A stretch of 57,909 bases of DNA. It comes from Acidobacteriota bacterium (GTDB taxonomy: Bacteria; Acidobacteriota; UBA4820; DSQY01). The notes under the pieces were generated by a model. The model saw nothing but the letters and a program-made list of their open reading frames with translations. It did no database searches and had not been told where the DNA came from. Numbering within the stretch: position 1 is the stretch's first letter; each line of letters starts with the position of its first letter. A program made the translations under genes and the position numbers. This document shows, one piece after another, positions 1 through 57,909 of the stretch. The DNA is taken from NCBI GenBank assembly GCA_021778515.1, contig JAJYCJ010000008.1:1-57909 (forward strand), in the 5' to 3' direction.

Positions 1-467
1 GCCGTGGGCGCCGCTTCGACGCGGGTGGTCCCGTCGGCCGCGGTCAGCACCTGCACCCGCTCTCCCGGCGCGAAGGCGACTTTGCCGCTTTGTACCACGG
101 CGATGAGGCGGCCGTCGTCCATGTGGATGGTGATCTGCTGCCCCTCCTGGCGCGAGGCGCCCTCTTCGGCCGCGGCGCCGGCCAAACCTCCGAGGAGAGC
201 CCCGGCCACCGTCGTGATGATCTGCCCGGTGCCGCCTCCCATGGCATTGCCCGCGGCGCCCCCGATGACGGCGCCCGCCATCGGACCCACGCCGGTCTGG
301 GGGCCCTGGATGAGGACCGAGCGGATGCTGTCCACCGTGCCGTATTGGACGTTCATGGGCTGGTAGGCTTCGTTGAGCGAGTAGTCGCGATTGGACATCC
401 TGGGTGCGCAGCCGGAGAGAAGGATCGTGGCCGAGAGAAGGGCTGCGGCGGAAAGGGAGGCTTTCAT
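1..467 (-). CDS. Glycine-zipper (SlyB/Pcp-like) outer membrane lipoprotein, C-terminus runs off window
   Basis: Read directly from reverse complement: MKASLSAAALLSATILLSGCAPRMSNRDYSLNEAY...GPMAGAVIGGAAGNAMGGGTGQIITTVAGALLGGLAGAAAEEGASRQEGQQITIHMDDGRLIAVVQSG. Lipobox LSGC plus Gly-zipper and SlyB-like tail. Not in the ORF track because it has no stop inside the window. Confidence 0.85.
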   Translation of the reverse strand, partial: MKASLSAAALLSATILLSGCAPRMSNRDYSLNEAYQPMNVQYGTVDSIRSVLIQGPQTGVGPMAGAVIGGAAGNAMGGGTGQIITTVAGALLGGLAGAAAEEGASRQEGQQITIHMDDGRLIAVVQSGKVAFAPGERVQVLTAADGTTRVEAAPT

Positions 468-705
468 GGTCTCACTCCTATTTTCTGCCTCTCCTCCCTC
501 TTCCAGTGCCAATATGCACCCTTGCCCCCTCTTTGTGAAGTGCTGGCGCTCACATTCGCGCGCATCGGGCGGGATTCAGCCGGGGCGAAAGGGGATGGCG
601 GGGGGGCGAGGGCGGAGCGCAACCGACCCTGCACCGACCACTTGGAGGGGGCCCCGACTCTCGACCCGCCGCCTCGCCGTCTCTCCCCGAGGTTCCGAGT
701 GGAGC

Positions 706-1091
706 CTATTCCGCCAGGAAGCCGTGGTCTTCCAGCCACCGGACGGTGCTCCGGACGGCCACTCCGGCCCTGGCGGCCAGAGGCCAGACGTGCTCCACCC
801 ACGTCCAGGCGCGCAGGAGGGGCCCCTCGTTTCCGGCGCCATCGCTCGGCCGTTCGGCGATGGCGTTGCTCCGCGCAGGAGGCGCGGCGAGGTCCTCCTT
901 CAGCCGGCCCTGGGCCGGCCGCTCTCCTTGAGAGAACGGGCGGTCTCCGGCGGGAGCCGCGGGGGGGTGCCGGTAAGGGTGCGGGGCGCCTGGGCGGGCT
1001 GGGTGGAGGGCATGGCGCCCGCGGCTGCGAGGCCGATGCACGCGCCGAGAAGCAGGGCCGCCGTTCTTTTCGCCAGAGCCGGGCCGATCAT
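706..1091 (-). pseudogene. Secreted hypothetical protein split over two frames (candidate frameshift)
   Basis: N-terminal signal peptide MIGPALAKRTAALLLGACIGLAAAGA in one frame (stop at ~900), protein-like C-terminus LKEDLAAPPARSNAIAERPSDGAGNEGPLLRAWTWVEHVWPLAARAGVAVRSTVRWLEDHGFLAE* in another frame; a 7-G run lies at 961-967. Confidence 0.4.
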
Positions 1092-1218
1092 GGCGTCACC
1101 TCCCCGGGGCCGTGCTCTCACCCCTCACCCTGTTCCCAAATCCCGCGATTGGACATGGGAGTGGCACCGAAAGGCAGATGGAGGGTAGTTTCCGTGGAAG
1201 ACGGTCTTCACCCGCCAA

Positions 1219-1271
1219 GGGATTTGGGTTGCCTCCGACCCCGGACTTGATCCGGGGGAGGAAGCCCCAAG
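1219..1271 (+). repeat. 53-bp dispersed intergenic repeat, copy 1
   Basis: GGGATTTGGGTTGCCTCCGACCCCGGACTTGATCCGGGGGAGGAAGCCCCAAG; central imperfect palindrome CCCGGAcTTGaTCCGGG. Confidence 0.9.
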
Positions 1272-1452
1272 GGTGGGGTGGGGCCCAGCGGGCTTTGCCC
1301 GTGGGGCGGGGAGGGAATGGCCCTCCCCGTCCAAGAGACAATGTCTTCCCCCCGTGAACCGGAACCATAGCCGAAGCCACCCGCATTTCAATCGCGGAAT
1401 TTGGGTGTTGGATGCCGGAAAACGGAGAAGGGTTTCAGCGGGCGGGATGGAG

Positions 1453-2439
1453 TCAGGCCGCGCGCCGCAGGACGAGGAGCGTGAGGTCGTCCGAAACGGG
1501 CGTCCCCGCGCGGAACGCGGCGTGGTCCGCCAGGCAGGCCGAGAGGAGCGCCTGCGGCTCCAGCGCGTGAAGCGAGCCGAGGACCGAGGCCAGCCGGTCC
1601 GCGCCGTATTCGTCGCCCGCCGGATCGCGCGCCTCGGTCAGCCCGTCGGTGTAGAGCACGAGGGAGTCGCCGGGCCCGAGCGAGAGGGACTGGACGGCAA
1701 ACTCGGCGCTGCAGAAGAGGCCCACGGGCAGTCCGCCCGGCGGCAGCGGGGAGGCGTTGCTGCCCCGAAGGAGGATGGGGCGGACGTGCCCGGCGTTGCA
1801 GAGGTCGAGGCCGCCGTCCGGACCGGCCATCCCGCAGACCAGCGTGGCGTAGTGGGCGGGAAGGGTGCTCTCGCAGAAGGCCCGGTTCACCTGCCCGACG
1901 AGTTTGGGGAGGGGCTCGCGGCGCTCCGCCAGGGTCCTCACCAGGGCGTTCAGGTGGGCCATGAGCATGGAGGCCGCCACGCCCTTGCCGGACACGTCTC
2001 CCAGGGCGACCAGCATGGCGCCTTCGGCGCTCTCGGGCGTGACCACGTCGCAGTAGTCCCCGCTCACCGCGCCGGCGGGCGCGAAGTGGTAGCAAACCTC
2101 CCAGCCCCCGAAACCAAGGCTGCGGCGCGGGAGGAGCTTGAGCTGGATGGCGTGGGCCAGCTCCAGGTCCCGTTCGAGGGCCCGGCGCTCAGGCTGGGTG
2201 AGGTGGTCGAGGCAGGCCTGCACGAGGGGATCGGCGAGCAGCAGCCTCTCCTCGATGGAGTCGTGGCAGACCCGGCAGATCCCGTAGGAGCCCGAGTCGA
2301 GCCGTTCGAGGGCCGCGTCGACCTCGGTGAGCAGGTGCGCGAGCTGGGCCGCCTCCCCGCTCTCCTCCATGGCCGACCCCAGTTTCTGCCGCCTGTCCAA
2401 CAGTTGGGCCTGCAACGTAGCCCGCACGGCCTCTTCCAT
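1453..2439 (-). CDS. DksA/TraR-like zinc finger fused to PP2C SpoIIE/RsbU-type serine phosphatase
   Basis: N-terminal YGICRVCHDSIEERLLLADPLVQACLDH (C-x2-C-x17-C-x2-H); then AHAIQLKLLPR, GDYCDVV, LGDVSGKGVAASMLMA, NAGHVRPILL, VLYTDGLTEARD typical of RsbU/SpoIIE. Confidence 0.88.
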   Translation of the reverse strand: MEEAVRATLQAQLLDRRQKLGSAMEESGEAAQLAHLLTEVDAALERLDSGSYGICRVCHDSIEERLLLADPLVQACLDHLTQPERRALERDLELAHAIQLKLLPRRSLGFGGWEVCYHFAPAGAVSGDYCDVVTPESAEGAMLVALGDVSGKGVAASMLMAHLNALVRTLAERREPLPKLVGQVNRAFCESTLPAHYATLVCGMAGPDGGLDLCNAGHVRPILLRGSNASPLPPGGLPVGLFCSAEFAVQSLSLGPGDSLVLYTDGLTEARDPAGDEYGADRLASVLGSLHALEPQALLSACLADHAAFRAGTPVSDDLTLLVLRRAA

Positions 2440-2718
2440 CGTCGCCTCCTACCCGGCCCCCCTTGTCGCATCCTGCGAGACTCCCCCATTCTGGCTCCTC
2501 GCGAGAAGGCGTGCAAGCCGGAACCGAAAGGCCCCCTGCCACAGGAATGGGCGGGGAGGGGATGCCGAGATGTGGGAAAGTCGGGCGCTCGCGGAGATCA
2601 CTCGGGCCGCCGTCCTCATGGCTGGCCAAACGGAACCAGCTCGCGATCGCGGGCGCTGCCTTCCCGAGCGAAGCGGGGGAGGGCACGCTCCGCCGCCGCC
2701 GGCGCAGCCTCGCTGGCC

Positions 2719-4275
2719 TCAGCGGTCGTACGCCTTGAACACCAGCACGTCCCGAGGGTAATCCACGAAGAGCAGGAAATTGTCCAGCACGTCGCGGCCG
2801 ATGAGGCCGTAGCACTGCACCGGGTAGCTCTCCCCGATCTCGGTGACCTGCACCACCGGCATCTGGAGCTGGATCGCCCCCAGGGAGAGGTCCACCCTCT
2901 CCGCCGTGCCGCTCAGGAACATCCCGGAGATGCCCCGTCCGTGCTGGGCCTTGTACTTGCCGCTGTTGACCTTGACGCCCAGCTCGGCGGCGTGCTCCGC
3001 GGCGATGTAGGTGGAGGTGGCCCCCGTGTCCAGGAGGAAGCGCAGATCGCCGCGGTCCAGGATGCGCGTCAGCACCATCGGCATGCCGTTCAGCCAGAGC
3101 GACTTCTGGGGGTAGAGTTTGTCCCCCAGCACCGACGCGGGATCGGTGCCTGAGGGATAGAGCACCAGCTTTCCGTGCCTGCGGTCGTAGAGGAGCGCGT
3201 GGCGGCGGAAGAGGGAGAGCGGCACGATGCCGCCCAGTTCGGACCAGAAGTCGGTGTCCTTGTCCAGCACCATGGCGGGGACGTTCTGGAAGAGCAGTCC
3301 TCCCACCGAAAGGCTCTTGAGCAGGACCCAGTTGGAGCTCACGGCGCCCCTGTAGCCCAGGCCCGCGTATTCCGCCGACGCGATGGGCGAAAGATGCAGC
3401 TCCCTGGCGAGGCGGGCCGTGATGAGCACCACGTTGGCGCCGGAGTCCAGCAGCATCCACTCCTTCTTGCCGCCGTCGGCCACGGCCGGGACCGTGACCC
3501 TGGAGCCCGAGGAGAAGCTCACCGTACTCGACCACTTGGTGTCCTCGGACCAGGCGGGCAGATCCACCCGCTCGGTCTTCTCCTTGAGCGGGATCTCCAG
3601 CGTGCCCCTCTCGATGGGGGCCTCCTCGAAGAGCCTTCCGCCTCCCGCCGCCGCGTAGATCTGCTCCAGCGCCTCCCAGTCGCTCCTTCCCGCGGGATCG
3701 GCCGCCGCGGCCCGCGCCACCAGCTCGCGGCAGCTCTTGGCTTCCGGGGTCAACGAGAGGGCCAGGCGGAACACCGCGGGGGCCGGTTGTTTCAGCTTCT
3801 CCAGCGCCTGCCCGATCAGCTCCCGGGCCTTGGCCTCCTGGCCCTGGGCCAGAAGCGCCTGTGCGCTCCGGGCGTAGGCCTCGGAGGCCCAGCCGTCCTG
3901 GCGACCGTACAGGGCTGACCACATGGCCACGGCCTGCGGCACCATGTCCATCTCGAAGGCGCACTGCCCCGCGAGGTAGCGCAGCTCCGGCTCCTCCGGG
4001 TGCTGGCCCGAGAGGGGCACGACCAAGCGCACGGCCTCCATCGTCCGGCCCAGGCCCATCAGGGCCCTCACCTTCACCACCTGCAGGCGCAGGTCCTGCG
4101 GGTTCTTGGCGAGCGCCCCCTCCGCCTCGCCCAGGGCCTCTGGGTAGGCGCCCCTCTCCAGTGCCCGCCCCGCCGAGACGAGGGCCGGAGGCTCCACGGG
4201 TTTCTTCGGGGCCTCCTGCGACCACGGGACAACGCCACCCAACAGCATCAATGCCAAAGCGACCCGTCCGCCCAT
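2719..4275 (-). CDS. Secreted TPR-type protein with two retroviral-like aspartyl protease domains
   Basis: Signal peptide, TPR-like N-terminal half, two catalytic-type motifs MLLDSGANVVLI and FLLDTGATSTYI, C-terminal GLIGRDVLDNF. Confidence 0.8.
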   Translation of the reverse strand: MGGRVALALMLLGGVVPWSQEAPKKPVEPPALVSAGRALERGAYPEALGEAEGALAKNPQDLRLQVVKVRALMGLGRTMEAVRLVVPLSGQHPEEPELRYLAGQCAFEMDMVPQAVAMWSALYGRQDGWASEAYARSAQALLAQGQEAKARELIGQALEKLKQPAPAVFRLALSLTPEAKSCRELVARAAAADPAGRSDWEALEQIYAAAGGGRLFEEAPIERGTLEIPLKEKTERVDLPAWSEDTKWSSTVSFSSGSRVTVPAVADGGKKEWMLLDSGANVVLITARLARELHLSPIASAEYAGLGYRGAVSSNWVLLKSLSVGGLLFQNVPAMVLDKDTDFWSELGGIVPLSLFRRHALLYDRRHGKLVLYPSGTDPASVLGDKLYPQKSLWLNGMPMVLTRILDRGDLRFLLDTGATSTYIAAEHAAELGVKVNSGKYKAQHGRGISGMFLSGTAERVDLSLGAIQLQMPVVQVTEIGESYPVQCYGLIGRDVLDNFLLFVDYPRDVLVFKAYDR

Positions 4276-4485
4276 GCCAACCCCCTCCCCTCCGCCGACG
4301 GGCCGCGCTCCGCGAACGGGCCCGGCGGCTTCACACTCGCATATCAGTCATTCTATACCTTCCGCGCCCGTGGAGCCACCGCACTTTCCGCTCCAGTCGG
4401 CCCCGAACGAGGTCGCTCTCCGCGTTGGAGAATCGCCGGCGCCACCTGCCAACAAGCTGCCGAAATGAGTCTCGCAGGCCGCACG

Positions 4486-4521
4486 AAAGGGGCCCGGCGG
4501 ATGGCTCCACCGAGCCCCTTT
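4486..4521. terminator. Inverted repeat AAAGGGGC...GCCCCTTT, terminator-like hairpin
   Basis: 8-bp perfect stem seen in sequence, lying just downstream (minus direction) of a small minus-strand reading-frame tail ending at 4554. Confidence 0.5.
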
Positions 4522-4553
4522 GTCATTGGCGACGCGGTCGTTCAGCCGGCGCC

Positions 4554-4672
4554 TCAGGGAGGCGAGGGCGCTGTGCAGGTGGGCGGATCGTCGAGGGTGT
4601 TCTGGTCGTAGAGCGCCGAGCTCACCGCGTCGGGCCGGTAGGTGGTACGCAGCAGACAGGTGCGCATCATGC
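4554..4672 (-). pseudogene. Short C-terminal gene remnant ...MMRTCLLRTTYRPDAVSSALYDQNTLDDPPTCTAPSPP*
   Basis: Read from reverse complement; protein-like tail followed by the hairpin at 4486-4521; upstream sequence is a dispersed repeat rather than gene body. Confidence 0.3.
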
Positions 4673-4783
4673 CTGTCCTAAGCAGACCGTTCTTCCGGCT
4701 TCGAACCATGGCTGGGTCTCGGCCGCGCCTTTGGCGCGGGGCTGGGGGCCTTCGCCGGGCGCGTCCACGCCAGCGTGGCCGCG
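4666..4783 (+). repeat. Dispersed ~118-bp intergenic repeat, copy 1
   Basis: ATCATGCCTGTCCTAAGCAGACCGTTCTTCCGGCTTCGAACCATGGCTGGGTCTCGGCCGCGCCTTTGGCGCGG... aligns without gaps to the reverse complement of ~51725-51842; 61 of the first 74 positions match by hand. Confidence 0.75.
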
Positions 4784-5106
4784 CTCCGTCCGCAGGCCCT
4801 CAGCCGCCCTTCGGGCGCCAGATTCAGCCTTGCCTGGTGTATGCCGTCCCCCCAACCACCGCGGGTGCGCCGGCGGCGACGGTCCGGCCTGGCCCGGAAG
4901 GCCCGCTTTGAAGAACGGCGCCGGTCCAGGCGTTCTTCAGACGGCTGCTGGCCTTCGGCGCTGCATGGCTTCGCGCCTCAGGCCGCATCCGTAGCTTCGA
5001 ACCCTCCTGCCGCGTCAGGCTTCGGCGCCCGGACGCGCATTCCTCCGCTTCGCTCTGGAAGGCAGACCGCACCAGTGCGCGCTGAAATTGTTTTGGACAG
5101 CCATGG

Positions 5107-5151
5107 GTGTGCATAGAGAAACTGTCGAAGGTCCCTCACCTCTCTGCACAC
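5107..5151. repeat. Inverted repeat GTGTGCATAGAG / CTCTCTGCACAC
   Basis: 11 of 12 complementary positions, 21-nt loop, seen in sequence. Confidence 0.45.
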
Positions 5152-5352
5152 ATTTCACCACGCCCATCCATCACCGGCCCGCCCGCCGACCATCGCGGTA
5201 CCGGCGCACGTCGGCGTGGCCTGGCTTTGGGCTACCGGCGCCCCCGCTTGGCCGCGTGTGGCACAGCCGTTGCTGTTCAGGCGCTGGTCCGCGGGGATGC
5301 GGGCGCGCCGCTTGACAACTTGTGGGAAAGCACTACCAGAGGAGGTTTGCTC

Positions 5353-6633
5353 ATGAAGGAAGGACGCACCTGTTCAATCACCATCGCCACGCTGGCGGTC
5401 GTCGCGGGTTTGGCCCTCGCGCTGTGGCCCCAGAAGACCCAGGCAGTGCCGGCGTTCTCGCGGAAGTACCACGTCCGCTGCTTCACATGCCACACCATCT
5501 ATCCCCGGCTCACTTTGACGGGCTACCTCTTTAAGAGGCTCGGGTTCAGGATGCCCCCACAAGTCGGGCCGGGCCAGCAGGCTCCGCGGGTCCGCGACCT
5601 CGATTCTTCCATTCCGTGGAAGCTGGGCGACACGGCTTCGCTCACCTTCCAAGGCAGCGCCACGCAGGAGAAGACCTCCGCCCCCGGCAGCTCCACCTCG
5701 GCCTCCAGCCTCAATCTGGATGACGCCTCCATCTACCTCGCCGGAACCATGCCCAATTCCGGTTTCTCCTACCTGACCCAGTACTCCATGAGCGACGGGG
5801 ACGCGCCCATGGCGTTCGTCACCTACACCGGGGGGCGCGCCACGAGCAGCTACTTTGCCAGCTTCGGCCGGGGCGAGCTGATAGGCACCGATGGCGTGCG
5901 CGGGGCAGGGTACAGCCTCTTCGATTCGGCGCCCGTACTTTTTTCGTACGGCGACCCCAACAGCGTTTCCTTCGATCAGCAGCCCGTGGGGCTCACCTTC
6001 GGCTACACCTGGGCGCCGTCCGACTTCCACGAGGCACTGGGCCTCACCGTCAAGGTCACCGACGGGCTGAACCCGGACGGGAGCGTCATCACCTCCGGCG
6101 CCACCAAGAACTCGAAGGACGTCTTCGTGATCGGGGACTGGTGGATCAACGCGGGCGGAGGGCTCTCGGTCTTCTACTACCAGGGGCGCAAGGACCAGAT
6201 CCAGAACGCGGGCCTGCCCTCCGAGTTTACTTACTCTCCCAACTTCCGGCGATACGGCGTCTTCGGCGACTACTTCGTGGTGCCGCGCAAGCTCGACCTG
6301 CTGGCGGGTTACGGCGTGGGCCGAGACGACTGGTCGGTGGTTGAAGGCGTCAGCGCGGGCAGTTACACCCAGCGTGCGGGCTACGCCGAGGCGGACTACT
6401 ACCTCACCCAGGGCTTCGCTCTCATGGCGCGCTACGACCGGCTCACCGAGAGTTATCCCGCTGGGGGCGGCGACTCCACCCTGCGCGCCTGGTCCGTGGG
6501 ATGCCAGAAGTGCCTCACCGCCGAAGGAAACACGGCCCTGCGCCTCGCCTACAGCGACCAGCGCGCGGATGGTCCCTTCGACGGCTTCGCCACCGACAAG
6601 CTGGTCAAGCTCGATCTCAAGTTCGGCTGGTAA
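5353..6633 (+). CDS. Outer-membrane porin-like protein with N-terminal CxxCH haem-binding motif
   Basis: RBS GAGGAGG before ATG; signal peptide; FSRKYHVRCFTCHTIYPRLTLTGYLFKRLGFR; then alternating beta-barrel-like strands with terminal aromatic residue (LDLKFGW*). Confidence 0.78.
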   Translation: MKEGRTCSITIATLAVVAGLALALWPQKTQAVPAFSRKYHVRCFTCHTIYPRLTLTGYLFKRLGFRMPPQVGPGQQAPRVRDLDSSIPWKLGDTASLTFQGSATQEKTSAPGSSTSASSLNLDDASIYLAGTMPNSGFSYLTQYSMSDGDAPMAFVTYTGGRATSSYFASFGRGELIGTDGVRGAGYSLFDSAPVLFSYGDPNSVSFDQQPVGLTFGYTWAPSDFHEALGLTVKVTDGLNPDGSVITSGATKNSKDVFVIGDWWINAGGGLSVFYYQGRKDQIQNAGLPSEFTYSPNFRRYGVFGDYFVVPRKLDLLAGYGVGRDDWSVVEGVSAGSYTQRAGYAEADYYLTQGFALMARYDRLTESYPAGGGDSTLRAWSVGCQKCLTAEGNTALRLAYSDQRADGPFDGFATDKLVKLDLKFGW

Positions 6634-6645
6634 GGAGAAAATGCC

Positions 6646-7059
6646 ATGTCAAGGATGCAAATGGCCATCGGCTTCTCGATCGCCGCGCTCCTCACCCTCG
6701 TGGTGTTCGCGCCCGCTGCGGCCGGACAGGGCCCTTGGCCTCAGGACAAGGGCGCAAAACGGGTCGACGTTTCCTCCTACCCCGCCGCCATCCGCCAAGG
6801 GTACAAGCTCTTGCAGGAGGACTGCGGTGCGTGCCACAGCGTGGCCCGGCCCCTCAACACGACCATGAGCCCCGAGCAGTGGAGAGCCTGCGCCACCAGC
6901 GCTCATACCCGCCTCGCCGGGATCCCCGGCAAGGACGTCCCCAGGATCCTCGACTTTCTGATCTACGACCAGATCCACCGGAAGGACCAGAACCCCAAAG
7001 CCTACTTTCCACCTCCTGTGCCCATCCAGATCGCCATCGCCCGAGCTGGAGGGCATTGA
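6646..7059 (+). CDS. Small secreted monohaem c-type cytochrome
   Basis: Signal peptide, DCGACHSVARPLNTTMSPEQW, starts 12 bp after the preceding porin-cytochrome gene. Confidence 0.75.
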   Translation: MSRMQMAIGFSIAALLTLVVFAPAAAGQGPWPQDKGAKRVDVSSYPAAIRQGYKLLQEDCGACHSVARPLNTTMSPEQWRACATSAHTRLAGIPGKDVPRILDFLIYDQIHRKDQNPKAYFPPPVPIQIAIARAGGH

Positions 7060-7062
7060 GCG

Positions 7063-7094
7063 CCTCCCTTCCTCCCTTTCCTCCCTTTCCTCCC
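7063..7094 (+). repeat. Polypyrimidine 9-bp tandem repeat (CCTCCCTTT-like, ~3-4 units)
   Basis: cctcccttcctccctttcctccctttcctccc seen directly. Confidence 0.75.
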
Positions 7095-7096
7095 GA

Positions 7097-7130
7097 GGGG
7101 AGCCGCCCGGTCTTGGCCCGGCGGCTCCCC
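7097..7130 (+). terminator. Strong GC hairpin GGGGAGCCGCC...GGCGGCTCCCC
   Basis: 11-bp perfect stem downstream of the cytochrome gene. Confidence 0.65.
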
Positions 7131-7239
7131 GCCCCATTTGACAGAACGGCCGGGAGGGTGGAAAAGGGGAGTGTCGCGGCGGGACCGGCGGGGAGAATTC
7201 TCCGGCGGCGGTCGGCGCTCGCGGCCAAGGAGGCTGAGC

Positions 7240-9534
7240 ATGCGTGAGGTGTACGATGCGAACCGCGGCGAAGCAATCTCACTCCAAACGAACCGGAGAG
7301 GCCGGGCCCGCGCCGGCCTTCGCGCGGTCCTGGCGGCGGCGCTGGTCGTGAGCGCGCCCGTCCTATGGCCGCGGCCTCTTTCCGCCGCGGACGCCAAGAC
7401 GCCCCGCGAGACGAAGGGGACGAACACGCCGGGGGAGAAGGATGGCCTGCGCTATCCGAAGGCCCGCCGCGCCGCCATCGTGGACACCTACTTCGGCACG
7501 AAGGTCCCGGCGCCCTACCAGTGGATGGAGAACCTGAACGGTCCCGAGGTGAAGCGGTGGGTGACCGCGGAGAATCGGGTCACCGATTCGTACCTCGCGA
7601 AGCTTCCCCTGCGGGGCTGGTTTCAGGATCGCATCACGGCCCTCTGGAACTACGCCAAGGAGAGCGCGCCCGTGGAGGCGGGCGGCCAACTGTTCTTCGA
7701 CCGGAACTCGGGCCTGCAGAACCAGTCGGTGGTCTACGTTCAGGACGGCCCGGCGGCCGCCCCCCGGGTCCTGCTCGATCCCAACGTGATCTCACCCGAC
7801 GGCTCCATCGCCCTGGCCGGCTGGCAGCCCACGGAGGACGGCCGCTACCTGGCCTACGAGCTGTCGGTGGGCGGCTCCGACTGGGAAATCATCCACCTCC
7901 TCGACGTGGCCACGGGAAAGGCGCTCCCGGACGAGGTGCGCTGGGTGAAGTTCTCGGGAGTCTCGTGGACCAACGACGACAAGGGGTTCTACTATTCGCG
8001 CTACCCCGAGCCGCCCAAGGGAAAGGCCATCAGCGAGGCCGTGCGGGACCAGAAGCTGTACTACCACCGCCTCGGCACGCCGCAATCCCAAGACGAGCTC
8101 ATCTACGCCCGGCCCGATCTGCCCGAGTGGAGCATCTCGGGCAGCGTGACGGAGGACGGCCGGTATCTCTTCGTCTACCTGAACAACGGAACGGCACCCG
8201 AGAACGAGCTCTACGCGGCGGACCTGGGCGACCCGATGAAGCCCCACGTGAAGGCTCCCCTGAAACCGCTCTTCACCAAGAACGACGCCCAGTACGTGGT
8301 CTTCGGCCACGAGGGTGAGACCCTCTTCGTGCAGACCAACCTGGACGCTCCCATGGGGCGCATCGTGGCCGTGCCGCTGGCTACGCCCGATCCCTCGCAC
8401 TGGCGCGTGGTGGTGCCCGAGGGAGAAGGGGTCATCGCGGAGGCCGCCATGGCCGGCGGCAAGATCCTCGTGGACTCCCAGGTCGTCGCCACCAGCCGCC
8501 TCGCCCTCTACGGCACAGACGGCAAGGAGCTCGCCTCGCTGGGGATGCCGACCCTCGGAACGGTGGGCGGCCTCTCGGCCCGCAACGATTCTCCCAACGT
8601 GTACTACCTCTTCACCTCCTTCCTCTACCCGACCACCGTCTACCACTACGACGTCAGCGACGGAAAGACACAGACCCTCTTCGCACCCAAGGTGGACTTC
8701 GACCCCTCGCCCTACGAGACCAAGCAGGTCTTCTACACCTCGAAGGACGGCACCAAGGTGCCCATGTTCATCGTGGCCAAGAAGGGGCTGAAGCTCGACG
8801 GAAACAACCCGACCATTCTGTATGGCTACGGCGGGTTCGACATCACCATCACCCCCTACTTCTCGCCCTCTCTGCCCGTCTGGCTCGGTCTGGGAGGCGT
8901 CTACGCCGTGGCCAACCTGCGCGGCGGCGCCGCCTACGGCGAGGCCTGGCACAAGGCCGGGATGCTCGGCAACAAGCAGAACGTCTTCGACGACTTCGCC
9001 TGGGCGGCCAAGTACCTCATCGCCCAGGGCTACACGAAATCCAAGCGGCTCGGCATCGAGGGCTACTCCAACGGAGGCCTGCTCATCGGCGCCAGCATCA
9101 CAGAGCACCCGGAGCTCTTCGGCGCCGCCTACGCCGGCGCGGGAGTGATGGACATGCTGCGCTACCAGAAGTTCTCGGGCGGCGCCATGTGGGCCCCCGA
9201 GTACGGCACCTCCGACGATCCGAAGGCGTTCAAGTGGCTGATCGCCTACTCGCCCCTCCAGAACGTGCGCAAGGGGGTCTGCTACCCCCCCACCATCCTC
9301 ACCACCGCCGATCACGACGACCGCGTCGTGCCGAGCCACACCTACCAGTTCACGGCGGCTCTCCAGTGGGCCCAGGGCTGCCCGCAGAACCCCATCCTCG
9401 TCCACGTGGAGACCAACACGAGCCACGGCTACATGCCCACCGACAAGCTCATCGCCCAGGCCGCCGACGTCTGGTCCTTTCTGGCCCACAACCTCGGCGT
9501 GAGCGAGCCGCCCGCCCCGAAGGCCACGAAGTGA
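7240..9534 (+). CDS. Prolyl oligopeptidase family serine peptidase (S9A), exported
   Basis: PYQWMENLNGPEVKRWVTAEN N-terminal domain; RLGIEGYSNGGLLIGA nucleophile elbow; DHDDRVVPSHTYQF; NTSHGY. Confidence 0.95.
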   Translation: MREVYDANRGEAISLQTNRRGRARAGLRAVLAAALVVSAPVLWPRPLSAADAKTPRETKGTNTPGEKDGLRYPKARRAAIVDTYFGTKVPAPYQWMENLNGPEVKRWVTAENRVTDSYLAKLPLRGWFQDRITALWNYAKESAPVEAGGQLFFDRNSGLQNQSVVYVQDGPAAAPRVLLDPNVISPDGSIALAGWQPTEDGRYLAYELSVGGSDWEIIHLLDVATGKALPDEVRWVKFSGVSWTNDDKGFYYSRYPEPPKGKAISEAVRDQKLYYHRLGTPQSQDELIYARPDLPEWSISGSVTEDGRYLFVYLNNGTAPENELYAADLGDPMKPHVKAPLKPLFTKNDAQYVVFGHEGETLFVQTNLDAPMGRIVAVPLATPDPSHWRVVVPEGEGVIAEAAMAGGKILVDSQVVATSRLALYGTDGKELASLGMPTLGTVGGLSARNDSPNVYYLFTSFLYPTTVYHYDVSDGKTQTLFAPKVDFDPSPYETKQVFYTSKDGTKVPMFIVAKKGLKLDGNNPTILYGYGGFDITITPYFSPSLPVWLGLGGVYAVANLRGGAAYGEAWHKAGMLGNKQNVFDDFAWAAKYLIAQGYTKSKRLGIEGYSNGGLLIGASITEHPELFGAAYAGAGVMDMLRYQKFSGGAMWAPEYGTSDDPKAFKWLIAYSPLQNVRKGVCYPPTILTTADHDDRVVPSHTYQFTAALQWAQGCPQNPILVHVETNTSHGYMPTDKLIAQAADVWSFLAHNLGVSEPPAPKATK

Positions 9535-9583
9535 CGCCGCGCAGGCGGTGAGGGCGCTGACCCGCGCCTTCCCACACTAGACC

Positions 9584-9615
9584 AGGCCGCCCCGCTCTCG
9601 CCGGCGGGGCGGCCT
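9584..9615. terminator. Bidirectional terminator hairpin AGGCCGCCCCGC/GCGGGGCGGCCT
   Basis: 12-bp perfect stem between convergent genes. Confidence 0.7.
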
Positions 9616-9663
9616 CTTCTATGCACTTCGGTTCGGGATTTCCGCCCTCAGGGGGGGGCAGGT

Positions 9664-10755
9664 TCAGTGCGTTCGCCGGAAGACGTCGGTGACGACGGCG
9701 TCGTCGCTGATGCCGTACCCTGCGGCGTTGGGCTGCTGGGCGCCGGCCTTGGGGAGGCCGTACATGGCCTCGAGGGTGCGCAGGAGGTTGACGTGGGTGA
9801 TGCCCTTCCCCTCGGTGTAGTCCCCGGGCTTGATGTGCGCTCCGGCGAAGATCGTGACGATGCGGTTCTGAAGGTCTTGACAGAGCTGTCCGCAGCCGCC
9901 CTTCTTGCAGGGCCCGAACGAGCGCGGATCGACGGCGGGGTTGGTGAGGCCGGCGTAATCGCTCCCGTCGTCGCTTTCGTCGAAGGTGAGGATCAGGAGG
10001 CTGTTGTGCCCCCTGGCCCATTGGACGTAGCCATCGAGGTTCTTCCAAAGCCAGGCATCTCCCTTCGAGATGCAGCAGGCCAGCGGCGAGGCGAGGCAGT
10101 TGGGCGGATAGCAGTTGTGCATGTCGTCATCGAGGTCCGGGATCACGAAGGCCACCGTGGGTAGCTCGTCGAAGCGGCCGGCCGAGGGAAAGTCGGAGAA
10201 GGGGAGATTGCAGGAGGTAGCGGCGTCGGGGCCGTCCGGGACGTTGGCGAAGCTGACCCAGGGAACGTGCTTGCGCGCGTAGAGGCCGGCGTGGGCGATA
10301 GTGGAGCCGGCGGCGGGCAGGCCCTCGGCGTAACCTCTGAAGGTCCGCCCCGCGGCCAGGAGCTGGGAGGCCAGGTTGGGTGCGGTGAAGGGGTAGTCGG
10401 AGCGGCTCTTCGCGGAGGGGATCTCGTCCTCGAAGCCCACGCCGTGGTCGGAGCCGGAGAAGAGCCAGAAGTAGTTGCCCTCGCTGTTGTGCTCCTCGGC
10501 GTACATCCGCGTGAAGCTGGCCCCCTCCTTGATGAGGACCCCGTTGATGTAAGGCGCCTTTGGGTTGCCGACGATCTCGTCGTAGTCCTTGTTCTCCTCG
10601 ATGACGATCACCACGTGGTCGTAGACCGGCAGGCCCGCGGGCCACAGTCCCGAACCCGCTTTGGGGGCAGGGGGCGCCGCGGTGGGGGATTCCGCTCGGG
10701 CGGAGAGGGAACCGAACAGCAGGACGATGACAATGAGGACAGCCAACCGTCGCAT
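9664..10755 (-). CDS. Phosphoesterase family protein (phospholipase C/acid phosphatase-like, PF04185 type)
   Basis: MRRLAVLIVIVLLFGSLSARAES signal peptide; YDHVVIVIEENKDYDEIVGN; SDHGVGFEDEIP; LILTFDESDDGSDY; GITHVNLLRTLEAMYGL. Confidence 0.88.
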   Translation of the reverse strand: MRRLAVLIVIVLLFGSLSARAESPTAAPPAPKAGSGLWPAGLPVYDHVVIVIEENKDYDEIVGNPKAPYINGVLIKEGASFTRMYAEEHNSEGNYFWLFSGSDHGVGFEDEIPSAKSRSDYPFTAPNLASQLLAAGRTFRGYAEGLPAAGSTIAHAGLYARKHVPWVSFANVPDGPDAATSCNLPFSDFPSAGRFDELPTVAFVIPDLDDDMHNCYPPNCLASPLACCISKGDAWLWKNLDGYVQWARGHNSLLILTFDESDDGSDYAGLTNPAVDPRSFGPCKKGGCGQLCQDLQNRIVTIFAGAHIKPGDYTEGKGITHVNLLRTLEAMYGLPKAGAQQPNAAGYGISDDAVVTDVFRRTH

Positions 10756-11029
10756 GGGCACCTCCACGGATTTTCCTTCGGCCAGGCAGGACATCCCGCG
10801 CTCCGGCCTCACCCTGATTTCCGTTAGCCGGTCCGCCCCAGCATGGCTCCCTTTGCGGCCTGCCGCAACCCCCGCCGCTGCTCTCGGTGCCGCACCGGAG
10901 ATCGCCCGCTGGGGTTCCGAAGGTACTTGGCGAAGCGGCAGGGGACGCCTGCATTTTGCCGCATGTATCGGGACGACTGACCGCAGGGCCGGTTCATATT
11001 TCACCCCCCCATTCGAGAAGGAGGCACCC

Positions 11030-11160
11030 ATGTCCAAGCATTGGCTGGTCCCCTTTTTCATCCCGGTCACGGGAGATCTCTCGTGCCGTATGCTCCCCAG
11101 GCGCACCAGGGGGGCCGGTGAACCCAGGCGACACGGCGTGGCTCCTGGCCGCATCGGCCC
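11030..11160 (+). pseudogene. Probable truncated/frameshifted ammonium transporter (Amt) 5' remnant
   Basis: GAGAAGGAGG RBS, MSKHWLVPFFIPV..., then in a shifted frame GGPVNPGDTAWLLAASA resembling the Amt N-terminus, with no continuation. Confidence 0.45.
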
Positions 11161-11230
11161 CCCCGCGAGGAGATCGCGCGCGCATCTGGAAGCCCCTGTC
11201 CCGCGGCAGCCGTAAGAAGGGGGAGGAGGC

Positions 11231-11267
11231 GAGCCCGGGGGCGCCGGAACCCGTCCGGCGGGGGCTC
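11231..11267. terminator. GC-rich hairpin GAGCCC..CGCCGGA/TCCGGCG..GGGCTC
   Basis: Complementary arms seen by eye; function not established. Confidence 0.35.
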
Positions 11268-11329
11268 CCGGCAACTCCCTTGGGCAGGCTCAGAAGCGGC
11301 TCGGGGCGCGCGGCAGGAGAGGCAAGGGC

Positions 11330-11390
11330 ATGGGTGAGATCCGGCGGAGGGAGTTCATGAAGATCGCGGGCGTGGGGATCGGGGCGATGG
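11330..11390 (+). pseudogene. Truncated gene start with twin-arginine (Tat) signal peptide
   Basis: AGGAGAGG RBS and MGEIRRREFMKIAGVGIGAMA, then sequence becomes the antisense of the neighbouring small membrane protein gene; stop follows shortly. Confidence 0.6.
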
Positions 11391-11594
11391 CCACTCGGAG
11401 AAGGCGAGGACCCACAGATAGATTAGGCCCGCCAGGGGGATGAAGAAGAGCAGGCTCCATGCGGGGCTGAAGCCGGCCTTCTCGCTGATCCGCCAGACGG
11501 GGATGATGACGAAGATGGCCGAACAGCCCCCAACCGCCAGAAAGAGGGGCATGTGGGGGATCATCAGAAAGGGAAACAGCATCGCAAGGGCCAT
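11355..11594 (-). CDS. Small membrane protein (2-3 TM), C-terminus probably altered by a junction
   Basis: GGAGGAG RBS; MALAMLFPFLMIPHMPLFLAVGGCSAIFVIIPVWRISEKAGFSPAWSLLFFIPLAGLIYLWVLAFSEWP then non-native-looking SPRSPRPRSS*. Confidence 0.65.
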   Translation of the reverse strand: MALAMLFPFLMIPHMPLFLAVGGCSAIFVIIPVWRISEKAGFSPAWSLLFFIPLAGLIYLWVLAFSEWPSPRSPRPRSS

Positions 11595-11691
11595 GGACTC
11601 CTCCTTTCCCTCCTCACTCATACGCCTGCCGGAAAGAGTTGGTTCTCGTCCCACGCGGAGCCGATGGTGATCCGCCTCGCTCCTCCCGAGG

Positions 11692-12189
11692 TCAGTCCCC
11701 GGCCTCGGCCGAAAAGTCGAAGATCTCGGGCTCCACCAGGGTGAGGTAGTCGGGCACGGAGAGCAGGATGGAGTCGGTGAGCGAGCCGGCGTTGAAGGCG
11801 ATGCGGTCGTTCCGGAGGATGGAAGGATCGAGGTGGAGCCGGAAGGGCAGGACGGGGGGCCCAAAGGGGGGAACGGCGCCGGGCTCCAGCGCGGTCATCT
11901 CGAAGAGCTCCTCGCGGGTGGCGAAGCGGAGCTTGCGCGTGCCGAAGCGGTCCTTGATCTTCCGCGAGTCCAGCTTGAGGGCCGCGCTCAGGACGAAGAG
12001 GCGGAACTCGCCCTTCACCATCAGCACGAGGGCCTTCCCTCCCACGGCCATTTCCTCGCCCCGCGCCCGCGCCGACTCCTCCGAAGTCCGCGTCGGCGGG
12101 TGGTGCATCTCGCGGTAGGGGACCCCCCTTTCCGCGAGGAGCGCCTTGATCCGCTGATAGACGGTCCCTTCTTCCATCACGTTCCCCAT
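11692..12189 (-). CDS. YbaK/EbsC family aminoacyl-tRNA deacylase-like protein
   Basis: EMHHPPTRTSEESARARG...GGKALVLMVKGEFRLFVLSAALKLDSRKIK...LEPGAVPPFGPP. Confidence 0.85.
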   Translation of the reverse strand: MGNVMEEGTVYQRIKALLAERGVPYREMHHPPTRTSEESARARGEEMAVGGKALVLMVKGEFRLFVLSAALKLDSRKIKDRFGTRKLRFATREELFEMTALEPGAVPPFGPPVLPFRLHLDPSILRNDRIAFNAGSLTDSILLSVPDYLTLVEPEIFDFSAEAGD

Positions 12190-12316
12190 GGAAAGAGAAC
12201 GATCTTAGCATCCCGAGCGGGGGCAAACTCGGGCGGGGTCCGGCGCGTAGAACCACCGTAGGAATCCGGCGGGCGGCCCCAACGAAGGAGGGCCGGATGC
12301 GGGAAGGAGGCGCGCG

Positions 12317-12958
12317 ATGAGGCGAAGTCGGACGGTGGTTCTGGCGGCGGTCCTGCTCGTGACGGTCTCTTCGGTCTGGGCCGGGGAGAAGGTCCGGTCG
12401 GAGGAGAAGGCCTATCCGGTCTCGGCGGCGGCCAGCCTGGAAGTGGAGGTCCCGGTCGGCGGCGTGGACGTCCGGGCCTACGACGGCGCGGAGGTAAAGG
12501 TCTCGATGAGGGTGCTGTGCGACCACGAAAACGCCGACTGCCGAGAGAACGCGAAGAAAATCATCCTCGACTCGGGCACCTCGGGCAAGGCGCTCCACCT
12601 CGAGGTGAAGGGCTTTCCCGAGCACGAGGGCGGGATCTCCGTGGAGCTGACGATCAGCATCCCACGCGGGCTCGATCTCTCGGTGAACGTGGGTGTGGGG
12701 CGGTGCGACGTGGAGGGGCTCTCGCGCGAGGTCAAGCTGGAGGTGGGGGTCGGCAAGGCGACGGTGACGGGCAAGGCCTCCGCCGTGAGCTCCGTGAAAC
12801 TCGATGCGGGCGTGGGCAGCGCCAAGCTGAGCGTGCCCGGGGCCAGACCCAAGGCCGAGGGCTTCATCGGCAAGAGCCTCTCCTGGTCCGAGGGCAAGGG
12901 TTCGGCCAGCATCTCCGCGGACGTGGGCGTGGGCGACGTCAAGGTGGAGCTGGACTAG
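12317..12958 (+). CDS. Secreted DUF4097-like repetitive beta-structure protein
   Basis: Signal peptide then repeated VEVPVGGVDVRAYDG / VNVGVGRCDVEGLS / LEVGVGKATVTGKA / DAGVGSAKLSV / ADVGVGDVKVEL units. Confidence 0.7.
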   Translation: MRRSRTVVLAAVLLVTVSSVWAGEKVRSEEKAYPVSAAASLEVEVPVGGVDVRAYDGAEVKVSMRVLCDHENADCRENAKKIILDSGTSGKALHLEVKGFPEHEGGISVELTISIPRGLDLSVNVGVGRCDVEGLSREVKLEVGVGKATVTGKASAVSSVKLDAGVGSAKLSVPGARPKAEGFIGKSLSWSEGKGSASISADVGVGDVKVELD

Positions 12959-13006
12959 AGGGCCCCCCCGGCAGTCGCGGGCCGGCTTGCTCGCCCTGTT
13001 CCCCGA

Positions 13007-14083
13007 TCAGCCCTCGGGAGGAGGCTGCGGCTCCCCGGGAGGCGGCACCTGGAGCGGCGGCTGGATCTCCTCCGAAAGGCCTTGCGGCAGCGGTTCCTCG
13101 GCCACGGACCCGAATTGCGGCGGCGGGGGCTGCTCGGGCGAGGTGCCGGTGGCGCTCGCCGGGGGAGCCTCGGAGAAGAGGTGCCACTCGTCGCCGAACT
13201 GCTCCAGAAAGGCCACCGAGTAGGCCCTCATGAAGACGAAGATCGGAAGGAAGACCACCGAGCTGAGGTAGGGCAGGCCGGCGATGCAGCAGGTGATGCA
13301 GGTGCCGAGGGTGATGATGACGCCGGCGGCGAGAGCCAGAAAGAGCTTCAGGAGGTAGAAGAGCAGGAAGGCGCCGACCCGGCCGGGCAGGAGCTCTTCG
13401 CGGAAGGCGCGAAAGCCGGCCATCACGGTGATCTCCCTCCTGGCCATCACGGGCACCACGAAGTCGGCCAGCACAAGGTTGATCATCAGCAGAATGAGGA
13501 CCAGTGGCACCACGAGGACGACGAAGAGGGCCACGGCGAGCAGCCCTCGTCCACCGAAGACACTCGCGCGGATGGAGGGCCACGCTATGAAAAGGCAGAG
13601 GGCCGAGATGGCCGTCACCGCCGCAAGGCCCACCAGACCCAGCAAGAAGCGCAAGAGAAAGAGGCTGTTGCCCAGCTTTCGAAAGCGGCGCCACGGTTCC
13701 GTCACGGCGCCCCGATTGCGCAGTACGCCATCGAGGAACATGAACTGCCCGCGGCTGCCGAGCCACTGCAGGAGGGCACCGAGGGCCACGCCGAGAAGCA
13801 CGACCACGGCGCCGATGGCGACGACGAGGGTGAGGTGGCCCATCACCCAGGCGGAGATGTGGTCGAAGGAGGGCGGCAGGGGTTCCCTTCTGCGCAGGAA
13901 GGGGTTGCTTCGGAAATTGGCCGCGCCGCCACCAGGCCCGCCTTCGCCCAGGGCGGCCAGGAAGGCGCAGAAGCCCAGGACGAACCATTTCTTCAGGTCG
14001 AAGGGCGAGAAACAGATGCGGAGGGTATGGTGCAGGGCACTCTCGACGGCATCCAGGACGGACACGCTCCGATCACTCGCCAT
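13007..14083 (-). CDS. Multi-TM membrane protein (DUF7544-like)
   Basis: SALHHTLRICFSPFDLKKWFVLGFCAFLAALGEGG, several TM helices, proline-rich C-terminus. Confidence 0.7.
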   Translation of the reverse strand: MASDRSVSVLDAVESALHHTLRICFSPFDLKKWFVLGFCAFLAALGEGGPGGGAANFRSNPFLRRREPLPPSFDHISAWVMGHLTLVVAIGAVVVLLGVALGALLQWLGSRGQFMFLDGVLRNRGAVTEPWRRFRKLGNSLFLLRFLLGLVGLAAVTAISALCLFIAWPSIRASVFGGRGLLAVALFVVLVVPLVLILLMINLVLADFVVPVMARREITVMAGFRAFREELLPGRVGAFLLFYLLKLFLALAAGVIITLGTCITCCIAGLPYLSSVVFLPIFVFMRAYSVAFLEQFGDEWHLFSEAPPASATGTSPEQPPPPQFGSVAEEPLPQGLSEEIQPPLQVPPPGEPQPPPEG

Positions 14084-14282
14084 GGTATTCCTCCTGCCTC
14101 CGGCGGCGCCTCAGCGAGGCCGGTCCTTGCTCCTGCCATCGCATCTCGAGGGCGTCGCCGCCGGTGGTTCGCACCACAAGCATACCCCGCGGCAGGGCCC
14201 CCAACAAGCTCAACGGCACTTCCATGGCGGAGGCAACTGGCCTACAGTAATGCTTCGGTGAGGGCGAGAGGAGGAGTGGCGC

Positions 14283-14990
14283 ATGGGCAGGATGCACTTT
14301 GAGGCCGCGGACGGAATCGGCCGGATCCTCTTGGACGACGGCAAGGTCAACGCCATGGACCGGGAATTCTTCGCCGACCTGAACCAGGCCCTGGACCGGG
14401 CCGAGGGGGAAGCGGTGCGTGCGCTCGTGGTGCAGGGCAGGGAGGGTTTCTTCTCCGCCGGCCTCAACGTGAAGCTGCTCCCCTCCCTGGGACCGAAGGA
14501 GCTGGATGGGCTGGTCGAGGCCTTCGCGCGCACGATCCTGCGGGTGTTCACCTTCCCGTGCCCCACCGTGGCGGCCTGCACGGGCCACGCCATCGCAGGG
14601 GGGGCGCTACTCGCCTTCGCCTGCGATCTGAGGTTCGTGCTCGATGGTCCCTTCAAGGTGCAGATGAACGAGGTGGCCGCGGGGCTCGCCCTGCCCACCT
14701 GGGCGCTGCTCGTGGCCCAGACGGCGATCCCTCCCCGGCGCCACGCCGAGCTCCTCCTCCACGCCAGGGCCTGTTCGCCCGGCCAGGCGGTGCAGTGGGG
14801 GCTCTTTGCCGGGGCACCGGCCACGCCGGAGGCGCTCGAACGGGCCGCCTCCGAGGCGGCGCGGGAACTGCTCCCGCTCGATCGCGCCGCCTACGGGGAA
14901 ACCAAACTCCGGATGCGGGCCGGGACGGTGGAGCGCGCCCTGGCGCTCCTGCCCTCCGAACTTCCGACGCGCCTGCCCTTCAGGGGATGA
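14283..14990 (+). CDS. Enoyl-CoA hydratase/isomerase family protein
   Basis: LVVQGREGFFSAGLNVKLL, CTGHAIAGGALLAFACDLRF. Confidence 0.88.
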   Translation: MGRMHFEAADGIGRILLDDGKVNAMDREFFADLNQALDRAEGEAVRALVVQGREGFFSAGLNVKLLPSLGPKELDGLVEAFARTILRVFTFPCPTVAACTGHAIAGGALLAFACDLRFVLDGPFKVQMNEVAAGLALPTWALLVAQTAIPPRRHAELLLHARACSPGQAVQWGLFAGAPATPEALERAASEAARELLPLDRAAYGETKLRMRAGTVERALALLPSELPTRLPFRG

Positions 14991-15048
14991 GGATGGGGCA
15001 GGAAGAAGCGCGGCGCACCCTCGCCGTCTCGCGCTAGAGGAGCCAGCC

Positions 15049-16014
15049 ATGGCGGAGAACAAGGCGCGCATCGCCGCCATCGACCACTTTCGCGGCCTGA
15101 CCATCCTGCTCATGGTCGTCGTCAACTTCCTGGACGGCGCCGTGCACGTGTGGCCGACGCTGAAGCACAGCCCCGACGTGGGGCTCACGCTCACGGATCT
15201 GGTGGCGCCTTTCTTCTACTTCGCCATCGGCCTCACCTACGGCCCCTCGGTGAGGCGGCGCATCGCCAGGGTGGGCCGCGACGCGGCCATGCAGCACCTA
15301 TTCGAGCGCTACGCGGCCATCCTGGGCCTGGGCTACCTCATTTCGGCGGTGGGCCACGTGGTGGGCATACCCCAGGGCGGGCAGTACTGGGGCGTGCTTC
15401 AGGCCATCGGCATGGCGGGTCTCGTGGCCATTCCCTTCATCCTGCTGCCGATCTGGGTGCGGGCGCTCTCTGGGCTGCTCCTGCTTCTCGCCTACCACCT
15501 CCTCCTCTATGACGGCTGGCTCTCCGTCGTGAAGGCAGCCTCCCACGGCGGCATCCAGGGCTCCATGGCCTGGTCGGCCATGCTGCTGCTGGCCACGGCG
15601 CTGGGCGATCTCTACGCCGATGAGCGGCACCGCCGGTGGCTCCCGTGGGCGGGCCTCCTCCTGGTGGCCGCGGGGATCGCGCTTGCTCCCCTCTCGCCCG
15701 TGAGCAAGGCGCGCGTCTCGCCCACCTACGTCCTCGTCACCACCGGCCTGGGCGCCCTCGTCTTCTGGGTCTTTCACCGGGCCGAGCGGCTCCTCGTGAA
15801 GGGGCCTCGGCTGCTCGCCGCCTGGGGACGGAACCCTCTCTTCCTCTACCTCCTGCAGTTCGGCATGCTGGGCCCCTTCTACGTCCTGCTGGGGGACGCC
15901 CTCTACGCCCAGGCGCCGGGGTGGCTCCTGGCCCTGGAGGATGCGGCCGTCATCGGGGTGTTGAGCGCCATCGCGCTGGCTCTGGACCGGCGGGGGTGGA
16001 CGTGGAGCCTGTGA
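15049..16014 (+). CDS. DUF1624/DUF5009 (HGSNAT-like) membrane acyltransferase-family protein
   Basis: RIAAIDHFRGLTILLMVVVNFLDGA, multiple TM segments. Confidence 0.75.
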   Translation: MAENKARIAAIDHFRGLTILLMVVVNFLDGAVHVWPTLKHSPDVGLTLTDLVAPFFYFAIGLTYGPSVRRRIARVGRDAAMQHLFERYAAILGLGYLISAVGHVVGIPQGGQYWGVLQAIGMAGLVAIPFILLPIWVRALSGLLLLLAYHLLLYDGWLSVVKAASHGGIQGSMAWSAMLLLATALGDLYADERHRRWLPWAGLLLVAAGIALAPLSPVSKARVSPTYVLVTTGLGALVFWVFHRAERLLVKGPRLLAAWGRNPLFLYLLQFGMLGPFYVLLGDALYAQAPGWLLALEDAAVIGVLSAIALALDRRGWTWSL

Positions 16015-16028
16015 GGCTGGCCCTTTCC

Positions 16029-16055
16029 GGAACGCCCCCTCTTTTCGGGGGAGGT
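16029..16055. terminator. Hairpin GAACgCCCCC...GGGGGaGGTTC
   Basis: Inverted repeat read directly downstream of the acyltransferase-family gene. Confidence 0.4.
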
Positions 16056-16099
16056 TCTGGGCCGACGGACTGGAGGACACTGCTTTTCGAAGGACCCGC

Positions 16100-17227
16100 A
16101 TGGCCGTGAGAACCGGATCGGAAAGAAAACAGAACGGCACCCCCACCGTCAAGAACCTGGGCACGGCCGTCTTCAAAGACCTGCAAAAGGGCGGCCTGAG
16201 CCGCACCCTCAGGCGGGACATGGAAGAGCTCTACGAGTTCTACCTGGATGAGGCCTCGCGCGAGCGGTTGAGGAACATGGGCCGCCTCCGGCGCTGGCTC
16301 TCGATCGCCGTATGGCTCGTGAAGAACCTCATCATGAGACTGCCCCCGGCCCGCAGGCTCCTGCTCCTGGGGGCCTTCCTGCTCCTCTTTTTCAACGACG
16401 TCTCGATCGACACCGGCCGCGTGAACCTCACCCTCAGCATGTCGATCTTCAGCTTCGCGATCGTCCTGGTGATCCTCATGCTCGAGCTGAAGGACAAGCT
16501 CCTGGCGCGGGACGAGCTGGAGGCTGGGCGCGCCGTGCAGCTCGCCCTCCTGCCCCGCGACAACCCCCTCCTGGCCGGGTGGGAGACCTGGCTCTTCACG
16601 CGGCCCGCCAACGACGTGGGCGGCGACCTCGTGGACTATCTCTCGCTCCCCCCCGACGGACTGGGGCTCACCCTCGGGGACGTCTCGGGCAAGGGGCTGC
16701 CGGCCGCCCTCCTCATGGCCAAGCTCCAGTCCACCCTGCGCGCCCTGGCCCCCGAGTGCACAGGCCTCGCCGAGCTGGGCCGGCGCGTCAACCAGATCCT
16801 CTGCCGGGACGGGGTCCCCGGCAAGTTCGCCACGCTGCTCTACCTGCGGGTGGCCCCCGGGGACGGGGCGGTGAGGCTGCTGAACGCCGGCCACATGCCG
16901 CCGCTGGTGCTTCACGAGGGCCGGGTCCACACCCTTCCGCCCGTGGCGAAGCCCCTCGGCATCCTCCCCGACGCCGAGTTCGTGGAGCAGCGCATGGAGC
17001 TGGCCCAGGGCGACCTGCTCGTGGCCTATTCGGACGGCCTCAGCGAGGCCCGGAGCCCGCGGGGCGAGTTCTTCGGCGAGGAGCGCCTGACGGCCCTCCT
17101 GCCGGGTCTCTCGGGTCTCACCGCCGAGGAGGCGGGCCGGCGCATCCTCGAGGAGGAGGCGGCCTTCTCGGGGGACGGCCATCCCTTCGACGACCTGTCT
17201 TTGGTCGTTCTCAGGCGGGTGGTGTGA
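16100..17227 (+). CDS. Membrane-anchored SpoIIE/RsbU-type PP2C phosphatase
   Basis: TM segments, AVQLALLPRDNPLLAGWE, DVGGDLVDYLSL, LGDVSGKGLPAALLMAKL, LVAYSDGLSEARS. Confidence 0.92.
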   Translation: MAVRTGSERKQNGTPTVKNLGTAVFKDLQKGGLSRTLRRDMEELYEFYLDEASRERLRNMGRLRRWLSIAVWLVKNLIMRLPPARRLLLLGAFLLLFFNDVSIDTGRVNLTLSMSIFSFAIVLVILMLELKDKLLARDELEAGRAVQLALLPRDNPLLAGWETWLFTRPANDVGGDLVDYLSLPPDGLGLTLGDVSGKGLPAALLMAKLQSTLRALAPECTGLAELGRRVNQILCRDGVPGKFATLLYLRVAPGDGAVRLLNAGHMPPLVLHEGRVHTLPPVAKPLGILPDAEFVEQRMELAQGDLLVAYSDGLSEARSPRGEFFGEERLTALLPGLSGLTAEEAGRRILEEEAAFSGDGHPFDDLSLVVLRRVV

Positions 17228-17243
17228 CGAAGCCCGGGCTTCC

Positions 17244-18824
17244 TCAGGCTTGCAGGCCGGCGAGCGCCTTCAGGAAGCCCAGGACCTCGGCCGTGTCCGC
17301 GAGCGCGTAGCGCGCCGCGGTGGGCCGCTCATCCCCGAAATCGCGGACCACGACGCCCAGGCCGAGGTCCTCGACGGCGAGAAAGGCGTCTTCGTCGGTG
17401 AGGTCGTCCCCCACGTAGACGGGCAGGACGCCTGGGCCGCCCAGCCCCAGCCGCTCCATCATCCAGAGCAGGGCCTTGCCCTTGTTCCAGTCCACTCGGG
17501 GCTGAAGGTCGCACACCATCTTCCCCTCGGTCCTGCGGAGCCCCGGGAGGGCGCAGAGCACCTCCTCGACGGCCTGGGCGACCGTCGGGAGGTCGCCTTC
17601 GGTCACGTTGCGGTAGTGGGCCGCCACACAGAAGCGCTTGCGCTCGACGAGGGCGCCGGGCACGCCTTGCAGGCGCTCCCTGAGGAGCCGCTCCGCCTCG
17701 TCCACCAGCGGCAGAAAGGCCGGGTCCTGCTCGTAGTCGATCCGGCGCCCCTCGGGCCCCTGGATCTCGAAGCCGTGGCTCCCGGCGTAGAGGAGCCCGT
17801 CCAGGCCTACCATCCGCCGGACGTCCATCAGGTCCCGTCCGCTGACGACCGCCACGGTGGATCGACGGGCCAGCTCTTCGAGCGCGCTCCTCATCTCGCC
17901 GGAAAGAACCGCCAGCTCCGGGCTCGCCACGATGGGAGTGAGGGTGCCGTCGTAGTCCAGAAAGACCGCGAGGCGCTTGCCCCGTGCAGCGGCGGCGATC
18001 TCCTCGATCCGTTCGAGGGCGGACGGCAGGCGGGAGGTGAGGTGACCCCCGATCTCCGGACTCCCCGCGAGGCGCACCTGAGCGAGATCTGAAACCACGA
18101 TGTCCGCCCCCCCCAGCTCCAGCGCCCTCGTCTGTCCCGACCGGTCCACGCCGATGACGAGGCCGAACCCCGCTTTGCGCCCGGCCTGGACGCCGGGCAG
18201 GGCGTCCTCAACCACGGCCGTGCGGGCCGGCGAGGCGCCCAGGCGCCGGACCGCCTCCATGAAGATGGCGGGATCGGGCATTCCGGCAAGATGCAGGCCC
18301 TCCACGTCGTTGCCGTCCACCACCGCGTCGAAGAGGTGGCTCAGGCCCGCTCGCCCAAGGACGTTCCGCCCGTTGCGGCTGGAGGAGACGACGGCGGTCC
18401 GGACGCCGAGGACTCGAAGGGATCGAATGAAGGCGAGGGCCGAGGCGATGGTCTCCACGCCGTGGCGGCGGAGGAGCTCCAGGTAGATCTCGTTCTTGCG
18501 GTTGCCCAAGCCGCAGACGGTTTCCGCGTCCGGGCCGTCCTGAGGCGTTCCCGGGGGAAGCTCGATGGACCGGGAGGCGAGGAAGCTCTCCACCCCCTCG
18601 TAGCGGGGTTTCCCGTCCAGGTATCGGTTGTAGTCGGCGCACGGATCGAAGGGACGGAAGGTCTCATCCAGCCGGACGGCTCGCCGGCGGAGATAGTCGT
18701 CGAAGAGTTCCTTCCAGGCCGCCGCGTGCACCTTGGAGGTGCGCGTCACCACTCCGTCCAAGTCGAACAGGAAGGCGTCGAAATCGGAAGCGGATACCTG
18801 GTGACGGGCACCCTGGCGGGCCAT
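17244..18824 (-). CDS. Beta-phosphoglucomutase-like HAD domain fused to trehalose-6-phosphate phosphatase
   Basis: N-terminal FDAFLFDLDGVVTRTSKVHAAAWKELFDDYL, AVVSSSRNGRNVL, AVVEDALPGVQAGRKAGF; C-terminal LAVFLDYDGTLTPIVASPE, AVVSGRDLMDVRRMVG, YAGSHGFEI, YVGDDLTDEDAF. Confidence 0.92.
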   Translation of the reverse strand: MARQGARHQVSASDFDAFLFDLDGVVTRTSKVHAAAWKELFDDYLRRRAVRLDETFRPFDPCADYNRYLDGKPRYEGVESFLASRSIELPPGTPQDGPDAETVCGLGNRKNEIYLELLRRHGVETIASALAFIRSLRVLGVRTAVVSSSRNGRNVLGRAGLSHLFDAVVDGNDVEGLHLAGMPDPAIFMEAVRRLGASPARTAVVEDALPGVQAGRKAGFGLVIGVDRSGQTRALELGGADIVVSDLAQVRLAGSPEIGGHLTSRLPSALERIEEIAAAARGKRLAVFLDYDGTLTPIVASPELAVLSGEMRSALEELARRSTVAVVSGRDLMDVRRMVGLDGLLYAGSHGFEIQGPEGRRIDYEQDPAFLPLVDEAERLLRERLQGVPGALVERKRFCVAAHYRNVTEGDLPTVAQAVEEVLCALPGLRRTEGKMVCDLQPRVDWNKGKALLWMMERLGLGGPGVLPVYVGDDLTDEDAFLAVEDLGLGVVVRDFGDERPTAARYALADTAEVLGFLKALAGLQA

Positions 18825-19083
18825 CGAAGCTCCCTCTCCCCGTTCCTCTCCGCCGGAGCCTCGCGGCTCCAGGCGTCCACGCCGGCCGGCGCGGAAAACC
18901 CTCGCATCCGGGGCCGGCCCCTGGCGCGGGCCTCTCCGGTGCGGCACACTTAGACTTATAGCCTCATTCGCGACGGGATGCTACGGGGGAGAGCCGAGAT
19001 CGCCGCGAAGCATGACTTGCGCCGGTACATGCCGGGCGGGGGAGGGCTCGGGGCGGCCTTCTCCGCCCCGAAAGGAGGAGCGG

Positions 19084-19506
19084 GTGATCGAGGTGAACGA
19101 CTGGCTGTCCATCCGGGAGGAAGATCTGGAGGAGGCCTTCGTCCGGTCTCCCGGACCCGGCGGGCAGAACGTGAACAAGGTGGCCACGGCGGTCCAGCTC
19201 CGGTTCGACGCCGCGCGATCCCCCTCGCTTCCCGAGGAGGTCCGGCTCCGCCTGTTGCGCCTGGCGGGGAAGCGGGCCACCTCGGAGGGGGTCGTGATCA
19301 TCGAGGCCAGGCGCTTCAGGGCGCGCGAGCGCAACCGCCAGGACGCCCTGGAGCGGCTCCTGGCCCTTTTGCGCGCTGCCGCGCAGGCGCCCAAGGCCAG
19401 GAGGCCCACCGCTCCGACGAGGGCCTCCAGGGAGCGCCGGCTCTCCGGCAAGCACCGGAGGGCCGAGCTGAAACGGCGCCGGGGCGAGCGGCCGGACCCG
19501 GATTGA
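19084..19506 (+). CDS. arfB: ArfB/YaeJ-type alternative release factor (GGQ protein), GTG start
   Basis: FVRSPGPGGQNVNKVATAVQLRFD; basic C-terminal tail RERRLSGKHRRAELKRRRGERPD. Confidence 0.9.
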   Translation: MIEVNDWLSIREEDLEEAFVRSPGPGGQNVNKVATAVQLRFDAARSPSLPEEVRLRLLRLAGKRATSEGVVIIEARRFRARERNRQDALERLLALLRAAAQAPKARRPTAPTRASRERRLSGKHRRAELKRRRGERPDPD

Positions 19507-19561
19507 GGCGCCACCGAAGCGCCGGCCGGCCGCCGCGGCGCCGCCGGGCCGGCGGTCAGTG

Positions 19562-19567
19562 TATAAT
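19562..19567 (+). promoter_or_regulatory. Possible -10 box TATAAT upstream of helicase gene
   Basis: Isolated consensus TATAAT in a GC-rich leader; no convincing -35 seen. Confidence 0.3.
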
Positions 19568-19645
19568 GGCCATCAGGCCGGTCGTCCGTGGCGGGCGGCC
19601 GGTGTTTCCCGCGCGCCAGCGATGGAGTGCAACCGGAGAAAAGGG

Positions 19646-21160
19646 ATGAATGAGGAACCGAATCGACCCTGGCCCACAGTCGGCGCCACGGACCAGGAAG
19701 TGAAACCGGGCGGACCCGCCGAAGATGTCGTGGAACCCGCGGACGCCCTGCCGGAAGCTAGCTTGGAGCAACTCTCCCCCAGGATTCGGGAGGCGGCCAC
19801 CCGGGCCGGATGGACCTCCCTCATGCCCGTTCAGGCCAAGGGGATCCCCTATTTCCTGGCCAAGCGGGACCTCATGGTCCAGTCCCGCACGGGAAGCGGG
19901 AAGACGGGAGCCTACCTCCTGCCCATCCTGGACCGCATCGACCTCGACCGAGCCTCCTGCCAGGCGCTGGTGCTCGTGCCCACCCGCGAGCTGGCTCTCC
20001 AGGTCTCCCGCGAGGCCGAGCTCCTCTGCGGCTCGGCGGGGATGCGCTCGGTCGTGGTCTACGGCGGAGCCGCCTACGGGCCCCAGATCGAGGGCTTCAA
20101 GAAGGGGGCACACCTCGTGGTGGGGACCCCGGGCCGGATCCTGGACCACCTCCTCAAGCGGACCCTCTCGCTGAAGGACCTTCGTATCCTCGTTTTCGAC
20201 GAAGCCGACCGGATGCTCTCCATGGGTTTCTATCCCGACATGCGGAGGCTGCAGAAATTCGTGCCGGAGCATCGCATCAACGGCTACATGTTCTCCGCCA
20301 CCTATCCGGCCTTCGTGCTCCGCCTGGCGGGCGAGTTCCTGAAGGAGCCCGAGTTTCTCAGCCTGAGCCGCGACCGCGTCCACGTGGCGGAGACCGAGCA
20401 CATCTTCTACATCGTGCCCCCCATGAAGAAGGACCGGAGCCTCGTCAAGATCATCGAGGTGGAGAACCCGCTCTCGGCCATCATCTTCTGCAACACCAAG
20501 GCGAACGTGCACTACGTCTCGGTGGTCCTCCAGCGCTTCGGGTACGATGCGGACGAACTGAGCGCCGACCTCTCGCAGGCGGCGCGCGAGAAGGTGATGG
20601 CCAAGCTCCGGAAGGGCGAGCTCCGGTTCCTGGTGGCCACGGACGTGGCGGCCCGGGGCATCGACATCCCCGAGCTCTCCCACGTGATCCAGTACGAGCC
20701 CGGCGAGGACCCCGAATCGTACATCCACAGGGCCGGCCGCACGGGCCGGGCGGGTGCCACCGGACAGTCCATCACCCTGGTGGCGGGCATGGAGGAGATC
20801 AAGCTGCAGCAGGTGGGCGAGCAGTACGGCATCCCGCTCCAGGAGCGGGCGCTGCCCACCGACGAGGAGGTGGGGACGCTGGTGGGCCAGCGCGTCACGG
20901 CCAAGCTCGAGGCCGACCTGCGCTCCCGCGACGGCCTCCAGCTCGAACGCATGAACCGCTTCACCGCACTGGCACGAAGCCTCGGGCAGGAGGAGGACGA
21001 GGCGGCCGTGGTGGCCATGCTCCTGGACGATTACTACCAGCGCACCCTCAACGCGGCCCCCGAGGCGCCCGCGGAGGCTCGTCCCGCCGCACCGCCCAGC
21101 GCCGCTTCGGATCGGAGGCCGTCGAGCAACAGGCCCCCCCGCAGGCGGAGGGACCGCTGA
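19646..21160 (+). CDS. DEAD-box ATP-dependent RNA helicase
   Basis: SRTGSGKTGAYLLP, PTRELALQ, VFDEADRML, FSATYP, ATDVAARGIDIPE, YIHRAGRTGRAG. Confidence 0.96.
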   Translation: MNEEPNRPWPTVGATDQEVKPGGPAEDVVEPADALPEASLEQLSPRIREAATRAGWTSLMPVQAKGIPYFLAKRDLMVQSRTGSGKTGAYLLPILDRIDLDRASCQALVLVPTRELALQVSREAELLCGSAGMRSVVVYGGAAYGPQIEGFKKGAHLVVGTPGRILDHLLKRTLSLKDLRILVFDEADRMLSMGFYPDMRRLQKFVPEHRINGYMFSATYPAFVLRLAGEFLKEPEFLSLSRDRVHVAETEHIFYIVPPMKKDRSLVKIIEVENPLSAIIFCNTKANVHYVSVVLQRFGYDADELSADLSQAAREKVMAKLRKGELRFLVATDVAARGIDIPELSHVIQYEPGEDPESYIHRAGRTGRAGATGQSITLVAGMEEIKLQQVGEQYGIPLQERALPTDEEVGTLVGQRVTAKLEADLRSRDGLQLERMNRFTALARSLGQEEDEAAVVAMLLDDYYQRTLNAAPEAPAEARPAAPPSAASDRRPSSNRPPRRRRDR

Positions 21161-21205
21161 GGAGTAAGGCATGCGCAGGAGGACCGGGGGGGCATTCCCG
21201 TCACC

Positions 21206-21409
21206 GTGACCAGCAGCCTGTTCCTAGCCTCCCTCCTCTCCTGCTGCTTTTGCGAGGTCGTCCTGGCGATCGTCCTGAAGGCCCAGACCGATCCAGCGTG
21301 GACCCTGGCCCACACCCTCCTCGGGCTGTCCTGATCGGGGGCTTTCTTCCTGATGGGGCCCCTCCTGGGGCTCTGGGGGATCGTCCGCTTCCGGCGGCGC
21401 GGCCCGTGA
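21206..21409 (+). pseudogene. Small two-TM protein gene interrupted by in-frame TGA
   Basis: GTG-start frame VTSSLFLASLLSCCFCEVVLAIVLKAQTDPAWTLAHTLLGLS-TGA-SGAFFLMGPLLGLWGIVRFRRRGP*; TGA at 21332-21334. Confidence 0.45.
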
Positions 21410-21568
21410 CGGGCCGGCCGACTTGCGGCGGGCTCACCGGGAACCTATGGTAGCTGTGTTGGGCCGTCGCCGCTCCTAATGGCGCGTGTGACCGCCCCCG
21501 ACCCCGAGGCCTGCGCTTTCGAGGAATCCCATCTCCAGGGGACCGAACCTTTGGGCTAGGGCGCTGAG

Positions 21569-23836
21569 ATGAGCCGATTGCTGATCGTGTCCAACCGCCT
21601 CCCCGTGACCGTCACCCGCTCGGACGGAGATTTCATCGTCAGTCCGTCAGCGGGAGGCCTGGCCACGGGCCTGAGGGGGCCACATCAGCGCTCCGGCGCC
21701 CTCTGGATCGGCTGGCCTGGCGACCTGCCCCGGCTGAGCAAGGAGGAGCGGGCCGTTCTCGAAGAGCGCCTCGCCGCGGTGGGCACGGCGCCCGTCTACT
21801 TGACCCAGTCCGAGGTCCGCCGCTACTACGAGGGATTCGCCAACGGCGTGCTCTGGCCCCTCTTTCACTACCTGACCGACAAGGTCCAGCCGGACGAGGG
21901 CGAGAACTGGCTCGCCTACACGGAGGCCAACCAGCGCTTCGCCGAGGCGGTGGCGGCCCACTACCGCCGCGGCGACGTGGTCTGGGTCCACGATTATCAG
22001 CTGGCCCTCGTTCCGGTGCTCTTGCGGCAGATCCTGCCCGAGGCCCGAATCGGCTTCTTCCTGCACATCCCCTTTCCCTCCTCCGACGTCTTCCGCGTCC
22101 TGCCCTGGCGCACGGAGATGCTGGAGGGAATCCTCGGGGCAGACCTCGTGGGCTTTCACACCTACTCCTACCTGCGCCACTTCAGCCGCGCCCTGAATCT
22201 CATCCTCCGCGTGGAGGTGACGGGGAACAAGCTCCAATACGCCAACCGGGATATCCGGCTCGGGGTCTTCCCCATGGGCATCGACGCCGGACACTTCGAG
22301 AGGATGGCCGAGACTGCGCCGGTCCTGGAGGAGGTGGCCTCCATCCGAAGGGATCTCGGGGGCCGCAAGCTCCTCCTCGGCATCGACCGGCTGGATTACA
22401 CGAAGGGTCTGCCCCACCGGATCATGGCCGTGGACCGGCTCATCGAGCGGGAGCCCTCGCTCCGCGGAAAGATCCGCTTCGTGCAGGTGGTGGTTCCCTC
22501 GCGGACCAAGGTGGAGTCCTACAGGAACTACCGGCAGGAGCTGGACGGCCTCGTGGGCCACGTCAACTCCCGCCACGCCACGATCCACTCGGTGCTCATC
22601 CACTACCTCTACCACTCCATCTCCCAGGAGCAGCTCGTGGCCTTCTACCGGGCGGCGGACGTCATGCTCGTGACGCCCCTCCGAGACGGAATGAACCTGG
22701 TGGCTAAGGAGTTCGTGGCCACGCGGACGGATGACTCGGGGGTGCTCGTGCTGAGCGAGTTCGCGGGCGCCGCCTCCGAACTGGCCGAGGCGCTGCAGGT
22801 CAATCCCTATGACACGGACGCCACGGCCACCGCCATCCTGGCGGCGCTGTCCATGCCCGAGGAGGAGCGCCGCACGCGCATGCAGGCCCTCAGGCGGCGG
22901 GTGGCCACGTACGACTCCTACCGCTGGGCGGAGAGTTTTCTGGCGGCCCTCGATGCGGCCCGCCCCCGAACCGCCACCCGGGCCGGCCGGGTCAGCTCCC
23001 CCCAAACCCTGGCCCGCGTGGCCGAGCAGCTCCGGGGGGCCTGGGGGCGCGTGCTGCTGCTGGACTACGACGGAACCCTCGTGCCCTACGCCACCTCGCC
23101 GCAGTTGGCCGCCCCCGATGCGGAGCTCCTGGATCTCCTGAAGGCCCTGGCGGCCCACCCTCGCACGGTGGTCCACCTCATCAGCGGCCGCCCGCCCGAC
23201 GTGATCCAGCGCTGGTTCGGCTCCCTTCCCATCACCCTCCACGCGGAGCACGGCTTCTGGTCGCGGTTCTACCCCGGTGGATGGTGGCTTCCCCTCCACG
23301 CGGAGGCGCCCGGATGGAAGGAGAAGGTCGCCCCCATCCTGAACGACGCCCTCAGGACGACGCCCGGGTCCTTCCTGGAGGAGAAGACGGCGGCCATGGC
23401 CTGGCATTACGGCATGGCCGACCCCGAATTCGGCGAGCGGAAGGCGGCGGAACTCACGCGCCGCCTCCTGCGCGACCTCAAGGAGCTGGGCGTGGACCTG
23501 GTGCCCGGCGACAGGGTGCTGGAGGTCCGCATGGCGGGGACCCACAAGGGGGTCATCGCCGAGCGGATCGGCCTGGAGCCGGCCGATGGAATGGGGGTCC
23601 TCGCCATGGGTGACCACCGGACCGACGAAGAGCTCTTCGCCGTGCTGCCCCCGGGGAGCGTCACGGTGCACGTGGGGTCCCGGCCCAGCAAGGCCGCCTA
23701 CCGCGTCAGCGGGCCGGCGGAGGCCCGCGCCCTGCTCCGCATGCTGCTGGACGAGAGATCGGAAAGCACGATGGAGAGGGCCGAGACCCGGGGTCAGGAA
23801 GTGGGGAGCGGAGGGCCGGCCGAGGCCCGAGAGTGA
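21569..23836 (+). CDS. Bifunctional trehalose-6-phosphate synthase/phosphatase (OtsA-OtsB fusion)
   Basis: [43 protein letters not shown]-terminal [41 protein letters not shown]. Confidence 0.95.
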
Positions 23837-23921
23837 AGCAGGGGCCCGAGGCGAGGCGGGGGACGGGCGGCGCGAGACGCAAGCAGCGGGAACCCAGATG
23901 CGAAACGCTAGATGGGAAGAT

Positions 23922-23961
23922 GAATGCACCACGGAGAGCACGGAGCCCACGGAGGATAGGG
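23922..23961 (+). repeat. CAC(A/G)GAG-type dispersed repeat, divergent copy
   Basis: gaatgcaccacggagagcacggagcccacggaggataggg. Confidence 0.45.
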
Positions 23962-24069
23962 GGGCGGAGGCGCGGGGGACACCGTACGGCACCCCGGCCC
24001 CGTTTCCTGTCATCCTGACGGCACCCCGCGGCTGGCTCCCCCCGGAAGGATCTCGCGCGGGGTCCCGCC

Positions 24070-24122
24070 CTTGAGGCTTCCTCCCCCGGATCAGGTCCGG
24101 GGTCGGAGGCAGCCCAAATCCC
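24070..24122 (-). repeat. 53-bp dispersed intergenic repeat, copy 2
   Basis: Reverse complement GGGATTTGGGCTGCCTCCGACCCCGGACCTGATCCGGGGGAGGAAGCCTCAAG, 50/53 identical to 1219-1271. Confidence 0.9.
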
Positions 24123-24313
24123 CTGAAGGGCCAACGGCGTCTTTCACGAAAAGGTCGCCCCCCCGGCCTTTTATCAACACGTGCCTCTCCAGGGCGGAAT
24201 GGGGGTCATCCCGCCGGTCTTCACCGGAGAGGCCCAAGCTGGTACAGTAGCCGTTCCGCCGCCGGCGCCCGCTCTTGCGGGGTGCCCCCCGGCGACCGCA
24301 ACCTGGAGGACCG

Positions 24314-26458
24314 ATGGACTGGACCCCCCGATTCCCCGAGATCCCGCAGCGCATCGGAGGCCTCGAGAAGCTGGCCTACAACCTCTGGTGGAGCTGGAAC
24401 CCCGATGCCCGGGCCCTCTTTTGGGCCCTGGACCTGGCCGTCTGGCGCGAGAGCGGCCATAACCCCATCCGCATGCTGGCCATCCTGCCCGGCGAGCGGC
24501 TGAGGGAGGCCTCGGAGGAGGCGGCCTTCCTGCGGCGGTACGACGCGGTCATGGCCCGATTCGAGGCGGAGACGGCCGGGCGCGAAGGCTGGTTCACCCG
24601 CCGGTACGGCTCGCCGCGGGCGCCCCTGGCCTACTTCTCGGCCGAGTATGGGCTGCACGTGTCTCTCCCCATGTACGCCGGCGGGCTGGGCATCCTGGCG
24701 GGGGACTACCTCAAGGAGTGCAGCGACATGGCCATCCCCGTGGTGGCCGTGGGCCTGCTCTACTCGCGCGGCTACGTCACCCAGCGCATCCGCGAGGACG
24801 GCTCGCCCGAGGACCTGCGCGAGACGCTGGACCGCACCTACGACCCCGTCCGGCGCGTCCTGGACGGCGAAGGCCGCCCGCTCGCGGTGCAGGTGCCGCT
24901 CTTCGATCCACCCCTGCACGTGGCGGTCTGGAAGGTGGAGGTGGGCCGCGTCCCGCTCTACCTCATGGACACCGACCTGGAGACGAACCAGCCGTGGGAC
25001 CGCGCCATAGCCCACCACCTCTACGCCATACAGCCGGAACAGCGGTTGAGGCAGGAGATCGTGCTCGGCATGGGCGGCATGCGGGTCCTGGAGGCCCTGG
25101 GGCTGAGTCCGGGCGCCGTCCACATCAACGAGGGACATCCGGCGCTGGCGCTGCTCCAGCGCGTCCGGCCGCTGATGGAGCAGGGGATGGGGTTCACGGA
25201 GGCACTGGAGGAGGTCCGGCGGACCACGGTCTTCACCACCCATACGCCCGTCTCGGCGGGCACCGACGTTTTCCCCTTCGCCATGATGGAGAAGTACTTC
25301 GCCCACTGCTGTCAGGACCTGGGGCTGGACCATACGCAGTTCCTGGGCCTCGGGACGCATCCCCAGGAGCCCGAGGCGGGCTTCAACACGACCGCCTTCG
25401 CCCTGCGGATGAGCCGCTTCGCCAACGGCGTGAGCCGGCGGCACGGCGAGGTGGCCCGCGAGATCTGGGCTCCGCTCTGGCCGGATCGCCCCACGGAGGA
25501 GGTTCCCATCGCCTCGGTGACCAACGGCGTGCACCTGCCCACCTGGATCGACCCGCACCGCCTGCAGCCCCTCTTTGACCGCGTGCTGGGGCCCGACTGG
25601 AGGGACCGGCAGGACGCCCCCGGCCTCTGGGACAAGGTGGAGGAGATACCCGACGAGGAGCTGTGGCGCCTACACCAGGAATTGAAGGTCCGGCTCATCG
25701 ATCACATCCACAAGCGGGCCCGCCCCCGCTGGGAGCGGAGGCAGGTCTCGGCGCAGAACGTCATCGCCAGCGGGGCCCTGCTCGACGCCAAGGTCCTGAC
25801 CTTGGGCTTCGCCCGGCGCTTCACCGCCTACAAGCGGCCCGACCTGCTGCTGCGGGACAGGGACCGGCTCATGCGCCTGGTCACCGATCCGCTCCGGCCG
25901 GTGCAGATCATCTTCGCCGGCAAGGCCCACCCCGCGGACACGGAGGGCAAGCACCTCGTTCAGGAGATCTTCCGCTTCTGCCAGGACCCCGAATTCGCTG
26001 GGCGGCTGGCCTTCGTGGAGGACTACGACCAGGCCCTCGCCTCCTACCTGGTTCGGGGCGTGGACGTCTGGCTCAACAACCCCGTTCCGCCCCTGGAGGC
26101 CAGCGGCACCAGCGGCATGAAGGCCGGGATGAACGGCACCCTCAACTGCTCCATCCTGGACGGGTGGTGGATCGAGGGTTTCAGCGGGAAGAACGGATGG
26201 TCCTTCGGAGAAGAGTCTTCCGGCGAGGGGGACCGCTTCTCCGCCGATGCCGACGCGCTCTTCCACCTCCTGGAAGAGCAAGTGGTGCCCCTCTACTATG
26301 CCAACAACGGCGGCATCCCCAAGGGATGGGTGCGCCGCATGAAGGAGTCCATCAGGACCGTGGCCCCTCTCTTCGGCACCCGCCGCATGGTCCGGGAGTA
26401 CGTGGAGCAGTTCTACGTCGCCGCCCTCGGCCTTCACGAAAACGGCGCCGGTTCCTGA
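24314..26458 (+). CDS. glgP: Alpha-glucan (glycogen) phosphorylase, GT35
   Basis: LAYNLWWSWNPDARALFWALD, HINEGHPALALL, TTHTPVSAGTDVFPF, ASGTSGMKAGMNGTLNCSILDGWW. Confidence 0.94.
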   Translation: MDWTPRFPEIPQRIGGLEKLAYNLWWSWNPDARALFWALDLAVWRESGHNPIRMLAILPGERLREASEEAAFLRRYDAVMARFEAETAGREGWFTRRYGSPRAPLAYFSAEYGLHVSLPMYAGGLGILAGDYLKECSDMAIPVVAVGLLYSRGYVTQRIREDGSPEDLRETLDRTYDPVRRVLDGEGRPLAVQVPLFDPPLHVAVWKVEVGRVPLYLMDTDLETNQPWDRAIAHHLYAIQPEQRLRQEIVLGMGGMRVLEALGLSPGAVHINEGHPALALLQRVRPLMEQGMGFTEALEEVRRTTVFTTHTPVSAGTDVFPFAMMEKYFAHCCQDLGLDHTQFLGLGTHPQEPEAGFNTTAFALRMSRFANGVSRRHGEVAREIWAPLWPDRPTEEVPIASVTNGVHLPTWIDPHRLQPLFDRVLGPDWRDRQDAPGLWDKVEEIPDEELWRLHQELKVRLIDHIHKRARPRWERRQVSAQNVIASGALLDAKVLTLGFARRFTAYKRPDLLLRDRDRLMRLVTDPLRPVQIIFAGKAHPADTEGKHLVQEIFRFCQDPEFAGRLAFVEDYDQALASYLVRGVDVWLNNPVPPLEASGTSGMKAGMNGTLNCSILDGWWIEGFSGKNGWSFGEESSGEGDRFSADADALFHLLEEQVVPLYYANNGGIPKGWVRRMKESIRTVAPLFGTRRMVREYVEQFYVAALGLHENGAGS

Positions 26459-26473
26459 CCAACGGCGTCCCGC

Positions 26474-26498
26474 CGGGCCGGCTTCGGCCGAAGGCCCG
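26474..26498. terminator. Palindromic hairpin CGGGCCGGCTTCGGCCGAAGGCCCG
   Basis: Inverted repeat downstream of glgP. Confidence 0.4.
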
Positions 26499-26623
26499 AA
26501 CCGAGCGAATGAATCATGCTCCTCGCGCGTTTGACTAAAATGAACCCCTCGACGGCCAGGAGACGGCCGCGAGGAGAGCCGCGTCTCTCGCGACTTCAGC
26601 ACGCCAATCCATGGAGGTTCTGC

Positions 26624-28045
26624 ATGACCCACACCGTCCTCAAGACCGCCGCCCTGCTGGCGGCCCTCGCCGCCCTGCCCGTCCTCGCCCAGTACAAGCC
26701 CGGCCCCGGCGAGGAGCCCACCCCAGCCGCCGGCCTCTCCGCCAAGGACATCCAGGAGATCCGCTCCTCGCTCACCATGACCCCGCCCCTGAAGGCCACC
26801 CAGAACGCGCTCGCCGATCATATGATCAGCGACCTGGCGATCAACCGGGAGAAGGCCCTCGCCAACGACGACCTCTTCACGCACGTCATCAAGAATCCCG
26901 GGTCCATCACGGATCAGGCGCGCTCGGGCCGCTGCTGGCTCTTCGCCGGCCTCAACATCCTGCGCCCCCAGGTCATGAACAAGTTCAACATGAAGGACTT
27001 CACCCTCTCCCAGGCCTACGAGGACTTCTGGGACAAGGTGGAGCGCGCCAACCGGGCGCTGGAGCTGGCCGTGGCGCTGGCCAAGGAGCCCCTGGACAGC
27101 CGCAAGAACATGCACCTGCTCAAGAGCCCCATGGACGACGGGGGCGACTGGAACTACGTCCTGGGCCTCGTGGACAAGTACGGCGTGGTGCCGCAGGAGG
27201 TCATGCCGGACACCTTCAGCGCCTCCCACACGGACCAGATGAACAAGCTCCTGAACACCGAGGTGCGCAAGGGCGTGCTCTCTCTCCGCGCGGCCGTCAA
27301 CGCGGGGGAGCCGGCCTCCAAGATCCAGCAGATCAAGATGGGGACCCTCGACCGCGTCTACAAGATCCTCGTCCTCTGCATGGGCGAGCCGCCGCAGTCC
27401 TTCCAGTGGCGGTACACGGAAAAAGACGGCAAGGTCTCGCCCTTCAAGACCTACACGCCCCAGAGCTTCTACAAGGAGTTCGTGGGCAGCGACCTGCACG
27501 ACTTCGAATGCTTCGTCAACTACCCAGGCAAGCCCATGCACGAGAGGCTCCAGTGGGCCTGGGACCGCGACATGGCCGACCACCCCGACCTGACCGCCGT
27601 CAACATCACCTCCGAGGAGATGACCGACATGGCCAAGGCCTCCGTCCTGGGCGACCAGGTCGTCTGGTTCGCGGCCGACGCGGGCGCCCAGGGCAACCGC
27701 AAGGCAGGCCTCTGGGCCGAAGGAGCCGAGGATTTCCAGGACCTCTTCGGCCTCGATTTCGCCATGAGCAAGAAGGACGCCCTGGAAACGGGCAACGGCG
27801 CCCCAGACCACGCCATGGTCTTCGTCGGCGTGGACATCCAGAACGGCAAGCCCGACAAGTGGAAGGTGGAGAACTCCTGGGGCAAGAAGGCCGGGCAGGA
27901 GGGCTTCTTCACCATCGATCAGGGCTGGTTCGACCAGCACGTCTACGAGATCATCGTGGACAAGCGCTTCGTCCCGCCGGCCATCCAGAAGCTCGTGGAC
28001 CAGAAGCCCTACATCCTCCCCCCCTGGGATCCCTTCGGCGCCTGA
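26624..28045 (+). CDS. Exported C1-family aminopeptidase (PepC/bleomycin hydrolase type)
   Basis: Signal peptide; QARSGRCWLFAGLNILR; DHAMVFVGVD; WKVENSWGKKAGQEGFF. Confidence 0.92.
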   Translation: MTHTVLKTAALLAALAALPVLAQYKPGPGEEPTPAAGLSAKDIQEIRSSLTMTPPLKATQNALADHMISDLAINREKALANDDLFTHVIKNPGSITDQARSGRCWLFAGLNILRPQVMNKFNMKDFTLSQAYEDFWDKVERANRALELAVALAKEPLDSRKNMHLLKSPMDDGGDWNYVLGLVDKYGVVPQEVMPDTFSASHTDQMNKLLNTEVRKGVLSLRAAVNAGEPASKIQQIKMGTLDRVYKILVLCMGEPPQSFQWRYTEKDGKVSPFKTYTPQSFYKEFVGSDLHDFECFVNYPGKPMHERLQWAWDRDMADHPDLTAVNITSEEMTDMAKASVLGDQVVWFAADAGAQGNRKAGLWAEGAEDFQDLFGLDFAMSKKDALETGNGAPDHAMVFVGVDIQNGKPDKWKVENSWGKKAGQEGFFTIDQGWFDQHVYEIIVDKRFVPPAIQKLVDQKPYILPPWDPFGA

Positions 28046-28073
28046 TCCGGTTCCGATGATCCCTTCTCGCCAC

Positions 28074-28109
28074 ATGCCAAGGCGGGGGCTCGTCCCCCGC
28101 CTTCGGCAT
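28074..28109. terminator. Long hairpin ATGCCaAAGGCGGGGGctcgtCCCCCGCCTTcGGCAT between convergent genes
   Basis: Near-perfect 15-16 bp stem read directly. Confidence 0.7.
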
Positions 28110-28286
28110 TTGGAGGAAGCGCGGTTGAAAAAGCCCCCGGGGGTGGAGGAAAGGAGGCCACGACCCCCAGCCGCCGCGTGCGAGGGGCCGCGCCACGAGT
28201 GCGGAGGCTGCGGCCAATCCCCCCCAGGAAGCCGGGATTATCTTGGGCGGCCATGATTTCGCGCGCCTCCCGTGATTGCCCCCGCC

Positions 28287-29003
28287 TCATCGGGCGGCTG
28301 GTTGTTCCACTACCGCCTCGTGGGGCTCGGGTGTCGCCTTTTCTCCGCCTTGGCTCTTGCCATTCGAAGGTTCCAGGAGCCGGACGAGGTCCGTCGCGAT
28401 CTCCTTGCCCAGCCTTCGGATTTCCCTATCCGTAGCTCCTCTGCTGAGGCCGTAGCGGGCAGCGGTGACCCAGGGGTTCCGCAAGAGAATGCTCCCCGGT
28501 ACCTTCCTCGACTGGTCGTTGCTTCCGAATTCCAGAAACGGCCTATTCCGGTCCTTGGCCAGATCGTACACCTTGACTTGAACCGCGAGCTTCACTTCTC
28601 CCGCGCCCAAGCCGATGACGGTTCGCCGCATGCGTTTCCCTTCGGTTGCCTGGAGGAATTCCCCCCCCACGAGCAGCCCGTCAGCCGGCAGAGAGTCACC
28701 CTGGGCGAGCCGCCGGGCGGGGTAGCCCTTCTTCTTGAGGTCCGTCACGACGGCCTCGGTCAGGAGGTCCGTCAGGTGATGAGCCCGCGCGATCTGGTCT
28801 TTGTCTCCCGCGTTGGGAACGACGTCCGATTCCTGCTTCAGAACGCTCGCGTCGAGCACGAAGTCCTGGATGACCATGGGTCGCTTCGGCGCTGGTGCGG
28901 CGGTTTCCTCGGCACGGCAAGAACCGCCCGCAGAGAGGAGAACCCCGGTTGCCAGCACCAGACAGATAACGTTGAGTTGCCGCCTTACGGGTAGACTGAA
29001 CAT
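28287..29003 (-). CDS. DUF4410-like secreted protein
   Basis: Signal peptide; DSLPADGLLVGGEFLQATEGKRMRRTVIGLGAGEVKLAVQVKVYDL. Confidence 0.72.
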   Translation of the reverse strand: MFSLPVRRQLNVICLVLATGVLLSAGGSCRAEETAAPAPKRPMVIQDFVLDASVLKQESDVVPNAGDKDQIARAHHLTDLLTEAVVTDLKKKGYPARRLAQGDSLPADGLLVGGEFLQATEGKRMRRTVIGLGAGEVKLAVQVKVYDLAKDRNRPFLEFGSNDQSRKVPGSILLRNPWVTAARYGLSRGATDREIRRLGKEIATDLVRLLEPSNGKSQGGEKATPEPHEAVVEQPAAR

Positions 29004-29153
29004 GATCTGGCTCCTTCCAATCGCTTTTGCCTCATCAAGGTCCCGAACCGATAGCGCCGACGGTACCCGGCGTCAGCGCCCCACTCCTCCGCTGGGAACG
29101 GGCGTCACGGCGGTACCCCCGCCGGCCAGGTGAGAGCCCGATTCCCCCGCCCG

Positions 29154-30593
29154 TCAGAAATCGAAAAAGGCGCCGGTGGCCAGGGCGCTCCTCCGGCCCT
29201 TGGAGCCATCGGCCTTTCGGCTATCCTCCGGCTTGATTTCGAGGAAGAGGAAGCTCGTCCCGTGGAAGAGGTATTTGATCCCCACGTCCACGTATCGCAT
29301 GCGGTAGCGCCCCCTGTAGGATCCGCCGGGCTCCAGGGCGTTGAAGCCTCCGTACACGAACCACCTGGGCGCCGCGGCGTACTGCGCGTAGAGCTCGTAG
29401 CCGTGCCCGCTGAACCAGGTGCCGGCGTCGTCCTTCTCGTGGTTCTTGAAATCGGCGTAGGTCAGGGCGACGTAGAGGGGATCGCGGAAGAACTTGGCGC
29501 CCGCGATGAACGAACGGTCCCCCGCCTTGGGCTGGCCGCTCTTGGGCGCCCTGACGCCGTCGCGAACGTCCACGTAGGCCGCCCCGAACCCGAGCCCCGA
29601 GGAACCTTCCCACCGCAGCGAGGCGGCGAGGGTGTCGCCCCACTTCAGCTCGGAGGTGGTGAGCGACCGGTTCTGGACTTGCAGGCCGAGCTTCAACGGG
29701 AAGTTCGGCGTCCGGTAGATGAGGGCCTGGTCCACCCGGCCGGTGCCCGAAGGGCTTCCGTCCGTGCCGGCGTTGTAAGTGCCCTGGGCCTCTCCCCCCC
29801 ACGCGGCGAACTGGTCCGTCCAACCGCCGATGTCGTAGTAGACGCTCCACTGCCGGCCCCACGTCGCGGTGCCCCCGGGGGTCCTGAAGCCGACGTAGCC
29901 CAGCCGGGCGCTGAAGACGTTGTTGGCCGTGGCCGTGGTCCCGGCCGGGTCGGGATGGAGCACGACGCTGGCGTCGTTCTTGATGAGCCGCATGCCCACT
30001 TCGGCCCGGGCGTAGACCGTGGCCGAGGTGTCCCCGAGGGGCATTTCCGCCTTGAGGCCGATCCGGGAGCTGTTGTCCTGGATCTCAGAGGTCCCCGAGG
30101 AATCCGCGGCCGACTTGAACCGGAGGCTTCCGTAGACGTTGATCGGTATGGTGGCCGAGAGGGGACGGCCCTCGGGAGGGAGCTCCTTTTCGGGAGGCCT
30201 CATGGCCGCCACGGTCGGAACCGGTGGAGGAGCCGGTGAAGCGGGCTGGACGGCGGGGGGCGCGAGCGTCGCGGGCGCGGCGGGAGGTTGGAGGGACGAG
30301 GCCCGTTCCGCCTGGAGCTGCTGCACGCGGGCGGAGAGGTCGGCGATGGTCCTCTTGAGCGCCTCGATCTCGGCCTGGTGCCGGGCGTCCTGCTCCTTGA
30401 GAAGGGCCTCGAACTGGGCCTTCAGCCCCTCGATCTCCTTGGGCTCCTGGGCCTGTTGGGCCCCGAGCGCGCCAGCGCACCCGAGGGCCAGGATGAGGAC
30501 GGCGGCGAGGCGTGGCGCCCGGCGCGGCTCATCCGGAAGCGCCCGCGGCGAGGAGACGGCACCGCACGACGGAAGGTCTGGCCGTGGTCGCAT
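29154..30593 (-). CDS. Outer-membrane porin with N-terminal coiled coil
   Basis: Signal region, coiled coil EGLKAQFEALLKEQDARHQAEIEALKRTIADLSARVQQLQAE, INVYGSLRFKSA..., C-terminal ATGAFFDF*. Confidence 0.82.
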   Translation of the reverse strand: MRPRPDLPSCGAVSSPRALPDEPRRAPRLAAVLILALGCAGALGAQQAQEPKEIEGLKAQFEALLKEQDARHQAEIEALKRTIADLSARVQQLQAERASSLQPPAAPATLAPPAVQPASPAPPPVPTVAAMRPPEKELPPEGRPLSATIPINVYGSLRFKSAADSSGTSEIQDNSSRIGLKAEMPLGDTSATVYARAEVGMRLIKNDASVVLHPDPAGTTATANNVFSARLGYVGFRTPGGTATWGRQWSVYYDIGGWTDQFAAWGGEAQGTYNAGTDGSPSGTGRVDQALIYRTPNFPLKLGLQVQNRSLTTSELKWGDTLAASLRWEGSSGLGFGAAYVDVRDGVRAPKSGQPKAGDRSFIAGAKFFRDPLYVALTYADFKNHEKDDAGTWFSGHGYELYAQYAAAPRWFVYGGFNALEPGGSYRGRYRMRYVDVGIKYLFHGTSFLFLEIKPEDSRKADGSKGRRSALATGAFFDF

Positions 30594-30942
30594 GAGAGCC
30601 TCCTCAGGAGTGAAGCCGCTCCGGCCCTTCAAACGCCTCGTGCTGGACATAAAGAGGCCATGCCTCCTGAAATCCTGTGAGGCCAGACCCTGCTTGAGCC
30701 TCGCGCACCGGACGAGCTTCACCATGCCACCCCCTCCATCGCGCCCGGGCCGTGGGACCCGGGGCGCCATCTCCCGACCCGAGGATCTCCCCACCAGTCT
30801 CCATCATGCCTGCCCACGGTGGAGCGCTTTGCCGCCTCCGAACCGCGGCGGGACCTGGGCACCCATGGCGCCTTGCGGCCGGCCCCATGGGCGGGCGGCC
30901 AGAGGCGCGAGCCCCTCCTGTTCCCGTTGACCGTCCCCTCGG

Positions 30943-32430
30943 TCAGGGCCCTCCGCCAGTCTGCGTTGCGCCCCGAGGGGCTGGGGCCGCCTCGGGTCCG
31001 GCCATGGCCCGCGCCGGTTGCGGGTCCGGCTCGACCTGCCAGCCCCCGCCCAGGGCCTTGTAGAGGGTCACGACGGCGGCGAGCTTCTGCTCGAGGATCG
31101 AAGAGGCCTGCTGCTGGGCGGAGAAGAGGGACCGCTCCGAGTCAAGCACCTCGAGGTAGTTCGTGTAGCCTTCGTTGTAGCGGGCCTGCGAGAGCTGGAC
31201 GGCGCTGCGGGCGGCCTCGACCTGTCGAACGGTGGACGCGTGCTGATCGTTCAACGTGCGCACGGCCACGAGGCCGTCCTCGACCTCCTTGAAGGCCGCC
31301 AGCGCGGTCTTCTCGTAGGCCTGAAGCGCCTGTTCGGCCAAGGCCCGCTGGACCTGCACCCGCGACTTGCTCTTGCCGAAATCGAGGAGCGGTCCGAAGA
31401 TCGAGAGCCCTCCGCTCCAGATGGTGGCGCTTCCGGAGTAGCCCAGAAGCTCCTGGCTCTCACGGCCGAAAAGGCCGGTCAGGCTGAAGGTGGGCAGCCG
31501 CAGGGCCTGGGCCACCCCGATCTGGGCCGTCTGGGCGTGGAGGAGGTGCTCGGCCTGGAGGATGTCGGGGCGCCGCTCCAGGAGGTCCGAGGGCAGGCCG
31601 GCCGGGATCCTCTCCGGGAAACCCTGATCGGTGAGGGCCCTGCCCCTGGGAACGGGGCCGGGCGGCAGGCCCAGCAGGAAGTTCAGGGTGGTCTCGGTCT
31701 GGGCCACGCTCCGCTCGTACTGGGCGACCGCCGCCTCCGCGCCGGACACCTGGATCTGGGCCTGGTCCACGTCCAGGAGCTGGGTCCAGCCGGCGTCGTA
31801 CCGGAGCTTGATGAGGCGGTAGTTTTCGCGGTAGGAAGCGAGGGTCTGGCGGGAGATGTCGAGGCGCGCGTCCAGGTCTCTCAGAAGCAGGTAGGTCGCG
31901 GCCACGTCGCTCACGAGCGTGAGGGTGACGGAGCGACGGGCCTCCTCGGTGGCCAGGAGCTGTTCGCGCGCCGATTCGGTGGCCCGCCTCAGGCGGCCCC
32001 AGAGGTCCACTTCAAAGGAGACGTTGGCGGCCACCACCCCGTCGTTGGCGATGGGCTCTCCGAAGGTGATCCCCCTCACCCCCGGGGTCGCCGACAGGGT
32101 CTTGGCGCGAACGCCCTGGGCCGCGTAGCCGAGGGAGGGCCACTGGTCGGCCCGCGTGAATCCGAGGCTCGCGCGCGCCTGCTGGATGCGGGCCACGGCG
32201 GTCTTGAGGTCCTGGTTGTCCGCGAGCGCGATGCGAATGCAGGCGCGAAGCTGTTCGTCGCGGAAGAGGTCCCACCACGGCAGGTTCGCGAAGGAGTCCC
32301 CCCGCGGCGCCTTCTCCCGGTAGGCGGAGGGCGTGGCCACTGGGGGACGCTTGTAGTCGGGCCCGACGGCGCAGCCGCAGGCGCAGAGCAGGGCGGTCAC
32401 GGCGAGACAGGGCGCAAAAGTCCGTTTCAT
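30943..32430 (-). CDS. RND efflux outer-membrane factor (OprM/NodT family)
   Basis: CACGCAVGPDYKRPPVATPSAYRE, WWDLFRDEQL, LLGLPPGPVPRG, RRPDILQAEHLL, YNEGYTNYLEVLDSERSLF. Confidence 0.94.
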   Translation of the reverse strand: MKRTFAPCLAVTALLCACGCAVGPDYKRPPVATPSAYREKAPRGDSFANLPWWDLFRDEQLRACIRIALADNQDLKTAVARIQQARASLGFTRADQWPSLGYAAQGVRAKTLSATPGVRGITFGEPIANDGVVAANVSFEVDLWGRLRRATESAREQLLATEEARRSVTLTLVSDVAATYLLLRDLDARLDISRQTLASYRENYRLIKLRYDAGWTQLLDVDQAQIQVSGAEAAVAQYERSVAQTETTLNFLLGLPPGPVPRGRALTDQGFPERIPAGLPSDLLERRPDILQAEHLLHAQTAQIGVAQALRLPTFSLTGLFGRESQELLGYSGSATIWSGGLSIFGPLLDFGKSKSRVQVQRALAEQALQAYEKTALAAFKEVEDGLVAVRTLNDQHASTVRQVEAARSAVQLSQARYNEGYTNYLEVLDSERSLFSAQQQASSILEQKLAAVVTLYKALGGGWQVEPDPQPARAMAGPEAAPAPRGATQTGGGP

Positions 32431-32431
32431 G

Positions 32432-35400
32432 TCAGTCCCCCCCTTCCCGCGGCGGCCCGCCCGGAATTCCGGCGTGGGGTTGCTTTTCCGCGCCCGACAG
32501 CCTCTCCACGATCACGAAGAGCGTCGGTATGAGGCAGACTCCCAGGATCGTCGCCACGAGCATGCCGGAGAACACCGCGAGCCCCATCACCTTTCTGGCC
32601 TCGGCGCCCGCGCCCGACGCGATGACGAGCGGCACGACCCCCAGGATGAAGGCGAAGGCCGTCATGAGGATGGGCCGGAAGCGGAGCTGGGCCGCCCCCA
32701 GGGCCGCCTCCGCGAGGGGCTGTCCCTCGTGGAACTTCATGCGGGCGAACTCGACGATGAGGATGGCGTTCTTGGCGGCCAGGCCGATGAGCATGACCAG
32801 GCCGATCTGGGCGAAGACGTTGTTGACGTAGCTGGCCCCCAGGACCTTGGGGAGGAGGAGGCGCGCCAGCCACAGGCCCAGGAAGGCGCCGAAGACCGCG
32901 AAGGGCGTGCCGAAGAGGACGCTCAGGGGAAGGGTCCAGCTCTCGTACTGGGCCGCCAGGATGAGGAAGACCATCACGATGGCCAGGATGAAGACCGTGG
33001 CGCCGGTGCCCGCGGCCCTCTTCTCCTGGTAGGAGGTGTTGGACCAGTCGTAGCCGACCCCCTGGGGCAGGACCTGCGCGGCCACTTCCTGCAGGGCGTC
33101 CATGGCCTGCGCCGAGCTGTAGCCCTCCGCGGCCTCGCCCGAGATTTCGGCGCTGCGGTAGAGGTTGAACCGGTTCGTGAAGTCTGGGCCGCGGCTCTCC
33201 CTGGTCGCGATGAGCGTGTCCAGCGGGATCATCTGCCCCTTGGAGCCTCGGACGAAGAACAGGCGCAGATCCGAGGGCTCCACGCGGAACTGCGGTTCGG
33301 CCTGGACGAAGACCTTGTACACCCGGCCGAAACGGTTGAAGTCGTTGATGTAGGAGCCGCCCAGAAGGGTGCCCAGGGTGGTGTTCACGTCGTTGATGGA
33401 GGCCCCCATCTTGAGCGCCTTGTCCCGGTCCAGGTCCGCCGTGATCTGGGGCACGCTGGCCCGGAAAACCGAATTGACGCGGCCGATTTCGGGCCGCTTC
33501 CTGGCCGCTTCCACGAAGCGGTTCAGCTGATCCGCGAGGAACTGCGGATCGTGGCCGGAGCGGTCCTGGAGCATGAAGGTGAATCCCGATCCCGTGCCCA
33601 GGCCGGGGATGGCCGGCGCCCCGAAGGCGAACACCGTGGCGCCGGGGATCTTCTCGTAGAAGTCCTTGTTCAGGCGCATGGCCAGGAACTTGGCGCGGTC
33701 CTTGACCTGGCTCCGCTCGTCCCACGGCTTGAGCTGGACGAAGAAGAAGCCGCTGCCCGACCCCACGCACCCCGTCAGCATGCTGTAGCCCGTGACGGTC
33801 ACGTAGGACTGGACCGGCTCATAGGTGGAGAGGATCTGCTCCACCTGGCGGCAGACCGCGTCGCTCCTCTGCAGGGAGGAGGCGTCGGGGAGCTGGACGT
33901 TGACCATGATGTAGCCCTGGTCCTCCTCGGGCACGAAGCCTCCCGGCACGTGCTTGATCAGGAGCGCGGCCACGGCCAGCAGCACGACGATGAAAACGAC
34001 GCCGCGCATGGCCTTCCCGATGAGGAATCCCGCGAAGCCCGTGTAGCGTTTCGTCACCGCGCCGAAAATCCTGTTGAACCGGTCGTAGAAGGGCTGGAGC
34101 CGGCTCCGGCCCGTGGCCGGCCTCAGGAGCTTCGCCGCGAGGGCCGGGCTCAGGGTCAGGGCGTTGAAGGCCGACAGGAGGACGGAGATGGCGATGGTGA
34201 TGGCGAACTGCTGGTAGAGCCGCCCCGTGATGCCCCCCATGAAGGCCACGGGAACGAAGACCGCCGTCAGGATGAGGGCGATGGCCACGACCGGCCCGGA
34301 GACCTCCTCCATGGCCTTCAGGGTGGCCTCCTTGGGTTCCATTCCCTCTTCGATGTGGTGCATGACCGCCTCGACCACGACGATGGCGTCGTCCACCACG
34401 ATCCCGATGGCCAGCACCAGCCCGAGCAGGGAGAGCACGTTGACCGAGAAGCCCAGCAGCGGAAAGGCCATGAAGGTTCCCACGAGGGCCACGGGCACCG
34501 TGAGGAGCGGGATGAGGGTGGCCCGCCAGTTCTGGAGGAAGACGAAGACCACCAGGATGACCAGGCAGATCGCCTCCAGCAGGGTGATGACGATCTCGCG
34601 GATGCCCTCGCTGATGGGGAGCGTCGTGTCGAGGGAGACCCCGTACCGCATGTCCGGCGGGAACCGGCTGGAGAGCTCCTGCAGGGCCCTCTTCACGTCC
34701 CTCCCCACCTGGATGGCGTTGGTGCCGGGGATCTGGTAGATGGTGAGGACGGCCGCCGGCCTCCCGTCGAGACGCCCCCGCGTGTTGTAGAGCATGGTCC
34801 CGAGATCCACGCGGGCCACGTCGCCCAGCCTGACCTGGGAGCCGTCCTGGTTGGAGCGGAGGATGATGGCCGAGAAGTCGTCCGCCGTCAGCAGGCGGCC
34901 CCGCGTCCGCACGGTGTAGGTGAAGTCCGTGCCGGGAGGAGCCGGGGCCCCTCCGAACTGCCCGCCCGGCGTCAGAACGTTCTGCTGCTGGAGGGCGTTC
35001 GAGACGTCCGAGACGGTCAGGCCGAGCTTGGCCAGGCGGTCCGGCGTGATCCAGACGCGCATGGCGTAGTCGCTGCCGCCGAAGAGGTTGACCTGGCCCA
35101 CGCCCCGGATGCGGGAGAGGGTGTCGATGACGTTGATGGAGGCGTAGTTGCACAGAAAGTCGCTGTCGTAGGTTCCCTTCGGGGAGGAGAGCGAGACGAC
35201 CAGGAGCGGGAAGGCGAGCGACTTCTTCGTGGAGACGCCGTAGTTCTTCACCGCCTGCGGCAGGCTCGCCGTGGCCTGGGAGACCCGGTTCTGGGTCAGG
35301 ACGTTGGCCATGTCCAGGTTGGTGCCCACCTCGAAGGAGACCTGGAGGTTCAGCGTGCCGTCGTTGGCGTTGACCGATTTCATGTAGATCATGTTCTCCA

Positions 35401-35614
35401 CGCCGTTGATCTGCTGTTCGAGGGGCGTGGCCACCGTCTGCTCCACGTCGGTGGCGCTCGCCCCGATGTAGGTCGTGGTCACCTGGATCATGGGCGGAAC
35501 GATCTCGGGGTACTGGGCCACGGAGAGGCGCGTGAGGGCCACGACGCCCAGAAGGACGACGATGATGGAGATGACCATCGCGACGATGGGCCGGTTGATG
35601 AAGAAGCGCGCCAT
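32432..35614 (-). CDS. RND multidrug efflux permease (AcrB/HAE1 family)
   Basis: MARFFINRPIVAMVISIIVVLLGVVALTRLSVAQYPEI, GIVVDDAIVVVEAV, VPVAFMGGITGRLYQQFAITIA, GLAAKNAILIVEFA. Confidence 0.96.
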   Translation of the reverse strand: MARFFINRPIVAMVISIIVVLLGVVALTRLSVAQYPEIVPPMIQVTTTYIGASATDVEQTVATPLEQQINGVENMIYMKSVNANDGTLNLQVSFEVGTNLDMANVLTQNRVSQATASLPQAVKNYGVSTKKSLAFPLLVVSLSSPKGTYDSDFLCNYASINVIDTLSRIRGVGQVNLFGGSDYAMRVWITPDRLAKLGLTVSDVSNALQQQNVLTPGGQFGGAPAPPGTDFTYTVRTRGRLLTADDFSAIILRSNQDGSQVRLGDVARVDLGTMLYNTRGRLDGRPAAVLTIYQIPGTNAIQVGRDVKRALQELSSRFPPDMRYGVSLDTTLPISEGIREIVITLLEAICLVILVVFVFLQNWRATLIPLLTVPVALVGTFMAFPLLGFSVNVLSLLGLVLAIGIVVDDAIVVVEAVMHHIEEGMEPKEATLKAMEEVSGPVVAIALILTAVFVPVAFMGGITGRLYQQFAITIAISVLLSAFNALTLSPALAAKLLRPATGRSRLQPFYDRFNRIFGAVTKRYTGFAGFLIGKAMRGVVFIVVLLAVAALLIKHVPGGFVPEEDQGYIMVNVQLPDASSLQRSDAVCRQVEQILSTYEPVQSYVTVTGYSMLTGCVGSGSGFFFVQLKPWDERSQVKDRAKFLAMRLNKDFYEKIPGATVFAFGAPAIPGLGTGSGFTFMLQDRSGHDPQFLADQLNRFVEAARKRPEIGRVNSVFRASVPQITADLDRDKALKMGASINDVNTTLGTLLGGSYINDFNRFGRVYKVFVQAEPQFRVEPSDLRLFFVRGSKGQMIPLDTLIATRESRGPDFTNRFNLYRSAEISGEAAEGYSSAQAMDALQEVAAQVLPQGVGYDWSNTSYQEKRAAGTGATVFILAIVMVFLILAAQYESWTLPLSVLFGTPFAVFGAFLGLWLARLLLPKVLGASYVNNVFAQIGLVMLIGLAAKNAILIVEFARMKFHEGQPLAEAALGAAQLRFRPILMTAFAFILGVVPLVIASGAGAEARKVMGLAVFSGMLVATILGVCLIPTLFVIVERLSGAEKQPHAGIPGGPPREGGD

Positions 35615-35617
35615 GGC

Positions 35618-36814
35618 TCAGCTCTTGGTGCTCTGAGACGGGGCGCCGGTGGCGGGCGCCGTCTGTAGCGCCTCGTAGGGCTTGGGAACGACCGCCATGT
35701 CCGGCTTCAGCTTCTGGATGCCCTCCACCACGATCGTGTCACCGGGGCTCAGGCCCTGGTTGACCATCCAGAGATTGCCGACCTTCGGGCCCATCTGGAC
35801 GGTCCTGAGCTGGACCTTGTCGCCGGGCGCCATCACGTAGAGCTGGGAGAGGCCCTGGAGCTCCTGGACGGCCCGCTGGGGCACCAGCAGGGCCCCCTTG
35901 CGGACGTCCGTCTGCATGCGGATCCTGGCGAACTGCCCCGTCCTCAGGACCCTGTCCGGATTTGGAAAGGAGGCCTGGATCAACAGGCTCCCCGTGCTGG
36001 GGTCCACCTGGCTGTCGGCGAAGTTGGCCGCACCCCTCTGGGGAAAGACCGACCCGTCAGCCAGGATGAGCTCCATGGAGACCGGCTCCTTCTGTCCCCC
36101 GCCAAAGGGCCCGTACCGCCTGACGTAGGCGAGGTAGTCGGTCTCGCTGATGAAGAAGTCCACGTCCACCGTGTCCACGTCCGAGAGGAGGTTGAGGATG
36201 ACCGGGTTGGGGGCGCGCCCCACGTAATCGCCCACCTTGGCCTGGGTCTTGCCGATGAGGCCCGAGATGGGGGCCGTGATGCGGCAGTAGGAGAGGTTGA
36301 GGAGCGCGTAGTCCACCTGCGCCTTGGCGGCGTCCACCTCTCCCTGGGCGGCATCCCGCTTGGCCGTGGCGCTGTCCAGGTCCCGCTTGGAAAGGGCGTT
36401 CATCTCGGCGAGCGGCTTCACCCGGGCGAGCTCCGACTGCGCGTTGGCCAGCTGTGTCTTGGCCTCGGCGAGCTGGGCCCGCGCCGAGTCCACCTGGGCC
36501 TGGTACTCCCGCGGGTCGATGGTGTAGAGCAGTTCCCCGGCCTTGACCTGGCCGCCCTCCCTGAAGTGTATGCCCTCCAAGAATCCGTCCACCCGGGCCC
36601 GGATCTGAATGTCCGTGGCCCCGTGGATCTGGCCCACGAACTCCGCGTAGAGAGGCGCGTCCCTCTGAATCACGGGCGCGACCAGCACCTCCGGAGGCGG
36701 CAGCGACACCGCGCTCTTGCCGCCGCACCCGCCCAGGCAGGCGACCAGCGAACCTCCCAGCAACACCGTCCTGAAAAGAGATACAAATCCCCCGTGTACA
36801 GATGTGCGCCACAT
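35618..36814 (-). CDS. RND efflux periplasmic adaptor (AcrA family)
   Basis: GFLEGIHFREGGQVKAGELLYTIDPREYQAQ, ITAPISGLIGKTQAKVGDYVG, VPQRAVQELQG. Confidence 0.93.
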   Translation of the reverse strand: MWRTSVHGGFVSLFRTVLLGGSLVACLGGCGGKSAVSLPPPEVLVAPVIQRDAPLYAEFVGQIHGATDIQIRARVDGFLEGIHFREGGQVKAGELLYTIDPREYQAQVDSARAQLAEAKTQLANAQSELARVKPLAEMNALSKRDLDSATAKRDAAQGEVDAAKAQVDYALLNLSYCRITAPISGLIGKTQAKVGDYVGRAPNPVILNLLSDVDTVDVDFFISETDYLAYVRRYGPFGGGQKEPVSMELILADGSVFPQRGAANFADSQVDPSTGSLLIQASFPNPDRVLRTGQFARIRMQTDVRKGALLVPQRAVQELQGLSQLYVMAPGDKVQLRTVQMGPKVGNLWMVNQGLSPGDTIVVEGIQKLKPDMAVVPKPYEALQTAPATGAPSQSTKS

Positions 36815-37144
36815 CTGCCCCTCCTCTTTGAGAACTCATTGAATGCAAGCTATCACACAAGTCCGGGAGTCCACAATCAAAGGGCCGGCCCCGGCCGCGC
36901 CCCCGGCCCCCACGACCGCGCTCATCCCGGACCAGCGGATCCATTCCTTTCCCGAGGGTGTATGATTTTTCCGGAGCCCAGGCCGCGGAGTGGACGGCAC
37001 CTTCCTGGTCCGCCGATCGTGCGGTGGCCCTCCCGCCCCCGGCGGACGCCCGGAAGCCGCCGGCGGCCGTGGACCCGTGCCCCCGTCCGGCAGAGGGGGA
37101 AGGGAGCGCGCCTGTTTTCCGCGACAGCGCGAAGGGGGACCGCC

Positions 37145-39370
37145 ATGCCAGAGAACGCCCGCCGCCTCCTCGCCGCCCTCGTGGCGGCATGGACCGTCTC
37201 CATCGCGGGCCAGGCTCCGCCGCCGGCCCCCGCCCCGGCGCCCGGTGCCCCGCCGCACCGGCCCAGGATCGGACTCGTCCTGTCAGGAGGAGGGGCGAGG
37301 GGCGTCACGCACCTGGGGGTCCTCAAGGAGCTGGAGCGCCTGCACGTCCCCATCGACTGCATCGCGGGCACGAGCATGGGCGCCGTCGTGGGCGGCCTCT
37401 ACGCCTCCGGCATGAGCACGGACGAGATCGAGAAGGTCCTCCTGGGGGCCGACTGGGAAGAGATCTTCACCGATCGTCCGCCCAGGAGGGAGCTGACCTT
37501 CTCCAGGAAGGAGGACGACCGCCGCTACGTCGTGGGCTTCGTGGCGGGCCTGGACTCCAGGGGCTTCCACGTGGCCAAGGGCCTCATCCCCGGCCAGCAG
37601 CTCAGCCTGCTCCTCCAGACCCTCACCCTGCCCGTGGCTCGGGTGAGGGATTTCGAGGGCCTCCCGATCCCCTTCCGGTGCGCCGCCACGGACATCGTCA
37701 CCGGTGACAAGGTGATCCTCTCGGGCGGCTCGCTCGCTTCCGCCATCCGGGCGAGCATGTCCCTGCCCGCCATCTTCGCCCCCGTGGAGCGGGACGGGCG
37801 CCTCCTGGTGGACGGCGGCCTCGTGGACAACCTCCCCGTGGACGCGGCGCGCGCCATGGGCGCCGACGTGGTCATCGCGGTGGACATCGGCACCCCGCCG
37901 CTCAAGCGGGACCAGCTCACCTCGCCGCTGGCCGTCTCCTCCCAGATGATCGCCATCCTGATGCAGAAGAACGTCGAGGCATCGAGCGCCCAGGCCGATA
38001 TCCTGCTGCGGCCCGACCTGAAGGGCTTCTCGAGCATGAACTTCCGCCACGCGGCGCCGCTGGTGGCCGTGGGAGAGGAGGCCGTGGAGGCCTCGGCCCC
38101 CGGGCTGGAGCGGCTGGCCCTCCCGCCCGAGGCTTACGCCGCCTGGCGCCGGCGCGTGGATGAGCGGCGGCCCCAGCCGCCCACGGTGGACTTCGTCAGC
38201 GTGGAGGGTGCGAGCCCCCGGGGCGCGGCGGCCATCCGCAAGTACATCCGGACCGCCCCCGGCCGGCCCCTGGAGCCCGCCACCCTGGAGCGCGACCTGA
38301 CCCGCATCTACAACTCCGGGAGCTACGACCTCCTGGACTTCCGCATGGCGCAGGAGGGGGGCAAGGAGGGCGTCGTCATCCAGGCCAAGCCGAGCCCGAT
38401 GGGGCCCGTCCAGCTCAGATTGGGCCTCCGATTATCCACGGACTTCCAGCGCCAGAGCGACGCGGGAGTGCTGGCGGGGCTCAGGTGGACGAGGCTCAAC
38501 GGCCTGGGGCTGGAGTGGAAGACGGATGCCGAGCTGGGCCTGAACCGGCGGCTCGACACCGAGCTGCGCCAGCCTCTCGACCGCCGCGGGAGGTGGTTCG
38601 TCGCACCCGTGGCCGAGTACCAGAGCCTCCTGGATGACGTTTTCCTCGGCGAGGACGTGGCCCGCTACCGGGCCTCCCGCGCGGACGTGGGGCTGGACCT
38701 CGGCTTCAACCTGGGCCATTACGGCGAGGTGCGCGTGGGGCCCCGCTGGGGGCACGACCGCTTCTCGCCCGAGATCGGCCAGAGCGAGATCTTCCAGGAC
38801 TTCAGCGTCTCCACGGGCGGCTGGAGCCTGAAGGCGATCCTGGACCACCTGGACGCCCCCGACCTCCCCTCCCGCGGCTACCTCCTCGACGTGGACGCCT
38901 ACTTCGCCCGCCGCTACATGGGTTCTGAGGTCAGCTACAACCGCGCCGCGCTGGCGTGGCACGGATTCGCCACGCGCGGGCGCCACACCCTCTCCGCGGG
39001 CCTCTCGGCGGGAACGGCCCTGGGCTCCGACCTGCCCGTCTACGAGTGGTTCTGGGTCGGCGGCTTCGACTCCTTCGCCGGCTACCAGCGCGGTCAGCTC
39101 CTGGGCCCCTACTACGCCGTCGCCCGCCTGGGCTACACCTACCGCCTGGCCGACCTCCCCATCGTCGTCGGCCGCGGCGTCTACCTCATGGCCTTCACCG
39201 ACGCCGGCAACGCCTGGCTCACCACCGCCAGCATCGCCGCCCGCACGCTGCGCTACTCCGGCACCCTCGCAATCGCCACCAGCACCAAGTTCGGACCCCT
39301 CATCTTCGGCTACAGCTACGCCAAGGGCGGCTTCGACCAGGTGACTCTCACCATGGGGAAACGGTTTTGA
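37145..39370 (+). CDS. Patatin-like phospholipase fused to BamA-type beta barrel
   Basis: IGLVLSGGGARGVTHLGVLKEL, IAGTSMGAVVGGLYASG, VDGGLVDNLPVDAAR; POTRA/surface-antigen barrel C-terminus ending VTLTMGKRF*. Confidence 0.92.
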   Translation: MPENARRLLAALVAAWTVSIAGQAPPPAPAPAPGAPPHRPRIGLVLSGGGARGVTHLGVLKELERLHVPIDCIAGTSMGAVVGGLYASGMSTDEIEKVLLGADWEEIFTDRPPRRELTFSRKEDDRRYVVGFVAGLDSRGFHVAKGLIPGQQLSLLLQTLTLPVARVRDFEGLPIPFRCAATDIVTGDKVILSGGSLASAIRASMSLPAIFAPVERDGRLLVDGGLVDNLPVDAARAMGADVVIAVDIGTPPLKRDQLTSPLAVSSQMIAILMQKNVEASSAQADILLRPDLKGFSSMNFRHAAPLVAVGEEAVEASAPGLERLALPPEAYAAWRRRVDERRPQPPTVDFVSVEGASPRGAAAIRKYIRTAPGRPLEPATLERDLTRIYNSGSYDLLDFRMAQEGGKEGVVIQAKPSPMGPVQLRLGLRLSTDFQRQSDAGVLAGLRWTRLNGLGLEWKTDAELGLNRRLDTELRQPLDRRGRWFVAPVAEYQSLLDDVFLGEDVARYRASRADVGLDLGFNLGHYGEVRVGPRWGHDRFSPEIGQSEIFQDFSVSTGGWSLKAILDHLDAPDLPSRGYLLDVDAYFARRYMGSEVSYNRAALAWHGFATRGRHTLSAGLSAGTALGSDLPVYEWFWVGGFDSFAGYQRGQLLGPYYAVARLGYTYRLADLPIVVGRGVYLMAFTDAGNAWLTTASIAARTLRYSGTLAIATSTKFGPLIFGYSYAKGGFDQVTLTMGKRF

Positions 39371-39501
39371 GGGGATAGGTGAGTGAGGAAGTGAGGAAGG
39401 AAAGAACTCCCTTCCCAGCCGTCCGGGGCTGCCGGTGGACGCTTCGTCTGCAGCCCGCCCATGGCCGAGTCGCGCTCCGTACTCCAGAACCTCAATCCCA
39501 A

Positions 39502-39541
39502 AAGTCTTTCTCTGTGCCCCTGTGTCTCTGTGGTCTCTCCC
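39502..39541 (-). repeat. CACAGAG-type dispersed repeat, copy 2
   Basis: Reverse complement gggagagaccacagagacacaggggcacagagaaagactt. Confidence 0.7.
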
Positions 39542-39547
39542 TTCCCA

Positions 39548-41932
39548 TCACTCCTGCTCCACCCTGAAGTTGAGCCGCCGGCCGAGGTCGCGGAAGGCGG
39601 CGGCGTCGGGGAGGGGGGCCTCGCCGGAGGCGAGGTCGTGGTAGAGGTTCTGGACGTTCCAGAGGTCGGTGGGGAAGGGGAGGGCCCGGGCCACGTCCAG
39701 CAGGTGGACGAGGACGGCGAGGTGGCCCGGGTCGGCCGGGCTCTCGCAGAGCTTGCGCATGTGGCGCTCCAGGGAGGCGCGCAGGGCGAAGGCGAGGGTG
39801 GCCTCCTCCCATTGGAGGTGCAGGCCGGCGGCCTCCTGCAGCATGGCCTTGACGCGGGCGAGGTCGGGCGAGTCCCTCTGGAGCTCCCGCTTGAGGTCCA
39901 GGTTGAGGATGTACTCGGCGGCCGTCTTGAAGGCGCGCGGGGGCTGGAGGCCCAGCTGGGCGTGGAACCGGATCATGGAGGCGTAGCTCTCGGTGATCCG
40001 CCGGTAGGCCTCCTCGATCTCAGCCAGGCTCTCGTTGAGCATGCGGTGGACGATGCTGCGCTGCTGGTCCCGGAAGAGCTCGCGCAGGGAGTAGGTGGCC
40101 TCGCCGAAGTGGCGGTCCAGCAGCCTGAGGAGCGCCGAGTAGTCGCCCGACTCGAAGCCTTCCAGCAGCTCCGTCCGCGTGGCCGAGAAGGCCTCCTCCG
40201 AGAGGGTGGGCCGCACGCCGCAGCGCATGAGCTGGTCCGTGAGGAGGAGGGCGCCGAAGCTGAGGAGGAGGCTCTCGCCGGTGATCCGCGAGGCGATCCG
40301 CACGCGGCCCAGGACGAGCCGGACCTTCCCCGACTTGGCCGTCTCGAACTCCTCCTGGTCCGCCTCGTAGCAGTAGATGTGGGATTTTCGGGCGAAGGGC
40401 TCGAAGAGGGAGCGGACGGCGTAGTGGGCGCCCACCCGCGTGAGGTCCACCGCGGCGGGCTTCACCTCCCGCCCGTAGAGGGCCCGGCCGTCGCCCAGCT
40501 CGGGGCGGTTGGAGCGGGCGCCCTGGAGGCGGGAGAGGAAGCCCTCCTCCAGGTCCATGTCCCAGAGCGCCTTGGCGAGCTGGATTACGCGGCCGGCGTA
40601 GCGCAGGATCTGGATGCCCTCGATGCCCGCCAGGTCGTCGAAGAACCAGCCGCAGCTCGTGAACATGAGCATGGCGTGGCGCTGGAGCTCCATGAGCTTG
40701 AGGGCGCGGACCCGGTCGCAGGCCGGGACGGCGTGGCGGGCCAGGAAGGCCTCCACCGAGTCCTCGGAGCGGTCGAGCACCACGTCGATGTAGGCGTCCC
40801 GGGCGGCCCACGGATCGGGGAAGGGGTTGCCGCCGGGGGCTTCGAAGGCCGCGGCCGCCTCGTCCCGCAGCCAGTCGAGCGCCTGGCGCAGCGGCGCGCG
40901 CCAGGCCTGGTTCCAGCCGGGCCGGGTGCCCGTTCCGCAACCGCAGTCCGAGCGCCAGCGCTCCACGCCGTGGATGCAGCTCCAGGAGGTGGCCTCTCGG
41001 ATGCGCGCCTCGAAGCGCGGCGGATAGCGTTCGAGGAATTCGCCGTAGTTGGTGATGCGGGCGAGGCCTCGCTCCTCGATGACCCTCAGGGCGTACGCCA
41101 GCGCCATGTCGCCGTAGCGGTGGTGGTGGCCGAAGGTCTCGCCGTCGGTGGCGATGTGGACCAGGCGCGACTCCTCGCCGTCCTGAGGAAACGCCCCCAC
41201 GAGGCGGGCGGCCAGGTCCTCGCCGGAGGTCAGGAGCCCCTCGAAGGCCACGGCCCTTGCCACGGGGCCATCGTAGAAGAAGAGGGCGATGGAGCCGCCG
41301 GAGGGCAGGAGACAGCGGTAGGCGCGAGTGGGGTCCACCGAGGCGCCGTCCAGCTCCCGCCACTCCTCCTCGCCGATGGCGCGCACGGCGGCCGCCTGGT
41401 GCGGGGCGAGGACGGTGAAGGCGACGCCGTGGCGTGCCAGCGCTTCGAGGGTTTCCGTGCTCACGGCGGTCTCGGGCAGCCACATCCCCTCGGGCTTTCG
41501 GCCGAAGCGGCGCTCGAAATCGCGGATGCCCCAGATCACCTGCGTCTCCCGGTCGCGCGGGCTGGCGAGCGGCATGATCATGTGGTTGTAGACCTGGGCG
41601 AGGGCCGATCCGTGCCCCGAGAAGCGGTCGCGGCTCGCCTCGTCGCTCTCGATGATCCGGCGGTAGAGGGTGGAGGCGTGGATCTCCAGCCAGCTCAGGA
41701 GGGTGGGGCCGAAGTTGAAGCTCATGCGCTCGTAGTTGTCGGCGATGTCGGCGATGCGGCCCTCGCCGTCGAGGATGCGGGCCGTGGCGTTGGGCTGGTA
41801 GCACTCGTGGGTGATGCGCTCGTTCCAGTCATGGTACGGGTGCGCCGACTCCTCGAGCTCCACGTGCTCCAGCCAGGGGTTCTCCCGCGGAGGCTGGTAG
41901 AAGTGGCCGTGGATGCAGACGTAGCGGTTCAT
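39548..41932 (-). CDS. GH57 family alpha-amylase-type protein with DUF3536-like C-terminus
   Basis: MNRYVCIHGHFYQPPRENPWLEHVELEESAHPYHDWNERITHECYQPN; MWLPETAVSTETLEAL; DGETFGHHHRYG. Confidence 0.88.
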   Translation of the reverse strand: MNRYVCIHGHFYQPPRENPWLEHVELEESAHPYHDWNERITHECYQPNATARILDGEGRIADIADNYERMSFNFGPTLLSWLEIHASTLYRRIIESDEASRDRFSGHGSALAQVYNHMIMPLASPRDRETQVIWGIRDFERRFGRKPEGMWLPETAVSTETLEALARHGVAFTVLAPHQAAAVRAIGEEEWRELDGASVDPTRAYRCLLPSGGSIALFFYDGPVARAVAFEGLLTSGEDLAARLVGAFPQDGEESRLVHIATDGETFGHHHRYGDMALAYALRVIEERGLARITNYGEFLERYPPRFEARIREATSWSCIHGVERWRSDCGCGTGTRPGWNQAWRAPLRQALDWLRDEAAAAFEAPGGNPFPDPWAARDAYIDVVLDRSEDSVEAFLARHAVPACDRVRALKLMELQRHAMLMFTSCGWFFDDLAGIEGIQILRYAGRVIQLAKALWDMDLEEGFLSRLQGARSNRPELGDGRALYGREVKPAAVDLTRVGAHYAVRSLFEPFARKSHIYCYEADQEEFETAKSGKVRLVLGRVRIASRITGESLLLSFGALLLTDQLMRCGVRPTLSEEAFSATRTELLEGFESGDYSALLRLLDRHFGEATYSLRELFRDQQRSIVHRMLNESLAEIEEAYRRITESYASMIRFHAQLGLQPPRAFKTAAEYILNLDLKRELQRDSPDLARVKAMLQEAAGLHLQWEEATLAFALRASLERHMRKLCESPADPGHLAVLVHLLDVARALPFPTDLWNVQNLYHDLASGEAPLPDAAAFRDLGRRLNFRVEQE

Positions 41933-42159
41933 GGCGCAGAGCCCACGGACGTGAGACGGAAGACGGGCGAAGCCGAAGCGCGGCAGCTTTCCAGGAGGCC
42001 TCTCCAGAGGCCGATGCGGGTTCCACGCTCCACCGGTCGCGCTCTGGAGGGCGCTCCTGCGTGCGAGGGCCTGGGAGCTTCGGGTGCAAAGCGGAGACCG
42101 GATGGGAACATTTCCCAAGTCCCCATACCCAAATCCCCAATGCCCCATTCCAGGTGTCC

Positions 42160-42202
42160 CATGTTTTTCCTCTGTGTCTCTGTGCCTCTGTGGTTCATCT
42201 GT
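42160..42202 (-). repeat. CACAGAG-type dispersed repeat, copy 3
   Basis: Reverse complement cagatgaaccacagaggcacagagacacagaggaaaaacatgg, in the gap between malQ-glgB and the GH57 gene. Confidence 0.7.
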
Positions 42203-45200
42203 TCTCCGGCTTGAGGAAGAGGAGCGCGAGGGGCGGGAGGGTGAGGCCGAGGGAGAAGGGGCGGCCGTGGGCGGGCTCGGGCAGGGCCTCGGCCGCTCCG
42301 CCGTTGCCCAGGCCGCTGCCGCCGAATTCGGCGGCGTCGGAGTTGAAGAGCTCGACCCAGCGCCCCGGCACCTCCACCCCCGCCCGGTAGCCGTGCCGAG
42401 GGACGGGGGTGTAGTTGCAGGCCACGAGGATCGTGTCGCGCGGCTCTCCCGTGCGGCGCTCGAAGAGGAGCACGCTGCTCTCGGCGTCGTTGCAGTCCAC
42501 CCACGAGAAGCCCTCGGGGCGGCAGTCGGCCTCGTGGAGGGCCGGCTCTCTCCGGTAGAGCCCGTTGAGGGCCCGGACCATGGCCAGCAGGCCCTTGTGG
42601 GGTGCGAACTCCAGCAGGTGCCAGTCCAGGGAGCCATCGTGGGACCACTCACGCCACTGGCCGAACTCGCCCCCCATGAAGAGGAGCTTCTTGCCCGGCT
42701 GGGCGAACTGGGTGGCGAGGAGGGCGCGGAGGTTGGCGAAGCGCTGCCAGTCGTCGCCGGGCATGCGGCCCAGCAGGGAGCCCTTCCCGTGGACCACCTC
42801 GTCGTGGGAGAGGGGCAGCACGAAGTTCTCGGTGAAGGCGTAGAGGCCGCGGAAGGTCAGCTCGCCGTGGTGGTAGCGGCGGTGGATGGGCTCGTTGCGG
42901 AAGTACTCCAGGGCGTCGTGCATCCAGCCCATGTCCCACTTCAGGCCGAAGCCCAGGCCGCCGGCGTAGGTGGGCCGGGAGACCATGGGCCAGGCGGTGG
43001 ACTCCTCGGCCCAGGTCTGGACGCCGGGGAAGGCGGCGTAGATCTCCGTGTTGAGCCGCTTGAGAAAGTCGATGGCGTCGAGGTTCTCTCGCCCGCCGAA
43101 GGCGTTGGGCTCCCACTCGCCCTCCTTCCGCGAGTAGTCCAGGTAGAGCATAGAGGCCACGGCGTCCACCCTGATCCCGTCGGCGTGGTAGCGCTCCAGC
43201 CAGAAGAGGGCGCTGCTGAGGAGGAAGCTGCGGACCTCGTGGCGGCCGTAGTTGAAGATGGCGCTGCCCCAGTCCGGGTGGAAGCCCCTGCGCGGGTCCT
43301 CGTGCTCGAAGAGGTGGGTGCCGTCGAAGAACCCCAGGCCGTGCTCGTCCGTGGGGAAGTGGGAGGGGACCCAGTCCAGGATCACGCCGATGCCCTGCTG
43401 GTGCAGCGTGTCCACCAGGGCCATGAGGTCCTGCGGCGTGCCGTAGCGGCTCGTGGGGGCGAAGTAGCCGGTGCACTGGTAGCCCCAGGAGCCGTAGAAG
43501 GGGTGCTCCATGACCGGCATGAGCTCCACGTGGGTGAAGCCCGCCTCCTTCGCGTAGGCCGCCAGCTTGGGGGCGATCTCCCGGTAGCTGAGGGAGCGCC
43601 CCCCCTCCTCCGGGACGCGGGCCCAGGAACCGAGGTGGACCTCGTAGATGGAGACGGGGGCTTCGAGCGTCTGCCGCGAGGCGCGCTCGGCCATCCACCC
43701 GCCGTCGCCCCAGGCGTAGTCCAGGTCCCAGACGATGGAGGCGGTCCTGGGGGGCGTCTCGGCCCAGAGGGCGAAGGGGTCGGCCTTGTCCACGCGGTAG
43801 CCGTCCACTCGGGAGTCGATGTGGAACTTGTAGCGGTCGCCCTTCCGGGCCCCCTCCACGAAGCCCTCCCAGATGCCCGAGCTGCCCGAGGGTGAGAGCG
43901 GATGGCTTCCGGGCGCCCACCGGTTGAAGTCGCCGAGGACGCCGACCGACTCCGCGTTGGGGGCCCAGACGGCGAAATGGACGCCGCGCTTCCCCTCTCG
44001 CTCGCAGGGGTGGGCTCCGAGCCTGCGGTAGAGGCGGGTGTGGGAACCCTCGTTGAAGAGGTAGCGGTCCTCTTCCGTGAGCCGCAGCGAGTCGGCCGGC
44101 GGGAGCCCTCCTCCCTCCGGTTGGGCCTGAGTCCTCTTTCCCATGCTTTCCCCTCGTGATGTGGCGGTCTTCAGGAGCTCCAGAGCCTCGGCCACCTCGG
44201 GCCGGGCCGCCGACTCCTCCAGCGAGTAACGCAGGAAGCGGCTCCAGCTCGGCCGCTCTCCGGTCACTCCGGGCCAGTTCTGCGGGACTCTCTCGCCCCA
44301 GAGGTCCTCCAGGGAGACGACCACGAAGCCGGCCCGGCTCGCGCCGAGTTCGCCCAGCAGGGCTAGGAGCGCGGCGCGGGTCTGGGCGGCGTCCGTTCCG
44401 GCGGAGATGCCCAGTTGGCGGGCCACGTTCTCGCGGATCGCGCTCCGCTCCTCGCCTTCCAGCCGCGCCCCCTCCGGGTCCAGGAGGCCCAGCTCCCGGC
44501 GGTCCTCCACGTCCAGGCCCCGCCAGTAGGAGGCGAAGGGAGGCATGTCGTGGGTGTTGAGCGCGGCCAGGCTGCCCGGCGGCACCGCCGAGGAGGGCGG
44601 CGGGGAGGAGGGCCCCGTCTCGAAGGGAAAGACCCACATGCGACGAAGGCCCCGCCTCGCCATGGCCTGGCGCACCTCGGCGGGCACGGTGCCCAGGTCT
44701 TCGCCGACGATCCCGGTGCCGTGGCGGCGAGACTCCAGACAGACCAGCGCATGGAGGAGGTCGGTGGGGTAGCGGACGTAGAGGCCCTCGCGGGCCGAAA
44801 AGCCCGACGGCACCCAGAAGAGCCGGTGCATCCCCATGACGTGGTCGATCCTCAGGAGGTCGGCGTGGCGCATGGCGGCCGAGAGGGAGGCGCGCAGGTA
44901 CTCCACGCCCTCCGCGGTCCGGAGCGCCTCGGGATGGAGGGGAGGGAAGCCCCAGTCCTGGCCTCCCGAAAAGAAGGGGTCCGGCGGCGCGCCCGCCGAG
45001 ACGCCGCGGGCGAAGAGCCCCGGGTGGCGCCAGGTGTCGAAGCCGTGGGGATGGACTCCCAGCGGGTAGTCGAGGTAGAGCCCAACGCCTCGGCTCCGGG
45101 CGCTCTCGCGGGCCGCCTCCATCTGCTCCCGCGCGGCGAACTGGCCGTAGGCGTGGGCGAGAAAGGCGCCCGAGTCGTAATCATCCTCGCGCCACTCCCC

Positions 45201-46247
45201 ACGGCTCAGGCGCTCCTCCCAGGCGGGCCATCCCTCGCGCCGCCGCTCCGCGACCGCCCGAAAGGCCGCGTAGGCCGACAGCTCGGTCTCCTCTTGAAGA
45301 AAGCGCTCGAAGCGCCCGCGGCGAGGGCCGGCATCGGCCATCAGCCCGCGAGCGCACACCTCGATGGCGCGCCGCTTGAGGGCGTAGCCCCGCCGGTAGT
45401 CCACCTCCCCCGCGGAGCGAAGCCGGTCGGCCTCCTCCCGGAAGGCCGGGGAGTCCGCGAGGGCCCGGGCCTCCTCGGAGGCCGACCACTCCGGGAGCGC
45501 GGCCACATCCAGGTAGTACTCGTTGAGGAAGAGCCTGCTCACCGGGGAGTACGGGCTCGGGTCGAAGGGCTCGTCGAGGAAGGCCGCGTGCAGCGGCAGG
45601 GTCGCCGCGAGATTCCCCCCGCGCTCCGCCGCCAGGGCGGCCAGTCCCGCGAGCTGGGCGAAGCTGCCCGCGGGGACGGGGCCGCCGGCGCGCAGGGAGT
45701 ACAGCGGCGCGAAGAGGCCCCACCGCGGGCCCCGCTCCTGGGCCGGAGCGGCGAAGGCCCGGCGCGGGGCCACCAGGAGCAGCCCCTCGGCGGTGCGCCG
45801 CCCGAGCTTCACGGCCAGGCGGTGGCACCCCGCGGGAAGCGGCTGAGACCAGCGGGCCCTCGCACCGCGAAGGCCCGGCAGATGGCCCGGCGCCTCGGCG
45901 GGGAGCAGGGCCAGCGCCGCGCCGCGCTCCTCTCCGCTCTCCAGGCGCACGGCGGCCGAACAGGAGGTGGCTGAACTCCCCTTGGGCAGGGAGAATTCGA
46001 TGGAAAAGGCCGTGCCCTCGGCGGCGACCGTCACGGGGGGAAGTAGGCCAACCGAGTGCTTCTCGGCCAGCGCCCGCATCAGGGAGGGGGCCTCCTCCGG
46101 GCTCTCGATGGGAACGCCGAGCGCCCGCGCCACGGCCATCACCGCTTCCGTGGAGGCCCGGCGCACCCGGCCGTCCAGCGCCCGGTACCGGGTCTGGATG
46201 CCGAGCAGGGAGGCGAGCGAAGAAAGGGGACCACTTCCCGGGGACAT
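42195..46247 (-). CDS. 4-alpha-glucanotransferase (MalQ) fused in frame to 1,4-alpha-glucan branching enzyme (GlgB)
   Basis: N-terminal GH77 motifs [55 protein letters not shown]-terminal GlgB motifs [85 protein letters not shown]. Internal ATG at 44144 (MGKRTQAQ) with GAGGGG upstream. Confidence 0.93.
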
Positions 46248-46253
46248 GGGCGG

Positions 46254-49634
<3,381 letters not shown>

Positions 49635-49648
49635 GGCCTGGTCTCTCC

Positions 49649-51616
49649 TCAAGGTCCGATGCCCGTGCCGCGCGCCGGGCGCACTCTCAGGATGTGGGCC
49701 GGCAGCCGCTGGGGGTCCAGCTCCACGAAGTTCCTGGGGCCGTTCCAGGTGTAGCTCTCGCCTCCCAGCAGGTCCTCGACCCGGTAGCTCCCCGCCTCGG
49801 GAAGCCCCAGTGCGGACAGCCGGAGGCCGGTCCAGGCGGACTGGCGGTGGCGGGGATCCAGGTTCACCACCATCAGAAGGACGTTCTCCCCCCGCCGCTT
49901 GCTGTAGGCCAGGAGGTTCGGATTGTCGGTCTCGTGGAAGGTCAGAGGGTCCGCGAAGCGCAGGGCCGCGTTGGCGCGGCGGATGGAGTTCACCCTGGCG
50001 ATGAGTTCGCGCAGGCTCTCGGGGCTCTCCCGGTCCCAGCGGCGGAGCTCGTACTTCTCCGAGTGGAGGTACTCCTCGCTGCCGGGCTCCCTGGGCTCCG
50101 TCACGCAGAGCTCGTAGGGCGGGCCGTAGATGCCGTAGCTCGCCCCCAGGGTGGCGGCGAGGACGAGCCGGACCGCGAAGGCGGGCCGGCCGCCCTCCTG
50201 AAGGTAGGCGTGCAGGATGTCCGGTGTGTTGGCGAAGAGGTTGGGCCGGAGGATGTCCTTCAGCGGCGGGCTCGTCAGCTCCCGGAAATACTCCCGAAGC
50301 TCCCAGGAGCCGGTGCGCCATGTGAAGTAGGTGTAGGACTGGCTGAAGCCCGCCTTGGCCAGCCGGGCCATCACCTTGGGGCGCGTGAAGGCCTCCGAGA
50401 GGTAGATCGTCTCCGGGTGGCTGCGCTTGAGCGAGCCCAGGCACCATTCCCAGAAGGCGAAGGGCTTGGTGTGGGGGTTGTCCACGCGGAAGATGGAGAC
50501 CCCCTGCCCGATCCAGAACTCGAAGATGCTTCGGAGCTCGCGCCAGAGCGAGAGCCGGTCATCGCACTCGAAGTCGAAGGGGACGATGTCCTCGTAGCGT
50601 TTGGGCGGGTTCTCGGCGTACCGGATCGTGCCGTCGGCCCGGTGGCGGAACCACTGCGGGTGCTCCTTCACGTAGGGATGGTCGGGGGAGCACTGGAAGG
50701 CCACGTCCAGCGCCACTTCCAGCTCGTGCCGCCGGGCCTCCGCCACCAGCTCCCGGAACTCCTCGAAGGTGCCCAGCTCGGGGTGGATGGACTTGTGACC
50801 CCCCTCCTCCGAGCCGATGGCCCAGGGGCTGCCCGGGTCGCCGGGGCCGCAGAGCAGGGAGTTGTTGGCGCCCTTGCGGTGCGTGGTGCCGATGGGGTGG
50901 ATGGGCGGCAGGTAGAGGACGTCGAAGCCCATGCCGGCGACGTAGGGGAGCAGGGCGATCACGTCCCTGAATGTGCCGTGCCTGCCCGGCTCGGGCGAGG
51001 CGGAGCGGGGGAACATCTCGTACCAGGCCCCGTACCGGGCCCGCTCCCGATCCACGGCGACGGGAACCTCCAGCGGATAGGTGACGGCGAAGGGCCGGGG
51101 CGCGTGCCTCGCCATGAGGTCCGCCATCTCCGGGGAGGCGGCCGCGGCGAAGCGAGCGCTCTCCTTGCCGTGGTCTTCGGCAGCGGAAGCGGCGGCGCGA
51201 AGTCGCCGGGCCTCGGCGGGCGGGGCATGCCCGGCGGCCTCCTCGATCAGGGCGGCCCCTTCCCGCAGGTCCAGCTCCACGTTCTGGCCCGCCTGGAGCT
51301 TCTTGGCGGTGGCCTCGCGCCAGGTGGCGTAGCGGTCCACCCACGCGGTGAGGGTGAACTCGTAGGGCGCCTCCTCCTCCACGGTGAACTCGGCGGCCCA
51401 GCGGTCGTTCCCGAGGTGCTCCATGGGAAGTTCGCGCCAGCGGCGCTGCCCCTTCCGCCGATGGAGGAGCCTGCAGGCCAGCAGGTCGTGCCCGTCGGCG
51501 AAGATGTCCGCCTCCACGCGCACGCTCTCGCCTGGGGTGCGCTTGACGGGAAATCGCCCGCCGTCCAGCTGGGGGGCCACGGCCGTGATCACCACGCGCT
51601 GACGTCCGTCTTCCAT
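49649..51616 (-). CDS. glgE: Alpha-1,4-glucan:maltose-1-phosphate maltosyltransferase
   Basis: RYGAWYEMFPRSASPEPGRHGTFRDVIALLPYVAGMGFDVLYLPPIHPIGTTHRKGANNS, GVSIFRVDNPHTKPFAFWEWC, YLSEAFTRPKVM, NTPDILH. Confidence 0.96.
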   Translation of the reverse strand: MEDGRQRVVITAVAPQLDGGRFPVKRTPGESVRVEADIFADGHDLLACRLLHRRKGQRRWRELPMEHLGNDRWAAEFTVEEEAPYEFTLTAWVDRYATWREATAKKLQAGQNVELDLREGAALIEEAAGHAPPAEARRLRAAASAAEDHGKESARFAAAASPEMADLMARHAPRPFAVTYPLEVPVAVDRERARYGAWYEMFPRSASPEPGRHGTFRDVIALLPYVAGMGFDVLYLPPIHPIGTTHRKGANNSLLCGPGDPGSPWAIGSEEGGHKSIHPELGTFEEFRELVAEARRHELEVALDVAFQCSPDHPYVKEHPQWFRHRADGTIRYAENPPKRYEDIVPFDFECDDRLSLWRELRSIFEFWIGQGVSIFRVDNPHTKPFAFWEWCLGSLKRSHPETIYLSEAFTRPKVMARLAKAGFSQSYTYFTWRTGSWELREYFRELTSPPLKDILRPNLFANTPDILHAYLQEGGRPAFAVRLVLAATLGASYGIYGPPYELCVTEPREPGSEEYLHSEKYELRRWDRESPESLRELIARVNSIRRANAALRFADPLTFHETDNPNLLAYSKRRGENVLLMVVNLDPRHRQSAWTGLRLSALGLPEAGSYRVEDLLGGESYTWNGPRNFVELDPQRLPAHILRVRPARGTGIGP

Positions 51617-51724
51617 GCCTGTCCTCTCCGTGCCATCCCCCATGGGCCCTAGCCGGACCTTGTTCGAAACGTCTTCATACCATGGGATTATGCCGTGCCC
51701 GAGTCTGCGGGTCCAGTCCGGGCC

Positions 51725-51842
51725 CGCGGCCAGGCCCGGGTGGCCGCGCTCGGAGAACGCCACCGGCGCCGCGCCAAAGGCGCGGCCCGGCCCCGGCCGT
51801 GGTTCAGAGCCAGAAAGACGGCCTGCCTTGGACAGGCATGAT
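51725..51842 (-). repeat. Dispersed ~118-bp intergenic repeat, copy 2
   Basis: Reverse complement ATCATGCCTGTCCAAGGCAGGCCGTCTTTCTGGCTCTGAACCACGGCCGGGGCCGGGCCGCGCCTTTGGCGCGG..., matches 4666-4783. Confidence 0.75.
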
Positions 51843-51870
51843 TCCGGCTCGCTCCTGGGGCGCAGGCCGC

Positions 51871-54800
51871 CTAGGGCTTCGCGGAGGACGGATCGAGCTC
51901 GCTGACGGCCACGGGCGCGCTGACGCCCTTGAAGCTGCGCTCCTCCAGGGGGCCGTACGGGAACTCGCGCAGCGTGAGGGAGCGGATCCGGTCGGAGACG
52001 AGGATGCGGCCGGGCGCGCAGGCCGTCTCCAGCCGCTTGGCCAGGTTGATCCCCCGTCCGACGGCGGTGTACTCCATGTGCTCGGGCGCGCCGAAATTCC
52101 CCACCGTCAGGTAGTCCTGATGAATGCCGACGCGCAGCGTCAGGGAGGCGCCCATGCCCCTCTCCTGCCAGAGCCTGCCGAGGTCGGCCGTGCGCCGCTG
52201 CATGGCCAGCGCCATCCGCACGGCCCGGACGGCCTGCTCCGCGGGCTCCATCTCCTCGAAGGCGCCGAAGAAGCCCAGGATGCCGTCGCCCATGAAGCGG
52301 GCGAGGGTGCCGCCGTGGAGCCGGATGGCCTCCACCATCTCGGTCAGGTAGCGGTTGAGGAGGGCCGTGATCTCCTCGGGCTCGGTGCGCTCGGTGAGGG
52401 CCGTGAAGCCGGCCAGATCCGTGAAGAAGACGGTCACGAGCCGCCGCTCGCTCCCCAGCTCCACGTCCTCCTCCGAGAGGAGGACCTTCTCCACGAGCTT
52501 CTGCGGGAAGTACTTCGTCAGGCGCCGGTCCTTGGCGATCTGGATGAGCTGCTCGCGGACCTTCTTCTCCAGCTCCTCGTTGAAGCTCTTGAGCATGCGC
52601 TCCTGCTGCCGGATCCGGATGAGGTTCCGGGCCCTGGCCATGAGCTCCTTGGAGTCGAAGGGCTTGGGCAGGTAGTCGTCGGCCCCCACCTCGAGCCCCT
52701 CCACCTTGCTGTCCTGGGAGGCCTTGGCCGTCAGGAGCATGCACGGCACGTGGTCGAGCTGGGGGTCGCGCCGGAGGGCCCGGCAGAGCTCGTACCCGTC
52801 CATCCGGGGCATCATCACGTCGCTGATCACGAGGTCCGGCGGCTCGCGCCTGGCCAGCTCCAGGGCCTGCTCCCCGTCGCAGGCCTCCAGGACGCGGTAG
52901 CGCCGGGCCAGCACGCTCCGGATGTAGGCCCTCACCTCGCCGTTGTCCTCGGCGATCAGGACCGTCTCGGTGGAACCACCGGGCACCGCGGCTTCCGGCT
53001 GCTCGGCCGGCTCCGGGGGCGCCGGTTCCGGGAGGCTCGCGGGGATTCGGGAGCGGCGCTCTTCCGCCGCCTCGCCGGAGTGCACGATCTGCTCGTCCCT
53101 CAGGTGTTCTCGGCCCAGGGGCAGTAGCAGTTCGAACCGGGCTCCGGCCCCCGGTTCGCTGGAGGCGGTGAGCGCGCCCCCGTGCAGGACCGCCAGCTCC
53201 CTGGCCAGGGCCAGGCCGATGCCGGATCCTCCCTGGGAACGGTCGGTAGGCCGGCCCGACTGGTAGAAGCGCTCGAAGACGTGGGGCAGATCCTCCGATG
53301 GGATCCCCGGCCCGCTGTCCTCCACGGTGATGCGGGCCGCGGGCCCGCGCCGGGGGTCATCGGCGCGCTCCAGCGCCACCGAGACGGAGCCGCCCCGCGG
53401 AGTGAACTTGAAGGCGTTGGAGAGGAGGTTGTAGAGGATCTTCTCCATCTTCTCGGCGTCCAGGTAGACGGGGCATGGCCCATCCGTGGGGAGGTACCTC
53501 AGAGTGATGCCCTGGCGTTCGGCGAGGGGCGTGAAGGAGTGCACCACGCTGGCGAGGAAGGCCGCCAGATCGGCCTCCCGCGTGTGCAGCTCCAGGCGGC
53601 CCGCCTCCAGCTTGGAGATGTCGAGCAGTTCGTTGATGAGGTGGAGGAGGCGGCGGCCGTTGCGCAGCATGAGCGAGAGGGCCTCCACGACCTCCTTTCC
53701 GAAGGTGCCGTAGGCCCCGCCGAGGGCGTCCTCCAGCGGTCCCAGGATCAGCGTGAGGGGTGTCCGGAACTCGTGACTTACGTTGGCGAAGAAGCGCGTC
53801 TTGACCTGGTCCATCTCCTGCAGCTTCTTCTCCTGGGCGCGGACCACCTCCAGGGCCCGCTCCGTGCGCTCCTTTTCCTCCTGGAGGTTCCGCGTCCGCG
53901 CGGCCACCAGGGCCACCAGCTCCCGCTCCCTGGCCTTGAGCCGTCCGATTCGGGCGAGGTAGAGGCCGCCCGCCAGGAGAAATGTGCCCATGAGGCAGAG
54001 GACCAGGAAGGCCCAGGTCTGATAGAAGTGCGGCCGGATGCGGAGGGAGAAGGAGGAGGCCCCCTCTCCCCAGGCGCCACCCGGCGCCGCCGCCATGACC
54101 CTGAAGACGTAGCTGCCGGGCGGGATGTTCGTGAAGAAGGCCTCGCGGCGCGTGCCGGCCTCCACCCATCCCTCCTGGAAGCCCTCCAGGCGGTATCGGA
54201 AACGGACGCGCCGGGAGGAGGCGAGCGTCATGGCCGTGTACCTGAACTCGAGCTCCCCCTTGCCGGGAGGCACGTCGGCCAGGTGACCGTTCATGGGTAG
54301 CGGCCGGCGGTCGTACAGGGCCTCCTCGACCCTCGCCGGGACCACCGGCGGCGGGGCGCAGGCGAGGACGGGGGCCACGGAGACCAGCCCCTTGACCGTC
54401 GGAAACCATAGCCGGCCTTCCTGGTCCCGCCACGCGGCCGGCTGGGTGCCGCCGTTGCACTCGTTGGAGCGCATGCCGTCCGCGCGGCCGAAGGCCAGGC
54501 AATCGACGCGGGATTTCACCCCTTCGGCCACGGAGCGGAGCTCCGCGAGGGGGGCGCAGTAGACCCCCTTGTTGCAGGTCATCCAGAGCCGCCCCGCCCC
54601 GTCCTGGACGATCGAGTAGACCACGTCGTCGAAGAGGCCCTGGCGCGTTGTCACGGCCGACCAACGGCCGGCGTGATAGAGCCCGAGTCCGCCGCCGTAG
54701 GTGCCCGCCCACAGGCCGCCGCCAGCGTCCTCGAAGAGCGCGAACACCTGATGCTGGGGCAGTCCGGAAGCCGTCGTGAAGGTGGTGAACCCGCCTCCCG

Positions 54801-56283
54801 CAAAGTGGGCCAGACCCTTGTAACTGCCCACCCACAGGCTTCCGTCCCTGGCACCCAGCAGCGCCACCACGGCCGTATCGAGGGTTCCCCCCGGCTGGTC
54901 GAAGACCGTCATCCGGCCGCCCGCGAAGCGGGCCAGACCGTGGCCCGTGCCGAACCAGAGGCTGCCGTCCCGGGTGGCGGCCATGGCGTAGACGGAGGGG
55001 TTCGGCAGGCCCTCCCGCTCCGTCAGGGAGAGCTTCGGCCCTCCGGTGAGGCGCTGGGCGCCGCTGCCCGTTCCCACCCAGAGCGAGCCGTCGGGGGCCA
55101 GCATGAGGCTGTAGACGTTGTCGTCCAGGAGGCCGTCCCTGCTGGTGATCCGGGTGACGCGGCCGGAATCGATGCGGCAGAGTCCGGCGCCGTATGAGCC
55201 AACCCACAGCGTTCCCTTTCCATCCTGGAGAAGGCACGACACCATGTTGTCGGGCAGTCCCTCCGCGGTTCCGAAGGGAATGAACGGTCCGCCAGTCAAC
55301 CGGTTGACGCCCCCGCCCACGGTCCCGGCCCAGAGGTCGCCCTCCCGGTCCTCGAAGAGCGAGATGACCACGTCGTTGGAGAGCCCCTGTTGGCTGGAAA
55401 GGCGTTCGAAGCGCCCGTTCCGAAGGCGAAGGAGCCCGCTGCCGTAGGTGCCGACCCAGAGGGAGTGCTCACGGTCCGCCAGCAGGGCGTACACCATGCG
55501 GTTGGGGAGCCCGTCCCGTTCCGTCCAGTGCCTGAACTTCCCATCGGCGTATGAGTAGAGTCCCGCCCCTTCGGTGCCCGCCCAGAGCGTTCCATCGGCG
55601 CCCTCGGCCAGGCAGTAGACCCTGGCCCTCCCGGGCCCCGCCGGGTCGGTTTCGGCGGTGAACACCCCGCCGTGGTACCGGCACAGCCCCGCCGAGGTCG
55701 CGAACCACAGGGAACCGTCTCGCGTCTCCAGGATGCACTGAACGCCTTTGTCGGGCAGCCCATCGGGTGTCCCGAAGGCCTGGAATCGGCCGCCGTCGAA
55801 GCGCATGGCGCCCCCGTCGGAGGTGCCGATCCAGAGGGCGCCGTCGCGGGCCGAGGTCAGCCAGCGGATGCCCTCCCCCGACAGGCCGTCCCTCCTGGTG
55901 AAGCGGACGAAGGACGCTCCCTCCATGCGGATCAGGCCGGCATCCGTGCCGATCCAGAGGACGCCCGGTGCCGGGGCGCAGAGGGCGGTGACGTTGTTGC
56001 TGGCGAAGGCGGGCGTGTTGGACTTGTCGTAGAGCTGGAACCGGACGCCGTCGAACCGCACGAGCCCTTCCTGGGTGCCCATCCAGAGATAGCCGTCGTC
56101 GCTCTGCGCGATGGCCTGGACCGAGTTCTGGGGGAGCCCCTGGTCCGTCGTCCATGCGGCGAGGCCGTACTGCGTCAGGGCCCGATCGGGAGCCAGCGCG
56201 TCCGTGCCCAGCGGGGCCATGAAGACCGCCGCGAGCAGGAGCGAAGCCGCCATCCGGCTGCGGGGCGGCCACGAAATGGCCAT
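51871..56283 (-). CDS. Reg_prop beta-propeller / Y_Y_Y / histidine kinase / receiver / class III nucleotide cyclase hybrid sensor
   Basis: Signal peptide; many LWxGTxxGL propeller repeats; Y_Y_Y-like region FRYRLEGFQEGWVEAGTRREAFFTNIPPGSYVFRVMA; TM; VSHEFRTPLTLILGPLEDAL; GSGIGLALARELA; LVISDVMMPRMDGYELC; VTVFFTDLAGFTALTERTEPEEITALLNRYL and RFMGDGILGFFGAFE. Confidence 0.95.
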   Translation of the reverse strand: MAISWPPRSRMAASLLLAAVFMAPLGTDALAPDRALTQYGLAAWTTDQGLPQNSVQAIAQSDDGYLWMGTQEGLVRFDGVRFQLYDKSNTPAFASNNVTALCAPAPGVLWIGTDAGLIRMEGASFVRFTRRDGLSGEGIRWLTSARDGALWIGTSDGGAMRFDGGRFQAFGTPDGLPDKGVQCILETRDGSLWFATSAGLCRYHGGVFTAETDPAGPGRARVYCLAEGADGTLWAGTEGAGLYSYADGKFRHWTERDGLPNRMVYALLADREHSLWVGTYGSGLLRLRNGRFERLSSQQGLSNDVVISLFEDREGDLWAGTVGGGVNRLTGGPFIPFGTAEGLPDNMVSCLLQDGKGTLWVGSYGAGLCRIDSGRVTRITSRDGLLDDNVYSLMLAPDGSLWVGTGSGAQRLTGGPKLSLTEREGLPNPSVYAMAATRDGSLWFGTGHGLARFAGGRMTVFDQPGGTLDTAVVALLGARDGSLWVGSYKGLAHFAGGGFTTFTTASGLPQHQVFALFEDAGGGLWAGTYGGGLGLYHAGRWSAVTTRQGLFDDVVYSIVQDGAGRLWMTCNKGVYCAPLAELRSVAEGVKSRVDCLAFGRADGMRSNECNGGTQPAAWRDQEGRLWFPTVKGLVSVAPVLACAPPPVVPARVEEALYDRRPLPMNGHLADVPPGKGELEFRYTAMTLASSRRVRFRYRLEGFQEGWVEAGTRREAFFTNIPPGSYVFRVMAAAPGGAWGEGASSFSLRIRPHFYQTWAFLVLCLMGTFLLAGGLYLARIGRLKARERELVALVAARTRNLQEEKERTERALEVVRAQEKKLQEMDQVKTRFFANVSHEFRTPLTLILGPLEDALGGAYGTFGKEVVEALSLMLRNGRRLLHLINELLDISKLEAGRLELHTREADLAAFLASVVHSFTPLAERQGITLRYLPTDGPCPVYLDAEKMEKILYNLLSNAFKFTPRGGSVSVALERADDPRRGPAARITVEDSGPGIPSEDLPHVFERFYQSGRPTDRSQGGSGIGLALARELAVLHGGALTASSEPGAGARFELLLPLGREHLRDEQIVHSGEAAEERRSRIPASLPEPAPPEPAEQPEAAVPGGSTETVLIAEDNGEVRAYIRSVLARRYRVLEACDGEQALELARREPPDLVISDVMMPRMDGYELCRALRRDPQLDHVPCMLLTAKASQDSKVEGLEVGADDYLPKPFDSKELMARARNLIRIRQQERMLKSFNEELEKKVREQLIQIAKDRRLTKYFPQKLVEKVLLSEEDVELGSERRLVTVFFTDLAGFTALTERTEPEEITALLNRYLTEMVEAIRLHGGTLARFMGDGILGFFGAFEEMEPAEQAVRAVRMALAMQRRTADLGRLWQERGMGASLTLRVGIHQDYLTVGNFGAPEHMEYTAVGRGINLAKRLETACAPGRILVSDRIRSLTLREFPYGPLEERSFKGVSAPVAVSELDPSSAKP

Positions 56284-56499
56284 GGTGCTCTCCTCTTTCC
56301 ATCGAACCGCGGCGATGCCAATTCTCAGGACCTTGGCAGACCACAACAGGATGCGTCCGAGCAGCCCATTTTTCAAGCCCAGGGTTCGAAGAGGAGCAGA
56401 CAGATCACCTTGGCAGGCCGTAGAACAGGCCCTTCAGGAGTCTCCGATCAAAGGGGGCGTCAGTGGAGTTCAGCGCGCCTTCAACGCGGCAGTGCTGGA

Positions 56500-57909
56500 C
56501 TACCAGGAGAAGCTGAAGGGGACCGATATCCCTCCGTCGTCGTTGTTGGTGACCGTTACCCAGACAGAGGTGCCCCTGGGAACCATCGCCTTCAGAGCGC
56601 CGCCGCCTTTGGCAATGAGGAAACCAGAGTTCTTGAGGAGGGTTTGGGGAACGGCGGTCCCGTTCACCTTGACGGTGCAGCCCTGGTGAAAGTTCGTCCC
56701 GTAAACCTTGAGCCGGAACGGGTTGCCTGCTTTGGCCACGCTGGAAATGCCGGGCGGAGTGATCGTCACCTGCACGAAGTCCTGTCCCGTCACGTCGGAG
56801 CCCGAGAGCGTGACTGATCGAGCGGGCGGAGTGAAGCTGTGCCCGAGCTGGCTGGGCAGGATGGAATAGACGCCGTCGGGCAGGTCCGTGAAGGAGTAGG
56901 CGCCGTCGGAACCGGTGTAGACCGTCGACGTCTGGATTCCGGAGAGGCCGATCGTCACCGAGGCGACGGGATTGCCCTGGCCGTCAGTCACGGTCCCGGA
57001 GATGGAGTGGACCAAATTGGCCTGGCAGTTGCTCGCCAGGGCCGTCCCACTGGCGCCCATAACCAACAGAAGACTGTTGTCGGAAGTGGCCGCGTCAAGG
57101 TCCGAGGCGGTGCCCGAGGAGACAGACGTCCAGTGGCTGCCGTCGGTCGAAGTCAGGAGGGTACCGGCGCTCCCCACGACCACAAAGAGCCCGGAGCCGT
57201 ACGCTACCCCGTACAGGTCGAGGGTCGTCGGGGGCGCCAGGTTGGTCCAGGTGGAGGAGTCGGGGCTGGTGAGGATGCTCCCCGAGGCACCCACCGCCAC
57301 GAAGCGGCCGTTGCCGTAGGCCACCCCGTACAGCGAGAGGCGGGATTGGGTTTGGAAAACAGTGTGACTCCCCGTGGGGCTCAGAGAGACGATGAGCCCC
57401 GAACTGCCCACGGCGACGAAACGGCCGCCGGCGAAAATAAGCCCGTAGGCGCTCTCGGTGGTCACGGGAGAGATCTTGGTCCAACCCGTGCCGTTGCTAC
57501 TGAAAAAAATGTCGCCGGAGAGGCCAGCGGCCGCAAAGTAGCCCGCACCGAAGGTGACTGCCCTCAATCCGTTCGCATTGGCGAGGGCAATGCTTTCCCA
57601 CGAAGCCCCATCGGGGCTCATCAGGGCGGTCTGACCGCCCACCGCCACAAACCGGCCGGCGCCCGCGGCTGCCCCGTAGGTCACGTCGTAGAGGGTGTCC
57701 GTAGTCCCCGAAGACTGTGAGGTCCAGGTCTGACCGTCGGGGCTCGTGAGCACGGTCCCCGAATCCCCCACTGCGACGAATTGCCCCCCCCCGTAAGTGA
57801 CAGCCCTCAAGGTGGCCGAGGACGGCATGGTGGTGACCGGGGCCCAATTCGTGCCACAGGACTGGGCGGACACGCCGAGGCCGCACAGGGAGCCCAGCAA
57901 CACGATCGA
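56500..57909 (-). CDS. Secreted seven-repeat beta-propeller + carboxypeptidase-regulatory-like + IPT/TIG protein (N-terminus at or beyond window edge)
   Basis: Seven units of the type LRAVTYGGGQFVAVGDSGTVLTSPDGQTWT; ISGTVTDGQGNPVASVTIGLSG...DGAYSFTDLPDGVYSILP; GISSVAKAGNPFRLKVYGTNFHQGCTVKVNG. Confidence 0.78.
   Translation of the reverse strand, partial: SIVLLGSLCGLGVSAQSCGTNWAPVTTMPSSATLRAVTYGGGQFVAVGDSGTVLTSPDGQTWTSQSSGTTDTLYDVTYGAAAGAGRFVAVGGQTALMSPDGASWESIALANANGLRAVTFGAGYFAAAGLSGDIFFSSNGTGWTKISPVTTESAYGLIFAGGRFVAVGSSGLIVSLSPTGSHTVFQTQSRLSLYGVAYGNGRFVAVGASGSILTSPDSSTWTNLAPPTTLDLYGVAYGSGLFVVVGSAGTLLTSTDGSHWTSVSSGTASDLDAATSDNSLLLVMGASGTALASNCQANLVHSISGTVTDGQGNPVASVTIGLSGIQTSTVYTGSDGAYSFTDLPDGVYSILPSQLGHSFTPPARSVTLSGSDVTGQDFVQVTITPPGISSVAKAGNPFRLKVYGTNFHQGCTVKVNGTAVPQTLLKNSGFLIAKGGGALKAMVPRGTSVWVTVTNNDDGGISVPFSFSW

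Follow-up and report, generated by a model that had tools for sequence, protein, structure and literature searches.

All of the features described here lie on the minus strand of the window, the whole 57,909-nucleotide stretch of DNA that was analysed. An open frame at 51871..56283, with its ATG at 56283 and 1470 codons, encodes a receptor-kinase-receiver-cyclase protein of 1470 aa in which six Pfam domain types, all above the curated cut-offs, follow in the order Reg_prop, Y_Y_Y, HisKA, HATPase_c, Response_reg and Guanylate_cyc. The frame is not a chance one, since it is kept at 90% identity in the ortholog from a second species of the genus. The original prediction of propeller, Y_Y_Y, TM, HisKA, HATPase, REC and class III cyclase on a single polypeptide of about 1470 aa is thus borne out by Pfam and the open frame, with the TM helix (residues ~757-790, from sequence inspection and the helices of a structure model) remaining putative. 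The first 30 residues appear on inspection to be a signal peptide.

The next gene is glgE (49649..51616; Pfam, synteny, glgE searches), followed on the same strand by treS-mak, malQ-glgB and GH57/DUF3536, in an order kept in the second species. Immediate, codirectional adjacency to glgE had been claimed, and glgE is indeed the next gene on the same strand, but 254 bp separate the sensor-gene stop (51871) from the conserved ATG of glgE (51616). This gap contains a terminator-like hairpin 3' of the sensor gene (51821..51837) and a sigma-70-type promoter-like site of glgE (TGGACC-17-CATAAT, 51687..51715). In the second species the glgE-proximal ~100 bp are nearly identical, with identical promoter hexamers, whereas the sensor-side part, the hairpin included, is not conserved.

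The input half of the protein is a predicted periplasmic double beta-propeller (aa about 30-680, 54244..56196; Reg_prop E-value 2.3e-63), in which 13 blade motifs of the LW-x-GT type are recognisable at a spacing of 41-43 aa, followed by a Y_Y_Y domain (aa 689-749, 54037..54219; 1.7e-14). Residues 1-800 were modelled with a mean pLDDT of 86.5, and the model aligns end to end with the double-propeller receptors BT3049 and BT4663 (TM-score 0.74/0.80 to 3v9f), and the receptor sequence aligns full-length with the periplasmic parts of both. In Bacteroides, the HTCS receptor has been described as a pair of predicted seven-bladed propellers with a YYY domain, and receptors of this kind bind glycans in that genus (PMC3243724). 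The source genome has two other Reg_prop proteins, C107 and C151, both of which end in GGDEF; thus, this lineage feeds one type of receptor into two second-messenger enzymes.

The relay that follows comprises HisKA (aa 828-895, 53599..53802; 9e-15) with the H-box SHEFRTP from residue 836, HATPase_c (aa 942-1057, 53113..53460; 1.4e-28) with intact N, G1 and G2 boxes at 952, 989 and 1018, and a receiver (aa 1108-1218, 52630..52962; 1e-28) with its acidic site at 1110-1114, the phospho-acceptor Asp1155 in a motif from 1153, Thr 1185 and Lys 1207. The four kinase boxes and four receiver residues are conserved in the alignment of distant members. The output domain is reached through a coiled linker between REC and cyclase together with a cyclase transducer helix (aa 1219-1281, 52441..52629), a stretch also kept in a relative that lacks the relay (L062). 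A model of aa 801-1470 is fair for the kinase and receiver; it was set aside because much of its cyclase part falls below pLDDT 60.

The output is a class III nucleotide cyclase (aa 1283-1445, 51949..52437; 4.3e-16), which among solved structures matches Pseudomonas CyaB and Arthrospira CyaC best. The metal-binding D1289 and D1333 and the transition-state pair N1413/R1417 are present, here and in nearly all members of the clade. Pfam, the fold match and these kept residues together agree with the expected HTCS-like input, intact relay and intact cyclase output. The expectation that the cyclase motifs are kept holds for the metal aspartates and the Asn/Arg pair and fails at the base-recognition lysine, which is an arginine. 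In the alignment to CyaB and CyaC, ungapped around these sites, the base-recognition pair is R1329/T1406. In adenylate cyclases this pair is Lys with Asp (or Thr), and in guanylate cyclases it is Glu combined with one of Cys, Ser, Thr, His, Ala and Gly (PMC2576301, PMC4215837). Among the class III cyclases retrieved, the pairs were KT (67), ER (11), EG (11) and RT (8); all RT rows come from the clade of the window protein and all ER rows from its gammaproteobacterial members. Neither Arg/Thr nor Glu/Arg matches the adenylate type or the listed guanylate types, so the product cannot be named from the sequence, and with arginine in place of the lysine efficient cAMP synthesis is not to be assumed.

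Relatives were sought by comparing the REC-cyclase query with 149 relatives and an eight-row alignment with GTDB contigs. The architecture is not unique to the window but is conserved across phyla. The same domain order occurs in the second species of the genus (there split over two overlapping contig ends), in Ca. Fischerbacteria (L061/L070), in a groundwater gammaproteobacterium (L072), in an Aeromonadales MAG (L077) and in Kangiellaceae, including Aliikangiella marina (L079) and A. coralliicola (L082). One relative, L060, has an insert between receptor and kinase that looks GAF-like to the eye. The proteins with this domain order fall within a single cyclase clade (support 100/99 in the cyclase tree). 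The clade is rare in the phylum: at E 1e-52, it was found in 10 of 396 genomes.

Some members of the family have no relay. L062, from the same family, consists of receptor, TM helix and cyclase, and its membrane coiled coil runs directly into the post-REC linker of the window protein (FNKELEQKVREQL vs FNEELEKKVREQL), which shows where the missing cassette begins and ends. In L063, L064 and two tandem L078 genes, which also lack HK-REC, the TM helix leads into the cyclase without an intervening coiled coil. The receptor tree groups the window protein with G001 and L062 (100/99) and L063 with L064 and L078 (97/94), and the cyclase tree shows the same two groupings. Because these trees agree, receptor plus cyclase is the core that is conserved, and the relay is an insert that can be removed. 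Judged from these phylogenies, receptor and cyclase have travelled together, with HK-REC probably gained or lost on two or more occasions; for L062, loss is the best fit, since the REC-cyclase linker remains there. A single origin of the relay-less form was considered and rejected, since the trees separate L062 from L063, L064 and L078; holding the relay-less proteins together was marginally rejected in an AU test (p 0.04, for a group named after the tree was seen), and the two different junctions also speak for two events. In the HK-REC tree, which has long branches, the gammaproteobacterial cassettes lie apart from the acidobacterial ones, and the cassette may therefore also have been exchanged.

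The most satisfactory reading of the window protein, to which we would give a probability of roughly 0.7, is a transmembrane signalling chain within one polypeptide, passing from an HTCS-type receptor through kinase and receiver to the cyclase and a cyclic nucleotide. A ligand would bind the periplasmic double propeller and Y_Y_Y domain, and a single TM helix with a coiled coil would carry the signal to the histidine kinase, which would phosphorylate the receiver of the same chain. Phosphorylation may then alter how the class III cyclase domains at the C-terminus pair, with dimerisation acting as the switch, and hence raise or lower the rate of cyclic-nucleotide synthesis. The source genome has nine cNMP-binding domains, on some of which the product could act. 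Gating of the cyclase by a phosphorelay may be expected by analogy with CyaC, its direct precedent.

Coupling of receptor to cyclase does not strictly require the relay, as the family members that lack HK-REC show, and this counts against the chain as just described. The main alternative is that the coiled coil carries the signal from the receptor directly to the cyclase, HK-REC being a modulator or serving a separate phospho-output. Such direct coupling is favoured by the fusion of linker to membrane coiled coil in L062, by the joining of TM helix to cyclase in L063, L064 and L078, and by the co-inheritance of receptor and cyclase. However, conservation of all the kinase and receiver residues across distant members would be unexpected for a passive spacer, and CyaC provides a precedent for relay gating, so that direct coupling seems rather unlikely for the window protein.

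The unusual base pocket bears on what the cyclase makes. The clade may be a distinct receptor-cyclase lineage with a retuned base pocket (Arg/Thr in the acidobacterial members and Glu/Arg in the gammaproteobacterial ones), making not plain cAMP but possibly cGMP or a cyclic pyrimidine, a proposal that goes beyond the relay chain and is decidedly doubtful. In the cytidylate cyclase EaPycC, an arginine four residues before a metal Asp (R142) is one of the residues that bind CTP (PMC11224242), and the arginine of the window clade occupies the same position. If the proposal were true, a pyrimidine or other cyclic nucleotide would have a role in environmental sensing beyond phage defence.

A further alternative is a cyclase domain with little or no catalytic activity, which acts instead as a dimerisation or nucleotide-sensing module. 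The change of Lys to Arg in the base pocket could be taken this way, as could a Ser at the same position in L060 and Gly/Glu substitutions in one of the L078 copies. L060 also has an added C-terminal Ser/Thr kinase, and some members may thus use the cyclase domain differently. Nevertheless, retention of both metal aspartates and the Asn/Arg pair in the window protein and nearly all members makes a dead or repurposed cyclase very unlikely here, and less likely than direct coupling.

The link to glucan metabolism that had been proposed from the position of glgE was tested through synteny, glgE presence and intergenic anatomy, and is rejected as unsupported. glgE adjoins the sensor gene solely within the genus (two species). 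It was not found in 13 other relatives outside the genus (search at E 1e-50), nor, at E 1e-20 and with a query that recovers its targets in the 13-relative search, in 10 genomes with the cyclase clade, nine of which have the full receptor-relay-cyclase. No gene of the glgE cluster was present in the retrieved flanks of members outside the genus, some of them short and at contig ends; the neighbours there include MutH, ThrE, PriA, glutamine synthetase, FtsH, an ECF sigma factor and similar genes. The architecture does, then, occur away from glucan genes. That the genes are neighbours in a single genus counts for little, and the intergenic anatomy indicates separate transcription; glgE is best seen as a genus-specific neighbour outside the system, probably with its own transcription start. 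A glucan-responsive regulator of the GlgE pathway is therefore highly improbable, even with the codirectional adjacency in both species and the glycan binding of related Bacteroides receptors (PMC3243724) in its favour, given the carriers without glgE, the unrelated neighbours elsewhere and the hairpin and conserved promoter-like site between the genes.

Each half of the relay chain is known, HTCS having the input and relay and CyaC the relay and cyclase. A literature search of incomplete coverage found no paper pairing Reg_prop/Y_Y_Y with an adenylate or guanylate cyclase. A receptor best known from glycan-sensing transcription factors thus also feeds a class III cyclase, in some proteins through a phosphorelay and in others without one, and the natural forms with and without HK-REC offer a ready comparison for the study of receptor-cyclase coupling. 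The cultured carriers A. marina and A. coralliicola make the Glu/Arg branch testable, and the non-canonical base-recognition pairs turn the identity of the product into a clean experimental question.

Among known systems, the Bacteroides HTCS proteins BT4663 and BT3049 share with the window protein a double seven-bladed propeller and Y_Y_Y domain, TM helix, HisKA, HATPase and REC in one chain (PMC3243724). HTCS proteins, however, end in an AraC/HTH_18 DNA-binding domain and the window protein in a class III cyclase. No AraC-type HTH_18 was found in the window protein by a Pfam search that recovered a true HTCS with HTH_18 in L082, and, unlike for HTCS, no SusC/SusD-type locus was seen among the neighbours scanned. 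In CyaC of Arthrospira/Spirulina and Anabaena, a histidine kinase, a receiver and a class III cyclase share one polypeptide, as they do in the window protein according to Pfam. CyaC differs in its input, which is not a periplasmic propeller, and in its base pocket, which is Lys/Thr where the window protein has Arg/Thr rather than the Lys-Asp/Thr of the adenylate type. According to Kasahara and Ohmori (1999), a study cited in PMC1183210, CyaC is activated by autophosphorylation and phosphotransfer. CyaB of Pseudomonas aeruginosa (3r5g) and the 7TMR-DISM cyclases (L071/L090) belong to the same broad class III group and likewise take their input from a membrane receptor, but they have another sensor, no relay and a Lys/Thr base pair. 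Finally, the same type of receptor is coupled to nucleotide second-messenger synthesis in Reg_prop/Y_Y_Y diguanylate cyclases, namely Xanthomonas GdpX2/GdpX3 (PMC6637768) and C107 and C151; in the latter two the GGDEF output is joined directly, without the kinase and receiver that form the relay of the window protein.

The two remaining Reg_prop/Y_Y_Y proteins of the window's own genome, C107 (L149:2390-5359) and C151 (L148:2579-5665), both end in a C-terminal GGDEF domain, and second-messenger enzymes are therefore the output of all three propeller receptors of this genome. The receptor gene is preceded, at the edge of the contig, by a gene (56500-57903, minus strand) whose repeat-rich product resembles a beta-propeller and carries a CarboxypepD_reg domain.

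The TreS-maltokinase fusion gene (46254-49634, minus strand) adjoins glgE, and together they form a compact GlgE pathway. The cluster may be a recent acquisition, since glgE was present in only two of the 15 genomes searched, both of the window's genus. A single 1350-aa frame fuses MalQ (GH77) to a GlgB-like branching enzyme (CBM48, GH13; 42195-46247, minus strand), a fusion shared at 91% identity with the second species of the genus (L059). The window may also encode another route to trehalose, through a HAD hydrolase-trehalose-6-phosphate phosphatase fusion (17244-18947, minus strand).

Among relatives, a 1955-aa protein (L060:7042-12906) runs from propeller, Y_Y_Y, insert, HK, REC and cyclase, with Ser at the base pocket, into a Ser/Thr protein kinase. 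Two propeller-cyclase genes lie in tandem at another locus (L078:3304-6516 and 6468-9635); in one copy the base pocket holds Gly/Ser and the second metal site holds Glu, residues which suggest an active/inactive pair. The gammaproteobacterial members (L072, L075-L077, L079-L085) carry a Glu/Arg base-recognition pair, which is not among the adenylate or guanylate cyclase pairs given in a published account. In one of these, Aliikangiella coralliicola (L082), the cyclase version has as its neighbour on the opposite strand a propeller HTCS of the classical kind, whose output domain is HTH_18 (L082:10693-14769).
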